Shown: in pieces, positions 1-64,000 of the stretch | Layout of the letters: the number at the start of each line of letters is the position of its first letter | Numbering within the stretch: position 1 is the first letter of the stretch | Assembly (NCBI GenBank): GCA_019751875.1 | Contig: JAIEMV010000003.1 | Coordinates: forward strand, 124,001 to 188,000 | Length of the DNA stretch: 64,000 nucleotides | Source: Hyphomicrobium sp. | GTDB taxonomy: Bacteria; Pseudomonadota; Alphaproteobacteria; Rhizobiales; Hyphomicrobiaceae | Direction of reading: 5' to 3' | Notes under the pieces: model-generated | The model's database searches: none | What the model was told of the DNA's origin: nothing | Seen by the model: only the letters and a program-made list of their open reading frames with translations | Program-made: the position numbers and the translations under genes

Positions 1-1
1 C

Positions 2-79
2 AGTCCGCTCGGCATGGAGCGTGGCATCAACGCGCTATGGAAGCGCGGAGGCGTGCTCTATGCGCCGCCGATGTGGTGA
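2..79 (+). CDS. C-terminal end of an upstream CDS truncated by the window (…SPLGMERGINALWKRGGVLYAPPMW*)
   Basis: Open frame from the window edge to TGA at 77-79, immediately upstream of the next gene. Confidence 0.4.
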   Translation, partial: SPLGMERGINALWKRGGVLYAPPMW

Positions 80-93
80 GGCGGCGGTCTGAT

Positions 94-1311
94 ATGCAGT
101 CTCTGCTTCGTCGTCTCATGTTCCTTTCAGTCGTGGCGTTGACCGGCCTTTCGACGCCGGCGTTGTCGCGCGAGCGCGTGCCGCCGCCGGAGCCCAGCCG
201 GACGGTTTGGGTCAGCAACGAAGCGGTCGCGGAGATGACGCGGGCGCTGGAACTCTATCGCAGGTTGGCGCAGCAGCCGCAGCCGGCGGAACTGCCGAAC
301 AAGACCACGCTGCGCTACGGCGATACGGGACAGGCGGTCGCCGATCTTCGCGCGCGGCTGACGCTGCTCGGCGATCTGCGTGGGCGTGGCGATCCCTATG
401 CCTTCGATGAAACCGTCGAAGCGGCGGTGAAACGGTTCCAGCTTCGCAACGGTGTGGAGCCGACGGGCATCGTCTATGGCATCACGCAGCGGCTGCTCAA
501 CGTTCCGCTCGACGTGCGCGTGCGGCAGCTGGAACTCAATCTGCAACGCATGCAGGAACTGTTGCCGCGGATATCGACGCAGCAGCGCTTCATTCTCATG
601 AATGCGGCGAGCTTCGAATTGCAGGGTGTGCAAGGGGGCGCGGTGGCGGTCACGAGCCGGACGATCGCAGGTAAGCGGGCGACCCCGACGCCGGTGGTAT
701 CGGCACAAGTGCAGGCGCTGAACACGCTGCCCTACTGGCACGTGCCGGGCACGATCGCAAAGGCGGCGCTGATCCCGATGATCCGCAAGGATCCGGGCTA
801 CCTTTATAAAGAGCGCATCCGCGTCTTCTCGAGTTTCGGTGGTGACGAAGTCGATCCGGGAAGCGTCAACTGGTGGGGCCCTGAAGCAGAGCGCTACGTG
901 TTCCGTCAGGATCCGGGTCCGCAGAATGCGCTGGGTGTCTTGCGCTTTGACATGCCCAACAAGCACATCGTCTACATGCACGACACGCCGATGAAGAACC
1001 TGTTCGACTATTTCGAGCGGGCGGTGAGTGCGGGCTGCGTTCGGCTCCAGAACTTCTATGGCGTGGCGGATTGGGTCATGGCCGGTCAAGACGGGTTGTC
1101 GGGTGCGGCGCTGAAGGGCCGCGTTGCTGCCGGACAGCAATCGACGGTTAAGTTGAAGCAGCCGGTGCCGGTGCACTTCGTCTATCTGACCGCGTGGGTC
1201 GATAACGGGGTCGTGCACTTCCGCAACGATCTTTATAATCGTGATGCCAGCGCGTTTGTCAGCGGAGAAGATGTGTCCGCGCGTCCAATGGGCGTGTCGG
1301 TCGCGCCTTGA
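94..1311 (+). CDS. L,D-transpeptidase family protein with peptidoglycan-binding domain (YcbB-like)
   Basis: Signal-like N-terminus, PG-binding motif (LRYGDTGQAVADLRARL), catalytic motif MHDTP…AVSAGCVRLQN; start taken at ATG 94. Confidence 0.85.
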   Translation: MQSLLRRLMFLSVVALTGLSTPALSRERVPPPEPSRTVWVSNEAVAEMTRALELYRRLAQQPQPAELPNKTTLRYGDTGQAVADLRARLTLLGDLRGRGDPYAFDETVEAAVKRFQLRNGVEPTGIVYGITQRLLNVPLDVRVRQLELNLQRMQELLPRISTQQRFILMNAASFELQGVQGGAVAVTSRTIAGKRATPTPVVSAQVQALNTLPYWHVPGTIAKAALIPMIRKDPGYLYKERIRVFSSFGGDEVDPGSVNWWGPEAERYVFRQDPGPQNALGVLRFDMPNKHIVYMHDTPMKNLFDYFERAVSAGCVRLQNFYGVADWVMAGQDGLSGAALKGRVAAGQQSTVKLKQPVPVHFVYLTAWVDNGVVHFRNDLYNRDASAFVSGEDVSARPMGVSVAP

Positions 1312-1317
1312 CGTGGC

Positions 1318-1986
1318 CTAGAAGTTTCCCGGTTCCCAACCTTCTTCGCCGATGAGGGGCACGAAGCGCACGCTCGTCAGTGTCGTGCGTTCGAAATTGT
1401 CTGCCGCGGTGCGCTGCACGCGGATGAGATCCTGCGACGTGGGGTCATAACCGACGGGCACGACCATCGTGCCGCCGATCTTCAGCTGATCCAAGAGCGG
1501 ACGAGGGACTTCCGGCGCGCCGGCGGAGACGAGGATGGCATCGAAGGGCGCTTCCTCGGGCCAGCCTTGGGTGCCATCGGTACAGCTGACCGTGACATTG
1601 CGAGCGCCTGCTGCGGCCAAGTTTGATTGCGCGCGACTTGCAAGTTCAGGCAGGCGCTCGATGGTGAAGACGTGGTCTGCGATGCGGGCCAGGACGGCCG
1701 CCGCGTAGCCTGAGCCGCCGCCGATTTCGAGGACCTTCTCGCCGCCTTTCAGTTGCAGCGCTTCGATCATGTAGGCCACGATATAGGGCTGTGAGATCGT
1801 TTGGCCGCAGCCGATCGGAAGCGGGCGATCTTCATAGGCATGCGCGCGCTTTGCACGATCCACGAATTCCTCGCGCGGGACCTGGCGCATGGCCTCCAGA
1901 ACGCGTGCGTCGCGTATGCCGCGTCGGACCAACTGGTCCGTCACCATCGTCTGGCGCGAGTGCAGCACTGCGGATCTCTTCGACAT
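1318..1986 (-). CDS. pcm: Protein-L-isoaspartate O-methyltransferase
   Basis: VLEIGGGSGYAAAVLA SAM motif, Pcm-like architecture; start probably ATG at 1986. Confidence 0.88.
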   Translation of the reverse strand: MSKRSAVLHSRQTMVTDQLVRRGIRDARVLEAMRQVPREEFVDRAKRAHAYEDRPLPIGCGQTISQPYIVAYMIEALQLKGGEKVLEIGGGSGYAAAVLARIADHVFTIERLPELASRAQSNLAAAGARNVTVSCTDGTQGWPEEAPFDAILVSAGAPEVPRPLLDQLKIGGTMVVPVGYDPTSQDLIRVQRTAADNFERTTLTSVRFVPLIGEEGWEPGNF

Positions 1987-2114
1987 GGCGGTCTCGCCCT
2001 GGTAGCCTTGAAGCCGCTCCATAGCGCACCGAAGAGCACGGGGGTGCCTTGCGTTCGATCAATTTGGCCGTCGCGAACCGTATCCTCAAGCGTGACTGTG
2101 GGCTGTTTGGAGAT

Positions 2115-3134
2115 TCAGTTCATCAGGAGTGCGACGGAAACGGCCGGAGCACACGCCGTCGCCCAAGGTTCGATGCCGGGTGCCGGATTCGCGAGGTCCG
2201 CGAAGGCGACGACGCGGCGGCCAAGCCGTGATGCAATGACGGAGACGTCGGCTGCCCCGATACCGGCGGCGATGACCGGAGCTGCATCGGGGAGCGGCGT
2301 GCGCGAGAGCACTTGCAGCGCGCCGTCGTGGATCGATCTGAGTTGTTCTTCGTGCACATAGGCCGCGACCGTATGCCAATCGGCGGCCGTACCATCGGCG
2401 GCGTCGCGGCCGAGCATGCGGGCGAGACGAACGGTGCTGCTGGCAATCGATTTGTCCTTGCCATCCGCGGTGGCGTGCTGGTCGAAGTCGGTGAGATCGG
2501 TCCCGAGGAGGCGGCGGATGTCGGCCATGGTTGCCAGGTACTCGCGTGCGAACGTCACCCATTCGCCTTTGAACGGCGCGCGCGTGGCGACACCCATCAC
2601 GGCGGTGCGTGTGAAGCCCGTATAGACGAGCTCGCCTGTCGTCTGGCGGACGGCGTCGGTGAGACCGGTCACTGCGGCGGTCCCGTCGCGCACCGGAATA
2701 ATGTCGGCGGTGGTCGATCCGAAGTCGATGAGAAGTGCGTCGGGGTGCGTGCGGGCGGCGAGTGCGGCCGTGGCGAGGAAGTTGGTGGAACCAACGTCGC
2801 GTGGATGCGCGCGTGCGTCGACCGCCGAGCCGAACCCGCGCGGTCCCATCCAGAACTGCGCCTTGGATCCAAACTCGTTTGCCATGCGCGCCACAATGGT
2901 TTCAACGCCGGTGATGCGATCGGGAAAAACATCGGAGAGTTCGCCAGTCATGGTGATGGCGAAATCGTCGGCGCGGGACAGCAGGGGTGCGGCCTTGCGC
3001 AGGGCGGTGTCGAGCTTCTCCAGTCCCAGCCAAAGTCGGCAGCGAAATTGCTGCACCGCAACGGTGCGCCCATTCTCGACCACGGCAACTTTAAGGTGCG
3101 CTCCTCCCACATCGAGGCCGGCTCGGATGGTCAT
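2115..3134 (-). CDS. Hydantoinase/oxoprolinase-like H4MPT-linked C1 transfer pathway protein
   Basis: N-terminal GLDVGGAHLKVAVVENG and LLIDFGSTTADIIPV ATPase-fold motifs; sits in the H4MPT cluster. Confidence 0.8.
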   Translation of the reverse strand: MTIRAGLDVGGAHLKVAVVENGRTVAVQQFRCRLWLGLEKLDTALRKAAPLLSRADDFAITMTGELSDVFPDRITGVETIVARMANEFGSKAQFWMGPRGFGSAVDARAHPRDVGSTNFLATAALAARTHPDALLIDFGSTTADIIPVRDGTAAVTGLTDAVRQTTGELVYTGFTRTAVMGVATRAPFKGEWVTFAREYLATMADIRRLLGTDLTDFDQHATADGKDKSIASSTVRLARMLGRDAADGTAADWHTVAAYVHEEQLRSIHDGALQVLSRTPLPDAAPVIAAGIGAADVSVIASRLGRRVVAFADLANPAPGIEPWATACAPAVSVALLMN

Positions 3135-3193
3135 AAGTGATCTGGTCCTTGCAATAAATTCTGCTCTGGGTCACGTATCTGCCCCGGGAGGAA

Positions 3194-3898
3194 ATGAGAA
3201 TGCTGATTATCCCGGTCATCGATATTCGGGGTGGTGTCGCTGTGCGCGCGGTCGCCGGCGAGAGAGCCCACTACAGGCCGATCAAGTCACCGCTCGCGGA
3301 CAGCCCTGACCCGGTTGCTGTCGCACGCGGATACCAGTCTGTCTTCCCGTTTCCAACCCTGTACATGGCAGATCTCGACGGCATCGAGGGCCGAGGGACG
3401 AACCGCCACATCCACAGCCGCGTCGCGGATGCATGGGAGGGTGGGGATGTCTGGCTCGACGATGGCAGCATCGAAGCCGAGCCCTCGCACCAGCGCGTGC
3501 GGCCGGTCATCGGATCGGAGACGTTGCTTGCGGCAGGCGCGTGCCAGTCCGTGCTCGGCGGCAAGCCGCTCAACCGAACGGGCATACTCTCGCTCGATTT
3601 TCACGGGCTGACATTCATGGGGCCGCCGGAACTGCTCGCCTATCCCTCGGTGTGGCCGGGGGCGGTGATCGTGATGACGCTAGCGAATGTGGGGCGCGGG
3701 GAAGGGCCTGATCTGAAGCGCGTGGCGGCGATCGCGGAGATGGCCGGCCCCAAGCGCCGCGTATTCGCGGCTGGCGGTGTTCGCGATATCGACGACGTGC
3801 GCGCGCTCAAGGATTCCGGCGCATCGGGCGTTCTGATCGCGAGCGCACTGCATGCGGGTAAAATAAAAACCGGCGACCTGGAACAGATCGCCGGTTGA
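3194..3898 (+). CDS. HisA/HisF-related TIM-barrel protein (H4MPT-cluster type)
   Basis: IPVIDIRGGVAVRAVAGER…, YMADLDGI, FAAGGVRDIDDV: HisA-like; RBS GGAGGAA before ATG. Confidence 0.75.
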   Translation: MRMLIIPVIDIRGGVAVRAVAGERAHYRPIKSPLADSPDPVAVARGYQSVFPFPTLYMADLDGIEGRGTNRHIHSRVADAWEGGDVWLDDGSIEAEPSHQRVRPVIGSETLLAAGACQSVLGGKPLNRTGILSLDFHGLTFMGPPELLAYPSVWPGAVIVMTLANVGRGEGPDLKRVAAIAEMAGPKRRVFAAGGVRDIDDVRALKDSGASGVLIASALHAGKIKTGDLEQIAG

Positions 3899-3907
3899 AG
3901 TTTTTTT
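3868..3907 (+). terminator. Rho-independent terminator overlapping the 3' end of the HisA-like CDS
   Basis: Stem AACCGGCGA/TCGCCGGTT (3868-3876/3888-3896) followed by GAAGTTTTTTT. Confidence 0.75.
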
Positions 3908-4054
3908 AGTCCACACATTGCGAGTGGTTTGGGGAGCCCACTCGATGTGTCAGCCGTTCCAACGGCCAGAGAGTATTCTTCCCAATCGCTGCAGCAGACC
4001 CGCTTTCATCGGCGGAGCATTATTGGTCTTTTCCTGCTGTGGACGGTTTCCGCT

Positions 4055-4567
4055 TCAAGACTTGGCAGCGAACGGATGGGCTGCCGAGTTGCGCTGAGCG
4101 GTGGCTTCGGCTGCGGTCGGCTTGCCGGCAACGGCGCGGGCGATCGCTTCCTTGGTGGCGCGGTAGTTGAAGTCCTGGATCTTGGCGTCGTCCGAGGCTT
4201 CCCAGTGGATGAACACGCCGACGAGAACATAGACGTCGTCAGCTTCGTTCGCGGGGATGATGCCTTCGGCGACCGAGTCCTGAACGGCCTTAGCAACGCC
4301 GTACTGGGCGGGGCCAAACATCTGAACGGCCTGACGGGCGTCCTTGATGGTGACCTTGTTGAAAAGGATCGTGTTGGGCTTGCAGGCCAGGTTCGGCGCG
4401 ATCACGGCGAGAAGCGTCGTGAAGCCATCCTTGTTGTTGGCGAGGGCGTTGACGAACGCAGTCTCGGCAGCAGAGCCGCGCGGTCCGATGACGAGGTCAA
4501 TATGTGCGACTTCGTTGCCGTCGCCGACGAGCGACTCGCCGACCAGTACGCGATTAATCTTGGCCAT
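4055..4567 (-). CDS. fae: Formaldehyde-activating enzyme
   Basis: [42 protein letters not shown]… typical Fae; start ATG at 4565-4567 with GGAGGA RBS (track ORF extends further upstream). Confidence 0.96.
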
Positions 4568-4799
4568 AAGTGGGGTTCCTCCCAGTTTCGAACATACAAA
4601 TGTGAGCCGGCACGTCCCGGGGACCCCGGGTGGCCGGTCACGATCGTCCCAAGCTATCGGTAGAGACAGGGAACGGTGAAAAACGCGACACCGGACCGGA
4701 TCACCAGATAGCGGCGCGCCTAGAGCACCGGGCCCTATTAGCCACAGAGCCCCCTGTTCGACAAGAGGCGATCCGTCTTTAGTCCAACCTGCCGCATTA

Positions 4800-4828
4800 A
4801 GTATAGATATCACAATGCGTTGTTACAA
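4800..4828 (-). promoter_or_regulatory. Putative sigma70-type promoter upstream of fae
   Basis: Minus strand TTGTAA - 17 nt - TATACT; predicts a ~225-nt leader. Confidence 0.4.
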
Positions 4829-4871
4829 CTTCGCGCGTTTCTTTGCAGAACGGGTCGCGGGCCAATTGCCG

Positions 4872-5777
4872 TTAATTGGGGTTTTTTGGCTCCGCAGTGA
4901 TGCAATCGCCAATGGCATTGACGAGCATTGCGGCGAAAGCGCTGGCGCACATGAGATCGGCGAGCGACCCGGGATTTGCACCCCACGACTTTAATTCCGC
5001 ATCAAGATCCAGAAGGGTTACGCGGTTTTCTCGTTTTGCAATTTCAGATGCGAATTTGAGTTCAAGTGTCGCGACTGTTTCGGCGGCGCGGGCCATGACG
5101 CGGTGCGCCAGTGCGGGCCCGTGTTTGCGAACGATGTGGGTATCGGGGCGTTCGGAAAGGCGGCGCAGGAAGAGGGCCGCAAGCGCGTCTTCGGGCGCGG
5201 CGCCGGATGCGATGTCTTCGGTCAAGGTGCGGGCGTTTGCGAGAATGGTTGCGAAGCCCGTGGCGTATTCTTGAGCGATCATGTCGCGCGGGGCGGCGGC
5301 GCGCATGGCGTCGAGGAGCGTCCAATCTGCGGGGGGTTCGGCGCGAACATCGCCGGCATCGTCTGACCCGAGGCCGGCGGGGTTGGCCATGGCAATCGCT
5401 TTATAGGCCGCGCGGGCGTCGTTGTGATCGAGAGCTGCGAGGACGGCGTGCAGGCTGTCGGCGAGAGATGTGCTCTCCGTGCCGTGTTCGGCTGCTGCCG
5501 CGAGGGGGGCGCAGAGCAAGACAATGCCGAGGTTGGTGTTCGTCGCGACCGCGGCGAAGGTGGCCTCGACGGCTTTGAAGATGCGATCTCCCACTGACAG
5601 GGCGGGATCGGCAATGAAAGGGGCAGATACGGTCGCGCTCAGGTCGAAGTCGGCGACCGTCATGCGGTGGCCATCGGCGAAGATGTGGACGTTGCCGGGT
5701 TTGAGTGTGCGCACTTCGAGGCGGCAGGCGGCGACATAGGCCTCCGCAATGGCGTTACGCGGTCGCGCGGCGATCAT
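4872..5777 (-). CDS. Triphosphoribosyl-dephospho-CoA synthase-like protein (CitG/MdcB family) of the H4MPT cluster
   Basis: AYVAACRLEVRTLKPGNVHIFADGHRM… and late SWGANPGSLADLMCASAFAAML are CitG-family-like. Confidence 0.75.
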   Translation of the reverse strand: MIAARPRNAIAEAYVAACRLEVRTLKPGNVHIFADGHRMTVADFDLSATVSAPFIADPALSVGDRIFKAVEATFAAVATNTNLGIVLLCAPLAAAAEHGTESTSLADSLHAVLAALDHNDARAAYKAIAMANPAGLGSDDAGDVRAEPPADWTLLDAMRAAAPRDMIAQEYATGFATILANARTLTEDIASGAAPEDALAALFLRRLSERPDTHIVRKHGPALAHRVMARAAETVATLELKFASEIAKRENRVTLLDLDAELKSWGANPGSLADLMCASAFAAMLVNAIGDCITAEPKNPN

Positions 5778-6721
5778 GCGTCGGCTTTGTGTGTCAGGGC
5801 TGCAAGGAAATCGTCGGCCAATGTCCAGGCGATGTTGACGTCCGTGACGCTTTGCAAGCCTTTCCAGGCGGGGTTGGAATTGATCTCGAGGACCATGAGC
5901 CTCCCGCCGTCGTCGCGGATGAGATCGACGCCGGCGTAGTCGGCACCGATCACGCGGGCGGCTTCGAGGGCGAGATTAGTCATCTCGGAATCCGTTTCGA
6001 TCGGATGTGGCTTGGCGCCCTGGTGGACATTGGTGATCCAGGTCTGGCCGACACGGGCCATCGCAGCCAGAACCCGGCCGCGCGAGACGAACAGGCGCCA
6101 ATCCTCGAACCGGGTGTCGGCGTTGCCGCGCAGGTAGCGCTGCACATAATAAACGTCGCCCATTTCGGAGGGTTCGGGAAGCTGATCGGGTGTTTCGATG
6201 CGTCGGACGCCGTTGCCCTGGCTGCCGAACAGCGGCTTCACGACGATGGGCCGGCCGGCTTGATCATGCGCGAATTTGCGGGCGGTCTCGATGCCTTCGG
6301 CGGCGCGTGTCAGCGGGACGGGCAGGCCGGCCATTTGGAACAGGAACGTGGCCGTCGATTTGTCGACACAGCGTTCGATCACGCGGGCGTCATTCCACAC
6401 GCGCACGCCGCTTTCGCGCAACGCATGCAGGATGCCGAGGCGGAGCGTGATCTGTTCGAGGCTGCCGGTGGACACGGAGCGGACGAAGGCGCCGTCGGGC
6501 AGGTCGCCATCGAAGCCAGGAATATGGATGCCGGACGGCAGCCGCGTGTCGAAAGCGCAGAACTTGAGGCACGTGGTGACGACCTGCGCGCCGCGCGCCT
6601 GGAGTGCTTCGCGCAGCCGCCGTGCATGCCAATCCCCGCCACCGTCCTCGACGAAGAGGACGATGCGCGGTCCCCGCGACGCGGGGCAGCGCGCGGTGAT
6701 GGAGAACGGCGGCGTGGTCAT
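5774..6721 (-). CDS. RimK-like ATP-grasp ligase (candidate H4MPT/methylofuran glutamate ligase)
   Basis: ATP-grasp motifs (RPIVVKPLFGSQGNGV, YAGVDLIRDDGGRLMVLEINSNPAWKGL); 4-bp overlap with the downstream gene. Confidence 0.8.
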   Translation of the reverse strand: MTTPPFSITARCPASRGPRIVLFVEDGGGDWHARRLREALQARGAQVVTTCLKFCAFDTRLPSGIHIPGFDGDLPDGAFVRSVSTGSLEQITLRLGILHALRESGVRVWNDARVIERCVDKSTATFLFQMAGLPVPLTRAAEGIETARKFAHDQAGRPIVVKPLFGSQGNGVRRIETPDQLPEPSEMGDVYYVQRYLRGNADTRFEDWRLFVSRGRVLAAMARVGQTWITNVHQGAKPHPIETDSEMTNLALEAARVIGADYAGVDLIRDDGGRLMVLEINSNPAWKGLQSVTDVNIAWTLADDFLAALTHKADA

Positions 6722-6732
6722 GGCGCTCTGCT

Positions 6733-7704
6733 TTACTTGAAGCTCGCCTCGACAATTTCGGGCGCGAGTTTGCCGGTCTGGAAGGATGTGCCGGTGTCGA
6801 GGTTCGAGACGGTCACGAGGGCGGGCGAGAAGAGCATGGCATCGATTTTGTAGAAGTCGCCGCCGACTTCGGCGAAGGTTTCGGCGAACGGCTTGCCATA
6901 GGATGAGGATGTGTTCGACGGCAGCGCGTCGGCGAGCTTCTTCGCGTCAGCGTCGGTGCCCTTCACGAACAGCTGGATGCGGCCGCCATAGATGATGGCG
7001 TCGTTCGTGCGGCCCATGGCCTTGACGAAGTCGGGGATCGGCGGGGCGAGTGGGGCGACGCCATAGCCGTCAATAATGTTTTCCAGCGGGAAATGCAGGG
7101 CGTGGGCCTTGTGGAGCGAGACTTCGAGCACGCGGGCGGCGATTTGGACGGTGCCGGCGAGGCTGCCGGTCGGCGCGTAGAGGATCGTGAGGTTGGCGGG
7201 TGCGATCCCGCATGCAGCGGCGACGTTGGCGGCCACGGACGACGGCGGGGCTTTGTCGCCTTCGATCACGAGCGCGCCTTTGCTGTGATGATCGACGTAG
7301 CCGAGTTCCTTGTAGAGTTCCTCGACGCGAGAGAGCGCGCGGGCGGGGCCGGAACCGAGCGCGAAGAAGCCGCTGGCATCTTCGGTGATCGTCCAGCCGG
7401 CGTACTGGCTGGCGAGGCAGGCGATGACCGGGTTCGACGAGTGGACGACGACGCCGAGGGGCCAGTTGGCGAGGCCCGACGATGATGTGATCTGCACGGT
7501 GCCGAAGCCGCCCATGCAGACCTCGCCCAGCAGACGACCGGCTTCGAGGCCGCCGGGCACATTGGCGCCAAGATCAACGAGGCGCTCACCGTTCTGGCCG
7601 GTAGAAACGGCGCAGCGAAGGGCGGCCGCGTTCGTGACGATCTGTTCGACAATGTGCGATGCGCGTGCGTTGACGCTCGGCGCCTGATTGAAATGCATGG
7701 TCAT
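6733..7704 (-). CDS. mch: Methenyltetrahydromethanopterin cyclohydrolase
   Basis: Mch-like sequence throughout ([16 protein letters not shown]…[17 protein letters not shown]). Confidence 0.93.
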
Positions 7705-8873
7705 ATCCTGACGTTTCCTTCCCGTTTGAAGCCTTCATACACGAGTTCAGCCAGTGCGGATAAGCGCTCGCGGCAAAGGCTTTCCGCCTCGTGGCTGGTT
7801 GACGCGGTGGCGGTGGCGGTGGCGAGCGGTTGGCCGCGCGCGATCTGTGCGCCCGGAGCGGGGCGATCGGCGGCCCATTCCGGCCAGGCGATGGTTGGGA
7901 CGGTGATGGCGCCGTTGTCGGCATAAAGGTAGGCGGCGGCAGCAGCGCGCGGGGGTTGCCAGCGGCCCTTCAGGAGTTTGGCGGGGTTTTCGCCGGCACA
8001 GGCGGCGACGTGGGCGGCAAAGAGGCTGCCCGAGGCATCGTCGAAAATGTCGAGTGTGGCGCCGGGGCGGGGGTTTGCTTCTAGAAGCAACGGTTCGCCG
8101 TCATGGAGAACGAAGTCGAGCGAGAGGAGTCCGGAGAGGCCGAACTCGGAAATCACGGTCAGCGCGGTGTCAACGAGGCGGGTTTCGAGATCTTCGTCAA
8201 CGGTGATGCCGGAGACCGCGCCGCCGTAGCGGTAGGGTCGGCGTTTGCGCGGAGACGACCACTGGCGGGAGAGCGCGACCGCGGTGCCGCTTGGGCTGGC
8301 AATCGCGAGGACCGAGATGGCCTCGCCTTTCTGTTCGCGCTGGAAGTAGCGGCGGGGGTCGGGTTCGAAAGTGGCAGGGCAGTGGTGGATGTGAAGTCCG
8401 CCGCTGCCTCCGATGCGCTTCATCAGCCACCCTTCGTGATTGGCGGGTGGCGTGACTTGTGTTTCAGGATGGCGAATGCCGAGCCGGGCGAGCGTACCGA
8501 AAAACTCCGTCGGGTCTTTGACGCGGCGGATCGTGTCCGCGTTGTTGCCGATCAGGTGATAACGTTCACCGAGTGCTGCGACGAGCTTCGGATTGCATTC
8601 GAAGCCGCCGCCGAGCACGAGGCCGATGGGTGGCGCGGGCGCGTTGGCGACGAGGCTGTCAAGCGCGGTGATGAGCGGTCGCTTGATGAAGCCGACCTGG
8701 ACGCGGGCTGGCAGGCAGATCAATTCGTGGGCGGCGGCACGCGTGTCGAGATCACCGAAGCAATCGACGACGAGGGGGATCAATCCGGCGCGGCGTGCCG
8801 ACTGCGCGAGTGCGCGTCCGGAGAACGCGGCGATGAGGACGCATTGCGCCTCTGTGGGATCTGGGGTTGCCAT
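7701..8873 (-). CDS. ATP-grasp domain protein of the H4MPT cluster
   Basis: [43 protein letters not shown]; start ATG 8873 preferred because the track start lies inside a palindromic element. Confidence 0.8.
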
Positions 8874-8879
8874 GTTTCT

Positions 8880-8992
8880 CCCTCTCCCCATGGCTCTTGC
8901 AATGGGGAGAGGGTTGAGGTGAAGGGCAGCATCCGCAATTGAGCTAGCGGCTGCCCCTCATCCCAACCCTCTCACCGCGTGCGGGGAGAGGG
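8880..8992. repeat. Composite palindromic intergenic element
   Basis: Hairpin CCCTCTCCCCAT/ATGGGGAGAGGG (8880-8891/8902-8913), central arms TTGAGGTGAAGGGCAGC (8914-8930) / GCTGCCCCTCATCCCAA (8950-8966), second hairpin CCCTCTC…GAGAGGG ending ~8992. Confidence 0.8.
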
Positions 8993-9006
8993 GATCAAGA
9001 CGGCGA

Positions 9007-9915
9007 TCAGACGAGGCCGGTGAGTTCCTTGGCCTTGCTGTAGGCGTGGCGGAAGTCGAGCGAGAGGGCCTTGTCGGATTCGAGCATCTGTTTGAAGAGG
9101 CCGGATTCGGTCTTGTACTTGATGTCGCCGATGGCGAGCGGACCGACGCCAAGTATGTTCGTGTCGCCGAGCGGCGCGCCGTCCATGAACAGGTCCATGC
9201 CTTCGACGCCGGCGGGTGGGACCGCGTTGACGTCGGCGATGGCGAGCAGATTGGGCGCGGCCTTGAGCATCTCCTTGGAGACGACCTGCACGCCGGCAGC
9301 GGCGGCAGCGAAAATGACTTCGGCATTCTTGACGACTTCAGCGCGTTGTTCGGCGGTTTCACCGTTGACCGGCTCGAGGTCGACGCCGAAGCGTTCCTTG
9401 GAGACGGCGGCGCTCTTGATGACGCGATCGACGCCACGGTGGGCGACGAGCTGCACCTGGGCGCCTTCGAGCGCGGAAATGATCGAGGAGGCGAAGCCGA
9501 CGACGCCGGTGGCGCCGAACACCGCGACGCGCGTTCCCTTCCAGGAGCGGCCGAACTTCAGCTTCAGGACGCGCTCGACGCAGGCGACCATGGCGGCAGC
9601 GGTGGTGAAGGAGCCGGCGGGATCAGCGAACGTGGAGCACTCGAACGGGGGGACGAGGGCCTTCTTGGCGGCGTCCAGCATGTCGAGCGCCATGATGGCG
9701 TCCTTGCCGCCCATGAAGAAGCCGGTGCGCACACCGTAGTTCGGCGGGCGGGAGAAAATGGCGTCCTGGATCAGCGGCGTGACGTCCTGCACTTCGACGT
9801 TCGTGTAGGGGACGATGACCTTGTAGCCCGCGTCGGCGGCCATGTTCACGTCGAAGGGGCTGACGTGCTTGCGCGGGTCGAGCATGTGCAGGATGGGCGT
9901 CGCTTCTTGGGTCAT
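9007..9915 (-). CDS. mtdB: NAD(P)-dependent methylenetetrahydromethanopterin dehydrogenase
   Basis: ILHMLDPRKHVSPFDVNMAADAGY… and AVFGATGVVGFASSIISALEGA Rossmann motif; MtdA/MtdB family in H4MPT context. Confidence 0.9.
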   Translation of the reverse strand: MTQEATPILHMLDPRKHVSPFDVNMAADAGYKVIVPYTNVEVQDVTPLIQDAIFSRPPNYGVRTGFFMGGKDAIMALDMLDAAKKALVPPFECSTFADPAGSFTTAAAMVACVERVLKLKFGRSWKGTRVAVFGATGVVGFASSIISALEGAQVQLVAHRGVDRVIKSAAVSKERFGVDLEPVNGETAEQRAEVVKNAEVIFAAAAAGVQVVSKEMLKAAPNLLAIADVNAVPPAGVEGMDLFMDGAPLGDTNILGVGPLAIGDIKYKTESGLFKQMLESDKALSLDFRHAYSKAKELTGLV

Positions 9916-9948
9916 GTTCTTGGTCTCCCCGGTGAGTACGAAAGCGGG

Positions 9949-10899
9949 TCAAGCGGGGCCGATGACGGCGCCGCTGTTGCGACCCTGCACAATTTTCAAA
10001 TCGAGCCCCGTCGCTTTAGCCTCTTCGACTAAAGATGAATAGAGACGGTGCGCCGCAGCCTCGTTGTCCACGAAGGCAAAGCCCGTCGGGCCCCACGAAC
10101 TCTGTCCGAGACCTGTCGCGCCGGCCTCGCCCAGGCGGCGGACCATGTGGCCGACAGCCGGGCTCGACCACGGCGCACCACCTTGAGCGGCGGAGAAATG
10201 GTTACCGACGATGGTTTGGATTTCGCTCAGGGCCGCGCCGAAGCAGTCGATGTCTTTCTCGACAATCCCGGGAAGGAGCCGCATCAGCGTCAGGCGACAG
10301 AGATGGCCGGCGAGGGCGTCGGGGAATTCGGGCAGAGCCCGGAAGGCGGCGGTTTCTTTTTCGCCATGGACCCCGATGTCGCGCGGGTCGAGGACGAGAA
10401 TGGCGCGCCAGTCGGCGGGGAAATCGAGGCGCACCACGGTCGGCGGCGGATGGCCGGATGTGCCGCGGCCGCCATCGACGATGAAGCCGCCGCGTTCAAA
10501 GGCCGTGATGCCGATAGCGGAACGGGCGCCGCGTTCGACAACCTCGCCAAGCATGCTGGCGGAAGCTTCGTTGCCGGAGAGCTTCAGCACGGCGGCGCCG
10601 ATGGCGAGCGCCAACTGGGTCCCCGAACCGAGGCCGGCGTGGGCGGGGATCGCGCTCTGCACGTCGACTTCGTATGTGTTGTCAGCGGCGAAGAGGCCGG
10701 CAAAGCGGCGCAGCGCCTTTTCCGCCCGCTCGGCTTCCGCTCCGCTGGCGCGAAATTCAGGAGCCGGGCGAACGGTGAGCGTGGTTGCGGGTTGATCCAC
10801 GGCCAAGCCGATCGAGCCGTATTTACGGCCGAGCGAACCGTTGAGATCGACGAAGCCCAAATGCAGGCGGGCAGGTGCGCTGACGGTGATAGCCCGCAT
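9949..10899 (-). CDS. Beta-ribofuranosylaminobenzene 5'-phosphate synthase (GHMP family)
   Basis: APARLHLGFVDLNGSLGRKYGSIGLAVDQP; PAHAGLGSGTQLALAIGAA. Confidence 0.88.
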   Translation of the reverse strand: MRAITVSAPARLHLGFVDLNGSLGRKYGSIGLAVDQPATTLTVRPAPEFRASGAEAERAEKALRRFAGLFAADNTYEVDVQSAIPAHAGLGSGTQLALAIGAAVLKLSGNEASASMLGEVVERGARSAIGITAFERGGFIVDGGRGTSGHPPPTVVRLDFPADWRAILVLDPRDIGVHGEKETAAFRALPEFPDALAGHLCRLTLMRLLPGIVEKDIDCFGAALSEIQTIVGNHFSAAQGGAPWSSPAVGHMVRRLGEAGATGLGQSSWGPTGFAFVDNEAAAHRLYSSLVEEAKATGLDLKIVQGRNSGAVIGPA

Positions 10900-11029
10900 C
10901 GGTCGAGCAGCCGTTGTTCGGGGTTGGCGCGATGGGTACGAAGCGCCTCCGCGCAGGGCGGGGAGAGCGATTGAAGCCGGACCCCAGTCGATCTACGGTG
11001 ACGCCCGAAAAGTCAATCCCTGGAACCGA

Positions 11030-11422
11030 ATGGAGCGCCGCGAAATGGCTGCAACCCGTGAAAAAGCAATGACGGAGGCTGACGTTGTCGCCTGGCTGGG
11101 CTCTAACCTGCCGACGTGGCGTCTGGAGGATGGCTGGATCAGGCGGACCTACAAGACGAACGGCTGGAAAGGAACTCTGATGGTGATCAATACCATCGGG
11201 CATCTGGCGGAGGCGGCATGGCATCATCCGGATATCACGGCGTCCTACGCCTGGGTCGAAGTGCGGCTCATGACGCACTCGGCCAAGGGCATAACGGACA
11301 AGGATCTGCACCTCGCCAAGAAGATCGAAGAGGTCGTGCAATGGCAGCCCGGTCCCGAGACCGGTCATTCGCTCGAGGGCACGCCAACCGATCCGCGCTT
11401 TGCCTACATCAAGTATGATTGA
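11030..11422 (+). CDS. 4a-hydroxytetrahydrobiopterin dehydratase-like (PCD) protein
   Basis: EAAWHHPDI matches the PCD motif E-x3-H-H-P-D-[VIL]; start ATG 11030 or 11045. Confidence 0.8.
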   Translation: MERREMAATREKAMTEADVVAWLGSNLPTWRLEDGWIRRTYKTNGWKGTLMVINTIGHLAEAAWHHPDITASYAWVEVRLMTHSAKGITDKDLHLAKKIEEVVQWQPGPETGHSLEGTPTDPRFAYIKYD

Positions 11423-11951
11423 AGTGCAGGCGCCGCCGGGGGTGACGTACGACGCGCTGATCGGTGTCGGGTCGAATGTCGGCGATAAAGCGCAGAACAT
11501 TGCGCGCGCGATCGATCTGCTTTGCGGCGACGGAGCTGTTCAATTGGTGGCGACGTCGCGGTTCTATCGCTCGGAGCCGTGGGGCATTCTCGAACAGGAC
11601 TGGTTTGTGAATGCGGCCGCGGCGGTGGCAACCGACATGCCTGCGCACGAGCTTTTGCGACGCTGCCTTGCGGTTGAAGATGACATGGGTCGCCTGCGCA
11701 AGGTGAAATGGGGGCCGCGCCTCGTTGATGTGGACGTGCTGACTTATCGCGGCCAGACCATCGATACGCCGGACCTGAAGGTGCCGCATCCCTTCATCGA
11801 ACAGCGGTCATTCGTTTTGGTGCCGCTGCTCGACATCGCCCCCGATGAGATCGTGCGGGGCCAGCGGGTGAGGGAACTCGCCGCCGCCATCGATACGAGC
11901 GATTGTGTACCTATCGACGATCAATCAGCCTCGCCGGAAGGCGGCCGGTAG
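11415..11951 (+). CDS. folK: 2-amino-4-hydroxy-6-hydroxymethyldihydropteridine diphosphokinase
   Basis: IGVGSNVGDKAQNI, FYRSEPWG, EDDMGRLRKVKWGPRLVDVDVL; start overlaps the stop of the preceding gene (ATGATTGA). Confidence 0.93.
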   Translation: MIEVQAPPGVTYDALIGVGSNVGDKAQNIARAIDLLCGDGAVQLVATSRFYRSEPWGILEQDWFVNAAAAVATDMPAHELLRRCLAVEDDMGRLRKVKWGPRLVDVDVLTYRGQTIDTPDLKVPHPFIEQRSFVLVPLLDIAPDEIVRGQRVRELAAAIDTSDCVPIDDQSASPEGGR

Positions 11952-12875
11952 ATGGAACGACGTCATCGTCGGGTCGACCACTCCGGCACGACCGCCGAAC
12001 CATGCCGCTGCTGCTCCCAGTAGCAGGGCGAGGGCTCCCCAGAAGGAGCCTTGCGCGACGGTTTCGCGGGTCCGCTCAGCGGCGGCCGTGGCTTGCTGCC
12101 TGGTCTGCTCGACGGCCTGCCGGTACTGGCTTTCATATTGAGCGATCTGCGCCCGGGCCTGATCGGGCGTGATGTTCTGGGCCTTGGCGAGCGCGTCGGC
12201 GGCCCGGTTACGGGCTTGGTCGGCTTGGGCGGGATCGCTCGTGACCGCGGCGCGAACAGCCGCGACGGCGGCATCACGCAAGGCAGCCGGATCCTGGCCG
12301 GCCCCACGGACACTTTGCTCGATGGATGAGAAAGGATCGGCTTCTTTGGCAAGGGTGGGAGCGGCCACTTGCGCGGCGGTCTGCATGGCACCGCCGGCTG
12401 TGCGGGCCATGGTGCTGGCGGCGGTCGTGGCCGCATCGGTTGCGGTTCCAACGATCGCACCTGCGGTGGAGCTGATGAGGTAGAAGATCGCCAGCGTCGT
12501 GAACGCCCAGCTTGTCAGACCGTGCCAACTCGCGGTGGTGTGTTTCGGCGAGCCCGACAAACGACCGGCGGCGACACCGCCAAGAAAGGCTGCAACGATG
12601 CCGGAGATGGCCCACCACGCCGCCGCCGTCATTGAAAAGGTTTCGGCATCGGGGTTGTTGGCGTCCGCGAGGCTGAACGAGGCGAGACCGAGCGCCAGAC
12701 CGAGCATGTTCAGAATAAGCTGAGCCGACAAAGCCAAGGCGGCCCCGGCGAAAACGGCGCCCCAGTTGATCTCGTTGATGAGGATCGTGCGGGCATCATC
12801 TTCCGGCGCGGTCGGTGAGATATCAGCCGGGTTCTAAGGGGTTCGGCCGGGACGGCCCTCTGTGTTGGTCGCCAT
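11925..12875 (-). pseudogene. PhnA-like/hypothetical integral membrane protein gene with an in-frame TAG at codon 14
   Basis: RBS-preceded ATG (12873-12875) gives MATNTEGRPGRTP then TAG (12834-12836), same frame continuing NPADISPTAPEDDARTILINEINWGAVFAGAALALSAQLILNMLG… to 11925; the track ORF uses an internal TTG at 12737. Confidence 0.65.
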
Positions 12876-12960
12876 GGCTATATCCTCCGCTCCAGTGTGT
12901 GTGGCGGCAGGCAACCGCCCAAAGATGCGGATTGTTCCCTCGGCATAGATCGCGCAAATG

Positions 12961-12994
12961 AAAACCGCCGCCGGATGGCTCCGGCGGCGGTTTC
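12961..12994 (-). terminator. Rho-independent terminator downstream of the cytochrome c gene
   Basis: Perfect 14-bp stem AAACCGCCGCCGGA/TCCGGCGGCGGTTT, 4-nt loop, T tract on the minus strand. Confidence 0.85.
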
Positions 12995-13021
12995 GAAAAC
13001 TTGCAGTAAACGGTGGGCCGC

Positions 13022-13390
13022 TTACTTCTTGCACTCGCTCTTGATGTAAGCGAGCAGGTTGGCGCGGTCGGTTGCGTCCTTCACGCCGGCCGGGAAGATC
13101 ATCTTGTTGCCGGGGATCACGGCATCGTCCTTCTCGAACCATGCGAGGAGCTTTTCGTCATCCCAGGTGATGCCCGACTTCTTCACGGCATCCGAGTAGC
13201 CCGCGTAGCCTTCGACGGTGCCGGCAGCGCGGCCTGCGACGCAGCTCAGGTCGGGGCCAAGGGCGTTCTTGCCGAAAGCATGGCAGGCGGCGCACTTCTT
13301 GAAAACGGCCTTCCCGGCTTCGGCGTCCTGAGCCGAGGCGGCGAACGGAGCAGCCAGAACGAGACCGGCGGCGATAACCCACTTCATCAT
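13022..13390 (-). CDS. Small periplasmic c-type cytochrome
   Basis: Signal peptide MMKWVIAAGLVLAAPFAASAQ, CAACH haem motif. Confidence 0.9.
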   Translation of the reverse strand: MMKWVIAAGLVLAAPFAASAQDAEAGKAVFKKCAACHAFGKNALGPDLSCVAGRAAGTVEGYAGYSDAVKKSGITWDDEKLLAWFEKDDAVIPGNKMIFPAGVKDATDRANLLAYIKSECKK

Positions 13391-13610
13391 ATTGCACTTC
13401 CTCCCGAGGGTGGCACGGTAACCATTCGACGGTCCGTGGAGCCACTTTTGCGACTCTAGCTTTTCTTTTGCCAAAGTCCACCTGAACCCCAGGTGAATTA
13501 GGCCCCAGGGTCCGGTGAAACATCTACGCCCTCACGAGCGAAGAAGATTTCAGCCGGCGCGTCTTTTACACTGACAACCAAAGCTCTGCCAGTGGGTTCC
13601 CTCGCAATCT

Positions 13611-14771
13611 TCAGGCGCCTCCGACGGTCACCTTGACGGCGCCGACGCGGCGATAGACGAATTCGGGCGGGGTGGAGTGGCTTTCGACCTCGGCGACCTT
13701 GGCCCACTCCTCATGCATCGGCGACAGCGAGCAGGCCGGGTCCGTGTTGGCGGCATCGCCGGTAAGCGCGAAGGCCTGGCAGCGGCAGCCGCCGAAATCG
13801 ATCTCCTTGCGCGGGCACGAGCGGCAGGGCTCCTTCATCCATTCGGTTCCGCGATACTTGTTGAAGGCGTCGCCATTGAGCCAGATGTCGGCGAGGGGGC
13901 GATCCTTGACGTTGTCGAACTGGAGATGCGTGATCGATTCGGCGGCGTGGCAGGGCAGCACGCGGCCCGACGGGGTGACGTTCAGGATCTGCTTGGCCCA
14001 ACCGCCCATGCACGGCTTGGGGAACTTAGCGTAATAGTCGGGCACGACCATGTCGATGACGATGATGCCCTTGTACTTCTCGCGCGCCTCTTCGACTTGC
14101 TTGGCAGCGGTCATGAAGCTCTCGCGGGTGGGCATGAGCGAGGAGCGGTTGAGTAGCGCCCAGGCGTAATACTGGACGTGCGCGATTTCGATACGACCGG
14201 CGCCGCATTCGATGGCGAATTCGATCATCCGCGGCACGTTGTGAATGTTCTGGCGATGGATCGGTGCGTTGATCGTCAACGCCATGCCGGCTTCTTTCGC
14301 CCACTGGGAGACTTCGATCTTCTTGGCGAGGCCGCCCTTGTAGGCGGAGATGCGGTCGGCGTTTTCAGGATCGACGTCCTGGATGGAGAGCTGCACGTGA
14401 TCGAGGCCGATCTCGGCGAGCTTCATCATGCGATCGCGGGTGAGCGTCACACCGGCGGTGATGAGGTTGGTGTAGAGGCCCGCCTTGACGGCGGCATCGA
14501 GGATTTCCTCAAGGTCCTTACGCGCCGTGGGCTCGCCGCCCGAGAGATGGACCTGGAGGATGCCGAGTTCGCCGGCCTGACGCATCACGTCCTGCCATTC
14601 AGCCGTCGTGAGCTCGGTGTTGACGCGCTCAAGATCGGTCGGGTTGGAGCAGTACGGGCACTGCAATGGGCAGCGATGAGTCAACTCGCACAGCATGCCG
14701 ACGGGCGCGCGGGCGCACGATGGATCGACGGCGGCAATGGCGCTCGTCTCGACGGGGGTGACCTCGTTCAT
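13611..14771 (-). CDS. pqqE: PQQ biosynthesis radical SAM protein PqqE
   Basis: ELTHRCPLQCPYCSNP radical SAM motif; C-terminal cysteine-rich SPASM region. Confidence 0.97.
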   Translation of the reverse strand: MNEVTPVETSAIAAVDPSCARAPVGMLCELTHRCPLQCPYCSNPTDLERVNTELTTAEWQDVMRQAGELGILQVHLSGGEPTARKDLEEILDAAVKAGLYTNLITAGVTLTRDRMMKLAEIGLDHVQLSIQDVDPENADRISAYKGGLAKKIEVSQWAKEAGMALTINAPIHRQNIHNVPRMIEFAIECGAGRIEIAHVQYYAWALLNRSSLMPTRESFMTAAKQVEEAREKYKGIIVIDMVVPDYYAKFPKPCMGGWAKQILNVTPSGRVLPCHAAESITHLQFDNVKDRPLADIWLNGDAFNKYRGTEWMKEPCRSCPRKEIDFGGCRCQAFALTGDAANTDPACSLSPMHEEWAKVAEVESHSTPPEFVYRRVGAVKVTVGGA

Positions 14772-14799
14772 GGCTTCGCTCCGTTCACGTTCTGCCGGC

Positions 14800-15141
14800 T
14801 CAAGTTTTGGCCGCTTGATTTTGGGCCGGTTCGCCGGCGTTCAACACGCCTTTGTCGGCGAGGTCCTGCAGCATATCGACGATGTCTTTCAGGATGAGAT
14901 CGGCCGGGGCCTTGTATTCATCCGCAAGACTGTCTGCGATGTCGGAGACCGAACGTTTGCCATCGCATTTCTGCAGCACGGCAACGGCGATCTCGTCGGG
15001 ATTGAAGACGCGTTCGGGAGCCAGAAGAATCCAGCGCCCGCGGCCGGCGTCATGGCGCATCTTCACGAAGCGCGGCAGGCTCGGCCGGCAATCGCCAGTG
15101 ATCAGGATTCGTTCGCGTTTGGCGTATTGACCGATGCTCAT
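14800..15141 (-). CDS. pqqD: PQQ biosynthesis peptide chaperone PqqD
   Basis: RHDAGRGRWILLAPERVFNPDEIAVAVLQKCDG; ATGA overlap with pqqC. Confidence 0.93.
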   Translation of the reverse strand: MSIGQYAKRERILITGDCRPSLPRFVKMRHDAGRGRWILLAPERVFNPDEIAVAVLQKCDGKRSVSDIADSLADEYKAPADLILKDIVDMLQDLADKGVLNAGEPAQNQAAKT

Positions 15142-15911
15142 GCCTGTAGATCCTCCGGGCGCCACGCGCCGGGCGGCACGTTGCCGTTGATGTAGGCGTG
15201 GTAGAGCGCATCGAGCTGAACCCAGAGCACGTTGCACTTGAACCGGACGGCGTCGACGCAAGCTTCCTGTTCGGCGCGGGTGGCGGCATGCTGCTTGATG
15301 TAGTTGAGCGCAAAGTCAGCGTCGCGCGGGGCCTGGACGAGGCGCTGCTTGAAGTAGGCCATCACACGATCGTCGATGAAGTCGTAGCCTTCCAGCATCC
15401 CGGAAATGCGCTCCTTGTGGATCTTCGGCGCAAAAAGTTCAGTAAGCGAAGAAGCCACGGCGATGGTGAGCGGCTGTTCGCGTACGAAGGTGACATAGGC
15501 TTCGACCGCGAAGCGGGTGGCCGGCAGGGCGCCACGCATCGACTGAACATACTCGCGATCGAGGCCGAGGGCGTCGGTGAGGACGAGCCAGCGTTCGATG
15601 CCGCCGGCGTCGTTTTCATAGCCATCGTGCTCGAGAACGCGGTGCATCCATTCGCGGCGCAGTTCGCGGTCGTACGTGCGGCTGACGAGCGCGGCGTCTT
15701 TGCGGGGAACGGCCGACTGGTAGCAATAGCGGTTGAGGGCCCAAGCGGCGACCTGGCTTTTCTTCAGCTTGCCGCCGTGGAGAAGCTTATGAAAGGGGTG
15801 CTTGTCGTGGTAGCGCTCGGCGCCGACAGCCTGGATCGCGGCTTCGAATTCCTCATGCGACCAGAGCTTGTTATCGGTGCGGGCGGTGCCTTTCAGGTGA
15901 ATATCGGTCAT
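15138..15911 (-). CDS. pqqC: Pyrroloquinoline-quinone synthase PqqC
   Basis: YHDKHPFHKLLHGGKLKKSQVAAWALNRYCYQSAVPRKDA. Confidence 0.97.
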   Translation of the reverse strand: MTDIHLKGTARTDNKLWSHEEFEAAIQAVGAERYHDKHPFHKLLHGGKLKKSQVAAWALNRYCYQSAVPRKDAALVSRTYDRELRREWMHRVLEHDGYENDAGGIERWLVLTDALGLDREYVQSMRGALPATRFAVEAYVTFVREQPLTIAVASSLTELFAPKIHKERISGMLEGYDFIDDRVMAYFKQRLVQAPRDADFALNYIKQHAATRAEQEACVDAVRFKCNVLWVQLDALYHAYINGNVPPGAWRPEDLQA

Positions 15912-16840
15912 ATCCTGATCTCCATTCCGTCGAACCCGACCTCCCAGCCGGCATTTTGAACCACCTTACGCTCCGGGGAATTGTCGTCGAGCACGGGGTT
16001 CGAGTTGTTGATGTGGACGTAGATCTTGCGCTTTACATTCAGGTCCTTGAACGCAGCTATCGAGCCGTTGGACCCGGAAATTGAGATATGTCCCATGCGG
16101 GCGCCGGTCTTGTTCAGCAGGCCCTGCCGGATCATTTCGTCATCGGTGTAGAGCGTCCCGTCGAAAAAGACGAGGGGCGCGTCCTTAAGGCGCTCAGCCA
16201 GCGGCGGATCGACCTCGGCACAGCCTGGAACATAATAGAAAAAGCGGCCGGTTGCGGTTTCGGTGACCTTGAGGCCGATGGTGTCGCCTTCGCGGCTGCC
16301 GAACGACTTCTTGTCGGACGTGTCTTCTAAGAAAAGAGCAATCTTGCCCGGAACTGCAAAGGCTTCGACGGTGACGCCGAGATTATCGCCGTGGTCTTCG
16401 ATCGCGATTGCCTGGTCGAGCGGTAATTCCAGTCGCGGGACGATCTGCGGATTGCAAACGTTGAAGACCGAATTGGCATTGATCGTCTTCAGAACGCGAT
16501 CTGATCCGTAAATGGTGAAGGGCGTGCCTTCGCGCAAGTTGATAAGGCCGATAATGTGATCGACGTCGGCATTGGTGACGATGACGGCCTTGATCGGAGA
16601 ATTGCGAAGAGGGCCGTTTGGGTCGGGCCAGAGTTCAGGATTGTTCGCGATCTGCTCGCGCAAGTCGGGCGAGCAATTGAGAAGGACCCAACGCTTGCCA
16701 TCGGCCGAGACCGCGAGGGACGACTGGGTCCGCGCGGCAAACCCCGGCTTGCGGGCGCGCGCGCTCGCACTCATTGGGCCATTGCAATTCCATTGCGGGA
16801 ACCCGCCACCGGCGGACGCCCCGAGCACTTTGATAAGCAT
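15908..16840 (-). CDS. pqqB: PQQ biosynthesis protein PqqB
   Basis: MLIKVLGASAGGGFPQWNCNGPMSASAR…; start ATG 16840. Confidence 0.96.
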   Translation of the reverse strand: MLIKVLGASAGGGFPQWNCNGPMSASARARKPGFAARTQSSLAVSADGKRWVLLNCSPDLREQIANNPELWPDPNGPLRNSPIKAVIVTNADVDHIIGLINLREGTPFTIYGSDRVLKTINANSVFNVCNPQIVPRLELPLDQAIAIEDHGDNLGVTVEAFAVPGKIALFLEDTSDKKSFGSREGDTIGLKVTETATGRFFYYVPGCAEVDPPLAERLKDAPLVFFDGTLYTDDEMIRQGLLNKTGARMGHISISGSNGSIAAFKDLNVKRKIYVHINNSNPVLDDNSPERKVVQNAGWEVGFDGMEIRI

Positions 16841-16988
16841 GATGATCCGACGTTCTGGAAAGGGCCGCCCCCGCAATCCCCTCGCGTGAGAATCGGGCGC
16901 GCAAACGACGACGGCGGCCGGGCTTGCCGGGCCGCCGTGTCAGATCGGGCCTGCGCATCCCAACGGGCGCACGCCGCACATCCTAAAT

Positions 16989-17078
16989 TCAGATGACGTC
17001 GATTTCGGCCGGCAGGTACGACGTGACTTCCAGGCCGACTTCCTGTTCGCGTACGGCGGGCTTGGTCCAGGTCTTCAT
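16989..17078 (-). CDS. pqqA: PQQ precursor peptide PqqA (29 aa)
   Basis: MKTWTKPAVREQEVGLEVTSYLPAEIDVI* with the Glu-x3-Tyr precursor motif (E-VTS-Y), RBS GGAGGA, directly upstream of pqqB; below the ORF-track size cutoff. Confidence 0.95.
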   Translation of the reverse strand: MKTWTKPAVREQEVGLEVTSYLPAEIDVI

Positions 17079-17615
17079 GATGATGTCCTCCAAAGACAGC
17101 GGTCTCGGTTTGCGTTTTCGTCTTATCGTCGAGCACCCCTCCCGAGGGCGTTCCGCGGCATCCGGGTCTCTTGCTCGGTTACTTCAGACATCGGCTTCGC
17201 ACCGATCTCGATTGGTTCTAAAGACCACATCCGGGTGGGCCGCTCAAGTCACTTGGAGTCACGAAACCGTGTGACCTAACAGAACTTTAGCTGTCGATAA
17301 GGCAAGCTTTACGCAAGGGCGAGGCCGCGCGTCGAGGTCCTTGGCCTTGTCCTCCCAGTTGTGGGCACGAAATGGAATCGATGCCCGCAAACTGGATGTT
17401 TATTGGAATGAAATTCTACCAATCCCCTCTGAATCTTTTCACTTGAAGCATGGTTTTGCTGTGATATGTTCCTTTGCCTCGGCGGACGTGATGCGGCGCG
17501 AGGGGTGGTACGCTGCCGCCGGTCACATTTTCAAGCTGGATTTCCGGAATTGGCCGTCGCAGGACAGCGTCCAAGCGGCGGCGCCGGCCGTAGCCACCGC
17601 CTCGGAGAGGTAGCA

Positions 17616-18455
17616 ATGACGGGTTCTTTAGCGGGAGGTGCAATGGCGCCGGGCCGCGTTCTTTTGATCGGTTGCGGTCCGGGCGATCCCGACCTTCTGA
17701 CCGTGCGCGCTGTGCGCGCGATCGCGGAGGCGGACGTTCTGGTCGTCGATCGGCTTGTCGGCGACGGTGTGCTTGTGCATGCGCGCGCCGACGCCGTCGT
17801 GATTTCCGTTGGCAAGAAAGCCGGCGGTCCATCGACTTCACAGGACGAGATCAATCGCATCTTGGTGCGGGAAGCACTCAAGGGTCAGCGCGTGGCGCGG
17901 CTCAAGGGCGGTGACGGGTTCGTGTTCGGCCGGGCGGCGGAGGAGATCGCAGCGATCCGCGCGGCCGGGATCGAGGTTGAAATTGTTCCTGGCATCACGG
18001 CCGCGCACGCTTGCGCAGCACGCATCGCGCTGCCGCTGACGCTGCGCGAGAGCGTGCGTCAGTTCTCGCTCGTCACGGGTGCGGCGGCGGACGGCGATCT
18101 CGACCTCGACTGGGCATCACTTGCGGCGCCGCATCAGGCGTTCGCAATCTACATGGGTGTGCGCACGGCGCGCGCGTTGCGCCACAAGCTTCTTGCGGCC
18201 GGTGCTCCCGTCTCGCTGCCGATCGTCGTCGTGGAAAACGGCACCCGCGCCAACGAGCTTGCAATTTCGACGACGCTCGGTGACCTCATCGATGCGATCG
18301 CAGCCTTCGGCGTCACGGGTCCAGCCATCATCTTCGGTGGACTTCACTGGTCCGACGCCAACCTCACCATGCCTGACAACGTGCATGTCTATTGCGCGTC
18401 TGTCGATTGTGCGACCGCTAGCGCTCATGAAGCGTCCGCGCCTGACGTCATCTGA
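17616..18455 (+). CDS. cobA: Uroporphyrinogen-III C-methyltransferase
   Basis: VLLIGCGPGDPDLLTVRAVRAI, VARLKGGDGFVFGR. Confidence 0.93.
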   Translation: MTGSLAGGAMAPGRVLLIGCGPGDPDLLTVRAVRAIAEADVLVVDRLVGDGVLVHARADAVVISVGKKAGGPSTSQDEINRILVREALKGQRVARLKGGDGFVFGRAAEEIAAIRAAGIEVEIVPGITAAHACAARIALPLTLRESVRQFSLVTGAAADGDLDLDWASLAAPHQAFAIYMGVRTARALRHKLLAAGAPVSLPIVVVENGTRANELAISTTLGDLIDAIAAFGVTGPAIIFGGLHWSDANLTMPDNVHVYCASVDCATASAHEASAPDVI

Positions 18456-18469
18456 AGGAGAGAGACCTC

Positions 18470-20260
18470 GTGGCCCTGCCTCCGTTGCCGAAGAACGCCC
18501 CGTTCAGCGCCGAAGATCTCGCCTTTCTCAATCAACTGGTGCAGCGCTCGACGCCACTCCAGCGTAGCTGGCTGTCCGGCTTTCTCGCCGGCCTCGATGC
18601 GGCGCAGGGTGGTGCCGGCGCGGTAGCTGCCGTGCAGGCCGTACCGGCTCAGCGGCCGCGCGTGCCGTTGACGATCCTCTACGGCAGCGAAAGCGGCAAC
18701 GCCGAGGCGCTCGCTTACAAGGCGAAGAAAACCGCGGCCAAGCTCAACTGCGATGCCAAGGTCGTGGACATGGGCGACATCGACGTCGCTTCGCTGGCGA
18801 AGTCGAAGAACCTCGCGGTCTACGTCTCGACGTGGGGCGAGGGCGATCCTCCGCAGCGGGCCGTCGATTTCTATAAGGAGTTGATGAGCGATGCCGCGCC
18901 GCGTCTCGACGGCGTGAAGTACGCAGTGCTGTCGCTGGGTGATACGGCGTATGTGAATTTCTGCGAGACGGGCAAGAGGATCGATGCGCGTCTGGGGGAA
19001 CTCGGCGCGACGCGCATCCACGACCGGATCGATCTCGATCTCGATTTCGCCAAGGCGGCGTCGGCCTGGACCGATGCGATGCTGGAGAAGTTCTCGCCTG
19101 CGGTGGAGGCACCGTCCGCCACCGTCGTGCATGTGGATTTCAAGAGTGCCGCGATCGACGACGAACCGGCCGAGCCGCTGTACACGGCGGAAGATCCGGC
19201 CGAAGCGGAGATCTCGGCACTCGTGAACCTCAACGGCTCGGGTTCGTCGCGGGAGACGTATCATGTCGAACTCGCCGTCGAGGCGGATGGGTTCACCTAT
19301 GAACCCGGCGCGGCCATAGGTGTGCTGCCGGAAAACGATCCGGCGCTGGCGGCGGACCTGGCGCGCGCGGTAGGGCTCGATGGCGATGCGTCGCTCGTTG
19401 CGAAGATCGCTCGGGGCTACGACATCACAACGCTGTCGCGTGCGACGGTGGACGCCTATGCCAAGCTGACGGGCCGCAAGGACTTGGCCAAGCTCACCGA
19501 TGCGGAGGCGCTCGCCAAGTTTTCAGCGGACCGGCAGCTGGTCGATTTGCTGTCGGAGTATCCTGAGAAGCTCACGGCAGAACAGTTGCTCGGTCTGTTA
19601 CGCCCGCTGCCGGGGCGGCTCTACTCCGTGGCGTCCAGCATCAAGGCGCATCCGGGCGAAGCGCATCTGCTGATCGGTGCGGTGCGCTGGTCGAGCCATG
19701 GGCGCAAGCGCGGCGGTGTCGCGTCCACGTATCTCGCGGATCGACGCAAGGTCGGCGACAGGGTGCGTGTGTACGTGAAGCCGAACCGCCATTACGCGCT
19801 GCCCGCCGACGGCAATCGTCCGATCATCATGATCGGCGCCGGGACCGGTGTGGCGCCCTATCGCGGGTTCATCGAGGACCGTGTTGAAACGGGCGCCAAG
19901 GGCAAGAGTTGGCTGTTCTTCGGCGAGCGAAACTACACGAACGACTTCCTGTACCAGCTTGAATGGCAGGATCACCTCGCATCGGGCGCGCTGTCGCGGA
20001 TCGACGTAGCGTTCTCGCGCGACCAGCCGGAGAAGATCTACGTGCAGCACCGGCTGTGGCAACAGCGTCGGGATATTCTGGCGTGGCTGGACGACGGCGC
20101 GCACCTGTATGTCTGCGGAGACGAGAAGGGCATGGCGAAGGACGTGGACAACACGCTCGTCAAAATCCTGGCCGAGCCGCTGAAGGGCGATGAGGACGCG
20201 GGCCGGGCGAAGCTGAAAGAGCTGACCAAGGCCGGGCGCTACCAGCGCGACGTTTATTAG
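18470..20260 (+). CDS. cysJ: Assimilatory sulfite reductase flavoprotein (alpha) subunit
   Basis: Flavodoxin domain (LYGSESGNAEALAYKAKK) plus FAD/NADPH reductase domain (MIGAGTGVAPYRGFIEDR, C-terminal KAGRYQRDVY); GTG start. Confidence 0.92.
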   Translation: MALPPLPKNAPFSAEDLAFLNQLVQRSTPLQRSWLSGFLAGLDAAQGGAGAVAAVQAVPAQRPRVPLTILYGSESGNAEALAYKAKKTAAKLNCDAKVVDMGDIDVASLAKSKNLAVYVSTWGEGDPPQRAVDFYKELMSDAAPRLDGVKYAVLSLGDTAYVNFCETGKRIDARLGELGATRIHDRIDLDLDFAKAASAWTDAMLEKFSPAVEAPSATVVHVDFKSAAIDDEPAEPLYTAEDPAEAEISALVNLNGSGSSRETYHVELAVEADGFTYEPGAAIGVLPENDPALAADLARAVGLDGDASLVAKIARGYDITTLSRATVDAYAKLTGRKDLAKLTDAEALAKFSADRQLVDLLSEYPEKLTAEQLLGLLRPLPGRLYSVASSIKAHPGEAHLLIGAVRWSSHGRKRGGVASTYLADRRKVGDRVRVYVKPNRHYALPADGNRPIIMIGAGTGVAPYRGFIEDRVETGAKGKSWLFFGERNYTNDFLYQLEWQDHLASGALSRIDVAFSRDQPEKIYVQHRLWQQRRDILAWLDDGAHLYVCGDEKGMAKDVDNTLVKILAEPLKGDEDAGRAKLKELTKAGRYQRDVY

Positions 20261-20309
20261 CGTTACTCGGTAACCGGCAGCCGGGTGAATACAGCCGTAG
20301 GGTCTGGGT

Positions 20310-20429
20310 ATGGGAAAACGACTGAAGTTTGGAATTACCCAGCAGATCAGCGAGGCGCTGTCTCGTTGTGAAACCGTCGGCAAGATGTTGAACGGGTTGA
20401 TACGATCACTCAACAAGTCCACGAGCTAA
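20310..20429 (+). pseudogene. C-terminal remnant of an S23-type four-helix-bundle protein (39 codons)
   Basis: MGKRLKFGITQQISEALSRCETVGKMLNGLIRSLNKSTS*; 'VGKMLNGLIRSL' resembles the C-terminus of S23/four-helix-bundle proteins. Confidence 0.5.
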
Positions 20430-20476
20430 CTTTCTAACGGTTGCCGGTTGCCGGTGGCCGGACCCCGGAGAAGACC

Positions 20477-22204
20477 ATGACCGAGCGCGCGAAGAACGAA
20501 GTCGTCAAGGAGAACAGCCGCCTGTTGCGTGGGGGGATCGCGGATGGTCTGACACACGTCGAGACTGGGGCGATCGACGAAGACGACACGATGCTCCTGA
20601 AGTTCCACGGGTCCTACATGCAGGACGACCGGGACGTTCGTGCGGAGCGGACGAAGAAAAAGCTGGAGAAGGCGTTCTCTTTCATGATCCGGCTGCGGCT
20701 GCCCGGCGGACATGTGACACCGGAGCAGTGGCTGAAGCTCGACGATATCGCAGGCACCTATGCCAACGGCACGCTGCGGCTGACCACGCGGGCGACATTC
20801 CAGTATCACGGCGTCATCAAGTCGAACTTGAAGCGGACGATGCAGGCGATCAACGCGGCGTGCATCGACACGATTGCCGCGTGTGGTGACGTCAATCGCA
20901 ATGTCATGTCGGCATCGCATCCGTTCCTCTCGAAGGTGCACAAGGAAGCGGAAAAACTGGCGATCGCCTTCAGCAATCATCTGCTGCCACGCACGGGCGC
21001 CTATCACGAGATCTGGCTCGACGATCAGAAGGTGATCGATACGTCTGCGGCGACCGAGGAGAGCGAGCCGATCTATGGGCCGCTGTATCTGCCGCGCAAG
21101 TTCAAGACGGTGGTGGCCGTACCGCCGGACAACGATGTCGATGTCTTCGCGCACTGCCTCGGCTACATCGCCATCGTCGAAAAGGGCGAGGTCGTCGGCT
21201 ACAACGTGACCGTCGGTGGCGGCATGGGTATGACGCATGGCGAGACGGATACGTTTCCGCGCACCGCCGACATGCTCGGCTTCTGCACGCCGGAGCAGGC
21301 GATCGATGTGGGCGAGAAGGTCGTGACGGTGCAGCGCGACTGGGGCAACCGGGCCGTGCGCAAGAACGCTCGGCTGAAGTATACGATCGAGCGCGTCGGC
21401 ATCGATGCATTCCGTGCAGAAGTGGAGAAGCGGTGCGGGTATCAGCTTGGCGCGCCGCGGCCGTTTTCGTTCACGTCAACCGGCGATCCGATTGGCTGGC
21501 GGCAGTCGCTCGACGGCAAGGCAGCAGATAAGAAGTGGCACCTGACGCTTTATGTCGAAAACGGGCGCGTAAAGGACACAGCCACTGTGAAGATGCGGAC
21601 GGCGCTGCGCGAGATTGCGCTGGCGGGCGGCGTCGACTTCGTCGTCACGTCGAACCAGAATCTCGTGATCGCCAATGTGACGGCGAAGCAGAAGCCAAAG
21701 ATCGAGGCCCTGCTGGCGAAGCATGGCGTGGTGATCGGAACGTCGTCGGGATTGCGGCGCAACGCGATGGCGTGCGTGGCGCTGCCGACCTGTGCGCTGG
21801 CGCTGGCTGAGAGCGAGCGGTTCCTTCCGGGGCTCATCACTGATCTGGAAGACATCCTCGATGCGGCGGGATTGCGCGAGGAAGACATTGTCATCCGCAT
21901 GACAGGGTGTCCCAACGGGTGCGCGCGGCCGTATCTGGCGGAGATTGGTTTTGTCGGTCGCTCACCAGGGCTCTACAATTTGTATCTGGGCGCGGCCTTC
22001 AACGGCACGCGGCTGTCGAAGCTTTATGCGCAGGATGTAAATCGGGAGCAGATCCTGAAACTGCTGGAGCCGGTCATCAAGCGCTACGCGACGGAGCGGA
22101 CCGAAGGCGAGCACTTCGGCGATTTCGTGGTTCGCGCCGGCATCGTCGCGGCGACAACGGCGGGCAATAACTTCCACGAGAGCGTCGTGCTGGCAAAGGC
22201 GTGA
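20477..22204 (+). CDS. cysI: Nitrite/sulfite reductase hemoprotein subunit
   Basis: Sirohaem/4Fe-4S reductase motifs (PTCALALAESER, RMTGCPNGCARPYLAEIGFVGR). Confidence 0.93.
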   Translation: MTERAKNEVVKENSRLLRGGIADGLTHVETGAIDEDDTMLLKFHGSYMQDDRDVRAERTKKKLEKAFSFMIRLRLPGGHVTPEQWLKLDDIAGTYANGTLRLTTRATFQYHGVIKSNLKRTMQAINAACIDTIAACGDVNRNVMSASHPFLSKVHKEAEKLAIAFSNHLLPRTGAYHEIWLDDQKVIDTSAATEESEPIYGPLYLPRKFKTVVAVPPDNDVDVFAHCLGYIAIVEKGEVVGYNVTVGGGMGMTHGETDTFPRTADMLGFCTPEQAIDVGEKVVTVQRDWGNRAVRKNARLKYTIERVGIDAFRAEVEKRCGYQLGAPRPFSFTSTGDPIGWRQSLDGKAADKKWHLTLYVENGRVKDTATVKMRTALREIALAGGVDFVVTSNQNLVIANVTAKQKPKIEALLAKHGVVIGTSSGLRRNAMACVALPTCALALAESERFLPGLITDLEDILDAAGLREEDIVIRMTGCPNGCARPYLAEIGFVGRSPGLYNLYLGAAFNGTRLSKLYAQDVNREQILKLLEPVIKRYATERTEGEHFGDFVVRAGIVAATTAGNNFHESVVLAKA

Positions 22205-22231
22205 GGCCTGACACTGGCGATGCGGTGCGCG

Positions 22232-22591
22232 CTACAGGCTCGTGTTCATCTTGCGGATGCGGTTCGCAAGGATCGCCATGATGTGGAGGGCGAACTCGGG
22301 CGTTTCCTGCACGAGGGCCAGGAACTGCGCGCGGCTCAGTTCAAGGACTTCGGTCGGTTCCATGGCGATGGCGGCGGCGCTGCGCGGAGCCTCATCGATC
22401 AAGGCCATCTCGCCGAACACTCCACCAGGCCCAACGTTTTCCAAGATGGTGCCGTAGGTGACGATCTGGATGCGGCCGGAGCAGACGATGTAGAGGTGGC
22501 TCGCCGCGTCGTCCTGCTTGAATACCTTTTCCCCGGCATCGAAAGCGTGCGACGTGGCGCCGACTTCCACAAGGCTGGAATACTCGATCAT
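22232..22591 (-). CDS. Stand-alone cyclic nucleotide-binding domain protein
   Basis: FKQDDAASHLYIVCSGRIQIVTYGTILENVGPGGVFGEMALIDEAPRSAAAIA. Confidence 0.88.
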   Translation of the reverse strand: MIEYSSLVEVGATSHAFDAGEKVFKQDDAASHLYIVCSGRIQIVTYGTILENVGPGGVFGEMALIDEAPRSAAAIAMEPTEVLELSRAQFLALVQETPEFALHIMAILANRIRKMNTSL

Positions 22592-22657
22592 GGCGACTTC
22601 GCTCCGGTTGGAGGTTAAGTCTAGGCGCGCTCTAATGCGGCTGCAAGTCAGGCACGA

Positions 22658-23458
22658 TCAGCGCGTCAGCAACGTGTAAGCGGCAAAGCAAAGCACGGTC
22701 GCGAGGCCGATGCGCAAGGCCCAGTCGGGCAGCCTTCCGGTCAGCCGCGACCCGATGAGAATTCCGGGGATCGATCCGCACAGCAGCGCTGCCAGGAGCG
22801 TGACATCGATGTGTCCCATCCCGGCATGGCCCACCCCCGCGACGAAGGTGAGAGGGACGGCGTGGACAATGTCCGTGCCGACGACGCGGCGCGCGAGCAT
22901 GTGAGGGTAGAGTGCCGTCAGCGCCGCGACACCGATGGCGCCGGCCCCGACGGAGGTCAAAGCAACCGCAGCACCGAGGATGAGGCCGAAGATGGCGGTT
23001 GCCAGCCGCCGGACGGGGGTCTCAGTTAACGGATCGTCGGAGGGGTGCGACTGCCAGCGCTTTAGAACGGGGAACGCCAGAATGGCCGAAGCGCTGACGA
23101 GGAGCGTTAGGGCAAGTCCCTTTTTCACATAAGCGGCAACCAACGCCGTGTCGGGCTCGGCAAGGTAGAGCCAGATCAGGACCGCCGCGGCGCCGGGGAG
23201 ACTGCCGGCGGCCAGCCAACCCAGGATTGGCCAGTCGACGTTCGCAAGCCTCTGATGGCGCCAAGCGGCACTCATTTTTGTGACGGCAGCGAACAGCAGA
23301 TCGGTCCCGACCGCTACGGCCGGTGGAACTCCGACACCGGAGATGAGCAGGGGCGTCGTCAGCGATCCGGCCCCGACACCGGTGATGCCGATGAGAAATC
23401 CGATAACGAAGCCGCCGGAAAGGATCAGGCCGAGCGAATTTGCGATCAACACGTCCAT
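22658..23458 (-). CDS. TauE/SafE family sulfite exporter-like permease
   Basis: GFVIGFLIGITGVGAGSLTTPLLI, multi-TM. Confidence 0.88.
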   Translation of the reverse strand: MDVLIANSLGLILSGGFVIGFLIGITGVGAGSLTTPLLISGVGVPPAVAVGTDLLFAAVTKMSAAWRHQRLANVDWPILGWLAAGSLPGAAAVLIWLYLAEPDTALVAAYVKKGLALTLLVSASAILAFPVLKRWQSHPSDDPLTETPVRRLATAIFGLILGAAVALTSVGAGAIGVAALTALYPHMLARRVVGTDIVHAVPLTFVAGVGHAGMGHIDVTLLAALLCGSIPGILIGSRLTGRLPDWALRIGLATVLCFAAYTLLTR

Positions 23459-23470
23459 CGTCTCGCAAGC

Positions 23471-24199
23471 TCAAGCCAGTGAATTCAGAAGGGTGCGGAG
23501 GCTCAGCAACACGACAACCGTGCCGACCATGATCATGAGCACCTTATCGGGGATGTGCTTTGTCGCATAGGCAGCAAACGGCGCTGCGATGATGCCACCG
23601 AGGATGAGCCCGGTGATGATCGGCCAGAGATCGAGACCGACGGTCAGGAAAAACGTCGTCGAGATCGTCAGGGTTACGAAAAACTCAGCCAGATTGACTG
23701 TGCCGATGGCGTAGCGCGGGGTCGTGCCCTGTCCGAGAAGAGAGGACGTGACGAGAGGTCCCCAACCGCCGCCGCCGACCGCATCGAGGAAGCCACCGAA
23801 CAGCCCCAGAGGAGCGACGGCTTTGGGTTCGACGCCCTCTCGCTTTTCCTTCTGGCCGACGGCCTTCCAGACGATGAACAGACCGAGAAGCAGCAGATAT
23901 ATGGCGATGAACGGTTTCAGCTTTTCGCCGGGGAGCGAGGACAACGCATAGGCGCCAAGAGCGCCGCCGACCATGCCGGGGACGACGAGGCGGACGAGCA
24001 GCTTTCGGTCGATGTTGCCGAGTTTCCAATGGGCGGCGCCGGATGCGGCCGTCGTGAATGTCTCGGCTGCGTGGACACACGCGCTTGCCGTCGCCGGTGG
24101 AACGCCCATGCTGAGCAAGGCGGTCGATGCGCTGATGCCATAGGCCATGCCGATGGCGCCATCGACCATCTGCGCGACGAAGCCCACGACGGCAAACAA
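23471..24199 (-). CDS. TauE/SafE family permease (second, adjacent paralogue)
   Basis: VGFVAQMVDGAIGMAYGISAST…, FGGFLDAVGGGGWGPLVTSSLL; start uncertain (TTG). Confidence 0.87.
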   Translation of the reverse strand: MFAVVGFVAQMVDGAIGMAYGISASTALLSMGVPPATASACVHAAETFTTAASGAAHWKLGNIDRKLLVRLVVPGMVGGALGAYALSSLPGEKLKPFIAIYLLLLGLFIVWKAVGQKEKREGVEPKAVAPLGLFGGFLDAVGGGGWGPLVTSSLLGQGTTPRYAIGTVNLAEFFVTLTISTTFFLTVGLDLWPIITGLILGGIIAAPFAAYATKHIPDKVLMIMVGTVVVLLSLRTLLNSLA

Positions 24200-24254
24200 T
24201 ATGACGTCTTCAAAAATGGCGGTGGTCTTTCGATGAGAGCCGGACGATCCAGAT

Positions 24255-25763
24255 TCAGATCACATAATCCGGTAGGCTTTCAACCTCGACGGCGACGCCA
24301 GCAGAGCGAAGCAGCAACGCGACTTCGTTCGAGCGGCGGCGGAACTCGGCTTCACCCTCCGGCGTGTTGGCAACGTCCGAGCATAACCCGCGTGCCAGCA
24401 TCGCGCGTGTCAGGAGAAATACGTTGTCCTGTTGCTGAATGTCGGGGCTTGCCGCCGTGACGGTGCCGCCGGCGATCGTCGCGCCGGAGATGGCATCGAC
24501 GAGCATGAAGGAGCCCGTCTCCTGGGCTTCGGCAAAGCGATCGATGGCGGTGGCGCGGCCGAGGGCGAGGTTCGCGATGGCAATGTCGTTGACCTTGCAG
24601 GCCGTGGCGGGGTGGACCGCAAGTGAATCGAGGTCGAGGAGCGACTTGATCTCGATGTTCGTCACCGGAACGAGATCGGTCGCGGTGCGTACGAGATAGC
24701 TGCCTTTCTTGTCGAAAGGAACTTCGGAGAGCCAGACGAAGCGCGCTTCCAGGGTGCGGGCGACGACGGGGGCCGCTTCGGGGGCTGCGAGAACGGAGCC
24801 GCGCGACACATCGAGATCGGTGTCGAGTTGGATGGCGACGGCCTGGCCTTGGATGGCTTCTTCGTAATCGCGGTCCATGGTGGCGATGCGCTGCACCTTT
24901 GCGGTGCGGCGGCTCACCGGATCGAGCACGGTGTCGCCGACCCTGATGGTGCCCGACGAGATCGTGCCGGCAAGGCCGCGGAAATCGGCGCGGGTATCGC
25001 GGAGAACCGTTTGCACGGGCATGCGGAAGGCCCCGACCGGCTCAGTGCCGCGGCTCGGGATCTCTTCCAGGTGTTGCAGCAGAGAGGGGCCCGTATACCA
25101 GGGCATGTGCTTCGACTTCGCGGCAACGTTATCGCCGGAGACGGCCGCCACCGGAATGGCAACGGCTTCGCGGAACCCGAAGCGCCACATCAGCGTGCGG
25201 AACTCGTGCTCGATCTGCCGGAAGCGGCTCTCCGACCAGTCGACGAGGTCCATTTTGTTGACGGCGAGAATGACGCGTTTCAGGCCGACGAGATCGAGGA
25301 TGGCGGCGTGGCGGCGGGTCTGCGTCTTGATGCCGTGGCGCGCGTCGATCAGCATGATGGCGACATCGGCGTGCGAGGCGCCTGATGCCATGTTGCGCGT
25401 ATATTGTTCGTGGCCAGGGCTGTCGATGACGACAAGGCGACGCGTGGCGGTGTCGAAGTAGCGCCAGGCAATGTCAATCGTGATGCCCTGTTCGCGCTCC
25501 GCGACGAGACCATCCATCAATAGCGAGAAATCGGGATTGCCGCCGTCCACCCTGCGCCCGCGTTCGAGCGTGGCGCGCTGGTCGTCGAAAAGGTCTGTTG
25601 CGTCCCATAGCAGGCGGCCGATGAGCGTGGACTTGCCATCGTCGACGGAACCGCAGGTGAGGACGCGAAGCAAGCCTGACAGTTCTGGCGCAGCCGTGGC
25701 CAGGGCGCCGGGCTTCAAGAGCGGTGTCACGTTGGACTCCTTGAGGGCCGTATGTGCGGTCAT
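24255..25763 (-). CDS. cysN: Sulfate adenylyltransferase subunit 1 (GTPase)
   Basis: LTCGSVDDGKSTLIGRLLWD, DIAWRYFDT, DSPGHEQYTRNM. Confidence 0.95.
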   Translation of the reverse strand: MTAHTALKESNVTPLLKPGALATAAPELSGLLRVLTCGSVDDGKSTLIGRLLWDATDLFDDQRATLERGRRVDGGNPDFSLLMDGLVAEREQGITIDIAWRYFDTATRRLVVIDSPGHEQYTRNMASGASHADVAIMLIDARHGIKTQTRRHAAILDLVGLKRVILAVNKMDLVDWSESRFRQIEHEFRTLMWRFGFREAVAIPVAAVSGDNVAAKSKHMPWYTGPSLLQHLEEIPSRGTEPVGAFRMPVQTVLRDTRADFRGLAGTISSGTIRVGDTVLDPVSRRTAKVQRIATMDRDYEEAIQGQAVAIQLDTDLDVSRGSVLAAPEAAPVVARTLEARFVWLSEVPFDKKGSYLVRTATDLVPVTNIEIKSLLDLDSLAVHPATACKVNDIAIANLALGRATAIDRFAEAQETGSFMLVDAISGATIAGGTVTAASPDIQQQDNVFLLTRAMLARGLCSDVANTPEGEAEFRRRSNEVALLLRSAGVAVEVESLPDYVI

Positions 25764-26668
25764 CAGAAGTATCCTTCCTGCTTTTTCTTCTCCATGGCGC
25801 CAACCTGATCGTGGTCGATCAGACGGCCGGAGCGTTCAGACACACGGGCGCCGAGCGTTTCAGCGACGACCTCTTCCAGCGTTGTTGCGGTGGATTCGAC
25901 ACCGGCCGTCAGAGGCCAGCACCCGAGCGTGCGGAAGCGCACCGAGCGCATGACCGGCTTCTCACCGGGCTTCAGTGGGAAGCGGTCATCGTCGTACATG
26001 AGGATCTGGCCGTTGCGCTCGATGGTGGGGCGTTCCTTCGCCATGTAGAGGGGAACGACCTCGAGCTTCTCGCGCAGAATGTAGCGCCAGATGTCGCGCT
26101 CGGTCCAATTAGAGAGCGGGAAGATGCGGGCGGTCTCACCGGCGCCGAGGCGGCCGTTCAACAAACGCCACATTTCGGGGCGCTGGCGACGCGGATCCCA
26201 GCGATGACCTTCGGCGCGGAATGAGAAGACGCGCTCTTTAGCGCGGCTTGCTTCCTCATCCCGGCGCGCGCCCCCGAAGGCGCCGTCAAAGCCATATTTA
26301 TCGAGCCCCGCCTTCAGCGGCACCGTCTTCATGATGTCGGTGTAGATCGAGGGCGCGTAGTCATAGGGGTTCACGCCCTTGGCGATGGCGTCGTGGTTCG
26401 TCATTTCGATCAGTTCGAGACCGAACTCCTTCACCCACTTGTCGCGGAAGGCGATCATCTCCTTGAACTTCCACGTGGTGTTCACGTGCAGAATCGGAAA
26501 CGGCAGCTTGCCGGGCCAAAAAGCCTTGCGGGCGAGGTGGAGGAGAACGGTGGAGTCCTTGCCGATCGAATAGAGCAGCACCGGCTTGCGGAACTGGGCC
26601 GCCGCCTCGCGGAAGATGTGGATGCTCTCGGATTCGAGCAGATCGAGATGAGAAAAATGCGCGGTCAT
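25763..26668 (-). CDS. cysD: Sulfate adenylyltransferase subunit 2
   Basis: [41 protein letters not shown]; 1-nt overlap with cysN. Confidence 0.95.
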
Positions 26669-27456
26669 GCTGCGGCGTCCTTTACTTTCGGGCGGTTGTG
26701 GAGCCCGCATTCCTTGCCGTCTTCGTTCTCCCACCACCAGCGGCCGGCGCGGATGTCTTCGCCGGGGCGGATGGCGCGCGTACAGGGCTGGCAGCCGATC
26801 GAAGGGAAGCCCTGACTGTGCAGCGCGTTGAGGGGTACTGCGTTGTCGGAGACATAGGCTTCAAGAGTTTCGAGCGACCAGTCGGCGATCGGGTTCAGCT
26901 TGATGAGGTTCTGGTTTGCGTCCCACGCGGCGAAGGGGACGTGCGCGCGACCGGCAGACTGGTCGCGGCGCAGACCGGTGATCCAGCCGGCAGCACCCAC
27001 GAGTGCCCTGTTCAGCGGGCGCACCTTGCGGACGTCGCAGCAGGCTTTGCGGTTCTCGATGGCCTGGCGAAAACCCATGATGCCGTCGCGGGCGACGAGG
27101 GCTTCGACGTCGGAGGCTTCGGGAAACACGACGCGGATGCGGCGGCCGTAGCGGGCTTCCGTCGCGTCCAGGGTCTCAAGCGTCTCGGGAAAGTGGCGGC
27201 CGGTATCGAGGGTAAAGACGTCGAAGGGGAGGTCAGCGGTGGCGATGGCGGCGAAGACGGCCTGATCCTCAATGCCCAGGGACGTGGAGAAGGCCACGCG
27301 TCCGGGGACGTGTTCGGCGATCAGGCGCAGACGTGCGTCGAGGCTCGGTGCGGCGGCAAGCGCAGCGTCCAAGGTGGCTGCCAGTGCGGGGCCTGCGGAC
27401 GAGGGCGGCTGGCTCGCGGCCCCGGCGGGCTGCGGGTTGAATGAGGAACGTGTCAT
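26665..27456 (-). CDS. cysH: Phosphoadenylyl-/adenylyl-sulfate reductase
   Basis: [39 protein letters not shown] (CC…CxxC, APS-reductase-like cysteines). Confidence 0.93.
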
Positions 27457-27666
27457 GGGACCTCCGGACGAACGGGAACCTAAGCGAAACCAATCCCAAA
27501 TAGAAGGGCTTGTTAGAAAAAAGAACGGATTGCTTTCCAGAAGGGGTGCCGAGAGAGAAAAATTTTGCGTTTGTGCGCTGCGGTGGCACGGGCGTGCGAG
27601 AGGGTGGGAGGGGCGCACGAGGTGCGTTCCGCGAGGGCCGCCGAATGCGGGACGCAGTGGTTCTGG

Positions 27667-28872
27667 TTATGCCTCGAGCCAAGCGAGGACGCCGGTGGCG
27701 GCGGCGACGCCGGTGGAGAGCGTGGCCTGCAAGAGGTAGCCGCCCGTGGGCGCGTCCCAATCGAGCATTTCGCCGGCGAGGAATGTGCCCGGGCGGGTCT
27801 TCAGCATCAGGTTTTCATCGAGCGCGTCGAAGGGGACGCCGCCAGCGGTGGAGATGGCGCGGTCGAGACCGGAGGTGCCTTTGACCGTGAGCGGCAGAGA
27901 CTTGATGAGGCGGGCGAGATCCTCGGGTTCCGCGGGGAGGTCGCGCGAGGCTTCGCGGAGCAGGCCGATGGCGGCAGGCGAGAGCTTCAGGCATTTGCGC
28001 AGCCAGTTCGCAACGGAATCCTTTCCGCGCGGCCGTCGCAGTCTGTTCGCGACGATGTCGTGCGGCTCGTCTGGCTTGAGGTCAAGTTGGATCGTGACCC
28101 ATGCACCGCCTTGCGTCCGCGCTGCGATGGTGGACGAGAGTGCGTAGACAGCCCCGCCCTCCAGGCCTTGGCGTGTGACGACGGCTTCGCCGCGCTGGGT
28201 CTCGCCTTCGAAGGTGACAGCGACGCGCTTCAACGGTTGGCCGGAATAGCGTGATCGGAAATGGTCGCTCCAATCGACATGCAGCCCGCAATTGGAGGCG
28301 ACGAACGGCGCGACGGGGATGCCGTTCTCTTCCAGGGTCGTGCGCCATGCGCCATCGGAGCCAAGCCGCGGCCAACTGGCGCCGCCGAGCGCGAGAATGG
28401 TTGCATCACAGGGGAATGCGACGGCGGGCGCGCCGTTGTCGCTGATGAGGGGCTGGCCGTTGTCACTCCAGCCGAGCCACGTGTGGTGCAATTTAATTTC
28501 GACACCATGGGCATTGAGGCGACGCAGCCAGGCGCGCAGGAGCGGGGACGCCTTCATCGCTTTTGGAAAGATGCGTCCGCTCGAGCCGACAAAGGTTTCC
28601 TGGCCGAGGCCTTCGGCCCACGAGACGACATCGACCGGCGAGTGGGCCTCGATGAAGCGCGCTATTTTGGATGCGCTGGTGCCGTAACGAGGCAAGAAGG
28701 TTTCGATCGCCTCCGAGTGGGTGAGGTTGAGGCCTCCGCGTCCGGCCATGAGAAACTTGCGCGCGGGTGAGGGCATGCGTTCAAAAATGGTGACGCGGAG
28801 GCCCTGCTGGCTCAGGACTTCGGCGGCGGCCAGGCCTGCGGGGCCGGCCCCTATGATGGCGACGTGCTTCAA
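27667..28872 (-). CDS. NAD(P)/FAD-dependent oxidoreductase (HI0933/BaiN-like flavoprotein)
   Basis: MKHVAIIGAGPAGLAAAEVLSQQGLRVTIFERM; AGRGGLNLTHSE; AGEMLDWDAPTGGYLLQ. Confidence 0.88.
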   Translation of the reverse strand: MKHVAIIGAGPAGLAAAEVLSQQGLRVTIFERMPSPARKFLMAGRGGLNLTHSEAIETFLPRYGTSASKIARFIEAHSPVDVVSWAEGLGQETFVGSSGRIFPKAMKASPLLRAWLRRLNAHGVEIKLHHTWLGWSDNGQPLISDNGAPAVAFPCDATILALGGASWPRLGSDGAWRTTLEENGIPVAPFVASNCGLHVDWSDHFRSRYSGQPLKRVAVTFEGETQRGEAVVTRQGLEGGAVYALSSTIAARTQGGAWVTIQLDLKPDEPHDIVANRLRRPRGKDSVANWLRKCLKLSPAAIGLLREASRDLPAEPEDLARLIKSLPLTVKGTSGLDRAISTAGGVPFDALDENLMLKTRPGTFLAGEMLDWDAPTGGYLLQATLSTGVAAATGVLAWLEA

Positions 28873-29520
28873 CAGGAGGAGCTCTTTCTCTTTCGATCAG
28901 GCGGCGAGGCTTACCACGTTCTGGTGCTGCGCACGGTGTGCAAGGCTCGTCGGCCACCGCCATGGGTGGGGATAGGCGGCATGAACGGATCAACGGCATC
29001 GGCGGTTGAGGGCACCGGGCCGTTCTACGGTCGGCGGGCTTCAACCTCTGGAGGTACCCTGGTCGATCCTTCAGTGCTCAAGGACCGATCTGCGCTGAAC
29101 CGTAATTAGGTGACCTATTCGGCCGCGGTCCGTGAGGGGCGGCGTGAACCGTCCCGCTGGGGACCGGTCTCAAGGAGGTACAGACACGATGGGGCGAGGG
29201 CCGCTCAGTGTGTGTATCGATGCGGCGGGTCCTGTCGCGCCCTAGCTGTTCACGACCGGAACGGAAGGTTCGACGTCCCGCGGGTGATGCGAACCGTGCG
29301 GGACCTCTTCCTCGCTATGAGGCGGGGGAGTGTGGCCAGAATGCCATTGGTCAACCGGCGTCCGACGACATGATGGATGCTGATGATCACGGCCGTGTGG
29401 ACAACCGGTGGACGGGGGGTGCGAATTGGGGTGCGCAGACCCGTGCAAATCGCGGGTTGAAAACGCGAATCATACGCCTGCTGATTCGGCTGAATCCGAC
29501 AAATGATCTTCGTGCAATTT

Positions 29521-29583
29521 ATGTTTGAACTACATTCAAAATTGTATTCCCAAAAAAGTCACGATGTGGGCAGGATGGAGTAA
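29521..29583 (+). CDS. Micro-ORF 1 (20 aa), speculative
   Basis: MFELHSKLYSQKSHDVGRME*, stop overlaps the next ATG (TAATG); no clear SD. Confidence 0.15.
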   Translation: MFELHSKLYSQKSHDVGRME

Positions 29584-29696
29584 TGTTCTTCGAAAACAGT
29601 GTGTTGCAGTTATTATCTTGCTGTGAACAAGGAGGGGGGTGGCTGGCGGACGGCGAAAATTGGGGTGGCGGAATGGGCACGCAATCGCATAGTTAA
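29583..29696 (+). CDS. Micro-ORF 2 (37 aa), speculative Gly/Trp/Cys-containing peptide
   Basis: MFFENSVLQLLSCCEQGGGWLADGENWGGGMGTQSHS*, TAATG coupling and GGAG just upstream. Confidence 0.2.
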   Translation: MFFENSVLQLLSCCEQGGGWLADGENWGGGMGTQSHS

Positions 29697-29804
29697 CACA
29701 CCGGACGAGAGCGGCCCCGTCGGAGAGGGCAGGGGTCGTATCAAAGCCGGGGCGTCATGAGGGGCGCAGCAGTGAATGAGCACAAGTAAGCGGGGTACAC
29801 GCAC

Positions 29805-30407
29805 ATGGGGGAAGTCAAGGGGCCATCGATGATGTCGGTCGCCGCGGAGGGGATCGCAGCCGAAGCCGGGCGCCTGGAAGACGGCGTCGAGGTTATCGAA
29901 ATTGCAGGGACCATTAAGTGGTTCGATGTTTCCAAGGGGTATGGGTTCATCGTTCCGGATAACGGACTGACAGACGTTCTCCTACATGTGACCTGCCTCC
30001 GGGCCGGCGGCTACCAGACCGCCTACGAGGGTGCGCGCGTGCACTGTCTGGTGTTGAAGCGGCCGAAGGGCATGCAGGCCTATCACATCGTCTCCATGGA
30101 CGAGAGCACCGCGATTCACCCTTCGCTCCTGCCGCAGCGGACGCACGTCCAGGTTGTGGCCGAGAGCGACTGGGAGCGGGCGAGCGTCAAATGGTTCAAC
30201 CGCGTGCGGGGCTTCGGCTTCCTGACCCGCGGCGAGGGCACGCCAGACATTTTCTGCCACATGGAAACGCTACGCCGGTTCGGCTTCACGGAACTTCGCC
30301 CGGGGCAGACGTTATTGGTCCGCTGGGGTTATGGTTCGAAAGGCGTTATGGCTGCGGAACTGAGGCCGGACGGACCTTCACAGGGAGTGCCGCCGTCCCC
30401 GCACTGA
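29805..30407 (+). CDS. Tandem cold-shock-domain protein
   Basis: Two CSDs: GTIKWFDVSKGYGFIVPD and ASVKWFNRVRGFGFLTRG. Confidence 0.92.
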   Translation: MGEVKGPSMMSVAAEGIAAEAGRLEDGVEVIEIAGTIKWFDVSKGYGFIVPDNGLTDVLLHVTCLRAGGYQTAYEGARVHCLVLKRPKGMQAYHIVSMDESTAIHPSLLPQRTHVQVVAESDWERASVKWFNRVRGFGFLTRGEGTPDIFCHMETLRRFGFTELRPGQTLLVRWGYGSKGVMAAELRPDGPSQGVPPSPH

Positions 30408-30418
30408 TGGGATGAGGC

Positions 30419-30907
30419 ATGGCTGGACACCGGAGATATTCTGCAAGGGCTGCCGTGGGGGCGGCCCTTGCTCTTTTCATGGCCGTTGGCGAAACGCATG
30501 CCGAACCGCAGTCGCGTGTGACTGAAAAGGTCGATCTTGTGACGGCAAATGGCGTCGTGACCTTCGACGTTGAGATTGCCGATACGCCGGCGCGACAGGC
30601 CATGGGGCTCATGTACCGCACCGAACTCCCGGAGCGCGGCGGCATGCTGTTTCTCAACGCGGCGCCTCGCGAGCAAACGATGTGGATGCGCAACACGTAC
30701 ATTCCGCTGGATATGGTGTTCATCCGGGCGGACGGCACCGTGCATCGGATTGCGGCGATGACGGAACCGCATTCGGAAGAGATCATCTCGTCCAACGGGC
30801 CTGTGAGTGGGGTTTTAGAGATCGCGGGCGGGGCGGCGCAGCGGCTTGGGCTCAAGCCTGGCGACAAAGTCCGGCACCGGCACTTTGGCACGGCAGCTGC
30901 TCCATGA
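30419..30907 (+). CDS. DUF192 family secreted protein
   Basis: ARQAMGLMYRTELPERGGMLFLN…TMWMRNTYIPLDMVFI. Confidence 0.9.
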   Translation: MAGHRRYSARAAVGAALALFMAVGETHAEPQSRVTEKVDLVTANGVVTFDVEIADTPARQAMGLMYRTELPERGGMLFLNAAPREQTMWMRNTYIPLDMVFIRADGTVHRIAAMTEPHSEEIISSNGPVSGVLEIAGGAAQRLGLKPGDKVRHRHFGTAAAP

Positions 30908-30978
30908 TGCCGCGCTGAAACGGCTGGTGGCCACGCGGTGCTTGACCGAGCAGGAACGAACCGGCAGACAGTGTGCAT

Positions 30979-31055
30979 CGGGGCGTAGCTCAGCCTGGTA
31001 GAGCATCTGCTTTGGGAGCAGAGGGTCGCGTGTTCGAATCATGTCGCCCCGACCA
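30979..31055 (+). tRNA. tRNA-Pro (TGG)
   Basis: CGGGGCG…CGCCCCG acceptor stem, anticodon loop TTTGGGA, T-loop TTCGAAT, encoded CCA. Confidence 0.95.
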
Positions 31056-31433
31056 CTATTGCCGGAGAGAACCGGGGCTTGCAGCTTTGCCGGTTCGTTG
31101 ATTCAATTTTTTCCGTCCGGCCGTTGAGCCGATGCGGCGTAATCAGCCAGCTCTCATGACCGGCAATTTCAAGATCTGAATGTCTGTTGATCCTGGCCCA
31201 GGCATGATCGAGCCCCGTCATTGAGCGCAAACTATGGACGAGCGTGGGTGCAATAAAGCTTGCGCAACGTTCTGCTGAACCTGAGACGCTCCGAACGCTA
31301 GGCTATCTCATCTTATAATAAAGGGCGGGCCGACACGTAGTTCGCTTGTCTGCTGGATTTCAAACGGGGAACGTGTCAATCGACTTGCGCCAGCCAGTCC
31401 GTCCGATGACAAGATTATAATGGAATTGAACTC

Positions 31434-32474
31434 ATGGCGCATCAACGGCCGCGCGTGCTTCTGTTGGGTGATCACCGGTCCGTCGGACACCATGGCAGTT
31501 CATCGGTCATCAAGGTTATTTTGGATGAACTCGAACGGCGAGGTATTGACGGTGTTTCGTCGCCTAAAGTGGCAAGACTTGCAAGCGATCCCTCCTTACT
31601 CAAGGCTCGCTCTATTAACGGAGTTTTGATCAACGCAGAAGGTGCCCTTCACGGTCAAAGCAAGCACGCTCTGGGATTTGCGCGCATCGTTGAGGCTTGC
31701 AAGGAAAATGGACTGCCGTGCTTCCTTATCAACGCGGTCCTGGATGGATGTGATCGCGAAGTTACCGATAAACTTCGTAAAGTCTCAGGAATGTTCTGTC
31801 GAGAAAATCGGAGCAAAGCCGAAGCGGATTCTCTTGGCATTCCTGCTCAGGTTTGCCCCGATCTCACCTTTGCGCTTCATCTTCCGGATGGGTTGAGTTG
31901 GATACCGGGTGCGAAAGGGTTGGTTACCGATTCTACTCTTGCAGAAACGAACCAAATTTTGCACCGCTTCGCCACTATGCACGCTCTTTCTTATCTGCCT
32001 CTCCGAGCAGCACCACATATCACGAGCTACACAGATAGATCGGTTTCGCGTGCGTTGAAGTTCGCCGTTCGCAGAGGCGTTGGACAATTCTTTAGAGGTA
32101 ACTTCCAGGCTGATCGCTATGGTTGCGCGGTAGCATCCGTAGAGCAATTTCTTCGACAGATATCTTCCAATACAAAATTTGTTATCACAGGTCGATTCCA
32201 CGGCGTATGTTTCTGCCTGAAAGTAGGCGTGCCGTTCCTCGCAGTTCGCTCCAATACCTACAAGGTAGAGGGGCTGCTTGAGGACGCCGGATTTACGGAT
32301 CGCCTCGTCTCGATCGATGCGCTAGGTGATCGCGACCTGTCTGTCAAACTGCTCGACACCGCCGCAAATTGGAGCGAGGCTGACGAACTTAACCGCTGTC
32401 GATATATCAAGTTCGCAGAGGTTTCTATACGCGCGTGTTTCGATAACATCGCATCCACGATTGGAAAGCACTGA
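31434..32474 (+). CDS. Polysaccharide pyruvyl transferase family protein
   Basis: GDHRSVGHHGSSSVIKVILDELERRG… and FVITGRFHGVCFCLKVGVPFLAVRSNTYKVEGLLEDAG typical of PF04230. Confidence 0.75.
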   Translation: MAHQRPRVLLLGDHRSVGHHGSSSVIKVILDELERRGIDGVSSPKVARLASDPSLLKARSINGVLINAEGALHGQSKHALGFARIVEACKENGLPCFLINAVLDGCDREVTDKLRKVSGMFCRENRSKAEADSLGIPAQVCPDLTFALHLPDGLSWIPGAKGLVTDSTLAETNQILHRFATMHALSYLPLRAAPHITSYTDRSVSRALKFAVRRGVGQFFRGNFQADRYGCAVASVEQFLRQISSNTKFVITGRFHGVCFCLKVGVPFLAVRSNTYKVEGLLEDAGFTDRLVSIDALGDRDLSVKLLDTAANWSEADELNRCRYIKFAEVSIRACFDNIASTIGKH

Positions 32475-32600
32475 CAGCACGCGCTAGAGTGTGCATTCGG
32501 TGCTAGGTCAGCGACTTCGAAATCGTGCGCAGTCATTGCTGCGTCGTGAGATGATGTCTAGCGGTATTCAGCAATCGTCTGTCGCGTTGTTGTCGCGTCA

Positions 32601-33593
32601 TCATAACCGCCAACGCGGCAGAAGTCTTTTCGCCCAATATTTGGATCCGGTCGTGGGCTTAACTACCCACTGTTCTTGCGCGGGCGTAAGTTGTCCTGCG
32701 GGTTCAGGGTGAATATGTGTCCACCATGTTGGTAGCGACACAATTTCTCCGCTGAGCGTTGTTTTACTCACAGTGGATCCAATCCACATCGATCCTGTGT
32801 CGTCTTGCAAGAGTTCGGATGTGTGCCGATGTGCGATACGTCTCTCCGCCGCTGCAACGGAGAGATCGGCTCCTTTTCCGGTGGTGGATATCACTTTTCC
32901 GCCAAGTGGCGCTGGCGGCTCCGACAGCTCGGTGACGGCAGTAATGTTCTTTCTGAAGACTACATCGCGGAAATCGTCATCCGTCAAAAAGTCCGGCTGG
33001 AATTCGATCTTGTGCTCTCGGCCATGATCGAATTTTCTGATGCTGGAGATTCGGATGTCATCCGCTGTCCACTTATCGACGAATCCATTTGTCCCGATGA
33101 GAGGGCATCTTACCGGTGCGTAGCTGGGGTATAAGCTCGATTGAGAGAACAGATAATTTGCGTTTTGAATACACAGAAGTCCGTCGTCCGATAAAGCATC
33201 ATTCAATGCTCCCAGATGATCCTCAAACTCATAAAACGAGAAAATTGACTTTAGTGATTTGGCGGTTTGCGACAAGCTGAAGCGGCATAGCACCGACATA
33301 GCGAAGATGACGTCGAATGGCGCAAAGGCCTTGATCGCTTCGGGGGTGCTTAGGAAGACTGTGCAGCCGTCAACTTTAGCAGCCTCGGCCAGAGCGGCAC
33401 GATTCACATCACATCCGAAAATAGCTGCTGTCGGAAAATAGTTCCTGATGCTCTGCAGTTCCTCCCCGGACGAACAGCCGAATGACAGTATGCGCGGGCA
33501 GGCGGTGCTGCTGTATCGGGCCTGGAACAATTGCACGGTGCGAAAGACGTCGGGGTAGCGATTTACCCAGGTTTTAGTCTGCAACTGTGCCAC
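32601..33593 (-). CDS. Class I SAM-dependent methyltransferase-like protein
   Basis: CPRILSFGCSSGEELQSIRNYFPTAAIFGCDVN; FDVIFAMSVLCRF. Confidence 0.7.
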   Translation of the reverse strand: MAQLQTKTWVNRYPDVFRTVQLFQARYSSTACPRILSFGCSSGEELQSIRNYFPTAAIFGCDVNRAALAEAAKVDGCTVFLSTPEAIKAFAPFDVIFAMSVLCRFSLSQTAKSLKSIFSFYEFEDHLGALNDALSDDGLLCIQNANYLFSQSSLYPSYAPVRCPLIGTNGFVDKWTADDIRISSIRKFDHGREHKIEFQPDFLTDDDFRDVVFRKNITAVTELSEPPAPLGGKVISTTGKGADLSVAAAERRIAHRHTSELLQDDTGSMWIGSTVSKTTLSGEIVSLPTWWTHIHPEPAGQLTPAQEQWVVKPTTGSKYWAKRLLPRWRL

Positions 33594-33998
33594 TTACCGA
33601 ATACCCCTCCCGGGCAACTTTTTAAGATCACCAGGTCAGTAAAACCGACTGGGGACGTTGCGACTTCTATGGCAGGCGATCTTCCTGCGCCACGAACGTC
33701 GATCTGGCGTTGCATGGATGACGGTCACAGATCGTGCACCCCGATGGTCTGCTTGGCTTCAGCGCGTTGCCGGCCTTCAGGTCGGCAATTTCCTACGTGC
33801 TCAATGATTTCGCGTCAATGCAGCGCAAGCCAAGGTGCAGACGGGCATTCTGTAACGGGCGCGAGCGGGGCGATCGGAGAGATTTCTGCTTGGTCAAGGC
33901 CGCCCGTTGAGATAATAGCTTGTCCTGAAACGAAAGTTTGGGAGCGGGGAAACAAACCGCTGTGTATTGTTGAGGAACGACGGGAACAGGGTTGAACC

Positions 33999-34304
33999 AT
34001 GGCGGTCCGCATCTACAAGCCTGCAAAGACGGCGATGCAGTCGGGTCAAGGCCGCACGCGGGATTGGATCTTGGAGTATGAGCCAGCCGCGCCGCGCCAG
34101 ATCGATCCGTTGATGGGGTGGACGTCGTCGACCGACACGCGTCAGCAGGTGACGCTGGCGTTCGAATCGAAGGAAGAGGCCATCCAGTATGCGACTCGGA
34201 ACGGGCTCGCCTACACTGTCATCGAGCCCACCCCCAGAAAGCCGCTGCGCAAGGCTTACGCGGACAATTTCAAGTTTGGGCGACCGGATAACTGGACGCA
34301 TTGA
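33999..34304 (+). CDS. ETC complex I subunit (NDUFS4-like)
   Basis: MAVRIYKPAKTAMQSGQGRTRDWILEYEPAAPRQIDPLMGWTSSTDTRQQV. Confidence 0.9.
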   Translation: MAVRIYKPAKTAMQSGQGRTRDWILEYEPAAPRQIDPLMGWTSSTDTRQQVTLAFESKEEAIQYATRNGLAYTVIEPTPRKPLRKAYADNFKFGRPDNWTH

Positions 34305-34424
34305 CCCTCCCGCCGTCAGAAGATGCTGTCGCGGGTGCTGCCGGCGTGTATTGCTCATTCGGCTGCGGCCCCGGCTCAATTGTCGAACCCGCGGGAACCG
34401 TGTACGCATCCTGTATACGCTCAC

Positions 34425-34501
34425 GCGCCCGTAGCTCAGTTGGATAGAGCACTCGCCTTCTAAGCGAGTGGCCGCTGGTTCGAATCCAGCCGGGCGCGCC
34501 A
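34425..34501 (+). tRNA. tRNA-Arg (TCT)
   Basis: GCGCCCG…CGGGCGC acceptor, anticodon loop CTTCTAA, T-loop GGTTCGAATCC, encoded CCA. Confidence 0.95.
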
Positions 34502-34625
34502 TTGCACCATCGCACTGCAGACCTCTGGCGTCGCTTCGTTTCTGATACGACGGGACTCGGGTTAGGGTCACGGTCCCCGTAAGCTCAGCATGACCAGTCG
34601 TGGTCGGCCGCTATCGCTGGCAAAG

Positions 34626-35543
34626 TTACGTCCGGGCACGCTTTTGACGATCCGTTTGGGACAGGCGCTGCGTCGCCGCCAGGAGTTCGTGCACAAGCGG
34701 ATTTGGAAACCGGCGCTCGCGAGTGATGGCGTAGAATCGTTCTTGCAGGTCTGGAATACGGCAGCGCTCCACGAGGTCGCCCGATTTCAGCTCATTGCGT
34801 ACGACGACAGGTGGGACGAGCGTGAGGGCGGGGCGGGATCCTGCCAGCAGACGCAACATCGACATATCGTCGACTTCGGCGATGATGTTGGGCTCGATGT
34901 TGTGCTGGGCCATCAGAAGATCGAAGGAAACGCGGATGTTGCTCTGCGCGCTCGGCACCATCACCGGCATGTGACGCAGGGCATCGGGAAAGCGGACCCG
35001 GCCTTGTCCTTCTTGCGGTCGTCCGATCAGGCTCACGGCCTGCTGATGGATGAGGGTGCTGTGCCAGCCTGTTTCTGCCGCATGCGGAGCGGGGAGATTG
35101 GAGAGCACGATGTCGACCGTGTGATCACGAAGCCCGGACAGCAAGTCTGCCAGCGATGCTGACCGCAACTCAATCTCCACGTCGGTCCTGCCGAGGAGTG
35201 GCTGGATGAACGCGAGCTGGAAGTTTCTGGACAGCGTGGCGAGCGATCCGACCCGAAGCGACAAACGGCGGCGCGTGCTATCGCTTCGAAGGGCGCGGGT
35301 GAGTTCGCTCGCCGTCTTGAAAATGACCTCACAGTGATCGCGAACCAAGCAGCCGGTTTCGGTCAACACCAGTTTCTTGTTCTCCCGCGCAAAAAGCAGA
35401 GTGCCCATGCGCTCCTCAAGCTCTTTGAGTTGAGTCGAGAGGGTCGAGGGTGAGACGTTGAGTTGACGAGCCGCGGCGGTCAGACCGCCGGCTTGGGTGA
35501 TCACCCAGAAGATTCGCAGGTGGTGAAAGTTCAAATTCAGCAC
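34626..35543 (-). CDS. LysR-family transcriptional regulator (NhaR-like), divergent from dabBA
   Basis: LNFHHLRIFWVITQAGGLTAAARQLNVSPSTLSTQLKELEERMG; probable GTG start at 35543. Confidence 0.88.
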   Translation of the reverse strand: MLNLNFHHLRIFWVITQAGGLTAAARQLNVSPSTLSTQLKELEERMGTLLFARENKKLVLTETGCLVRDHCEVIFKTASELTRALRSDSTRRRLSLRVGSLATLSRNFQLAFIQPLLGRTDVEIELRSASLADLLSGLRDHTVDIVLSNLPAPHAAETGWHSTLIHQQAVSLIGRPQEGQGRVRFPDALRHMPVMVPSAQSNIRVSFDLLMAQHNIEPNIIAEVDDMSMLRLLAGSRPALTLVPPVVVRNELKSGDLVERCRIPDLQERFYAITRERRFPNPLVHELLAATQRLSQTDRQKRART

Positions 35544-35739
35544 GTGGGAGCCCTCACGTTGAATGACCGGAACCGAGGCACGTCCCCGCCGGCTGCGACC
35601 GCCGGCAAGGTGGACCGCCCGCGGCGGCATTAACATGAAATCTTAGCCGATTGTTTGATTAAATAGAACGGTATTTTTCAATATTTGTATTTTGCGAATT
35701 CAACTCCTGCTGGTACGAGGCTGGCGTGTATTCAACGCT

Positions 35740-37311
35740 ATGGAGATCGAGATGTGGACCAGCGCTCTGCCCTTGTTACCCGCCACGGCCCTCACGCTCG
35801 CGGCCATCGTCGCTGCGACCGGTCGGCAATGGCGGTCGCGCAATAGCGCCCTATTCGCGGAAATTGCCGCGTTAATCGCCTTTTTCGGTTCAGTCGCCAT
35901 CGCGTGGCAACTCAGTCAGCATGGTTCGTTCACTACCCCGCTCGTCGGCGTCGGCGGAATCGGCTTGTCGATGCGTGTCGACGTGGTGAGCGTCGTCATG
36001 CTCTTGCTGGTTACGTTTATCGGATGGGTGGTCGTTCGCTATTCGGCGACGTATCTCGACGGAGAGCAGCGGCAGGGACGGTTCACGGCGCTGCTTTGTG
36101 CAACCCTCGCCTGCGTTCTCATGGTTGTCAGTGCCGGCAATCTCTTCCAGTTGGCCGTGGCGTGGATCGCGACGAGCTTGTTCTTGCACAAGCTGCTCCT
36201 CTTTTATCCCGAGCGGATCGCGGCTCAGCGGGCGGCGCGCAAAAAGTTCGTGGCTGCCCGGATCGGCGACCTCTCGCTTCTGATCGCATCCGGTGTTCTC
36301 GCCTACGGCTACGCGACGACCGATATCGCTAGCATCCTTGCCGAGGCCCGCCTCGGCGAAGGGGGGCCGTATGCTGTCGCTGCGGCCGTTCTAATCGCGC
36401 TTGCCGCCATTCTGAAGTCAGCACAATTCCCGATGCACGGCTGGTTGACGGAGGTCATGGAAGCGCCGACCCCGGTTTCGGCTCTTCTGCACGCAGGCGT
36501 GATCAACGCCGGAGGCTTCATATTGATCCGCTTCGCCGATGTTATGCTGACAGCTCCGGGCGTGCTCGCCGCGCTGGCTCTTCTGGGCGGCTTCACGGCG
36601 CTGTTCGGCGGGCTTGTCATGCTGACCCAGCCCGCGGTCAAGACGTCGCTGGCGTGGTCGACCGTGGCTCAGATGGGTTTCATGATCTTCCAGTGCGGCC
36701 TGGCACTTTTCCCCATCGCGCTGCTGCACATCGTAGCTCACTCGCTCTACAAGGCCCACGCCTTCCTGGCATCGGGCTCGGCCGTCGAACTGATCGCAGC
36801 CAACCGCCGTCCGGGCCCCGTAGCGCCGCCGAGTGCCGGGGCAATCGGCAAAGCGTTCGCGATTTCGCTCGTCATGTACGGTCTCGTGGGGCTTGGCTTC
36901 GGCATCGCAGACAAGTCGCCTCAGGCCATCGCGCTGGGCGCCATCCTGATCTTCGGCGTGGCTTATCTTCTGGTGCAAGGTCTGGCGGATGCGGCGCCAC
37001 GGGAACTGACGCAGCGGATGGTCATCTATTCCACCGCCGCTGCAGCCGGCTACTTCGCGCTGCAGGCCGCTGTCATCCATCTGACCTCAGGCACGCTGCC
37101 CGCGACGCCACCGGCCAGTCCGCTGGACTGGGCGATGATCGTGATCGCGCTGCTCACCTTCGGATTTGTGGCGCTGATCCAATCCGCGTTCCCCCTGTGG
37201 AGCCATCATCCGGCTGCTGCGAGCTTACGCGTGCATCTTTCCAATGGCCTCTACGCCAACGCCTATCTCGATCGCCTGCTTGGTGGCTGGTCCACCAAGA
37301 GCCCGGCCTGA
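35740..37311 (+). CDS. dabB: DabB-like proton-conducting membrane subunit (NuoL/MrpA-like)
   Basis: Multi-TM complex-I-like protein (KSAQFPMHGWLTEVMEAPTPVSALLHAGVINAGGFILIRF) immediately upstream of a DabA gene. Confidence 0.88.
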   Translation: MEIEMWTSALPLLPATALTLAAIVAATGRQWRSRNSALFAEIAALIAFFGSVAIAWQLSQHGSFTTPLVGVGGIGLSMRVDVVSVVMLLLVTFIGWVVVRYSATYLDGEQRQGRFTALLCATLACVLMVVSAGNLFQLAVAWIATSLFLHKLLLFYPERIAAQRAARKKFVAARIGDLSLLIASGVLAYGYATTDIASILAEARLGEGGPYAVAAAVLIALAAILKSAQFPMHGWLTEVMEAPTPVSALLHAGVINAGGFILIRFADVMLTAPGVLAALALLGGFTALFGGLVMLTQPAVKTSLAWSTVAQMGFMIFQCGLALFPIALLHIVAHSLYKAHAFLASGSAVELIAANRRPGPVAPPSAGAIGKAFAISLVMYGLVGLGFGIADKSPQAIALGAILIFGVAYLLVQGLADAAPRELTQRMVIYSTAAAAGYFALQAAVIHLTSGTLPATPPASPLDWAMIVIALLTFGFVALIQSAFPLWSHHPAAASLRVHLSNGLYANAYLDRLLGGWSTKSPA

Positions 37312-37335
37312 TTTGAGCCTGATGGAGCAACAACC

Positions 37336-39756
37336 ATGACATCCAACGCACAAGTGACTCCCCTTCAGAGCCGCGTGATCACGGAAGCAGCCGAGCTTGC
37401 CGTCAGGGCCATACCTCCCGCATGGCCGTTGGCAGCGACGGTCGCGGTCAATCCCTACCTCGGGCAAACAGGTGAAGATCTAGGCCATGTGGCGGCGCGG
37501 CTTGCACGTGTGGCTGGTACTCCGGTTACCATGCCGCGCGCTTACTATAACGAGCGCATCGTATCGGGCGCGATTACCGACGATGATCTGGCAGCAGCGC
37601 TCGCAGCCCAGCCTCCGCACGTCCGGCCGGCCGATGTCACAGCGCTCAAGGCGGCTGCTCGTGAACCGGGTGGGCTGCCGCGCGCTCTGCCCACGGTCGC
37701 TTCGCTTGCCGCGGAAGCCAGCGGTACGGACTGGCCCGGCCTCATCAACGAGAGGTTCGGCACCTGGGCGGCCGCCTACTTCGACGAGGGCCAGGCCCTA
37801 TGGTCAGCGCCGCGCGCGAAGTCAGCGTTGGCGGCATGGCGTGCGTTCGCCACACAAGACCTGACGCCAGAGATTATCGGCCTCAGCGGGTTCGCCTCGT
37901 TCATCGCCGATGCACCCGAAATGGCGAACCTTGTCCTCGTGCGGGCGACGGCCACGCTGGGTCTCGAACCGGCGGCGCTGGAAACTTACTTCCACAGCCT
38001 TTTGATGTCGCTTGGAGGCTGGTCGCACGTTGCGCGCTATCGGCTTTGGCAGGCTGAACTGGCCGGCTCGACCGATACAACGCTTGTTGATCTTCTGGCG
38101 ATACGCCTTCTGTGGGAGGAGGCGCTGTTCAATCATTATGGCGATGCGATCCGCTCCTCGTGGGAGGATGTCGCCCGCGCGCATGCCGCTCCCGTGGCGC
38201 CGACGCCGTCGCAGGTTGTCGATGTGATCCTGCAGGAGGCCGCAGAGCTGGCCGCCCAGAGGGCGCTTGCCGAGACCCTGGCCACGCGTGTCCACAAGCC
38301 CTCGGCCGCGCGGCCGGCCTTGCAGGCGGCGTTTTGCATCGATGTGCGCTCGGAAGTGTTCCGGCGTGCGCTGGAGTCGGTCAATTCCGGCATCACTACG
38401 CTGGGCTTTGCTGGCTTCTTCGGCGTGGCGACGTCGCACCGCCGTTTTGCCTCCGACGTTCATGAGCACAGGCTGCCGGTTCTTCTCAACGCAGGTGTGT
38501 CAAGTTGTTCGGGCGACTCCGCCGACGCTGCCGACGATCACACGGCCCGCATCGGTGCTCGCTCCTCGCGAGCCTGGGGCCGCTTCAAACTCGCTGCCGT
38601 TTCGTCCTTCGCATTTGTGGAGGCGACGGGTCCCGTCTATGTCGCCAAGTTGGTACGCGATGCGCTCGGTCTGAAGTCACATGGCGCTCCCCACGATCCG
38701 GCGCCGCGGCTTGCGCCCAACCTGGACCTTGCAGCACGCACGACGGCTGCAGAAACGATCCTGCGCGCCATGTCCCTGACGGAGAACTTCGCGCGTCTCG
38801 TCATTCTGGCTGGACATGGCGCTAACGTCACGAATAACCCGCATGCCAGTGCGCTCCATTGCGGAGCATGTGGCGGGTATTCGGGTGAGGTCAATGCGCG
38901 CCTCCTGGCCGGACTCTTGAACGACGGTGCGGTGCGCGAGCAGCTCGCGGGTCGCGGGATCACTATTCCTGCGGATACGCTGTTCGTCGGTGCGCTGCAT
39001 GACACGACCACCGACGAGGTTGCGCTCTACGACAAGGATCGGCCGTCCGCGGCGCATGCAACGGATTTGTCTCAGGCCAAAGCGTGGCTTGCCTCAGCCG
39101 GTACTCTCGCGCGCACCGAACGCATGCTGCGTCTTCCACGTGCGAGCCGGGAGAGCAAAGTCATCAACCGCAGCCGGGACTGGGCCGAGGTCAGGCCGGA
39201 GTGGGGTCTGGCTGGGTGCAAGGCGTTCATCGCTGCGCCGCGTTCGCGCTCGCAGGGTCTGCGCCTGGACGGCCGCGCGTTTCTCCACGATTACGACTGG
39301 GCGCAGGACAAGGGCTTCAAGGTCCTCGAGCTCATCATGACGGCGCCTGTGGTTGTCGCGAGCTGGATCAGCCTTCAGTACTACGGCTCGACCGTCTCGC
39401 CGCAGACCTTCGGCGGCGGAAACAAGCTTCTTCACAACGTAACAGGCGGTATCGGCGTGGTGGAAGGTAATGGCGGCGCTCTGCGCGTTGGGCTGCCCTG
39501 GCAGTCGGTGCACGACGGTGAACGCTTCATGCACGAGCCGGTTCGGTTGTCTGTGTGCATCGAGGCACCGCGTGAGGCCATGGTGGACATCTTGAAGCGG
39601 CATCCGGGGGTGAAAGCGCTGTTTGATAACCGCTGGCTTACGCTGTTCGCAATGGACAGCGAGGGACGTCTCGCGTGGCGTTACGTCGGCGATCTGCAGT
39701 GGCAGGCGGTCGGCGACGCATCGAGGGGGCCACAGCCGTTGCGCGCGGTCAGCTAG
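37336..39756 (+). CDS. dabA: DabA-like (DUF2309/UPF0753) inorganic-carbon transport subunit
   Basis: [16 protein letters not shown] and [36 protein letters not shown] zinc-site motifs. Confidence 0.92.
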
Positions 39757-39779
39757 ATCACTCGGAAATAGCACGGGGC

Positions 39780-39807
39780 ACGGCGGACGCGCACACGCGT
39801 CCGCCGT
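39780..39807. terminator. Hairpin between convergent dabA and P-type ATPase genes (possible bidirectional terminator)
   Basis: Perfect 12-bp stem ACGGCGGACGCG/CGCGTCCGCCGT with 4-nt loop; no strong T tract. Confidence 0.6.
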
Positions 39808-39811
39808 ATCT

Positions 39812-42211
39812 CTATAGCGTGGCGCGCTGCAGGCGAAGGGCATTGCCGACGACGCTCACCGACGACAGGGCCATGGCCGCCGCGGCGATGACGGGCGAGA
39901 GGAGAATGCCGAAGATCGGATAAAGGACACCGGCCGCGACGGGCACGCCGGCAGCGTTATAGACAAAAGCGAAAAACAGGTTCTGGCGGATGTTCGCCAT
40001 CGTCGCCGAAGACAGATGCCGCGCCCGAACGATGTCGGTGAGATCACCTCTGAGCAGCGTCACGCCGGCGCTTTCCATCGCGACGTCCGTGCCCGTGCCC
40101 ATGGCGATGCCGACATCGGCCGCTGCCAATGCCGGAGCATCGTTCACGCCGTCACCGGCCATTGCAACGATCCGCCCCTCCGACCGGTATCGTTCGACAA
40201 CCCGGCCTTTGTCTTCCGGAAGAACCTCCGCTTCAACGTCCGTGATGCCGAGCCGTTGCGCGACGGCGCGCGCGGTGGTCGCGTTGTCGCCGGTCAGCAT
40301 GACGATGCGGATGCCGGATTCGCGCAGCGCCGCGATCGCGGCCGGCGTGGTGGACTTGATGGGATCTGCTATTGCAATAACGCCGGCCGGTGCGCCGTCG
40401 ATGGCGACGTAGATCGCCGTCGCGCCCTGCTGCCTCATTTCGTCGGCGACGGAGTCCAGCGCGGAGGTATCGATGCCGCTGTCGGACATTATTCGCCGGT
40501 TGCCGATGACGATGTTCTGGCGATCCACAAGGCCGACGACACCCTTGCCAACCGGAGAGTCGAATCCTTCGACCGGCGCAAGGGTCAGCTCTCGCTCTTG
40601 CGCAGACCGGACAATCGCTTCAGCAAGTGGATGCTCACTCGATCGTTCGAGACTGGCGGTGAGGCGCAGGAGTTCGGCCTCTTCGATCGTGCCCGCTGTT
40701 CGTATTTCTACAACGCTTGGCTTGCCTTCGGTCAACGTGCCGGTCTTGTCGATGACGAGGGTGTCGACCTTCTCCAACCGCTCGAGCGCTTCGGCATTCT
40801 TGATCAGCACGCCGGACTGAGCGCCGCGACCCACACCGACCATGATCGACATCGGTGTTGCAAGCCCGAGCGCGCAGGGACATGCGATGATGAGAACGGA
40901 GACCGCGGCGATGAGGCCGAAGGTGAAGCGCGGTTCCGGTCCCCAGATCGACCAGGCGGCAAAAGCCAGCACCGCGACAAGGATGACGGCGGGCACGAAT
41001 ATGCCCGCAACCTGATCGGCAAGACGTTGAATGGGGGCTCGGCTGCGCTGGGCCTGCGCAACCATCTGTACGATCTGGGCCAGCACCGTTTCGCGACCGA
41101 CCTTATCGGCGCGCATGACGAACCCGCCAGACTTGTTCATCGTTCCGCCGATGACCTTGTCGCCTTGCGCCTTGGTGATGGGCATCGACTCGCCCGTCAC
41201 CATCGACTCGTCGACGGCGCTGCGTCCTTCCAGAATCTCGCCATCTACGGGAATCCGTTCACCTGGGCGGACGCGCAGCCGTTCGCCGGATACAACCTGA
41301 TCCAAACTCAAGTCTTCGTCCGTGCCGTCGGCATTGATGCGCCGCGCCATCTTTGGCGACAGATCGAGAAGGGCCTTGATGGCTCCGCTGGTTCGTTCGC
41401 GGGCTTGCAATTCTAGAACCTGGCCGAGCAGCACGAGGACGGTGATGACGGCGGCGGCTTCGAAGTAGATGGCCACGGCTCCATCGGCCCCACGCATGGA
41501 TGCGGGGAACATAGACGGTGCGATCGTGCCGACCACGCTGTAGATCCAGGCGATGCCGGTGCCCATCGCAATGAGCGTGAACATGTTGAGATTGCGCGAC
41601 TGCAACGACGCCCAGCCGCGTTCGAAGAATGGCCAGCCCGCCCACAACACGACGGGGGTTGCAAGAAGGAGTTGGATCCAGTTCGAGGTCTGCTGTGCGA
41701 GCGACTGATGCAGGCCGGTCAAATGTCCCCCCATCTCCAGGGCGAACACGGGCAACGTGAGTGCCAGACCGATCCAAAAGCGGCGCGTCATGTCTGCAAG
41801 TTCAGGATTGGGGCCGGTGTCGCTCGACACGATCTCGGGTTCGAGTGCCATGCCGCAAATCGGACATGAGCCCGGACCCACCTGACGAATTTCGGGGTGC
41901 ATGGGGCACGTATAGATGGCGCCTTCGATGACAGGCTCAGGTTTGCGCTCCGCAAGATAGGCGCTGGGGTCGGCGATGAACTTCGTCCGGCAACGGTCGG
42001 CGCAGAAATAGTACGTATGGCCTTTGTGCTCCGCCCGGTACTTGGCGGTGTGCGGGTCGACAGTCATGCCGCAAACGGGATCTTTCACCGTCTCCGGCAC
42101 GGTCCCTTGATTTGTGTGCGCGACATCGTGGGAGTGACTTGCCCCGCCGCAGCAGGTTTGATGTTCCCGCTCAGGATGATCGTGTGGCCCTTGCATGGGT
42201 TGATTTGCCAT
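39812..42211 (-). CDS. Heavy-metal (copper-type) translocating P-type ATPase with N-terminal YHS and metal-binding domains
   Basis: [79 protein letters not shown]. Confidence 0.95.
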
Positions 42212-42446
42212 CGTCTCCTCTATCTCACACGACTTGTTCGGTCGGCCGGTGGCGCCGGCAACGGCGTGAACATGATTACATCCGATGCGGTTCTTTTCCT
42301 GCAATCTTTTTCATCATCAGGCCCAAGCCGTAGCGTGGCGATATCTCGACGAATTTTTTTGCAGCCTGGAAACTTTGATGTTGGTTTGAACCAAGGAAGC
42401 GGGCGTGCGTTGGGCGAAACATGTTCGCTTTTTTATGGGGCTGTGA

Positions 42447-43622
42447 ATGAAAGCGCTCGTTTGGCACGGCAAGGAAGATATCCGCTACGATACGGTGACG
42501 GATCCTGAAATTCAGGACGAACGCGATGCGATCATTCGCGTTACAAGTTGCGCCATTTGTGGATCGGATCTGCATCTGTTTCATAACTTCATTCCTGCCA
42601 TGCTTCCCGGCGACATCATGGGGCACGAGTCCATGGGCGAGGTCGTGGAGACAGGCCGGGGTTTGAACGGCACGCTGAAAAAAGGCGATCGGATCGTGGT
42701 GCCGTTCACGATCATCTGCGGAGAGTGCGAGCAGTGCCGCCGTGGGAACTACTCTGTTTGTCAACGAACCAATCGTAACAAGTCGATTGCCGAAAAGGTT
42801 TTTGGACACACGACAGCTGGGCTCTTCGGCTACACGCATTTGACCGGGGGTTATCCCGGCGGGCAGGCCGAATATCTGCGTGTGCCGTTCGCGGACGCGA
42901 CGCACATCAAAGTTCCAGACGGGCTTAGCGACGAGCAGGTGCTGTTTCTCAGCGACATCCTGCCGACCGGGTGGCAAGCCGTGGTTCAATGCGATCTTGA
43001 GCCGACGGATACAGTGGCTATCTGGGGCTGCGGTCCGGTCGGGCAAATGGCGATCCGCAGTGCCGTCTTGCTCGGCGCCCGTCATATCATCGCTATCGAC
43101 TGTGTGCCGGAACGGCTCGAGATGGCTGAGGCAGGCGGCGCAACGACGATCAACTTCATGACGGAAAGCGTCGTGGAACGCTTGAATGAATTGACCGGCG
43201 GGCTAGGGCCAGAAAAATGTATTGATGCGGTTGGCACCGAGTCGCACGTGACGTTCAGCCAACCGGATACGATTTACGATCGTGCCAAACAAATGGTCGC
43301 TTTGGAAAGCGACCGCGCGCATGTTTTGCGCGAGATCATCTACGTGTGCCGTCCGGCAGGAATCATATCCATTCCCGGTGTCTACGGGGGACTCGTCGAC
43401 AAGATCCCCATGGGACTTGTCATGAACAAGGGGCTGACGATCAAAACCGGCCAGACCCACGTGAACCGATGGACTGATGATCTGTTAGAGCGCATCGATC
43501 GTGGTGAAATCGATCCGTCTTTCGTCATTACGCATTCCGTAGGTCTTGAGCAGGGCCCGGAGATGTACAGGGTATTTCGCGACAAGAGCGACAGCTGCGT
43601 CAAGGTGCTTCTCAAGCCATAA
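42447..43622 (+). CDS. Zinc-dependent alcohol dehydrogenase
   Basis: CAICGSDLHLFHNFIPAMLPGDIMGHESMGEVVETG; structural-zinc C-x2-C-x2-C-x7-C. Confidence 0.9.
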   Translation: MKALVWHGKEDIRYDTVTDPEIQDERDAIIRVTSCAICGSDLHLFHNFIPAMLPGDIMGHESMGEVVETGRGLNGTLKKGDRIVVPFTIICGECEQCRRGNYSVCQRTNRNKSIAEKVFGHTTAGLFGYTHLTGGYPGGQAEYLRVPFADATHIKVPDGLSDEQVLFLSDILPTGWQAVVQCDLEPTDTVAIWGCGPVGQMAIRSAVLLGARHIIAIDCVPERLEMAEAGGATTINFMTESVVERLNELTGGLGPEKCIDAVGTESHVTFSQPDTIYDRAKQMVALESDRAHVLREIIYVCRPAGIISIPGVYGGLVDKIPMGLVMNKGLTIKTGQTHVNRWTDDLLERIDRGEIDPSFVITHSVGLEQGPEMYRVFRDKSDSCVKVLLKP

Positions 43623-43633
43623 AGGACCGCGAC

Positions 43634-44197
43634 ATGACCTATCTTGAAAATATGACGCGCCGAGAGAGTGATCCAAAGATCATCTCGACGGGTCGGAGTT
43701 CGTTGCGACCTGCGGACCGGGTGGTGAGAAATCTCGGTTGGTTCAGCATTGCGCTGGGAGCAACCGAAATCGCTTTCGCACCACGTGTGAATGCGACCTT
43801 CGGTCTGCGCCGATCATCGTCGCTGCCAGTGATTTTCGGGCTGAGGGAGATCATGCAAGGCGTGCTTTGTCTCTCAGTTGAGAAGCGCGTCGGTGCCTGG
43901 AGCCGCGTGGCGGGTGATGCATTGGATATCGCCGTGCTGCTGAACGCTTTGGATCGGCGCAATCCGAAACGCGAGAACGTCAAACTGGCGCTCGCATCTT
44001 TGGTAGCAGTGGCGGCGGTGGATTTAGCAGTCGCTGCCAGCCTGCGGCCGGCGCGGGCAACGCGGCCGCCGCAGAATTATCAGAACCGGAGCGGTTTTCC
44101 GCAAGGCCTTGAGACCGCCCGCTCGCTACACGTGCAAATCAGTTCGCAAGACGCCTCAGCGCTGTCCATCGAAGAGCGCAAAGCACAACAAGTTTAG
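43634..44197 (+). CDS. Conserved hypothetical membrane protein
   Basis: Directly downstream of the ADH; RVVRNLGWFSIALGATEIAFAPRV hydrophobic segments. Confidence 0.65.
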   Translation: MTYLENMTRRESDPKIISTGRSSLRPADRVVRNLGWFSIALGATEIAFAPRVNATFGLRRSSSLPVIFGLREIMQGVLCLSVEKRVGAWSRVAGDALDIAVLLNALDRRNPKRENVKLALASLVAVAAVDLAVAASLRPARATRPPQNYQNRSGFPQGLETARSLHVQISSQDASALSIEERKAQQV

Positions 44198-46434
44198 CCA
44201 GCGAGCACGCGGTTGTCGTATTCTGCATTGGTATGTGGACCGGAAGATACCGTGGGCCGCAGCACCACTTCGGCCGGTGCATCGAGTTGCCATTGTAATC
44301 CCTCGGGCGGGTAGGTCAGGCTCACGCGCCCGGCAAGTGCGTATTCGGCCATATTGACCAGAACAGAGTGGCCAAAGCCATGGCGCTTAGGCGCCTTGAT
44401 CAGTGGGCCTCCGGTTTCACACCAGCTCATCTTGAAGCGCTGCCCGGTGGGCAGGTGTTCAACATTCCATTTGATGGCGACCACGCCTTCCGCGTTCGAG
44501 AGGGCACCGTACTTGCTGGCATTAGTGACGAGTTCATGAAGCGCCAGACCGATTGCCTGCGCGGCTTCGGGGGACAAGCCGGCGTCGGGGCCACTGAACT
44601 GGATGCGGGTGCCGATCAGGCCATCGAAATGCGCCAGTTGCGCCCGCACGAGACTTGCGACAGCGACGCCCTGCCATTTGGAATTCACCAGCAAGTCGTG
44701 ACTTGCTGCCAGGCTTTCAATGCGCTTGTTGAAGAAATCGACAAACTGCGGCCCCTCATGCTGGCGTGCAGTTTGAAAAGCGACGGCCTGTACCACCGCG
44801 AGCAGGTTCTTGGCGCGGTGATTGACTTCGAGGGTGAGGAGACGATCGCGTTCCTCGGCACGCTTGCGCTCCGTAATGTCAGTGATCACTCCAAACGATC
44901 GAATGGGCCGGCCAACAGCATCGCAAGCGACGCGGCCGCGGACGGAAACCCACTTCTGAACGCCATTGCGGTCGATGATGCGATGTTCGTTGCTGATCTC
45001 CGTGCCGTGCGCAAGGGAGCTGTTGAAGCTTTCTGAGATCATTGTGCGCTCTTCTGGATGGACGTGGCGCATCCAAGCATCGGCACATGAATCGATCTCA
45101 CCTGGTTCATAGCCAAGCATCCGGTAGCACTGGTCGTTCCAAACTTCGTGTCCGGTTCTGATATCGAGATCCCAGACGGCCATGCCGGCTGCATCGAGCG
45201 CGAGGCGCAGGCGTTCTTCGCTGCTGCGCAAATCGTGTTCAATCGTCTTGCGATCGGTGATGTCCTGAATGACGCCGAAGGCCCCGACGAGCTGTCCGGA
45301 TTGATTGAACTCGGGCTCCGACCGCTCCCGCATCCAGCCGACTTTATCGGCGACGACAAAGCGATACTCGATGTCGTAGGTTTCGCCTTTCAAAGCAGTC
45401 TTGCGAATTGCGCTCACCCGATCCCGATCATCGGGATGGACAAGGTCAAGCAGCATTTGGAAACTGAGCTGCGCATGCGCCGGCTGTCCCAAGATATCGA
45501 AGGTCTGAGCGGAGCCTTGCAGGGCATCGGTGGCGAAGACCATTCGCCAATTGCCCACGCGTGCGACGGACTGGGCACGATTCAGCTGCTTCTTGCTTTC
45601 ACGCAATTCATATTCAGCCTGAACGCGGTCCGTAATGTCATCGGTGAAGATCGTTATGCCGCCGACACGACCGTCTTCCAGCCGCCACGGTAGCACTTCC
45701 CATCGTTCCCAACGGATCGTTCCATTATTGAGAGTGAATTCGTCGCAATCAGAGCACAGCGTTTCACCAGCCAGCGCGCGGCGATGAATTTCGCGCAGAC
45801 GATCCGGCAGGTTCGGAAAGATTTCGTAGTGCGAGCGACCGGTGATGTTTGGCTCGGCAATCTGATAATCCGCGAGCCAGCGGCGGCTGACGGCGAGATA
45901 GCGCATGTCGCGATCGAACATGGCCATCGAGACGGGAGCTTGTTCTATGAACAGGCGCAGGTGCACGTCGCTCGCGAGGGACTGCTGGGCCGCGAGCCAG
46001 CGATGCTGAGCCGTCAACAGCGCTTCCAAAAGCAGGGTCAGCAGGACGGCGGTGCCGAGAAAGGTAGCCAACATCGCGTAGGCGACGGCGTCATTCAACG
46101 GAACGAAGAGGCTATGTGCGATCACCACGCTGAGAATCGCGGCCGTGAGACATCCCGCTGTGCCTCCGAAAACGGCTGCGAGAACCACGGCCACATGGAA
46201 CGGGACATACGTCGGCCGATCAGCCAAGTCGGGCAGAACAGTCACGCGTGTGATCAGAGCTAGGATCACAAACAAGCATGAGAGCAGTATTCGTCTTGGA
46301 AGCGAGGTTGATCGGGAAGCCATGACAGTCTGCATCCACCGATCGAGCCAACGCGGAACCTCGGGGAGCCATGCGAAGCCCGTTCGCGAATGCAAAGCTT
46401 TGTGATCAACAGGCCGGGATCTAGTTGTCCGCAT
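44194..46434 (-). CDS. Membrane PAS-domain sensor histidine kinase, HWE type
   Basis: N-terminal TM array, several PAS/PAC blocks, LTLEVNHRAKNLLAVVQAVAFQTAR H-box; start uncertain (ATG 46323 possible). Confidence 0.88.
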   Translation of the reverse strand: MRTTRSRPVDHKALHSRTGFAWLPEVPRWLDRWMQTVMASRSTSLPRRILLSCLFVILALITRVTVLPDLADRPTYVPFHVAVVLAAVFGGTAGCLTAAILSVVIAHSLFVPLNDAVAYAMLATFLGTAVLLTLLLEALLTAQHRWLAAQQSLASDVHLRLFIEQAPVSMAMFDRDMRYLAVSRRWLADYQIAEPNITGRSHYEIFPNLPDRLREIHRRALAGETLCSDCDEFTLNNGTIRWERWEVLPWRLEDGRVGGITIFTDDITDRVQAEYELRESKKQLNRAQSVARVGNWRMVFATDALQGSAQTFDILGQPAHAQLSFQMLLDLVHPDDRDRVSAIRKTALKGETYDIEYRFVVADKVGWMRERSEPEFNQSGQLVGAFGVIQDITDRKTIEHDLRSSEERLRLALDAAGMAVWDLDIRTGHEVWNDQCYRMLGYEPGEIDSCADAWMRHVHPEERTMISESFNSSLAHGTEISNEHRIIDRNGVQKWVSVRGRVACDAVGRPIRSFGVITDITERKRAEERDRLLTLEVNHRAKNLLAVVQAVAFQTARQHEGPQFVDFFNKRIESLAASHDLLVNSKWQGVAVASLVRAQLAHFDGLIGTRIQFSGPDAGLSPEAAQAIGLALHELVTNASKYGALSNAEGVVAIKWNVEHLPTGQRFKMSWCETGGPLIKAPKRHGFGHSVLVNMAEYALAGRVSLTYPPEGLQWQLDAPAEVVLRPTVSSGPHTNAEYDNRVLAG

Positions 46435-47032
46435 CGACGTCTAAATCGGGATCAACGTAGTCGGAGCGGCGACCCTGCGGCATACGGTCTTCTGGCTTTG
46501 AACGCTGAACGCGGCCGACATCCCTGGCCAAATCCACAAGATCGATGAATTGATCGGCCTGGCGGCGGAGTTCGTCAGCGACGGTCGCCCCGTTGTTCTT
46601 CAAGGTCGAGACAACGGTTACTCGTTTGCCACGCCGTTGCAGCGTCCCTAAGAGGTGGCAAAATGCGCTGTCGCTGGTGAAGAAGACAATGTGATCTGCC
46701 ACGTCCGAATGATCGAGTGCGTCGACGGCCAATTCAACGCGCATGTTGGTGTTGATATGCTGGCGCCCGTCAGTACCAGTGCGCAGGCGCGCTTCCTTCG
46801 TGACGAGCGTGAAGCCGTTGTAATCGAGCCAGTCTACAAGTGGCTTGATGGTAGCGTGCTGATCGTGCACCACCACGGTGGTGTAGTAGAACGCCCGGAT
46901 AAGATGACAGCGCTCTTGAAAAAAGTTCTTCAGCTTGCGGAAGTCAATATCCAAACCCGCCGACCGCGCAATGCCATGGAGGTCCGGACCATCTATGAAA
47001 AGGATCGTACGCTCATTGGGATAGAAGTTCAC
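46421..47032 (-). CDS. NYN (LabA/DUF88-like) domain protein
   Basis: ERTILFIDGPDLHGIARSAG…VELAVDALDHSDVADHIVFFTSDSAFCHLLGTLQRRGKRVTVV. Confidence 0.85.
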   Translation of the reverse strand: MNFYPNERTILFIDGPDLHGIARSAGLDIDFRKLKNFFQERCHLIRAFYYTTVVVHDQHATIKPLVDWLDYNGFTLVTKEARLRTGTDGRQHINTNMRVELAVDALDHSDVADHIVFFTSDSAFCHLLGTLQRRGKRVTVVSTLKNNGATVADELRRQADQFIDLVDLARDVGRVQRSKPEDRMPQGRRSDYVDPDLDVDADN

Positions 47033-47048
47033 TCGTTCAACCTTTCTG

Positions 47049-47465
47049 TTACTGATCTCGGCTCTGGGAGTTGGGACCCCTCATGTGTTTCTTCAGGAGA
47101 TTGAACAGCACCCGGTGATCCAGGGGCTTGTGCAATGTCATCACCGCATGTTCACCGGCATTCGTCGGCAAGCTGTGATAAGCGGTGACGATTGCAAATG
47201 GAATTTGGCGGACACGAAGCTTTTCGATCAGTTCATCAGAAAACCCGTCTCTGAGATTCATATCGACAAGTGCGAAGTCGATTTGCGCATGCTCTACGAG
47301 GGCTGTGGCCCGGCGCGACTCCGGCGAGGGGCCTATAATCCGAGCACCCTGCTCCTCCAGCAAGACGGCGAGGGTGTCGGCGAGCAGCCAGTCATCTTCA
47401 GCAATCAGAATGTTCATCCCCTGGAGGATGCCGCCGCAGCCCGTAGGGCTCAACTGTGAACTCAT
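47049..47465 (-). CDS. Single-domain response regulator
   Basis: MNILIAEDDWLLADTLAVLLEEQGARI…FALVDMNLRDG. Confidence 0.87.
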   Translation of the reverse strand: MSSQLSPTGCGGILQGMNILIAEDDWLLADTLAVLLEEQGARIIGPSPESRRATALVEHAQIDFALVDMNLRDGFSDELIEKLRVRQIPFAIVTAYHSLPTNAGEHAVMTLHKPLDHRVLFNLLKKHMRGPNSQSRDQ

Positions 47466-47558
47466 TTCAGGGACACTCCGGTCTCATCGCAGCTCTTCAT
47501 TATCACGGTGGATGATCGCCGCGCGACGGAAAAAGTGTCGAGTCCCTGGCGTAGCGCA

Positions 47559-47684
47559 TTAAAGCAAATACCAGGCAAGTCCAATAAGCGTGACCGCGGC
47601 AGCGGCAAGGGCATAGCGCAGCCCACGCACGAAGCCACGATAAGTTTTCACATGAGTATCGAAGTCGGAATTTGCAGAGGACAT
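47559..47684 (-). CDS. Small single-TM protein, aa3-type cytochrome c oxidase subunit IV-like (41 aa)
   Basis: MSSANSDFDTHVKTYRGFVRGLRYALAAAAVTLIGLAWYLL*, strong RBS AAAGGAGG; below track cutoff. Confidence 0.6.
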   Translation of the reverse strand: MSSANSDFDTHVKTYRGFVRGLRYALAAAAVTLIGLAWYLL

Positions 47685-47806
47685 GATGTTCCTCCTTTGG
47701 TGTGCAGGTGCCCACAAACCGCGCGTACGCGATCAGAGTTCCCGGGCATGCAAGTCACTGATCGCGTGCAGCAGCGTGACTTTGAGTGCTGAGGCGTCGC
47801 AAACTT

Positions 47807-48871
47807 TCAGTTCGAGAATAGCGACAGGAGGCCGCCGCTCGGCGGCGCCTTGAACGGCGTCATCGCGGTTGCGACCTCTGTGTAGAGAGCCGGGAGCCAA
47901 GGTGGCTGACCGTCATGCCGTTCGGGCATCGGGTTCTTGCGGAAGTCCGTCGGCGCGATGACGAGCTTGATGTTTTGCAGTCCGGTCTGCGCGGCAAGCA
48001 CGAAAAGCTCTTCCGCGGCCGCATCGCCTATCGCGAGGCATCCGATCGATGCGGCCTTGCCGTGGATCATGATATCGCCGCCGAGGTCCTTGCGCCCGTC
48101 CTTCACACCCATCCGTCGATCGAAGGCGTTTGGATAATTGACGCGAAGAGCGACGTGATAACGGCTGTTGGGGTTGAGAAACGAAATGCCGTAAACGCCT
48201 TCGGGCACCTGCTTGTCGCCGCGCCGTAGTTTTGGCCCGCTGATTCCACTGGCTGCCAAGACGGGATAGCGGTGGATGAAGGTCCAGGAACCGGTGGCGG
48301 GCTTGGCGAAGAGTTCGAGTGCTTTCTCGTCCTTGATGGCGACGAGCGCAAGTTCGGATGGCCGCCATGGGGCCTTTGCATTCACGAATTTCTCATGGAG
48401 ACGTTCCTGCGCCGACGGACCAATTTCGCGCAGGCGTTCGGAGAGCGTGTAGCGCCGGTTGCGCAACGCTGTCTCGTTCTGCCACGGCAACTGGGGTGTT
48501 GTCTCGTTCGGCAGGCGCACGATGCTCGGCGGCGCGAGGGCAACGGTCGTCTCGGACGTCCAGGTGCTGGCATCTTCCGCTGCGATCTGTTCTTCGGCGA
48601 GCGCGGTGAACAGTTCATCGGTGGCGTGAAGGGGCACGAAGCTGAAGCGTTCGAAGGATGTTTCTTCACCCATCGGGCTCATTACATATCCGGGCTTCAA
48701 GCGAGGCGCGGGAATCGAGGAGGTCTGGACGGGGATGGAGCGAATGATGCCCGACGTATGCGGAGGTTGTGCAACCTGCGCCGCAGGAAGAAGCAGCGTG
48801 ACCATGGCGCCACTGGCGGCGGCAGCTGCAAGGCAGAGCGCGGAAAGCTTCAATTGTTCGCGCAAGGTCAT
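47807..48871 (-). CDS. L,D-transpeptidase (YkuD-like) family protein
   Basis: DIMIHGKAASIGCLAIGDAAAEELFVLA active-site motif. Confidence 0.88.
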   Translation of the reverse strand: MTLREQLKLSALCLAAAAASGAMVTLLLPAAQVAQPPHTSGIIRSIPVQTSSIPAPRLKPGYVMSPMGEETSFERFSFVPLHATDELFTALAEEQIAAEDASTWTSETTVALAPPSIVRLPNETTPQLPWQNETALRNRRYTLSERLREIGPSAQERLHEKFVNAKAPWRPSELALVAIKDEKALELFAKPATGSWTFIHRYPVLAASGISGPKLRRGDKQVPEGVYGISFLNPNSRYHVALRVNYPNAFDRRMGVKDGRKDLGGDIMIHGKAASIGCLAIGDAAAEELFVLAAQTGLQNIKLVIAPTDFRKNPMPERHDGQPPWLPALYTEVATAMTPFKAPPSGGLLSLFSN

Positions 48872-49034
48872 GTGCGGTCCTGGCGAGGTGCTGGTCCCTT
48901 GTCCCGGTAGCAGTCCACGTCTCACTTAACCCATGGCCTGATTCGCCCCGGGGGATGCAGGTTGGATAGGGGTTATTTGCAACGAATATCTCCCTGATTC
49001 GTGGCCACGGCCGGGCGAGGACGGTCACACATGC

Positions 49035-49829
49035 TCAGCCGGCGATGCGACCGGTGACGAAAAGGGCCCCGCTGTAGCCGCTGCGGATCTCCGTCGACGA
49101 GAGGCCGATGGGTGTGAGTTCGAGAGCCGCGACACGCGGAATGAGGCAGGCCGCGATGTCGTCAGTGTCAATTGCGACGGCGGGATAGCGGCGTCCTGAC
49201 ACGTCGTAGCCCGTGGAGCCGGCGAGAAACGCTGCGGCGATCAGTCCACCAGGCCTCACGGTTTCGATATAGGCAGAGACGGCACTTTGGAATTCTTCGG
49301 TGCTGGCTGTGATTGATTCCGCGCAGAAGAACATGGTGGCGGCGTCGAACGTGCGCGGCGGGAGATCAAAGATGGACCCGCGCAGGAGGCGCGTGCTCTG
49401 TACGAGAAGCGGCAGTGGATCGTGCGGCAGTGTGGGGCTCGCATTTGCTCCATCGAGATTGTGGGCTGCTTTGACCCGCTGCCAGAAGTGTTGCCATTGT
49501 GGACGAAGTGCGGGGGCGGTCAGTTCGTTTGCGAGCCATTCAAGGTTGGGCTTTGCATACTCCCACGCTGTCAGACGGGATGCGACAGGAAGAGCCGCGA
49601 GAAGCGGGATCAAGCTCGGTCCAGTGCCAACGTCGACGATGTCGAGAGGGCGATAAGGGGAGGCGGCGGATCGCAGTGCACGAGCCGCCAGGTACGTCAG
49701 CGCATCATCGTCAGGGTGTGGATCGCCATAATAGTGTTGAAAGTATCCCTCCGGATCGAAGGCATTCCAGTCGGCATCCTTATTTTGCAGGTTTGGCATC
49801 GTCGCAGTGGTCTCTTCGGCGCTTGTCAT
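49035..49829 (-). CDS. NNMT/PNMT/TEMT-type SAM-dependent methyltransferase
   Basis: WNAFDPEGYFQHYYGDPHPDDDALTYLAARAL; DIVDVGTGPSLIPLLAAL. Confidence 0.75.
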   Translation of the reverse strand: MTSAEETTATMPNLQNKDADWNAFDPEGYFQHYYGDPHPDDDALTYLAARALRSAASPYRPLDIVDVGTGPSLIPLLAALPVASRLTAWEYAKPNLEWLANELTAPALRPQWQHFWQRVKAAHNLDGANASPTLPHDPLPLLVQSTRLLRGSIFDLPPRTFDAATMFFCAESITASTEEFQSAVSAYIETVRPGGLIAAAFLAGSTGYDVSGRRYPAVAIDTDDIAACLIPRVAALELTPIGLSSTEIRSGYSGALFVTGRIAG

Positions 49830-49866
49830 GGATCCCCCTGTGCCGCCCCCACGGCGAGTGATGCGC

Positions 49867-52173
49867 TTAGGCGGTCGCCGCCATGCGTTGCGTCGCGTCC
49901 TCCTCCAAAATCGGGATCGGCTTGTGGGTCTTGATCAAGGCTTCAAGTGCGTTGCGCGGCATCGGCTTGGCGAAGTAATAGCCCTGCATCTCGGTGCAGC
50001 CGAAGTCGGTCATGGATCGGGCTTCGGTCTTTTCTTCCACGCCCTCGGCAACGATCTTCATACCGAGACCGGTGCCGAGCGAGATGACCGATTGGACGAT
50101 GGTGCGGACGCTTTGCGAGCGTGCGAGGCCGCTTACAAAGGAGCGGTCGATCTTGATCTTGTCGAATTGGAAATTGCAGAGATAGGCGAGGCTGGAGTAG
50201 CCGGTCCCGAAATCGTCGAGTGCGAGACGGAAGCCGAGCCTGCGGATCTTTTGAAGAGCTTCGCGCGTGCGTTCCCCCGCATCCATCAGTACGCCTTCCG
50301 TGATCTCCAGGACGAAGCGGGATGGGTTGATCTTGTGTTCGGCAACCATGCGGTCGAGGATTGCGACAATGTCGGATTGACGGAACTGCAGCGGTGAGAG
50401 GTTGACGGAAACCTCCAGGTGCGGCCACGCGTGCCAATCGCGCATTGTGCGAGCCAGAATGCGTTCGCCGAGCATGGGCATGAGCCCTGCCTGCTCGGCG
50501 ATCGGAATGAAAATGCCGGGAGAGATGAAGCCGCGCTTGGGGTGGCTCCAGCGGGCAAGCGCTTCAATGCCGACGATAGCGCCGGACTCGCAACTCACGA
50601 TCGGTTGGTAGACCACGTCGAGTTCGTCATTGGCGATGGCGGACTGCAGGTCCATTTCGACGGCTCGGCGCTGTTCTACCTGTTCGGCCATGTCAGCGCT
50701 GAAAAGAATCGAACGGTTGCGGCCGGCGTTCTTGGCCTCGTACAGGGCGATGTCGGCGTGGCGCATGACTTCGTCCACAGTGCGTCCGTGCTCTGGCGAG
50801 ATCGCGATGCCGACGGACGCCGTGACAGTCAGCGGCTGGCCTTCGATCTCGATGGGCTGCAGCAGCGCACGTGCGATGCGGTTTGCGAGCAACTCAGCGG
50901 CATTGGGATCTGCCGACCTCCAGAGGATCGCGAATTCGTCGCCGCCGTAGCGGGCGATAAAGTCGCCGGAGCGGACGTGCATGCTCAGGCGTTTTGCCAC
51001 TTCCTGGATCAAGGTATCTCCGGCCGAGTGGCCGAGCGTGTCGTTGACCTCCTTGAACCGATCGACATCGAGATAGGCGATGATCGCGGTTTGGCCAAAG
51101 CCATCGGGATCGATGCCGGCGAGCACCGTGCCTAAGTGTTCGGCGAAGTGAGCGCGGTTGGGCAGGCCGGAGAGCGCGTCGTGCTTTGCTGCATACCGCG
51201 ACCGCTTCTCCTGCTGGGCGAGATGGCTCGAGGTATTGCGGAGGCGCTGCAGCATGATCCACGCTTGTACGGCGGCGGCAATGAAGCCGGCGGCCACGAG
51301 CGGCAGTATGATCGAGGTGAGTGAATTGCCCGGCCGTTCGGTTTTCCAATTGACCCAGCCGGCAATTTTGCCGTCGTCGGTTTCCAGCGGCATCCCGGCA
51401 TATTCCGAGTTGGTGTTTGCCGTCTTGCCCAGAGTGAGATCCGACAGAAGCAGGCTTCGACCCTGCTCCTGGAGGTAGGCCTCGTCAATCGTGTTGACGC
51501 TGATGAGCACATGCGGCCGCCCAGGCTTCAGCAGGCTCTTATCGACGTTGGGCAGGATCGTGAGTGCGCCAACTGCGGCGGGTGCGCCGTCGACTGTCAA
51601 AAGATGACCGGTCCACCGCGCCGACTGCAACGGAGAGCCGATCGTTCGATAATTTTTTTGATTGGCGCCAAAGAGATCGGGACGAAGGCGGAGGCTGCGG
51701 CCCTTGACTTGCCGGATCTCGGCCAAGACTGGGGCAAACACGTTGCGATACCGCTCAAAGTCGTCAGCGCTCCTTCGCGCGCCGCCCGAATACATGAAGA
51801 TCGGCTTGTTATCGGGGTTGAGGATAACCACGATGTCGTGGCCATACGTTTCGCTGAGGAAGATGCCAAACTCAGTCTCGAGGAACTCCGTGTTCGGCTT
51901 GGCGTCCGTTATGGCCGTGTAGGCCTCGTCCCACCACGCCACGCTCTTCTGCTCGTTCAAGAGGCGCAGGATACTGCGGTTCACGGCATTGCCGAAAAGG
52001 GCGATCTCGCGAGCGCTGGCGGATGAATTGGCCGCCCAGGCCGCGTAGAGGATCACGGATAAGAGGATCACCCCTGCAAGGGTGACGCCGACTGCCGTCA
52101 GGTTCATGAGGTGGCGCAGTTCGCCATCCTTGCTACGTGCCGGTTTCGGTCTGTGGGTTACGGTTGAATGCAT
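49867..52173 (-). CDS. CHASE4-like sensor with GGDEF and EAL domains
   Basis: SVAWWDEAYTAI sensor region; ARYGGDEFAILWR; GIEALARWSHPKRG EAL motif. Confidence 0.93.
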   Translation of the reverse strand: MHSTVTHRPKPARSKDGELRHLMNLTAVGVTLAGVILLSVILYAAWAANSSASAREIALFGNAVNRSILRLLNEQKSVAWWDEAYTAITDAKPNTEFLETEFGIFLSETYGHDIVVILNPDNKPIFMYSGGARRSADDFERYRNVFAPVLAEIRQVKGRSLRLRPDLFGANQKNYRTIGSPLQSARWTGHLLTVDGAPAAVGALTILPNVDKSLLKPGRPHVLISVNTIDEAYLQEQGRSLLLSDLTLGKTANTNSEYAGMPLETDDGKIAGWVNWKTERPGNSLTSIILPLVAAGFIAAAVQAWIMLQRLRNTSSHLAQQEKRSRYAAKHDALSGLPNRAHFAEHLGTVLAGIDPDGFGQTAIIAYLDVDRFKEVNDTLGHSAGDTLIQEVAKRLSMHVRSGDFIARYGGDEFAILWRSADPNAAELLANRIARALLQPIEIEGQPLTVTASVGIAISPEHGRTVDEVMRHADIALYEAKNAGRNRSILFSADMAEQVEQRRAVEMDLQSAIANDELDVVYQPIVSCESGAIVGIEALARWSHPKRGFISPGIFIPIAEQAGLMPMLGERILARTMRDWHAWPHLEVSVNLSPLQFRQSDIVAILDRMVAEHKINPSRFVLEITEGVLMDAGERTREALQKIRRLGFRLALDDFGTGYSSLAYLCNFQFDKIKIDRSFVSGLARSQSVRTIVQSVISLGTGLGMKIVAEGVEEKTEARSMTDFGCTEMQGYYFAKPMPRNALEALIKTHKPIPILEEDATQRMAATA

Positions 52174-52373
52174 GCAAGTCCCTCCAAGAGGTAGCCTTGC
52201 ACGCTAAAGTTGCAATAGGGTTACGTCCGAGCTGTGACAGCAGGGTTTCCCTTAGAAATTTGCCTCTAAAGCATCGTGCAACTTGCGAGTGACCACAACT
52301 TTAAGTATACCTATTGACGTTCGATTAACCATGCGGCGCGGGTCGGAGAAGCCCGCCGTCCGGAAAGGACCTC

Positions 52374-53129
52374 ATGCCGAATCTCGTTGTGCGAACTCGT
52401 GCGGAATGCCCGGAGATGAAGAAAGCCGCGAACGCCATCGAGCAGGCGGCCTGGAACGATCTTGGATATCTGAACTACACGCGGGCACACTATGCGATGT
52501 ACGCGGGCCTGCTCGAGACCTACGCGGATTATCAACTCTGCCTCGTGGACGAGGAGCGGGGCTATCCGGTTGCGGTCGCCAATTGCGTGCCGTTGTCGTG
52601 CCGAGGCATCGACGGATTACCGCCAGAAGGCTGGGATTGGGTGGTAGAGCGGGCCGCGACACGAGCGCCTTCCGAGGACGCCGATACGCTGGGTGCGCTG
52701 GCGATTTCGGTACCGGCTATCTACCGCGAGAAAGGCTACGCCCGCTTGATGATCCGCGAGTTGCTGGCCTTGGCCGAGCGGCGGGGACTGAAGGGTCTCG
52801 TGGCTCCGGTGCGGCCGTCGTTGAAGGCGCGGCACCCGCGGGTTGCCATCGAGGATTACATCACCTGGACCGACGAACGGGGCCGTTCCTACGATCCTTG
52901 GATCCGCAGCCATGTTGCATCGGGTGGCCGGGTCATCGGCCCGTGCGTGCGGTCGATGGTGGTGGAGGAGCCGGTTGGCTTCTGGGAGAACTGGACCAAG
53001 CAGCGATTCGAGCAATCTGGCTCGTATGAAGTTGCGGGCGCTCTGGTGCCGCTCGAGATCGATATCGAGCGGAAGCGGGGACGCTATGCGGAGCCCAATG
53101 TCTGGGTTTCCTACGCGGTTGCCGCCTGA
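52374..53129 (+). CDS. GNAT-like N-acetyltransferase family protein
   Basis: TLGALAISVPAIYREKGYARLMIRELLALAERRGLKGLVAPVRP. Confidence 0.7.
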   Translation: MPNLVVRTRAECPEMKKAANAIEQAAWNDLGYLNYTRAHYAMYAGLLETYADYQLCLVDEERGYPVAVANCVPLSCRGIDGLPPEGWDWVVERAATRAPSEDADTLGALAISVPAIYREKGYARLMIRELLALAERRGLKGLVAPVRPSLKARHPRVAIEDYITWTDERGRSYDPWIRSHVASGGRVIGPCVRSMVVEEPVGFWENWTKQRFEQSGSYEVAGALVPLEIDIERKRGRYAEPNVWVSYAVAA

Positions 53130-53214
53130 GGCACCGCGTCGCCGACAATCTACGTGCTTGCACCCCTTCGCCGTCCCGACGACAGTCGGTGTCCTTTGAT
53201 GAAGGACGACTGGC

Positions 53215-54735
53215 GTGACGGATGGGGCGGCGTTGAGGGATCGTGTGCCGGCAGGGCGCGAGCGGCAGCCGCGCGGGTTGCGGACGTTATTCTTCACCGA
53301 ACTGTGGGAGCGGTTTTCCTACTACGGCATGCGCGCGCTGCTCGTGTTGTTCATGGTGACGCCGCACGAGCAGGGCGGGCTGGGGTTCACGACCGCGCAA
53401 GCGGCGGTCGTCTACGGCAATTACACGATGGCTGTCTATATGCTCGCCATCCCGGGCGGGTTCATTGCAGATCGGTGGCTGGGTGCCACGCGGACGGTTA
53501 TGCTTGGTGGCGGGATCATCGCGCTGGGGCATTTCACGCTGGCCCTGCATGCGACCGCAACGTTCTACGCCGGACTCGTGCTAGTGGCGCTGGGCACGGG
53601 CCTCTTCAAGCCGAGTATTTCGGCGCTCGTCGGCAGCCTCTACGAGCGCGATGATGAGCGGCGCGATGCCGGCTTCTCGATTTTCTATATGGGGATCAAT
53701 ATCGGTGCGTTTCTCGCGCCCCTCGTGACGGGCTATCTGGCGCAAGGCGCTGGGTTCAAGGCAGGACTGGCGTCGGCCGGGCTCGATCCCACGTCCAGCT
53801 GGCATTATGGGTTCGCCGCGGCCGGCGTCGGGATGGCGATCGGACTCCTCGTCTTCATCAGACAGTCGCAACTGTTCGACGATGCCGAGCGATCTGCGCG
53901 TGCCGGAGCCGAGATCACCGTGGATGATGGCCATGATCGACACGCATGGCGGGATACGGTTGGCATTGTCGGTGGAACGGCGTTGCTCGCGGCTGCAATG
54001 GTCGCTTCGGACTGGCCGGGCTACGGATGGTTGCGGGCCGTGGTGCTGACGGCCCCCGTTGTCGCGATTGTGTGGTTCGCCACGCGGCCAACCGACGAGC
54101 AGAGACGGATCGCGGCGATCCTGGTTTTCTTTCTCGCCGCCATGATCTTTTGGGCGATCTTCGAGCAGGCGGGATTGTCGATCGCGCTGTTCGCCGACCA
54201 GCTGACGCTGAATGAGATCGGTGGCATCGCGTTTCCGTCGGCGTGGTATCTGGCGCTGAATTCGCTGTTCGTCATTATGCTCGCGCCCGCGTTCGCGGCG
54301 CTATGGACCCGGATGGGGCGAGCGCAGCCGTCGAGCCCGGTAAAGTTTGCGCTGGGGCTGGGCTTCCTTGCTTCGTCGTTCTTGCTGATGGTACCTGCGG
54401 CCATGCTGACCGCGGCCGGCAAGGTCAGCCCGTTGTGGTTGGTGGGGCTCTATTTCCTTCAAACGGTCGGCGAACTGCTGTTGAGCCCGGTCGGACTCAG
54501 CACGATGACAAAGCTCGCGCCTGTCCGCGCGACCGGTCTGGTGCTGGGGATCTGGTTTCTCGGCAGCGCCTTCGGAAACAAGCTGGCGGGCGTTCTCGGT
54601 GCCGGTTTTCAATCATCGGACCCGGAGGCGCTGTCGCGGTTCTTCTTCGATCAGGCGCTTTTCGTGGGTGTGGCGGCGCTGTTCCTGCTTGCGCTGACGC
54701 CGCTTATCAAACGATGGATGGGCGGCGTGCGCTGA
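53215..54735 (+). CDS. Proton-dependent oligopeptide transporter (POT/PTR) family MFS protein
   Basis: LFFTELWERFSYYGMRALLVLFM; GTGLFKPSISALVGSLY. Confidence 0.93.
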   Translation: MTDGAALRDRVPAGRERQPRGLRTLFFTELWERFSYYGMRALLVLFMVTPHEQGGLGFTTAQAAVVYGNYTMAVYMLAIPGGFIADRWLGATRTVMLGGGIIALGHFTLALHATATFYAGLVLVALGTGLFKPSISALVGSLYERDDERRDAGFSIFYMGINIGAFLAPLVTGYLAQGAGFKAGLASAGLDPTSSWHYGFAAAGVGMAIGLLVFIRQSQLFDDAERSARAGAEITVDDGHDRHAWRDTVGIVGGTALLAAAMVASDWPGYGWLRAVVLTAPVVAIVWFATRPTDEQRRIAAILVFFLAAMIFWAIFEQAGLSIALFADQLTLNEIGGIAFPSAWYLALNSLFVIMLAPAFAALWTRMGRAQPSSPVKFALGLGFLASSFLLMVPAAMLTAAGKVSPLWLVGLYFLQTVGELLLSPVGLSTMTKLAPVRATGLVLGIWFLGSAFGNKLAGVLGAGFQSSDPEALSRFFFDQALFVGVAALFLLALTPLIKRWMGGVR

Positions 54736-54742
54736 AAAGTCT

Positions 54743-55933
54743 CTATGACGCGACCGCTTTCATCCGGTCGAAGCCCGCGGCAAGATCGGCGATGAGATCG
54801 TCAACGCTTTCCAGGCCGGCGTGGAAGCGGAGTGCCGGTCCGGGCGCGGACCAGCGTGTGGCCGTTCGATAGGTCCCGCAGTCGAATGGGATGACGAGAC
54901 TTTCGTAGCCGCCCCAGGAATAGCCCATGCCGAAGAGTTTCAAGCCGTCCAAAAATGCGGCAAGCGCAGGTTTCGGAACGGGATTGAGGATGGCGGAAAA
55001 GAGACCCGTTGCGCCTTTGAAGTCGCGTTTCCAAAGGGCATGGCCGGGATCGTCCGACAAGGCCGGGTGCAACAAGCGGGACACTTCCGGACGGGCCTTG
55101 AGCCACTGAGCGAGGCGGATGCCGGTTTCCTGATGGCGCGCCAGGCGAACATCGAGAGTCCGCAAGCCTCGCAGACCGAGATAGGTTTCTTCTGATCCGG
55201 GGCAAACGCCGAGGTTTCCGGCGGCGAGTTCGACGTGTCTCTTGGCCCGTTCGTTGGACGTGATGAAGCCGAGCAGCGCATCGGCATGGCCGACGAGATA
55301 CTTGGTGCCGGCTTCAATGACGACATCGGCGCCGAGGGCCAACGGCTGGCAATAGAGGGGGCTGGCCCAGGTATTGTCGGCGAGGACCCAACTGTTCCGT
55401 TCGCGCGCGACCGATGCGATGGCCGGGATGTCCTGCATCTCGAACGTCTGAGAACCGGGGCTTTCGACGTAGACAAGGCGCGTGTTGGGGCGAAAGAGCT
55501 TGGCCACGTCCGCGCCGAGCAGCGGATCATAGTATTCCGTCTCAACGCCAAGGCGTTTGAGAAGGTGATCGCAAAACTGGCGCGTGGGCTGGTAGACCGA
55601 ATCGACCATCAGTATGTGATCGCCGGACTGGGCGAAGGCGAGGAGAGCCGTCGTGACGGCCTGATAGCCTGACGCGGTGAGCTTCGTGTCGGCGCCACCA
55701 GCGAGCGAAGTCAACGCGCTCTCGAGTGCACGCACGGTGGGCGTGCCGCGGCGCCCGTAGGTGTAGGGCTGGGTCTTTACTTCGATGCTTGCTAGCGTCG
55801 GATAAAGCACGGTCGAGCCGCGATAGACCGGCGTGTTGACGAAGCCGTGCTGGGCGAATGGGTCACGGCCAAGATGGACCACCTCGGTCGCCGGGGCTGT
55901 GTCGGCGTGCTCGCCCTCGTCGATTTTGCCCAT
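54743..55933 (-). CDS. metC: Cystathionine beta-lyase
   Basis: Cys/Met PLP enzyme: NTPVYRGSTVLYPTL, ADNTWASPLYCQPLALGADVVIEAGTKYLVGHAD. Confidence 0.92.
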   Translation of the reverse strand: MGKIDEGEHADTAPATEVVHLGRDPFAQHGFVNTPVYRGSTVLYPTLASIEVKTQPYTYGRRGTPTVRALESALTSLAGGADTKLTASGYQAVTTALLAFAQSGDHILMVDSVYQPTRQFCDHLLKRLGVETEYYDPLLGADVAKLFRPNTRLVYVESPGSQTFEMQDIPAIASVARERNSWVLADNTWASPLYCQPLALGADVVIEAGTKYLVGHADALLGFITSNERAKRHVELAAGNLGVCPGSEETYLGLRGLRTLDVRLARHQETGIRLAQWLKARPEVSRLLHPALSDDPGHALWKRDFKGATGLFSAILNPVPKPALAAFLDGLKLFGMGYSWGGYESLVIPFDCGTYRTATRWSAPGPALRFHAGLESVDDLIADLAAGFDRMKAVAS

Positions 55934-56059
55934 CTTTCATCCCGCTACAACTTTTTGGCCCGGCAAGGTCCCATTTTCCAGGCGCTGCCGATTCCGTGGA
56001 ATGGGCCGCGTATCCAGCCGCAGCTTGTCCGCCGGGCCGTGTGACCCAACTCAGCCCGC

Positions 56060-56077
56060 GGGTCAAGCCCTTGACCC
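56060..56077. promoter_or_regulatory. Inverted repeat GGGTCAAG-CC-CTTGACCC in the metC/SBP divergent intergenic region
   Basis: Perfect 8-bp arms; extra TGACCC (56042-56047) and GGTCA (56081-56085) half-sites nearby. Confidence 0.4.
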
Positions 56078-56238
56078 ATAGGTCAGGTTTGGGGTTGTTT
56101 GTCGAGGCTGTCGACACAGTTCATTCAGGCTGAGGGCTATGACGGGGCGCTGTCGAACGGCACCTGAAGAACTTCAACGGTCATGACCGAACTGGCAACC
56201 GCGGGTTTGGGCACGCGTTGACGAGGATCGACACGAAC

Positions 56239-57276
56239 ATGATCGTGCTGAGGCAGGCCCGTTTTCGCGCCGTGACCATCTTGATGCTCGGCATGATGGT
56301 CCTGGTACCGCTGACCGGGGCCGATGCCGGCGTGCTGCAGACGGTGCGCGAGCGCGGACACGTCGTCTGCGGGGTGTCAGATCGCTTGCCGGGGTTGTCG
56401 GCCGTCGATCGCAACGGACGCTGGAGCGGTCTCGAAATCGAGTTCTGCGGGGCACTCGCAGCTGCCGTCTTCGGCGAGCGGAACCACGTCAAATTTCGAG
56501 CGGTGAGTGCGGGTGAGGGTGCGCGCGCGCTTGCCGGTGGCGAGATCGATGTGCTTCTCGGGGGGACTGTGTTGAGCTTGTCACGCGAGGCCGAATTGGG
56601 GATGCGCTCCGCCGGAGTCCTTTTCTATGAGGGCCAGGGCCTGTTGGTTCCGCGCTCGTTTGGTGTGTCGAGTGTGCTCGAAGTGTCGGGGGCGTCCATT
56701 TGCGTGCAGCGGGGAACAGCGTCGGAGAAGGCTGTGGCGGCGTTTTTCGAGGCCCGGCAAATGCGCTTTCAACTTGTTCCCAGCGATGAATGGGCCGACG
56801 CGGTCAAGGCCTATAGGGAGGGTACCTGCACGTTGCTGACCGGGGATCTTGCAGCGCTCGCTCATGAGCGCACCACGATGCCCAAGCCCAGCGAGCATTT
56901 CATCCTTCCAGAACTCGTGGCGCAGGAGCAAACGGGGCCATTCGTGCGTCAAGGGGACGATCCATGGCTGACAGTGGTCCGTTGGACGCTGCTGGCCTTG
57001 ATCGAGGCGGAACAGCTGGGGCTGTCGAGTGACGCGGTTCGTGATCTTCCCGAGGCACCCGAACCGGCGGTGCGGCGATTTCTGGGCGTCGATACAGGGC
57101 TCGGGGCATCGCTCGGATTGCAGCCGAACTGGACCGAAAGGGTAATTGCGAGTGTCGGGAACTATGGGGAAATGTTCAACCGGACGCTTGGGGAGCAGTC
57201 GCGGCTGAATTTGCCGCGGGGGGCAAACAATCTTTGGAGCGGTGGCGGGCTCATGATCGCGCCTCAGTTCCGCTAG
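56239..57276 (+). CDS. Amino-acid ABC transporter-type periplasmic substrate-binding protein
   Basis: VLQTVRERGHVVCGVSDRLPGLSAVDRNGRWSGLEIEFCGALAAAVFG. Confidence 0.85.
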   Translation: MIVLRQARFRAVTILMLGMMVLVPLTGADAGVLQTVRERGHVVCGVSDRLPGLSAVDRNGRWSGLEIEFCGALAAAVFGERNHVKFRAVSAGEGARALAGGEIDVLLGGTVLSLSREAELGMRSAGVLFYEGQGLLVPRSFGVSSVLEVSGASICVQRGTASEKAVAAFFEARQMRFQLVPSDEWADAVKAYREGTCTLLTGDLAALAHERTTMPKPSEHFILPELVAQEQTGPFVRQGDDPWLTVVRWTLLALIEAEQLGLSSDAVRDLPEAPEPAVRRFLGVDTGLGASLGLQPNWTERVIASVGNYGEMFNRTLGEQSRLNLPRGANNLWSGGGLMIAPQFR

Positions 57277-57323
57277 CATGTCGGCAGCGACGCGCTAGAG
57301 CAGCATACGGGGGCGAAGGCGCC

Positions 57324-58034
57324 ATGGATATCCGCGTTTCGTTAGATGGAGCAGCCGGTATGCTGCTGCTCAGTCTGCCGTGGTTGCTGCTGGCTCTGGC
57401 GGCCTGGCGAGCAACGAACGTGGCGGGGCCCTCGGACGATGTGGGGCGGCGGGACAGTCGGGGCGAGAAGACCACCAAGGATCGCGCGATTGTTGGCAGT
57501 CCTGCTGGCGCGGTTGAGCAGCCCGGCGAGGGCAAGGCGGTGGGCGTGTTGGCAGTGACCGCGTCGAACTGGGACGGCAGCCACCTCGCGTCCCATGATG
57601 CTGCTGGTGCTGAGCCTGTTTTCCAAGCGGAGGCTGTCGCTCCTCCGACCCTCTCGCCGCAAGAGCAGGAGGATGCTCTCGTCCTGGCGGTTGCAGCCGC
57701 GAAGGCGGAACGCGATGATGCCGCTTTGTCTCGGGATAGTGTGCTTTTGGCGAAGTTGTTGATCGCGCGATCGGCGCGCTCGGAGGCGGCGGCGCTGTTG
57801 CAGTCTGCAGCGCTGGTTGCACGACGGGCAAAGTTGCCAGTGGTGCACGCACAGGCTCGTATCGAGCTTGCCGATCTGGCGCGCAGCGAAGGCGATATGA
57901 CGTCCGCTTGTGAGCACTGGCAGATGGCGAAGTTGATGTTCCATGAAACCGGGCGTCGCGTGGATCAGGACCGGATAGCGGATCTCATGCGTCAGAACCG
58001 TTGTCCGACGGACTGGATACTCACCAATTTCTGA
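57324..58034 (+). CDS. Hypothetical protein, N-terminal TM segment and TPR-like helical C-terminus
   Basis: MLLLSLPWLLLALAAW; AAALLQSAALVARRAKLPVVHAQARIELADLARSEGDMTSACEHWQMAKLMF. Confidence 0.7.
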   Translation: MDIRVSLDGAAGMLLLSLPWLLLALAAWRATNVAGPSDDVGRRDSRGEKTTKDRAIVGSPAGAVEQPGEGKAVGVLAVTASNWDGSHLASHDAAGAEPVFQAEAVAPPTLSPQEQEDALVLAVAAAKAERDDAALSRDSVLLAKLLIARSARSEAAALLQSAALVARRAKLPVVHAQARIELADLARSEGDMTSACEHWQMAKLMFHETGRRVDQDRIADLMRQNRCPTDWILTNF

Positions 58035-58037
58035 CGA

Positions 58038-59042
58038 TCACTGCGATAGGACTTCGATCTCGGTGCTCTGGCCGTCCTGGACGGTGAAGTCGCGGCGGAA
58101 TGCGCGGTTCTGGTTGCGTGCGACGACCGTGTATGTTCCGGGTGCCAGTGTGTGGGCCGGCAGAGCGCCGACGCTTTCCTTTACAATCCCGCCCTCAGGC
58201 GTTTGGATCGTCCATTGCGTATCGGGGAGCGCCTCGCCGCCGGCGCGTTCAACAAGCTTGAAGGAAACCTTCGCGAAGGTGTGCTGGATTGAAGCTTCCG
58301 TCAGCTTGCCGGCCTCCACGGTGACGTCGCTCCGCACGATCGCATTGGCGTCGCCGTAGGTGGAGACGATGTGATAGATGCCGGCATTCAGGCGCACGAC
58401 GAGGCCCGGCTTAGAGACTGAGAGGATCACGCGGCGGTCATCGGCCTGGTCGCGGTCGGTCAGGATCGAGTATGTGACTGAGCCGGGTGGTGCGGGCTTG
58501 TTGCCGATCATCGCGCTGACGCGCAAGCCGCCGGCGTTGAGAACGAACTTCTCCACTTTTGGAGCCGATACCGGTGCGTCGGTCACGGCGATCTTGCGGG
58601 TCAGATTTGCACGGCCGAAGGCAGCGTTGATGATGTAGTTCCCGGGTTTCAACGCGACGAGAGGGGTGGCGTTGCGTTCGGTGAGAAGAAGTTTGCCGCG
58701 ACGTTCGGCCAGATTCGTCTCTTCATACACGCGCCAGACGAGACCTTGCTCAATGCGCTGTCCGTCTTCGGTTAGGAGCGCCATGAGCTGGATCGGCTGG
58801 CTTCCGCCTTCGTTGGTTTCGCCGGTGCGAGGGACGACGGTGATATTGTCGGCTGGAGGCGTGGCTGCTGGCGGATCTCTCAGGTCCCATCCTTCGAGAG
58901 GAGAACCGGGAGGCGCGACTTGTGCCAAGGCGCTCGACACAGGCGCTGGGAGGGCGAGCAGGAGGCAAGCGATTACGCACGCGGTGAAGGCGGCGAATTT
59001 TTTGCGGGACGGTGGCACGGTTTTGCTGTCGAATTCAGACAT
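58038..59042 (-). CDS. Secreted protein of about three beta-sandwich-like repeat modules
   Basis: Signal-like N-terminus; recurring 'L.(P/A)G.Y.I…(G).…V…G…' modules; start probably ATG 59042. Confidence 0.75.
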   Translation of the reverse strand: MSEFDSKTVPPSRKKFAAFTACVIACLLLALPAPVSSALAQVAPPGSPLEGWDLRDPPAATPPADNITVVPRTGETNEGGSQPIQLMALLTEDGQRIEQGLVWRVYEETNLAERRGKLLLTERNATPLVALKPGNYIINAAFGRANLTRKIAVTDAPVSAPKVEKFVLNAGGLRVSAMIGNKPAPPGSVTYSILTDRDQADDRRVILSVSKPGLVVRLNAGIYHIVSTYGDANAIVRSDVTVEAGKLTEASIQHTFAKVSFKLVERAGGEALPDTQWTIQTPEGGIVKESVGALPAHTLAPGTYTVVARNQNRAFRRDFTVQDGQSTEIEVLSQ

Positions 59043-59130
59043 GGGGGCGGTGCGCTGTTGAGCCTGCTCTGATTGGTCGATCAACGATGGTCGAAGTGTG
59101 GCAGACGGCGGCGACGGTGCAGTTTGGCAG

Positions 59131-61083
59131 CTAGGGTGTGGTCATATCCACCGTCAGCTTCTCTCCGGCTTTGATGCTGATCGGTTTTTCAATTTCAGCG
59201 CCGCCGCCGTCGACCTGAACCAGGTAATCGCCGGGTGCGACGACGGTGCGGAAACCATCCCCGGCGCGGGAGCGCCAAACCACGCGGCCGGAGCGGTCAC
59301 GCAAGGCAGCCTGAGAGGCCGATCCGCCAATGCCTGTGAGCGTAATGTCTGCGGCATCGAGTTTGAGGTCAGTGGAAACGTCGGCTCCTGGAGCGAGATC
59401 GACGATTCGGCTCGAACGAACGTTGGACATGCCGATCTGGGCGTCGATTCGATAGCGCCCTGCGCCTAGAACAAAGACAGGTGCTGCTGCGGTGCTCTGG
59501 CCGACAAGGCGCTTTTCGCCGGTCTCTTCGAAGATGCGGGTCACCACGGCCCGACCGGACTGGGCGGCCGCGTCGGTCAGCGTCGGCTTCACCGTGAGTT
59601 TGCCGACATCGAGCACGAGAGTACGCTTGACGCTATCGCCCGATGAAATGGCGACTTGTTCGCGATGTTCGCCGACTCCGTGGCGGGCGGTGACGTAGTA
59701 GGTACCCGCCTGGAGTGTAAAGGTGGCAACGGGCGCGGTCGAGCGGGCGACTTCTCGGCGACCTTGCGGCGCTGCCGGATCATCAGCGAAGACGAGATAG
59801 AGCACGCGATCGAGGGGCGGACCATTGGCAAAAGCCGTTGCAGTCAATTCAAGGCGTCCGGTGTCGAGCACGAGATTGGTGCGCGCGCTGGCGCCGGCTG
59901 GAACATCAACCGTCTGCCGCGTCCGCGCAAAGCCGTCGGCGACTTCAACGACGTACTTGCCGGACGGGACGACAAGATCAGCGGTTGCCTCACGGCCGAG
60001 CCACAGCACCGTACCGGGTGTGGCCTTATCCGTGGCGGCGGTGGAGATCGTCATCACCGGCGCGCTCAATTGATCTCCCTGACGGCTGGCGGTGGCGGCG
60101 ACTTCGATGCGGCCCCCGTCGAGCGTGAGGCGCTTCACCGTCGGGCCACTATCGCCGACCTCGACATCGAAACTTCGCTGGATCAAGCTGTGCGTGATGG
60201 AAACGGTATAGCGGCCGGGCGCGACGGTCTCGTTAATTTCGCGGCTCTTGCGTTCAACGAGTGGGGCCGCATCGGCGGGTTCCCCAGACTTGGTAATGCG
60301 CCAGTCGATCGCTGTGTCGATGGGACCGCCATTCTCCGACAGGGATGCGGAGAGACGCAGGCCGGGCGGACCTTTGGCGACGGCTGCGGGGGGCGGCACG
60401 ACGGCAGCCGACGTTGCGGCAACAGTCGCTGCAGGATCGAGACCAGCGGCCTCGAATATGCTTGTTAGAGCCGATGCAATGCCGGTCTGATTGGTGGCGT
60501 CGAATTGTAGGCCTTTGGTGGTTGCAGCGAGGCATTGCATTCGGTCGCGCTCCGGCTTGGGCAGACCGAGGCTCACCACATGGACTCGCAGACCCGGGTT
60601 CGTTTTGATGATGTCGGATGCTGCGGCGCAGACATCCTGGCCGCAATTGTCGGCATTGTCGTGGATGAGGATGATGTATCCGCCCGTGCCCCCGCCGATG
60701 GCTTTCGCACCTTCGCGAAGGGCTGTGGTGAGTGGGCCCTTGCCCTTGGGGTTGAGTTGATCGAGCGCGGCGATTGAGCCTTGCGAGCCGCCGGCCTCGA
60801 TGGGGGCGATGAGTTCCACGTCGCTGCAATCGCCTTTGCGGCGGTGGCCAAACGAGCCCAGACCGATGCGAGACTGGGCCGGGGCCACGAGTAGCCGCTC
60901 CCGCAGTAGGTCGCGCACGCCGTACAGTTTGGCGGTCTCGTCGCCCTCCATTTTGCCCCACATGGAGCCGGAGCCGTCGACGATGATCAGAACCGGCTGT
61001 GCGGGTTCGGCCACGGCCGGTTGGGCCAGTACGGCCGCGAACGTCGCCATTATCGTCATGCGCAAACGGCGGATGAAGGCCAC
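59131..61083 (-). CDS. Secreted vWA-domain protein with about five C-terminal repeat modules
   Basis: MIDAS motif VLIIVDGSGSMWGKM; C-terminal modules with PG.Y.V…AG..…L.LD.G.L…; start ambiguous (GTG 61083 or ATG 61059). Confidence 0.85.
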   Translation of the reverse strand: MAFIRRLRMTIMATFAAVLAQPAVAEPAQPVLIIVDGSGSMWGKMEGDETAKLYGVRDLLRERLLVAPAQSRIGLGSFGHRRKGDCSDVELIAPIEAGGSQGSIAALDQLNPKGKGPLTTALREGAKAIGGGTGGYIILIHDNADNCGQDVCAAASDIIKTNPGLRVHVVSLGLPKPERDRMQCLAATTKGLQFDATNQTGIASALTSIFEAAGLDPAATVAATSAAVVPPPAAVAKGPPGLRLSASLSENGGPIDTAIDWRITKSGEPADAAPLVERKSREINETVAPGRYTVSITHSLIQRSFDVEVGDSGPTVKRLTLDGGRIEVAATASRQGDQLSAPVMTISTAATDKATPGTVLWLGREATADLVVPSGKYVVEVADGFARTRQTVDVPAGASARTNLVLDTGRLELTATAFANGPPLDRVLYLVFADDPAAPQGRREVARSTAPVATFTLQAGTYYVTARHGVGEHREQVAISSGDSVKRTLVLDVGKLTVKPTLTDAAAQSGRAVVTRIFEETGEKRLVGQSTAAAPVFVLGAGRYRIDAQIGMSNVRSSRIVDLAPGADVSTDLKLDAADITLTGIGGSASQAALRDRSGRVVWRSRAGDGFRTVVAPGDYLVQVDGGGAEIEKPISIKAGEKLTVDMTTP

Positions 61084-61233
61084 GAGCGTAGATCTCCCAA
61101 CGACACGGCAACTGCGGCCGTGCGACAGCGAAGCAGTACATTATTGTACCAGAGGGCGGGTTGGGATAGCGAGGGTGCCGACGGGGAGTTTCACTGCCCC
61201 TGCAACTTTAGCATTCCATATGAGACGAGGCCC

Positions 61234-61809
61234 ATGCCGACGCATCCTACGATCGAACTTCTAAAAACCCGCCGATCGGTGAAGCCGGATTTGCTGTCAG
61301 CACCCGCGCCGTCGGCTGACGAACTGGAGACCATCCTGTCGATCGCCGCGCGCGTGCCTGATCACAAGAAGCTCGCTCCCTGGCGATTTGTCATCATCGA
61401 GGGAGTAGCGCGGGAGAAGCTTGGCGAACTCGCGGCGGAAGCCTGCAAGCGCGAAGAATCGGAGCCGCCGTCCCATGTGCGGCTCGACACGGAACGCAAG
61501 CGGTTTACGCGGGCCCCGCTGGTCATTGGTGTGGTGTCACACGTGAAGGAAACGCGGGGCGCGCCGGAATGGGAGCAGATCCTTTCGGCGGGGGCCGCCT
61601 GCATGAACCTGTGCATCGCCGCCAACGCGCTGGGCTACGGCTCGACTTGGATCACGGAATGGATCTCGTATTCGAAGACGTTCACTGAGGGCTTTGGCTT
61701 GGCCGCCAACGAACGCATCGCCGGCTTCGTGCATATCGGTACTGCGAAGGAGAAGCCGGCGGAGCGCGAGCGGCCTGTGCTCAGCGAGATCGTAACCCGT
61801 TGGACGTAA
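61234..61809 (+). CDS. Nitroreductase family protein
   Basis: IELLKTRRSVKPDLLSAPAPSADELETILSIAARVPDHKKLAPWRFVII. Confidence 0.92.
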   Translation: MPTHPTIELLKTRRSVKPDLLSAPAPSADELETILSIAARVPDHKKLAPWRFVIIEGVAREKLGELAAEACKREESEPPSHVRLDTERKRFTRAPLVIGVVSHVKETRGAPEWEQILSAGAACMNLCIAANALGYGSTWITEWISYSKTFTEGFGLAANERIAGFVHIGTAKEKPAERERPVLSEIVTRWT

Positions 61810-61854
61810 CGGGGCGGTTCCACTTGCCGTGTCGCGGTGACACGTAACTTTGAT

Positions 61855-62638
61855 CTAGAACCGGAACTGTTCGGCGATGACGCGTTCGTCGAGGGAGTGG
61901 CCGGGATCGAAGAGCATGAAGAGGTCGATGTGGCGGGCCTGTTCGATTTCCACGCGAACGACGTTGCGCGTTTCGATGTGATCGGCGACCGCGCTGACAG
62001 GGCGCTTTTCGTGTTCGCGCACGGTTATGGTGATGCGGGCATTATCGGGCAGCAGCGCACCGCGCCAGCGCCGGGGGCGGAAGGGGCTGATCGGCGTCAG
62101 CGCCAGCAGCTTGGCGTCGAGCGGCAGTATGGGGCCGTGAGCTGAGAGATTGTATGCCGTCGAGCCGGCGGGGGTGGCGATGAGCAGACCATCGCAGATA
62201 AGTTCTTCCAGGCGCAGCGTGCCGTCCACGGAGATGGATAGTTTCGCGGCCTGATGGATCTGACGGAAGAGAGAGACCTCGTTGATGGCGAGGCCCTTGG
62301 TGGCCTTGCCGTGAATGTCAGTCGCGACCATCGACAGGGGATGCACGCGTGTTACTTGAGCGGCGGCAAGGCGTTGCCGCAGATCGTCCTCGCTGTATTC
62401 GTTCATGAGGAAGCCGACCGAGCCACGATTCATGCCGTAGATCGGAATGCGGTCGTTCATGTAGCGATGGAGCGTTTGAAGCATGAGGCCATCACCGCCG
62501 AGCGCGACGATGACTTCCGCATCGGCAGGCTTGGCATTACCGTAGCGCGCGGTCAGGCCCTCGAGCGCGGCACGCGCCTCGGGTACGTCGCTGGCGACGA
62601 ACGCGATGCGATCGTAAGGGTTGGACAGCTTTTTCATG
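61855..62638 (-). CDS. nadK: NAD kinase
   Basis: [19 protein letters not shown] (GGDG motif); [34 protein letters not shown]. Confidence 0.95.
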
Positions 62639-62742
62639 CAGTCTGCTGGATCGCTCACGCACGAGGATTTAGGCTAGTGTCGCAATAGCACAAGCAAGTT
62701 TCCTAACGATGACCACCGTCAAGCTCGCGAAGGCTCGCTCAC

Positions 62743-63081
62743 TTGGACCCGAACGACAAGGCCGTTTTGATCTATGCCACTTATCCCAATCCGGAAATGG
62801 CGGAAGTGGAAGGGCGGGCGCTTGTCGAAGCGCGGCTTGCAGCTTGCGTTAATATTTTGCCCGGCATGGTTTCGATTTACCGGTGGGAAGGCGCTGTTGA
62901 ACGGACGGGGGAATGCGTCATGATCATCAAGACGCGGGCCACTTTCGCCGATGCAGCGATCACTGCCGCCAAGGCGCGGCACCCTTATACAACTCCGGCG
63001 TTTGTGATCCTGCCGGTGGAGGGCGGTTCGGCAGACTATCTCAACTGGATCGTTGCGAGCACGACCGGCGGCAGCCGATAG
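62743..63081 (+). CDS. cutA: Divalent cation tolerance protein CutA
   Basis: LIYATYPNPEMAEVEGRALVEARLAACVNILPGMVSIYRWEGAVERTGECVMIIKT. Confidence 0.93.
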   Translation: MDPNDKAVLIYATYPNPEMAEVEGRALVEARLAACVNILPGMVSIYRWEGAVERTGECVMIIKTRATFADAAITAAKARHPYTTPAFVILPVEGGSADYLNWIVASTTGGSR

Positions 63082-63085
63082 CGTC

Positions 63086-64000
63086 TCACATGCGCCCGAG
63101 CGGATGCAGGAAAAGCTGCTGGACGGAGCGCGTTGAGGAGTAGCGCCGCTTCACCTGTTTGGGCGGGGGCGACCACGCTTTCCTCGGTTTGACCGCTTTG
63201 GGCGGTCCCGAGGGTGGATCGTCAACGGCTGCGTCATCTGGTTCGAGTGCCGCCATTGTGCTTGAGGGCTGCGCCTGCGGTAGGTCTTGCTGCCACGGCA
63301 AGGATTCGGCTCCGGGCAGATTTTCTTCAGTGACGGGTCTTGCGATGCCGGATTGCGCGGCAACCGGGCCGCCAATCGACATCCGGCCGGGAAGCGGATC
63401 GGGCCGGGCGGCGATCACAACCGGGGGCTCGCCTGCAATGGAACTGGACGCGTCCGTGCTGTCTGCCACGATTGTTTGAGCAACGCAGCGGCCGCCGGAG
63501 AGCACTTCGTCGTCTCCGCAAGTGGGCCCGCAGACGGCCTGGGTCTGCCCCTTGATCAGAGACAGAAGAAATACATCCGGCTCGTTGGTGGGCAGCGATG
63601 CGTTTACGCGCGCTATGAAATTTTCCATCGCGCTCCGGGAGCGATCGCCCCAGCTGCCGTCAAGACGGCCGGAATAGCAGCCGACGCGTTTGAGTTCGGC
63701 CTGGATCTCGCGGGCGAGCCGGCGCTGAACGGTGGGCTTTGAAGTCGTCGCAGAGGTCCCGGCGGCGGGCGGTGTGAAGTCGTTGGAAATGGAAACAGCT
63801 GGAAGCGCGGCTGCGGCTGGCAAAGCCTTGGCGGCTGCTATCGACAGATCCGTCGCGATGGGATGAGGAGCCGCCGGTGAAGCAACGGGACGGCGCAAGC
63901 CCGGATGTTCGGCGGGAACCGTTGCCGGTTCCAAGATGGTCGCGCGCGCCACGATGCGACTGACGGCAGCGAGTTGCTCTTCCCGTTCGCTGGGCGAGGG
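63086..64000 (-). CDS. C-terminal part of a larger protein with a peptidoglycan-binding-like module (possibly the tail of a caspase-family protein)
   Basis: IQAELKRVGCYSGRLDGSWGDRSRSAMENF…; frame stays open to the window edge (…EREEQLAAVSRIVARATILEP), so the track start at 63952 may be artificial. Confidence 0.6.
   Translation of the reverse strand, partial: PSPSEREEQLAAVSRIVARATILEPATVPAEHPGLRRPVASPAAPHPIATDLSIAAAKALPAAAALPAVSISNDFTPPAAGTSATTSKPTVQRRLAREIQAELKRVGCYSGRLDGSWGDRSRSAMENFIARVNASLPTNEPDVFLLSLIKGQTQAVCGPTCGDDEVLSGGRCVAQTIVADSTDASSSIAGEPPVVIAARPDPLPGRMSIGGPVAAQSGIARPVTEENLPGAESLPWQQDLPQAQPSSTMAALEPDDAAVDDPPSGPPKAVKPRKAWSPPPKQVKRRYSSTRSVQQLFLHPLGRM

Follow-up and report, generated by a model that had tools for sequence, protein, structure and literature searches.

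The combination of a vWA domain with transthyretin (TTR)/CnaB-like modules is already known in general. It is found in RrgA, SpaC and Porphyromonas gingivalis Mfa5, in which, as in protein A described here, a vWA domain is joined to CnaB-like beta-sandwich modules. Unlike these, A and its partner B have no sortase or fimbrial machinery, display no conserved isopeptide triad that we could see, and belong to a Gram-negative periplasmic context. A proteobacterial family annotated as "VWA domain-containing protein" (DASGSMWGQI...; L209–L214, L216–L224) also resembles A: related modules, in varying number, come after a vWA, and its members L209–L214 possess the same four-Cys vWA pattern. It differs from the A-B pair in usually being a single gene, with a canonical MIDAS (metal site) Thr and a module number that varies, and no adjacent vWA-less partner was seen in the short stretches inspected. 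PEGA (PF08308) and CarboxypepD_reg (PF13620), of the transthyretin-like clan, share with A and B the module fold and a weak profile similarity.

The Rgs polar-growth proteins of Sinorhizobium meliloti (RgsB, D, G and H) are periplasmic, are of unassigned function, and several are conserved in Rhizobiales (PMC7327166). B is likewise probably periplasmic, and several Rgs proteins match it in being Rhizobiales-wide. Identification of B as RgsB was rejected because the gene context does not fit: locus tags place rgsC close to rgsB, and by eye the S. medicae nitroreductase-B-thrS neighbourhood (L185) is without an obvious M15 peptidase gene like rgsC. Searches of the open-access (PMC) literature on the A-B pair, its domains and its homologs turned up no paper that describes the pair or B, and the nearly order-wide B family is unrecognised.

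Genes A and B and their neighbours

The window, that is, the whole stretch of 64,000 nucleotides of Hyphomicrobium sp. DNA analysed, carries A and B on one strand, 88 bp apart (Table 1). Both ORFs lie exactly where a preliminary description had placed them, with the stop codon of B ending at 58038. A scan of the gap between them for promoters and terminators gave no informative signal. The nitroreductase ORF in the program-made list overlaps A, on our reading of the sequence, only because its N-terminus is drawn too long; a start at the likely ATG, near 61233, would leave a divergent intergenic region between nitroreductase and A.

Table 1. Features of the A-B locus, in coordinates of the window
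Feature	Position	Strand	Remarks
Orphan family-3 solute-binding protein (SBP)	56218–57276	+	Positional neighbour in the window's family
TPR-like, membrane-anchored protein	57324–58034	+	Convergent to B; alignment, relatives search
B, exported, three TTR/CnaB-like modules, no vWA	58038–59042	-	334 aa, ATG at 59042
Modules B1–B3	58041–58805	-	aa 80–334; alignments, AF2
A, exported, vWA and five TTR/CnaB-like modules	59131–61083	-	650 aa, GTG start
Module A5	59131–59361	-	aa 575–650; B3 counterpart; hhalign
Module A4	59356–59616	-	aa 490–576; B2 counterpart; hhalign
Modules A2 and A3	59608–60120	-	aa 322–492; no positional counterpart in B; hhalign
Module A1	60115–60372	-	aa 238–323; B1 counterpart; hhalign
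vWA domain of A	60436–61002	-	aa 28–216; AF2, Foldseek, alignment

Protein A begins with a Sec-type signal (MAFIRRLRMTIMATFAAVLAQPAVA), followed by a vWA domain bearing DGSGSMWG and a module region (aa 238–650). The signal-like N-terminus and the vWA with DGSGS had been noticed earlier, and for the vWA both the AF2 model (mean pLDDT of A 88.5) and Foldseek, which matches this domain to solved vWA/I-domains, agree. The VWA_2 profile (PF13519, cut-off 27) scores A at 23.2, under the cut-off, and three relatives in which B itself has a vWA (vWA-B) at 31.7–39.3. A sequence search of the PDB revealed no close relative, the best match being the archaeal ArnB vWA (8s05), to A. In one genome assembled as a single contig (G026, C1:2645514–2647380) A is split over two overlapping frames with B intact, which is likely a frameshift or a split gene.

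B starts with a signal-like segment that ends in ALA-QV. A disordered linker extends from there to about residue 80 and leads into the three beta modules, for which the AF2 model has a pLDDT of 93–98 across most of residues 81–334. The stretch of B1–B3 best conserved across the order is the RLNAGIYHIVSTYGDANAIVRSDVTVEAGKLTEA core, where the conserved sequence reads RLNAGIYHIVSTYGDANA...VEAGKLTEA; this suggests a conserved partner surface on modules 2–3.

The preliminary description had also pointed to a convergent TPR-like protein and a solute-binding protein. The first association is real, since strong matches to the TPR-like gene occur only with A: of 100 relatives 34 have one, in nearly every case next to A-B, and none of the A-less genomes does, unrelated weak helical-repeat matches aside. 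The SBP, on the other hand, is conserved in position only, and only within the window's family, where it often stands beside the TPR-like gene; no permease or ATPase gene adjoins it. The TPR-like protein combines a short TM segment, with Arg/Lys after it, and a helical-repeat region; it also has a conserved Cys, and its tail, CPTDW(V/I)L, is nearly invariant. Positive charges behind the TM segment suggest that its C-terminus is cytoplasmic, which renders a direct periplasmic partnership with A-B doubtful. Elsewhere in the window we noted by eye PQQ-biosynthesis-like (about 13600–17300) and methanopterin/formaldehyde-oxidation-like (4800–11000) genes, and since these are present the host is likely a methylotroph.

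A shared module and a tandem duplication

From the family alignments we made one profile for each of the eight modules and, as a control, one for the vWA, and compared every pair by hhalign. Modules of A matched those of B mostly with probabilities of 97–99.6%, the weakest pairs (72–87%) all involving B2, and every comparison of a module with the vWA control gave less than 1%. The "about five" and "about three" comparable modules first described are exactly five in A and three in B; all eight are homologous and about 85 aa in length. In the AF2 models all of them fold as transthyretin/CnaB-like beta-sandwiches, and the possibility raised at the outset, that the two proteins might have unrelated folds, was not borne out. 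Foldseek relates both to 6fwv (E-values of 4e-10 for B and 3e-18 for A), with other pilins matched too; the whole-chain TM-scores are low, as expected for multi-domain chains.

Membership of a named family did not follow. PEGA scores 19.2 on A, under its cut-off of 20.8, and CarboxypepD_reg scores 15.4 on B against a cut-off of 32.3. With nothing in Pfam or NCBIfam above cut-off for B, the preliminary statement that the proteins have no obvious named function stands.

The best cross matches are collinear: B1 corresponds to A1 [99.6%, 1.1e-23], B2 to A4 [98.7%, 4.5e-16] and B3 to A5 [99.3%, 1.2e-20]. A2 and A3, mutually the closest among the A modules, are extra in A. Direct BLASTP comparison of A with B gave an E-value of 1e-07 at 24% identity. 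Based upon this collinear correspondence A and B are tandem paralogues.

Distribution and history of the vWA domain

Among 100 relatives representing 65 genera, A-like proteins are present in 92 and B in 96, the latter in 62 of the 65 genera. B is therefore a nearly order-wide family, recognised by no curated family model tested. Named relatives bearing it include Hyphomicrobium, Methyloceanibacter, Sinorhizobium, Mesorhizobium, Shinella, Phyllobacterium and Nitratireductor. Class-wide, strong matches to B were confined to the same order; those in other orders were weaker, and several were to proteins with a vWA and modules. A-like proteins of the latter kind were also found in other Proteobacteria in a sample of the phylum. 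Rhizobium-type and other genomes have a second, non-adjacent vWA and TTR-like-module protein of about 560–690 aa (L216–L224); two of these were read, and they have the MIDAS Thr, in GKTPL or GKTPM. These non-adjacent proteins are apparently the wider parental family.

A failure of the two genes to co-occur would have spoken against the pairing first proposed. By our own tally from match coordinates, 56 of the 60 genomes from the window's family have A directly upstream of B, and the other four are accounted for by cut contigs, a fragmentary sequence, or a genome 76% complete that has neither gene; the same arrangement occurs in several further families. The usual order in the window's family is nitroreductase, A-B, TPR-like, SBP3 and PLP enzyme, with individual genes absent in some genomes. 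Outside it B adjoins a nitroreductase gene, a thrS gene, or sits between both.

Counts of architectures, in which some genomes are represented twice, gave 56 A-type ORFs with a vWA and five modules, 116 B ORFs with three modules and 25 B ORFs, from other Hyphomicrobiales families, with an N-terminal vWA and three modules. Families fall into four states: A with a vWA-less B (that of the window), A with vWA-B, vWA-B alone, and vWA-less B alone, where "alone" means that no A lies beside B, some Rhizobium-type genomes having a more distant vWA and module protein elsewhere. The last is the Rhizobiaceae/Phyllobacteriaceae type, including Sinorhizobium, Mesorhizobium and Phyllobacterium. Two A homologs, L103 (5066–7153) and L102 (5092–7008), one of them in a reduced genome of 1.8 Mb, have modules and no detectable vWA, so that A, too, has apparently lost the domain.

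In the vWA tree the B-type domains cluster apart from the A-type (support 83/84, not starred), with one fast-evolving A (L090) falling among the B-type, and the distant vWA and module proteins lie outside both groups. Because of this separation the A/B duplication probably predates the sampled Hyphomicrobiales families. In the B-module tree, a quick one, we count no fewer than 11 changes in the presence of the vWA, and well-supported branches force at least six of them; both trees are short, with long branches, and by themselves cannot tell loss from gain. We infer loss as the direction, and hence a vWA repeatedly lost from B, because the B vWAs cluster together and not with different A's.

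The metal site was read from the vWA alignment as D36-S38-S40-116-D142. In the A of the window D36, S38, S40 and D142 are present and the Thr position is Gly116, so that the MIDAS is incomplete. In raw tallies, which are inflated by phylogenetic relatedness among loci, A reads DSSGD at 38 loci of the window's clade (the window counted), all beside a vWA-less B; at loci with a vWA in both proteins A is DSSTD in eight of nine and B departs from it in seven of nine (e.g. DSRAG, GSSAD, ESSAT); and at loci without A 13 vWAs of B are readable, of which 8 are DSSTD. Since every A read in the window's clade has Gly for Thr, its binding there is probably constitutive or independent of metal, and not switched in the classical way through Thr. 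Cys 86, 147, 152 and 184 are invariant in A and mostly kept also in domains with a broken metal site, and on this basis the vWA fold appears to be retained.

Possible role and cellular location

We suggest that a single ancestral exported protein, comprising a vWA and TTR-like modules, was duplicated in tandem to give A and B. A would have retained the vWA and five modules, and B the three that correspond to A1, A4 and A5, dropping its own vWA in the window's clade. Both would act in the periplasm, B as the core scaffold or adaptor whose modules 2–3 bind an envelope partner present across the order. A may join B through like modules and provide in trans the protein-binding vWA that, in other lineages, is part of B itself (in cis). 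To this explanation as a whole, tandem paralogues with B as periplasmic scaffold and A as vWA partner in trans, we assign a probability of about 0.5. What the computation itself shows is the homology, fold, architecture and collinearity of the two proteins, the vWA being present in some B lineages and absent from others repeatedly, the co-occurrence of the genes and the MIDAS states. A vWA in B is not needed for its core role, because in Rhizobiaceae and Phyllobacteriaceae B persists without either the domain or an adjacent A. The trade-off between vWA-B and A is imperfect, some lineages having both and some neither.

Tandem paralogues need not interact, and contact between A and B is something we infer. 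It is quite conceivable, if less probable, that the two are independent, still adjacent after duplication and now serving different envelope partners. Many families retain B with no A next to it, which would fit this, as would the better conservation of B between genera (about 50–58% identity, versus about 35–42% for A, in the better matches). Against it, A directly precedes B in essentially every genome of the window's family, an arrangement also kept in several others, and the MIDAS state of A tracks the presence of a vWA in B, though this is confounded by phylogeny.

The preliminary description had favoured an envelope or surface assembly. The closely spaced genes on one strand are in keeping with that description; "surface" is not supported, there being no sorting or anchor signals. 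Neither protein has a conserved lipobox, an LPXTG/sortase motif, or a C-terminal anchor or TM segment, and the C-termini end ...LTVDMTTP and ...STEIEVLSQ. The hydrophobic stretch of B does include VIAC, the Cys of which is not conserved in relatives, arguing against a lipoprotein. Because export signals occur without any such lipobox, motif or anchor, the simplest reading is that A and B are soluble periplasmic proteins, which we consider likelier than a surface assembly. One might have expected otherwise from the best Foldseek module matches, which are pilin and adhesin CnaB domains, and from the vWA and CnaB combination of RrgA and SpaC; A would then be a vWA tip on a CnaB-like stalk, as in these proteins and Mfa5, and B a shorter ancillary subunit of an adhesin or fimbria-like structure. 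With low whole-chain TM-scores, however, similarity to a single beta-sandwich fold says little. In addition there is no usher, no conserved Lys/Asn-Asp isopeptide pair at equivalent strands was apparent by eye in the module alignments, the neighbours of A and B are housekeeping genes (nitroreductase, thrS, nadK), and near order-wide conservation such as that of B is atypical of adhesins. A surface or pilus role is accordingly improbable. A cofactor or metal-insertion helper resembling MxaC/MxaL of methanol dehydrogenase maturation is highly improbable: the vWA proteins mxaL and mxaC are named among those with a part in the methanol oxidation of methylotrophs (PMC3615186), and methylotrophy and PQQ-type genes can be read in the window, but no mxa cluster in the stretch inspected includes A or B, no link to MxaC/MxaL was found, and B is kept in Sinorhizobium/Mesorhizobium-type rhizobia, which are not defined by methylotrophy.

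Returning to B as a periplasmic scaffold with A as its partner in trans, B is exported and conserved over almost the whole order, plant symbionts and methylotrophs included. More tentatively, B may found an unrecognised, near order-wide periplasmic scaffold of the Hyphomicrobiales, the vWA arm of which has repeatedly decayed or disappeared, or given way to the one on its tandem partner A. If true, nature would here provide a series of steps by which a metal-dependent binding domain moves from cis to trans and finally becomes dispensable, with the core retaining an important role in the envelope. All stages of vWA decay are on record in the A/B lineage, from an intact MIDAS through a missing Thr and a broken site with the Cys kept to the domain gone, and what the vWA adds thereby becomes directly testable in laboratory strains of Sinorhizobium or Hyphomicrobium.
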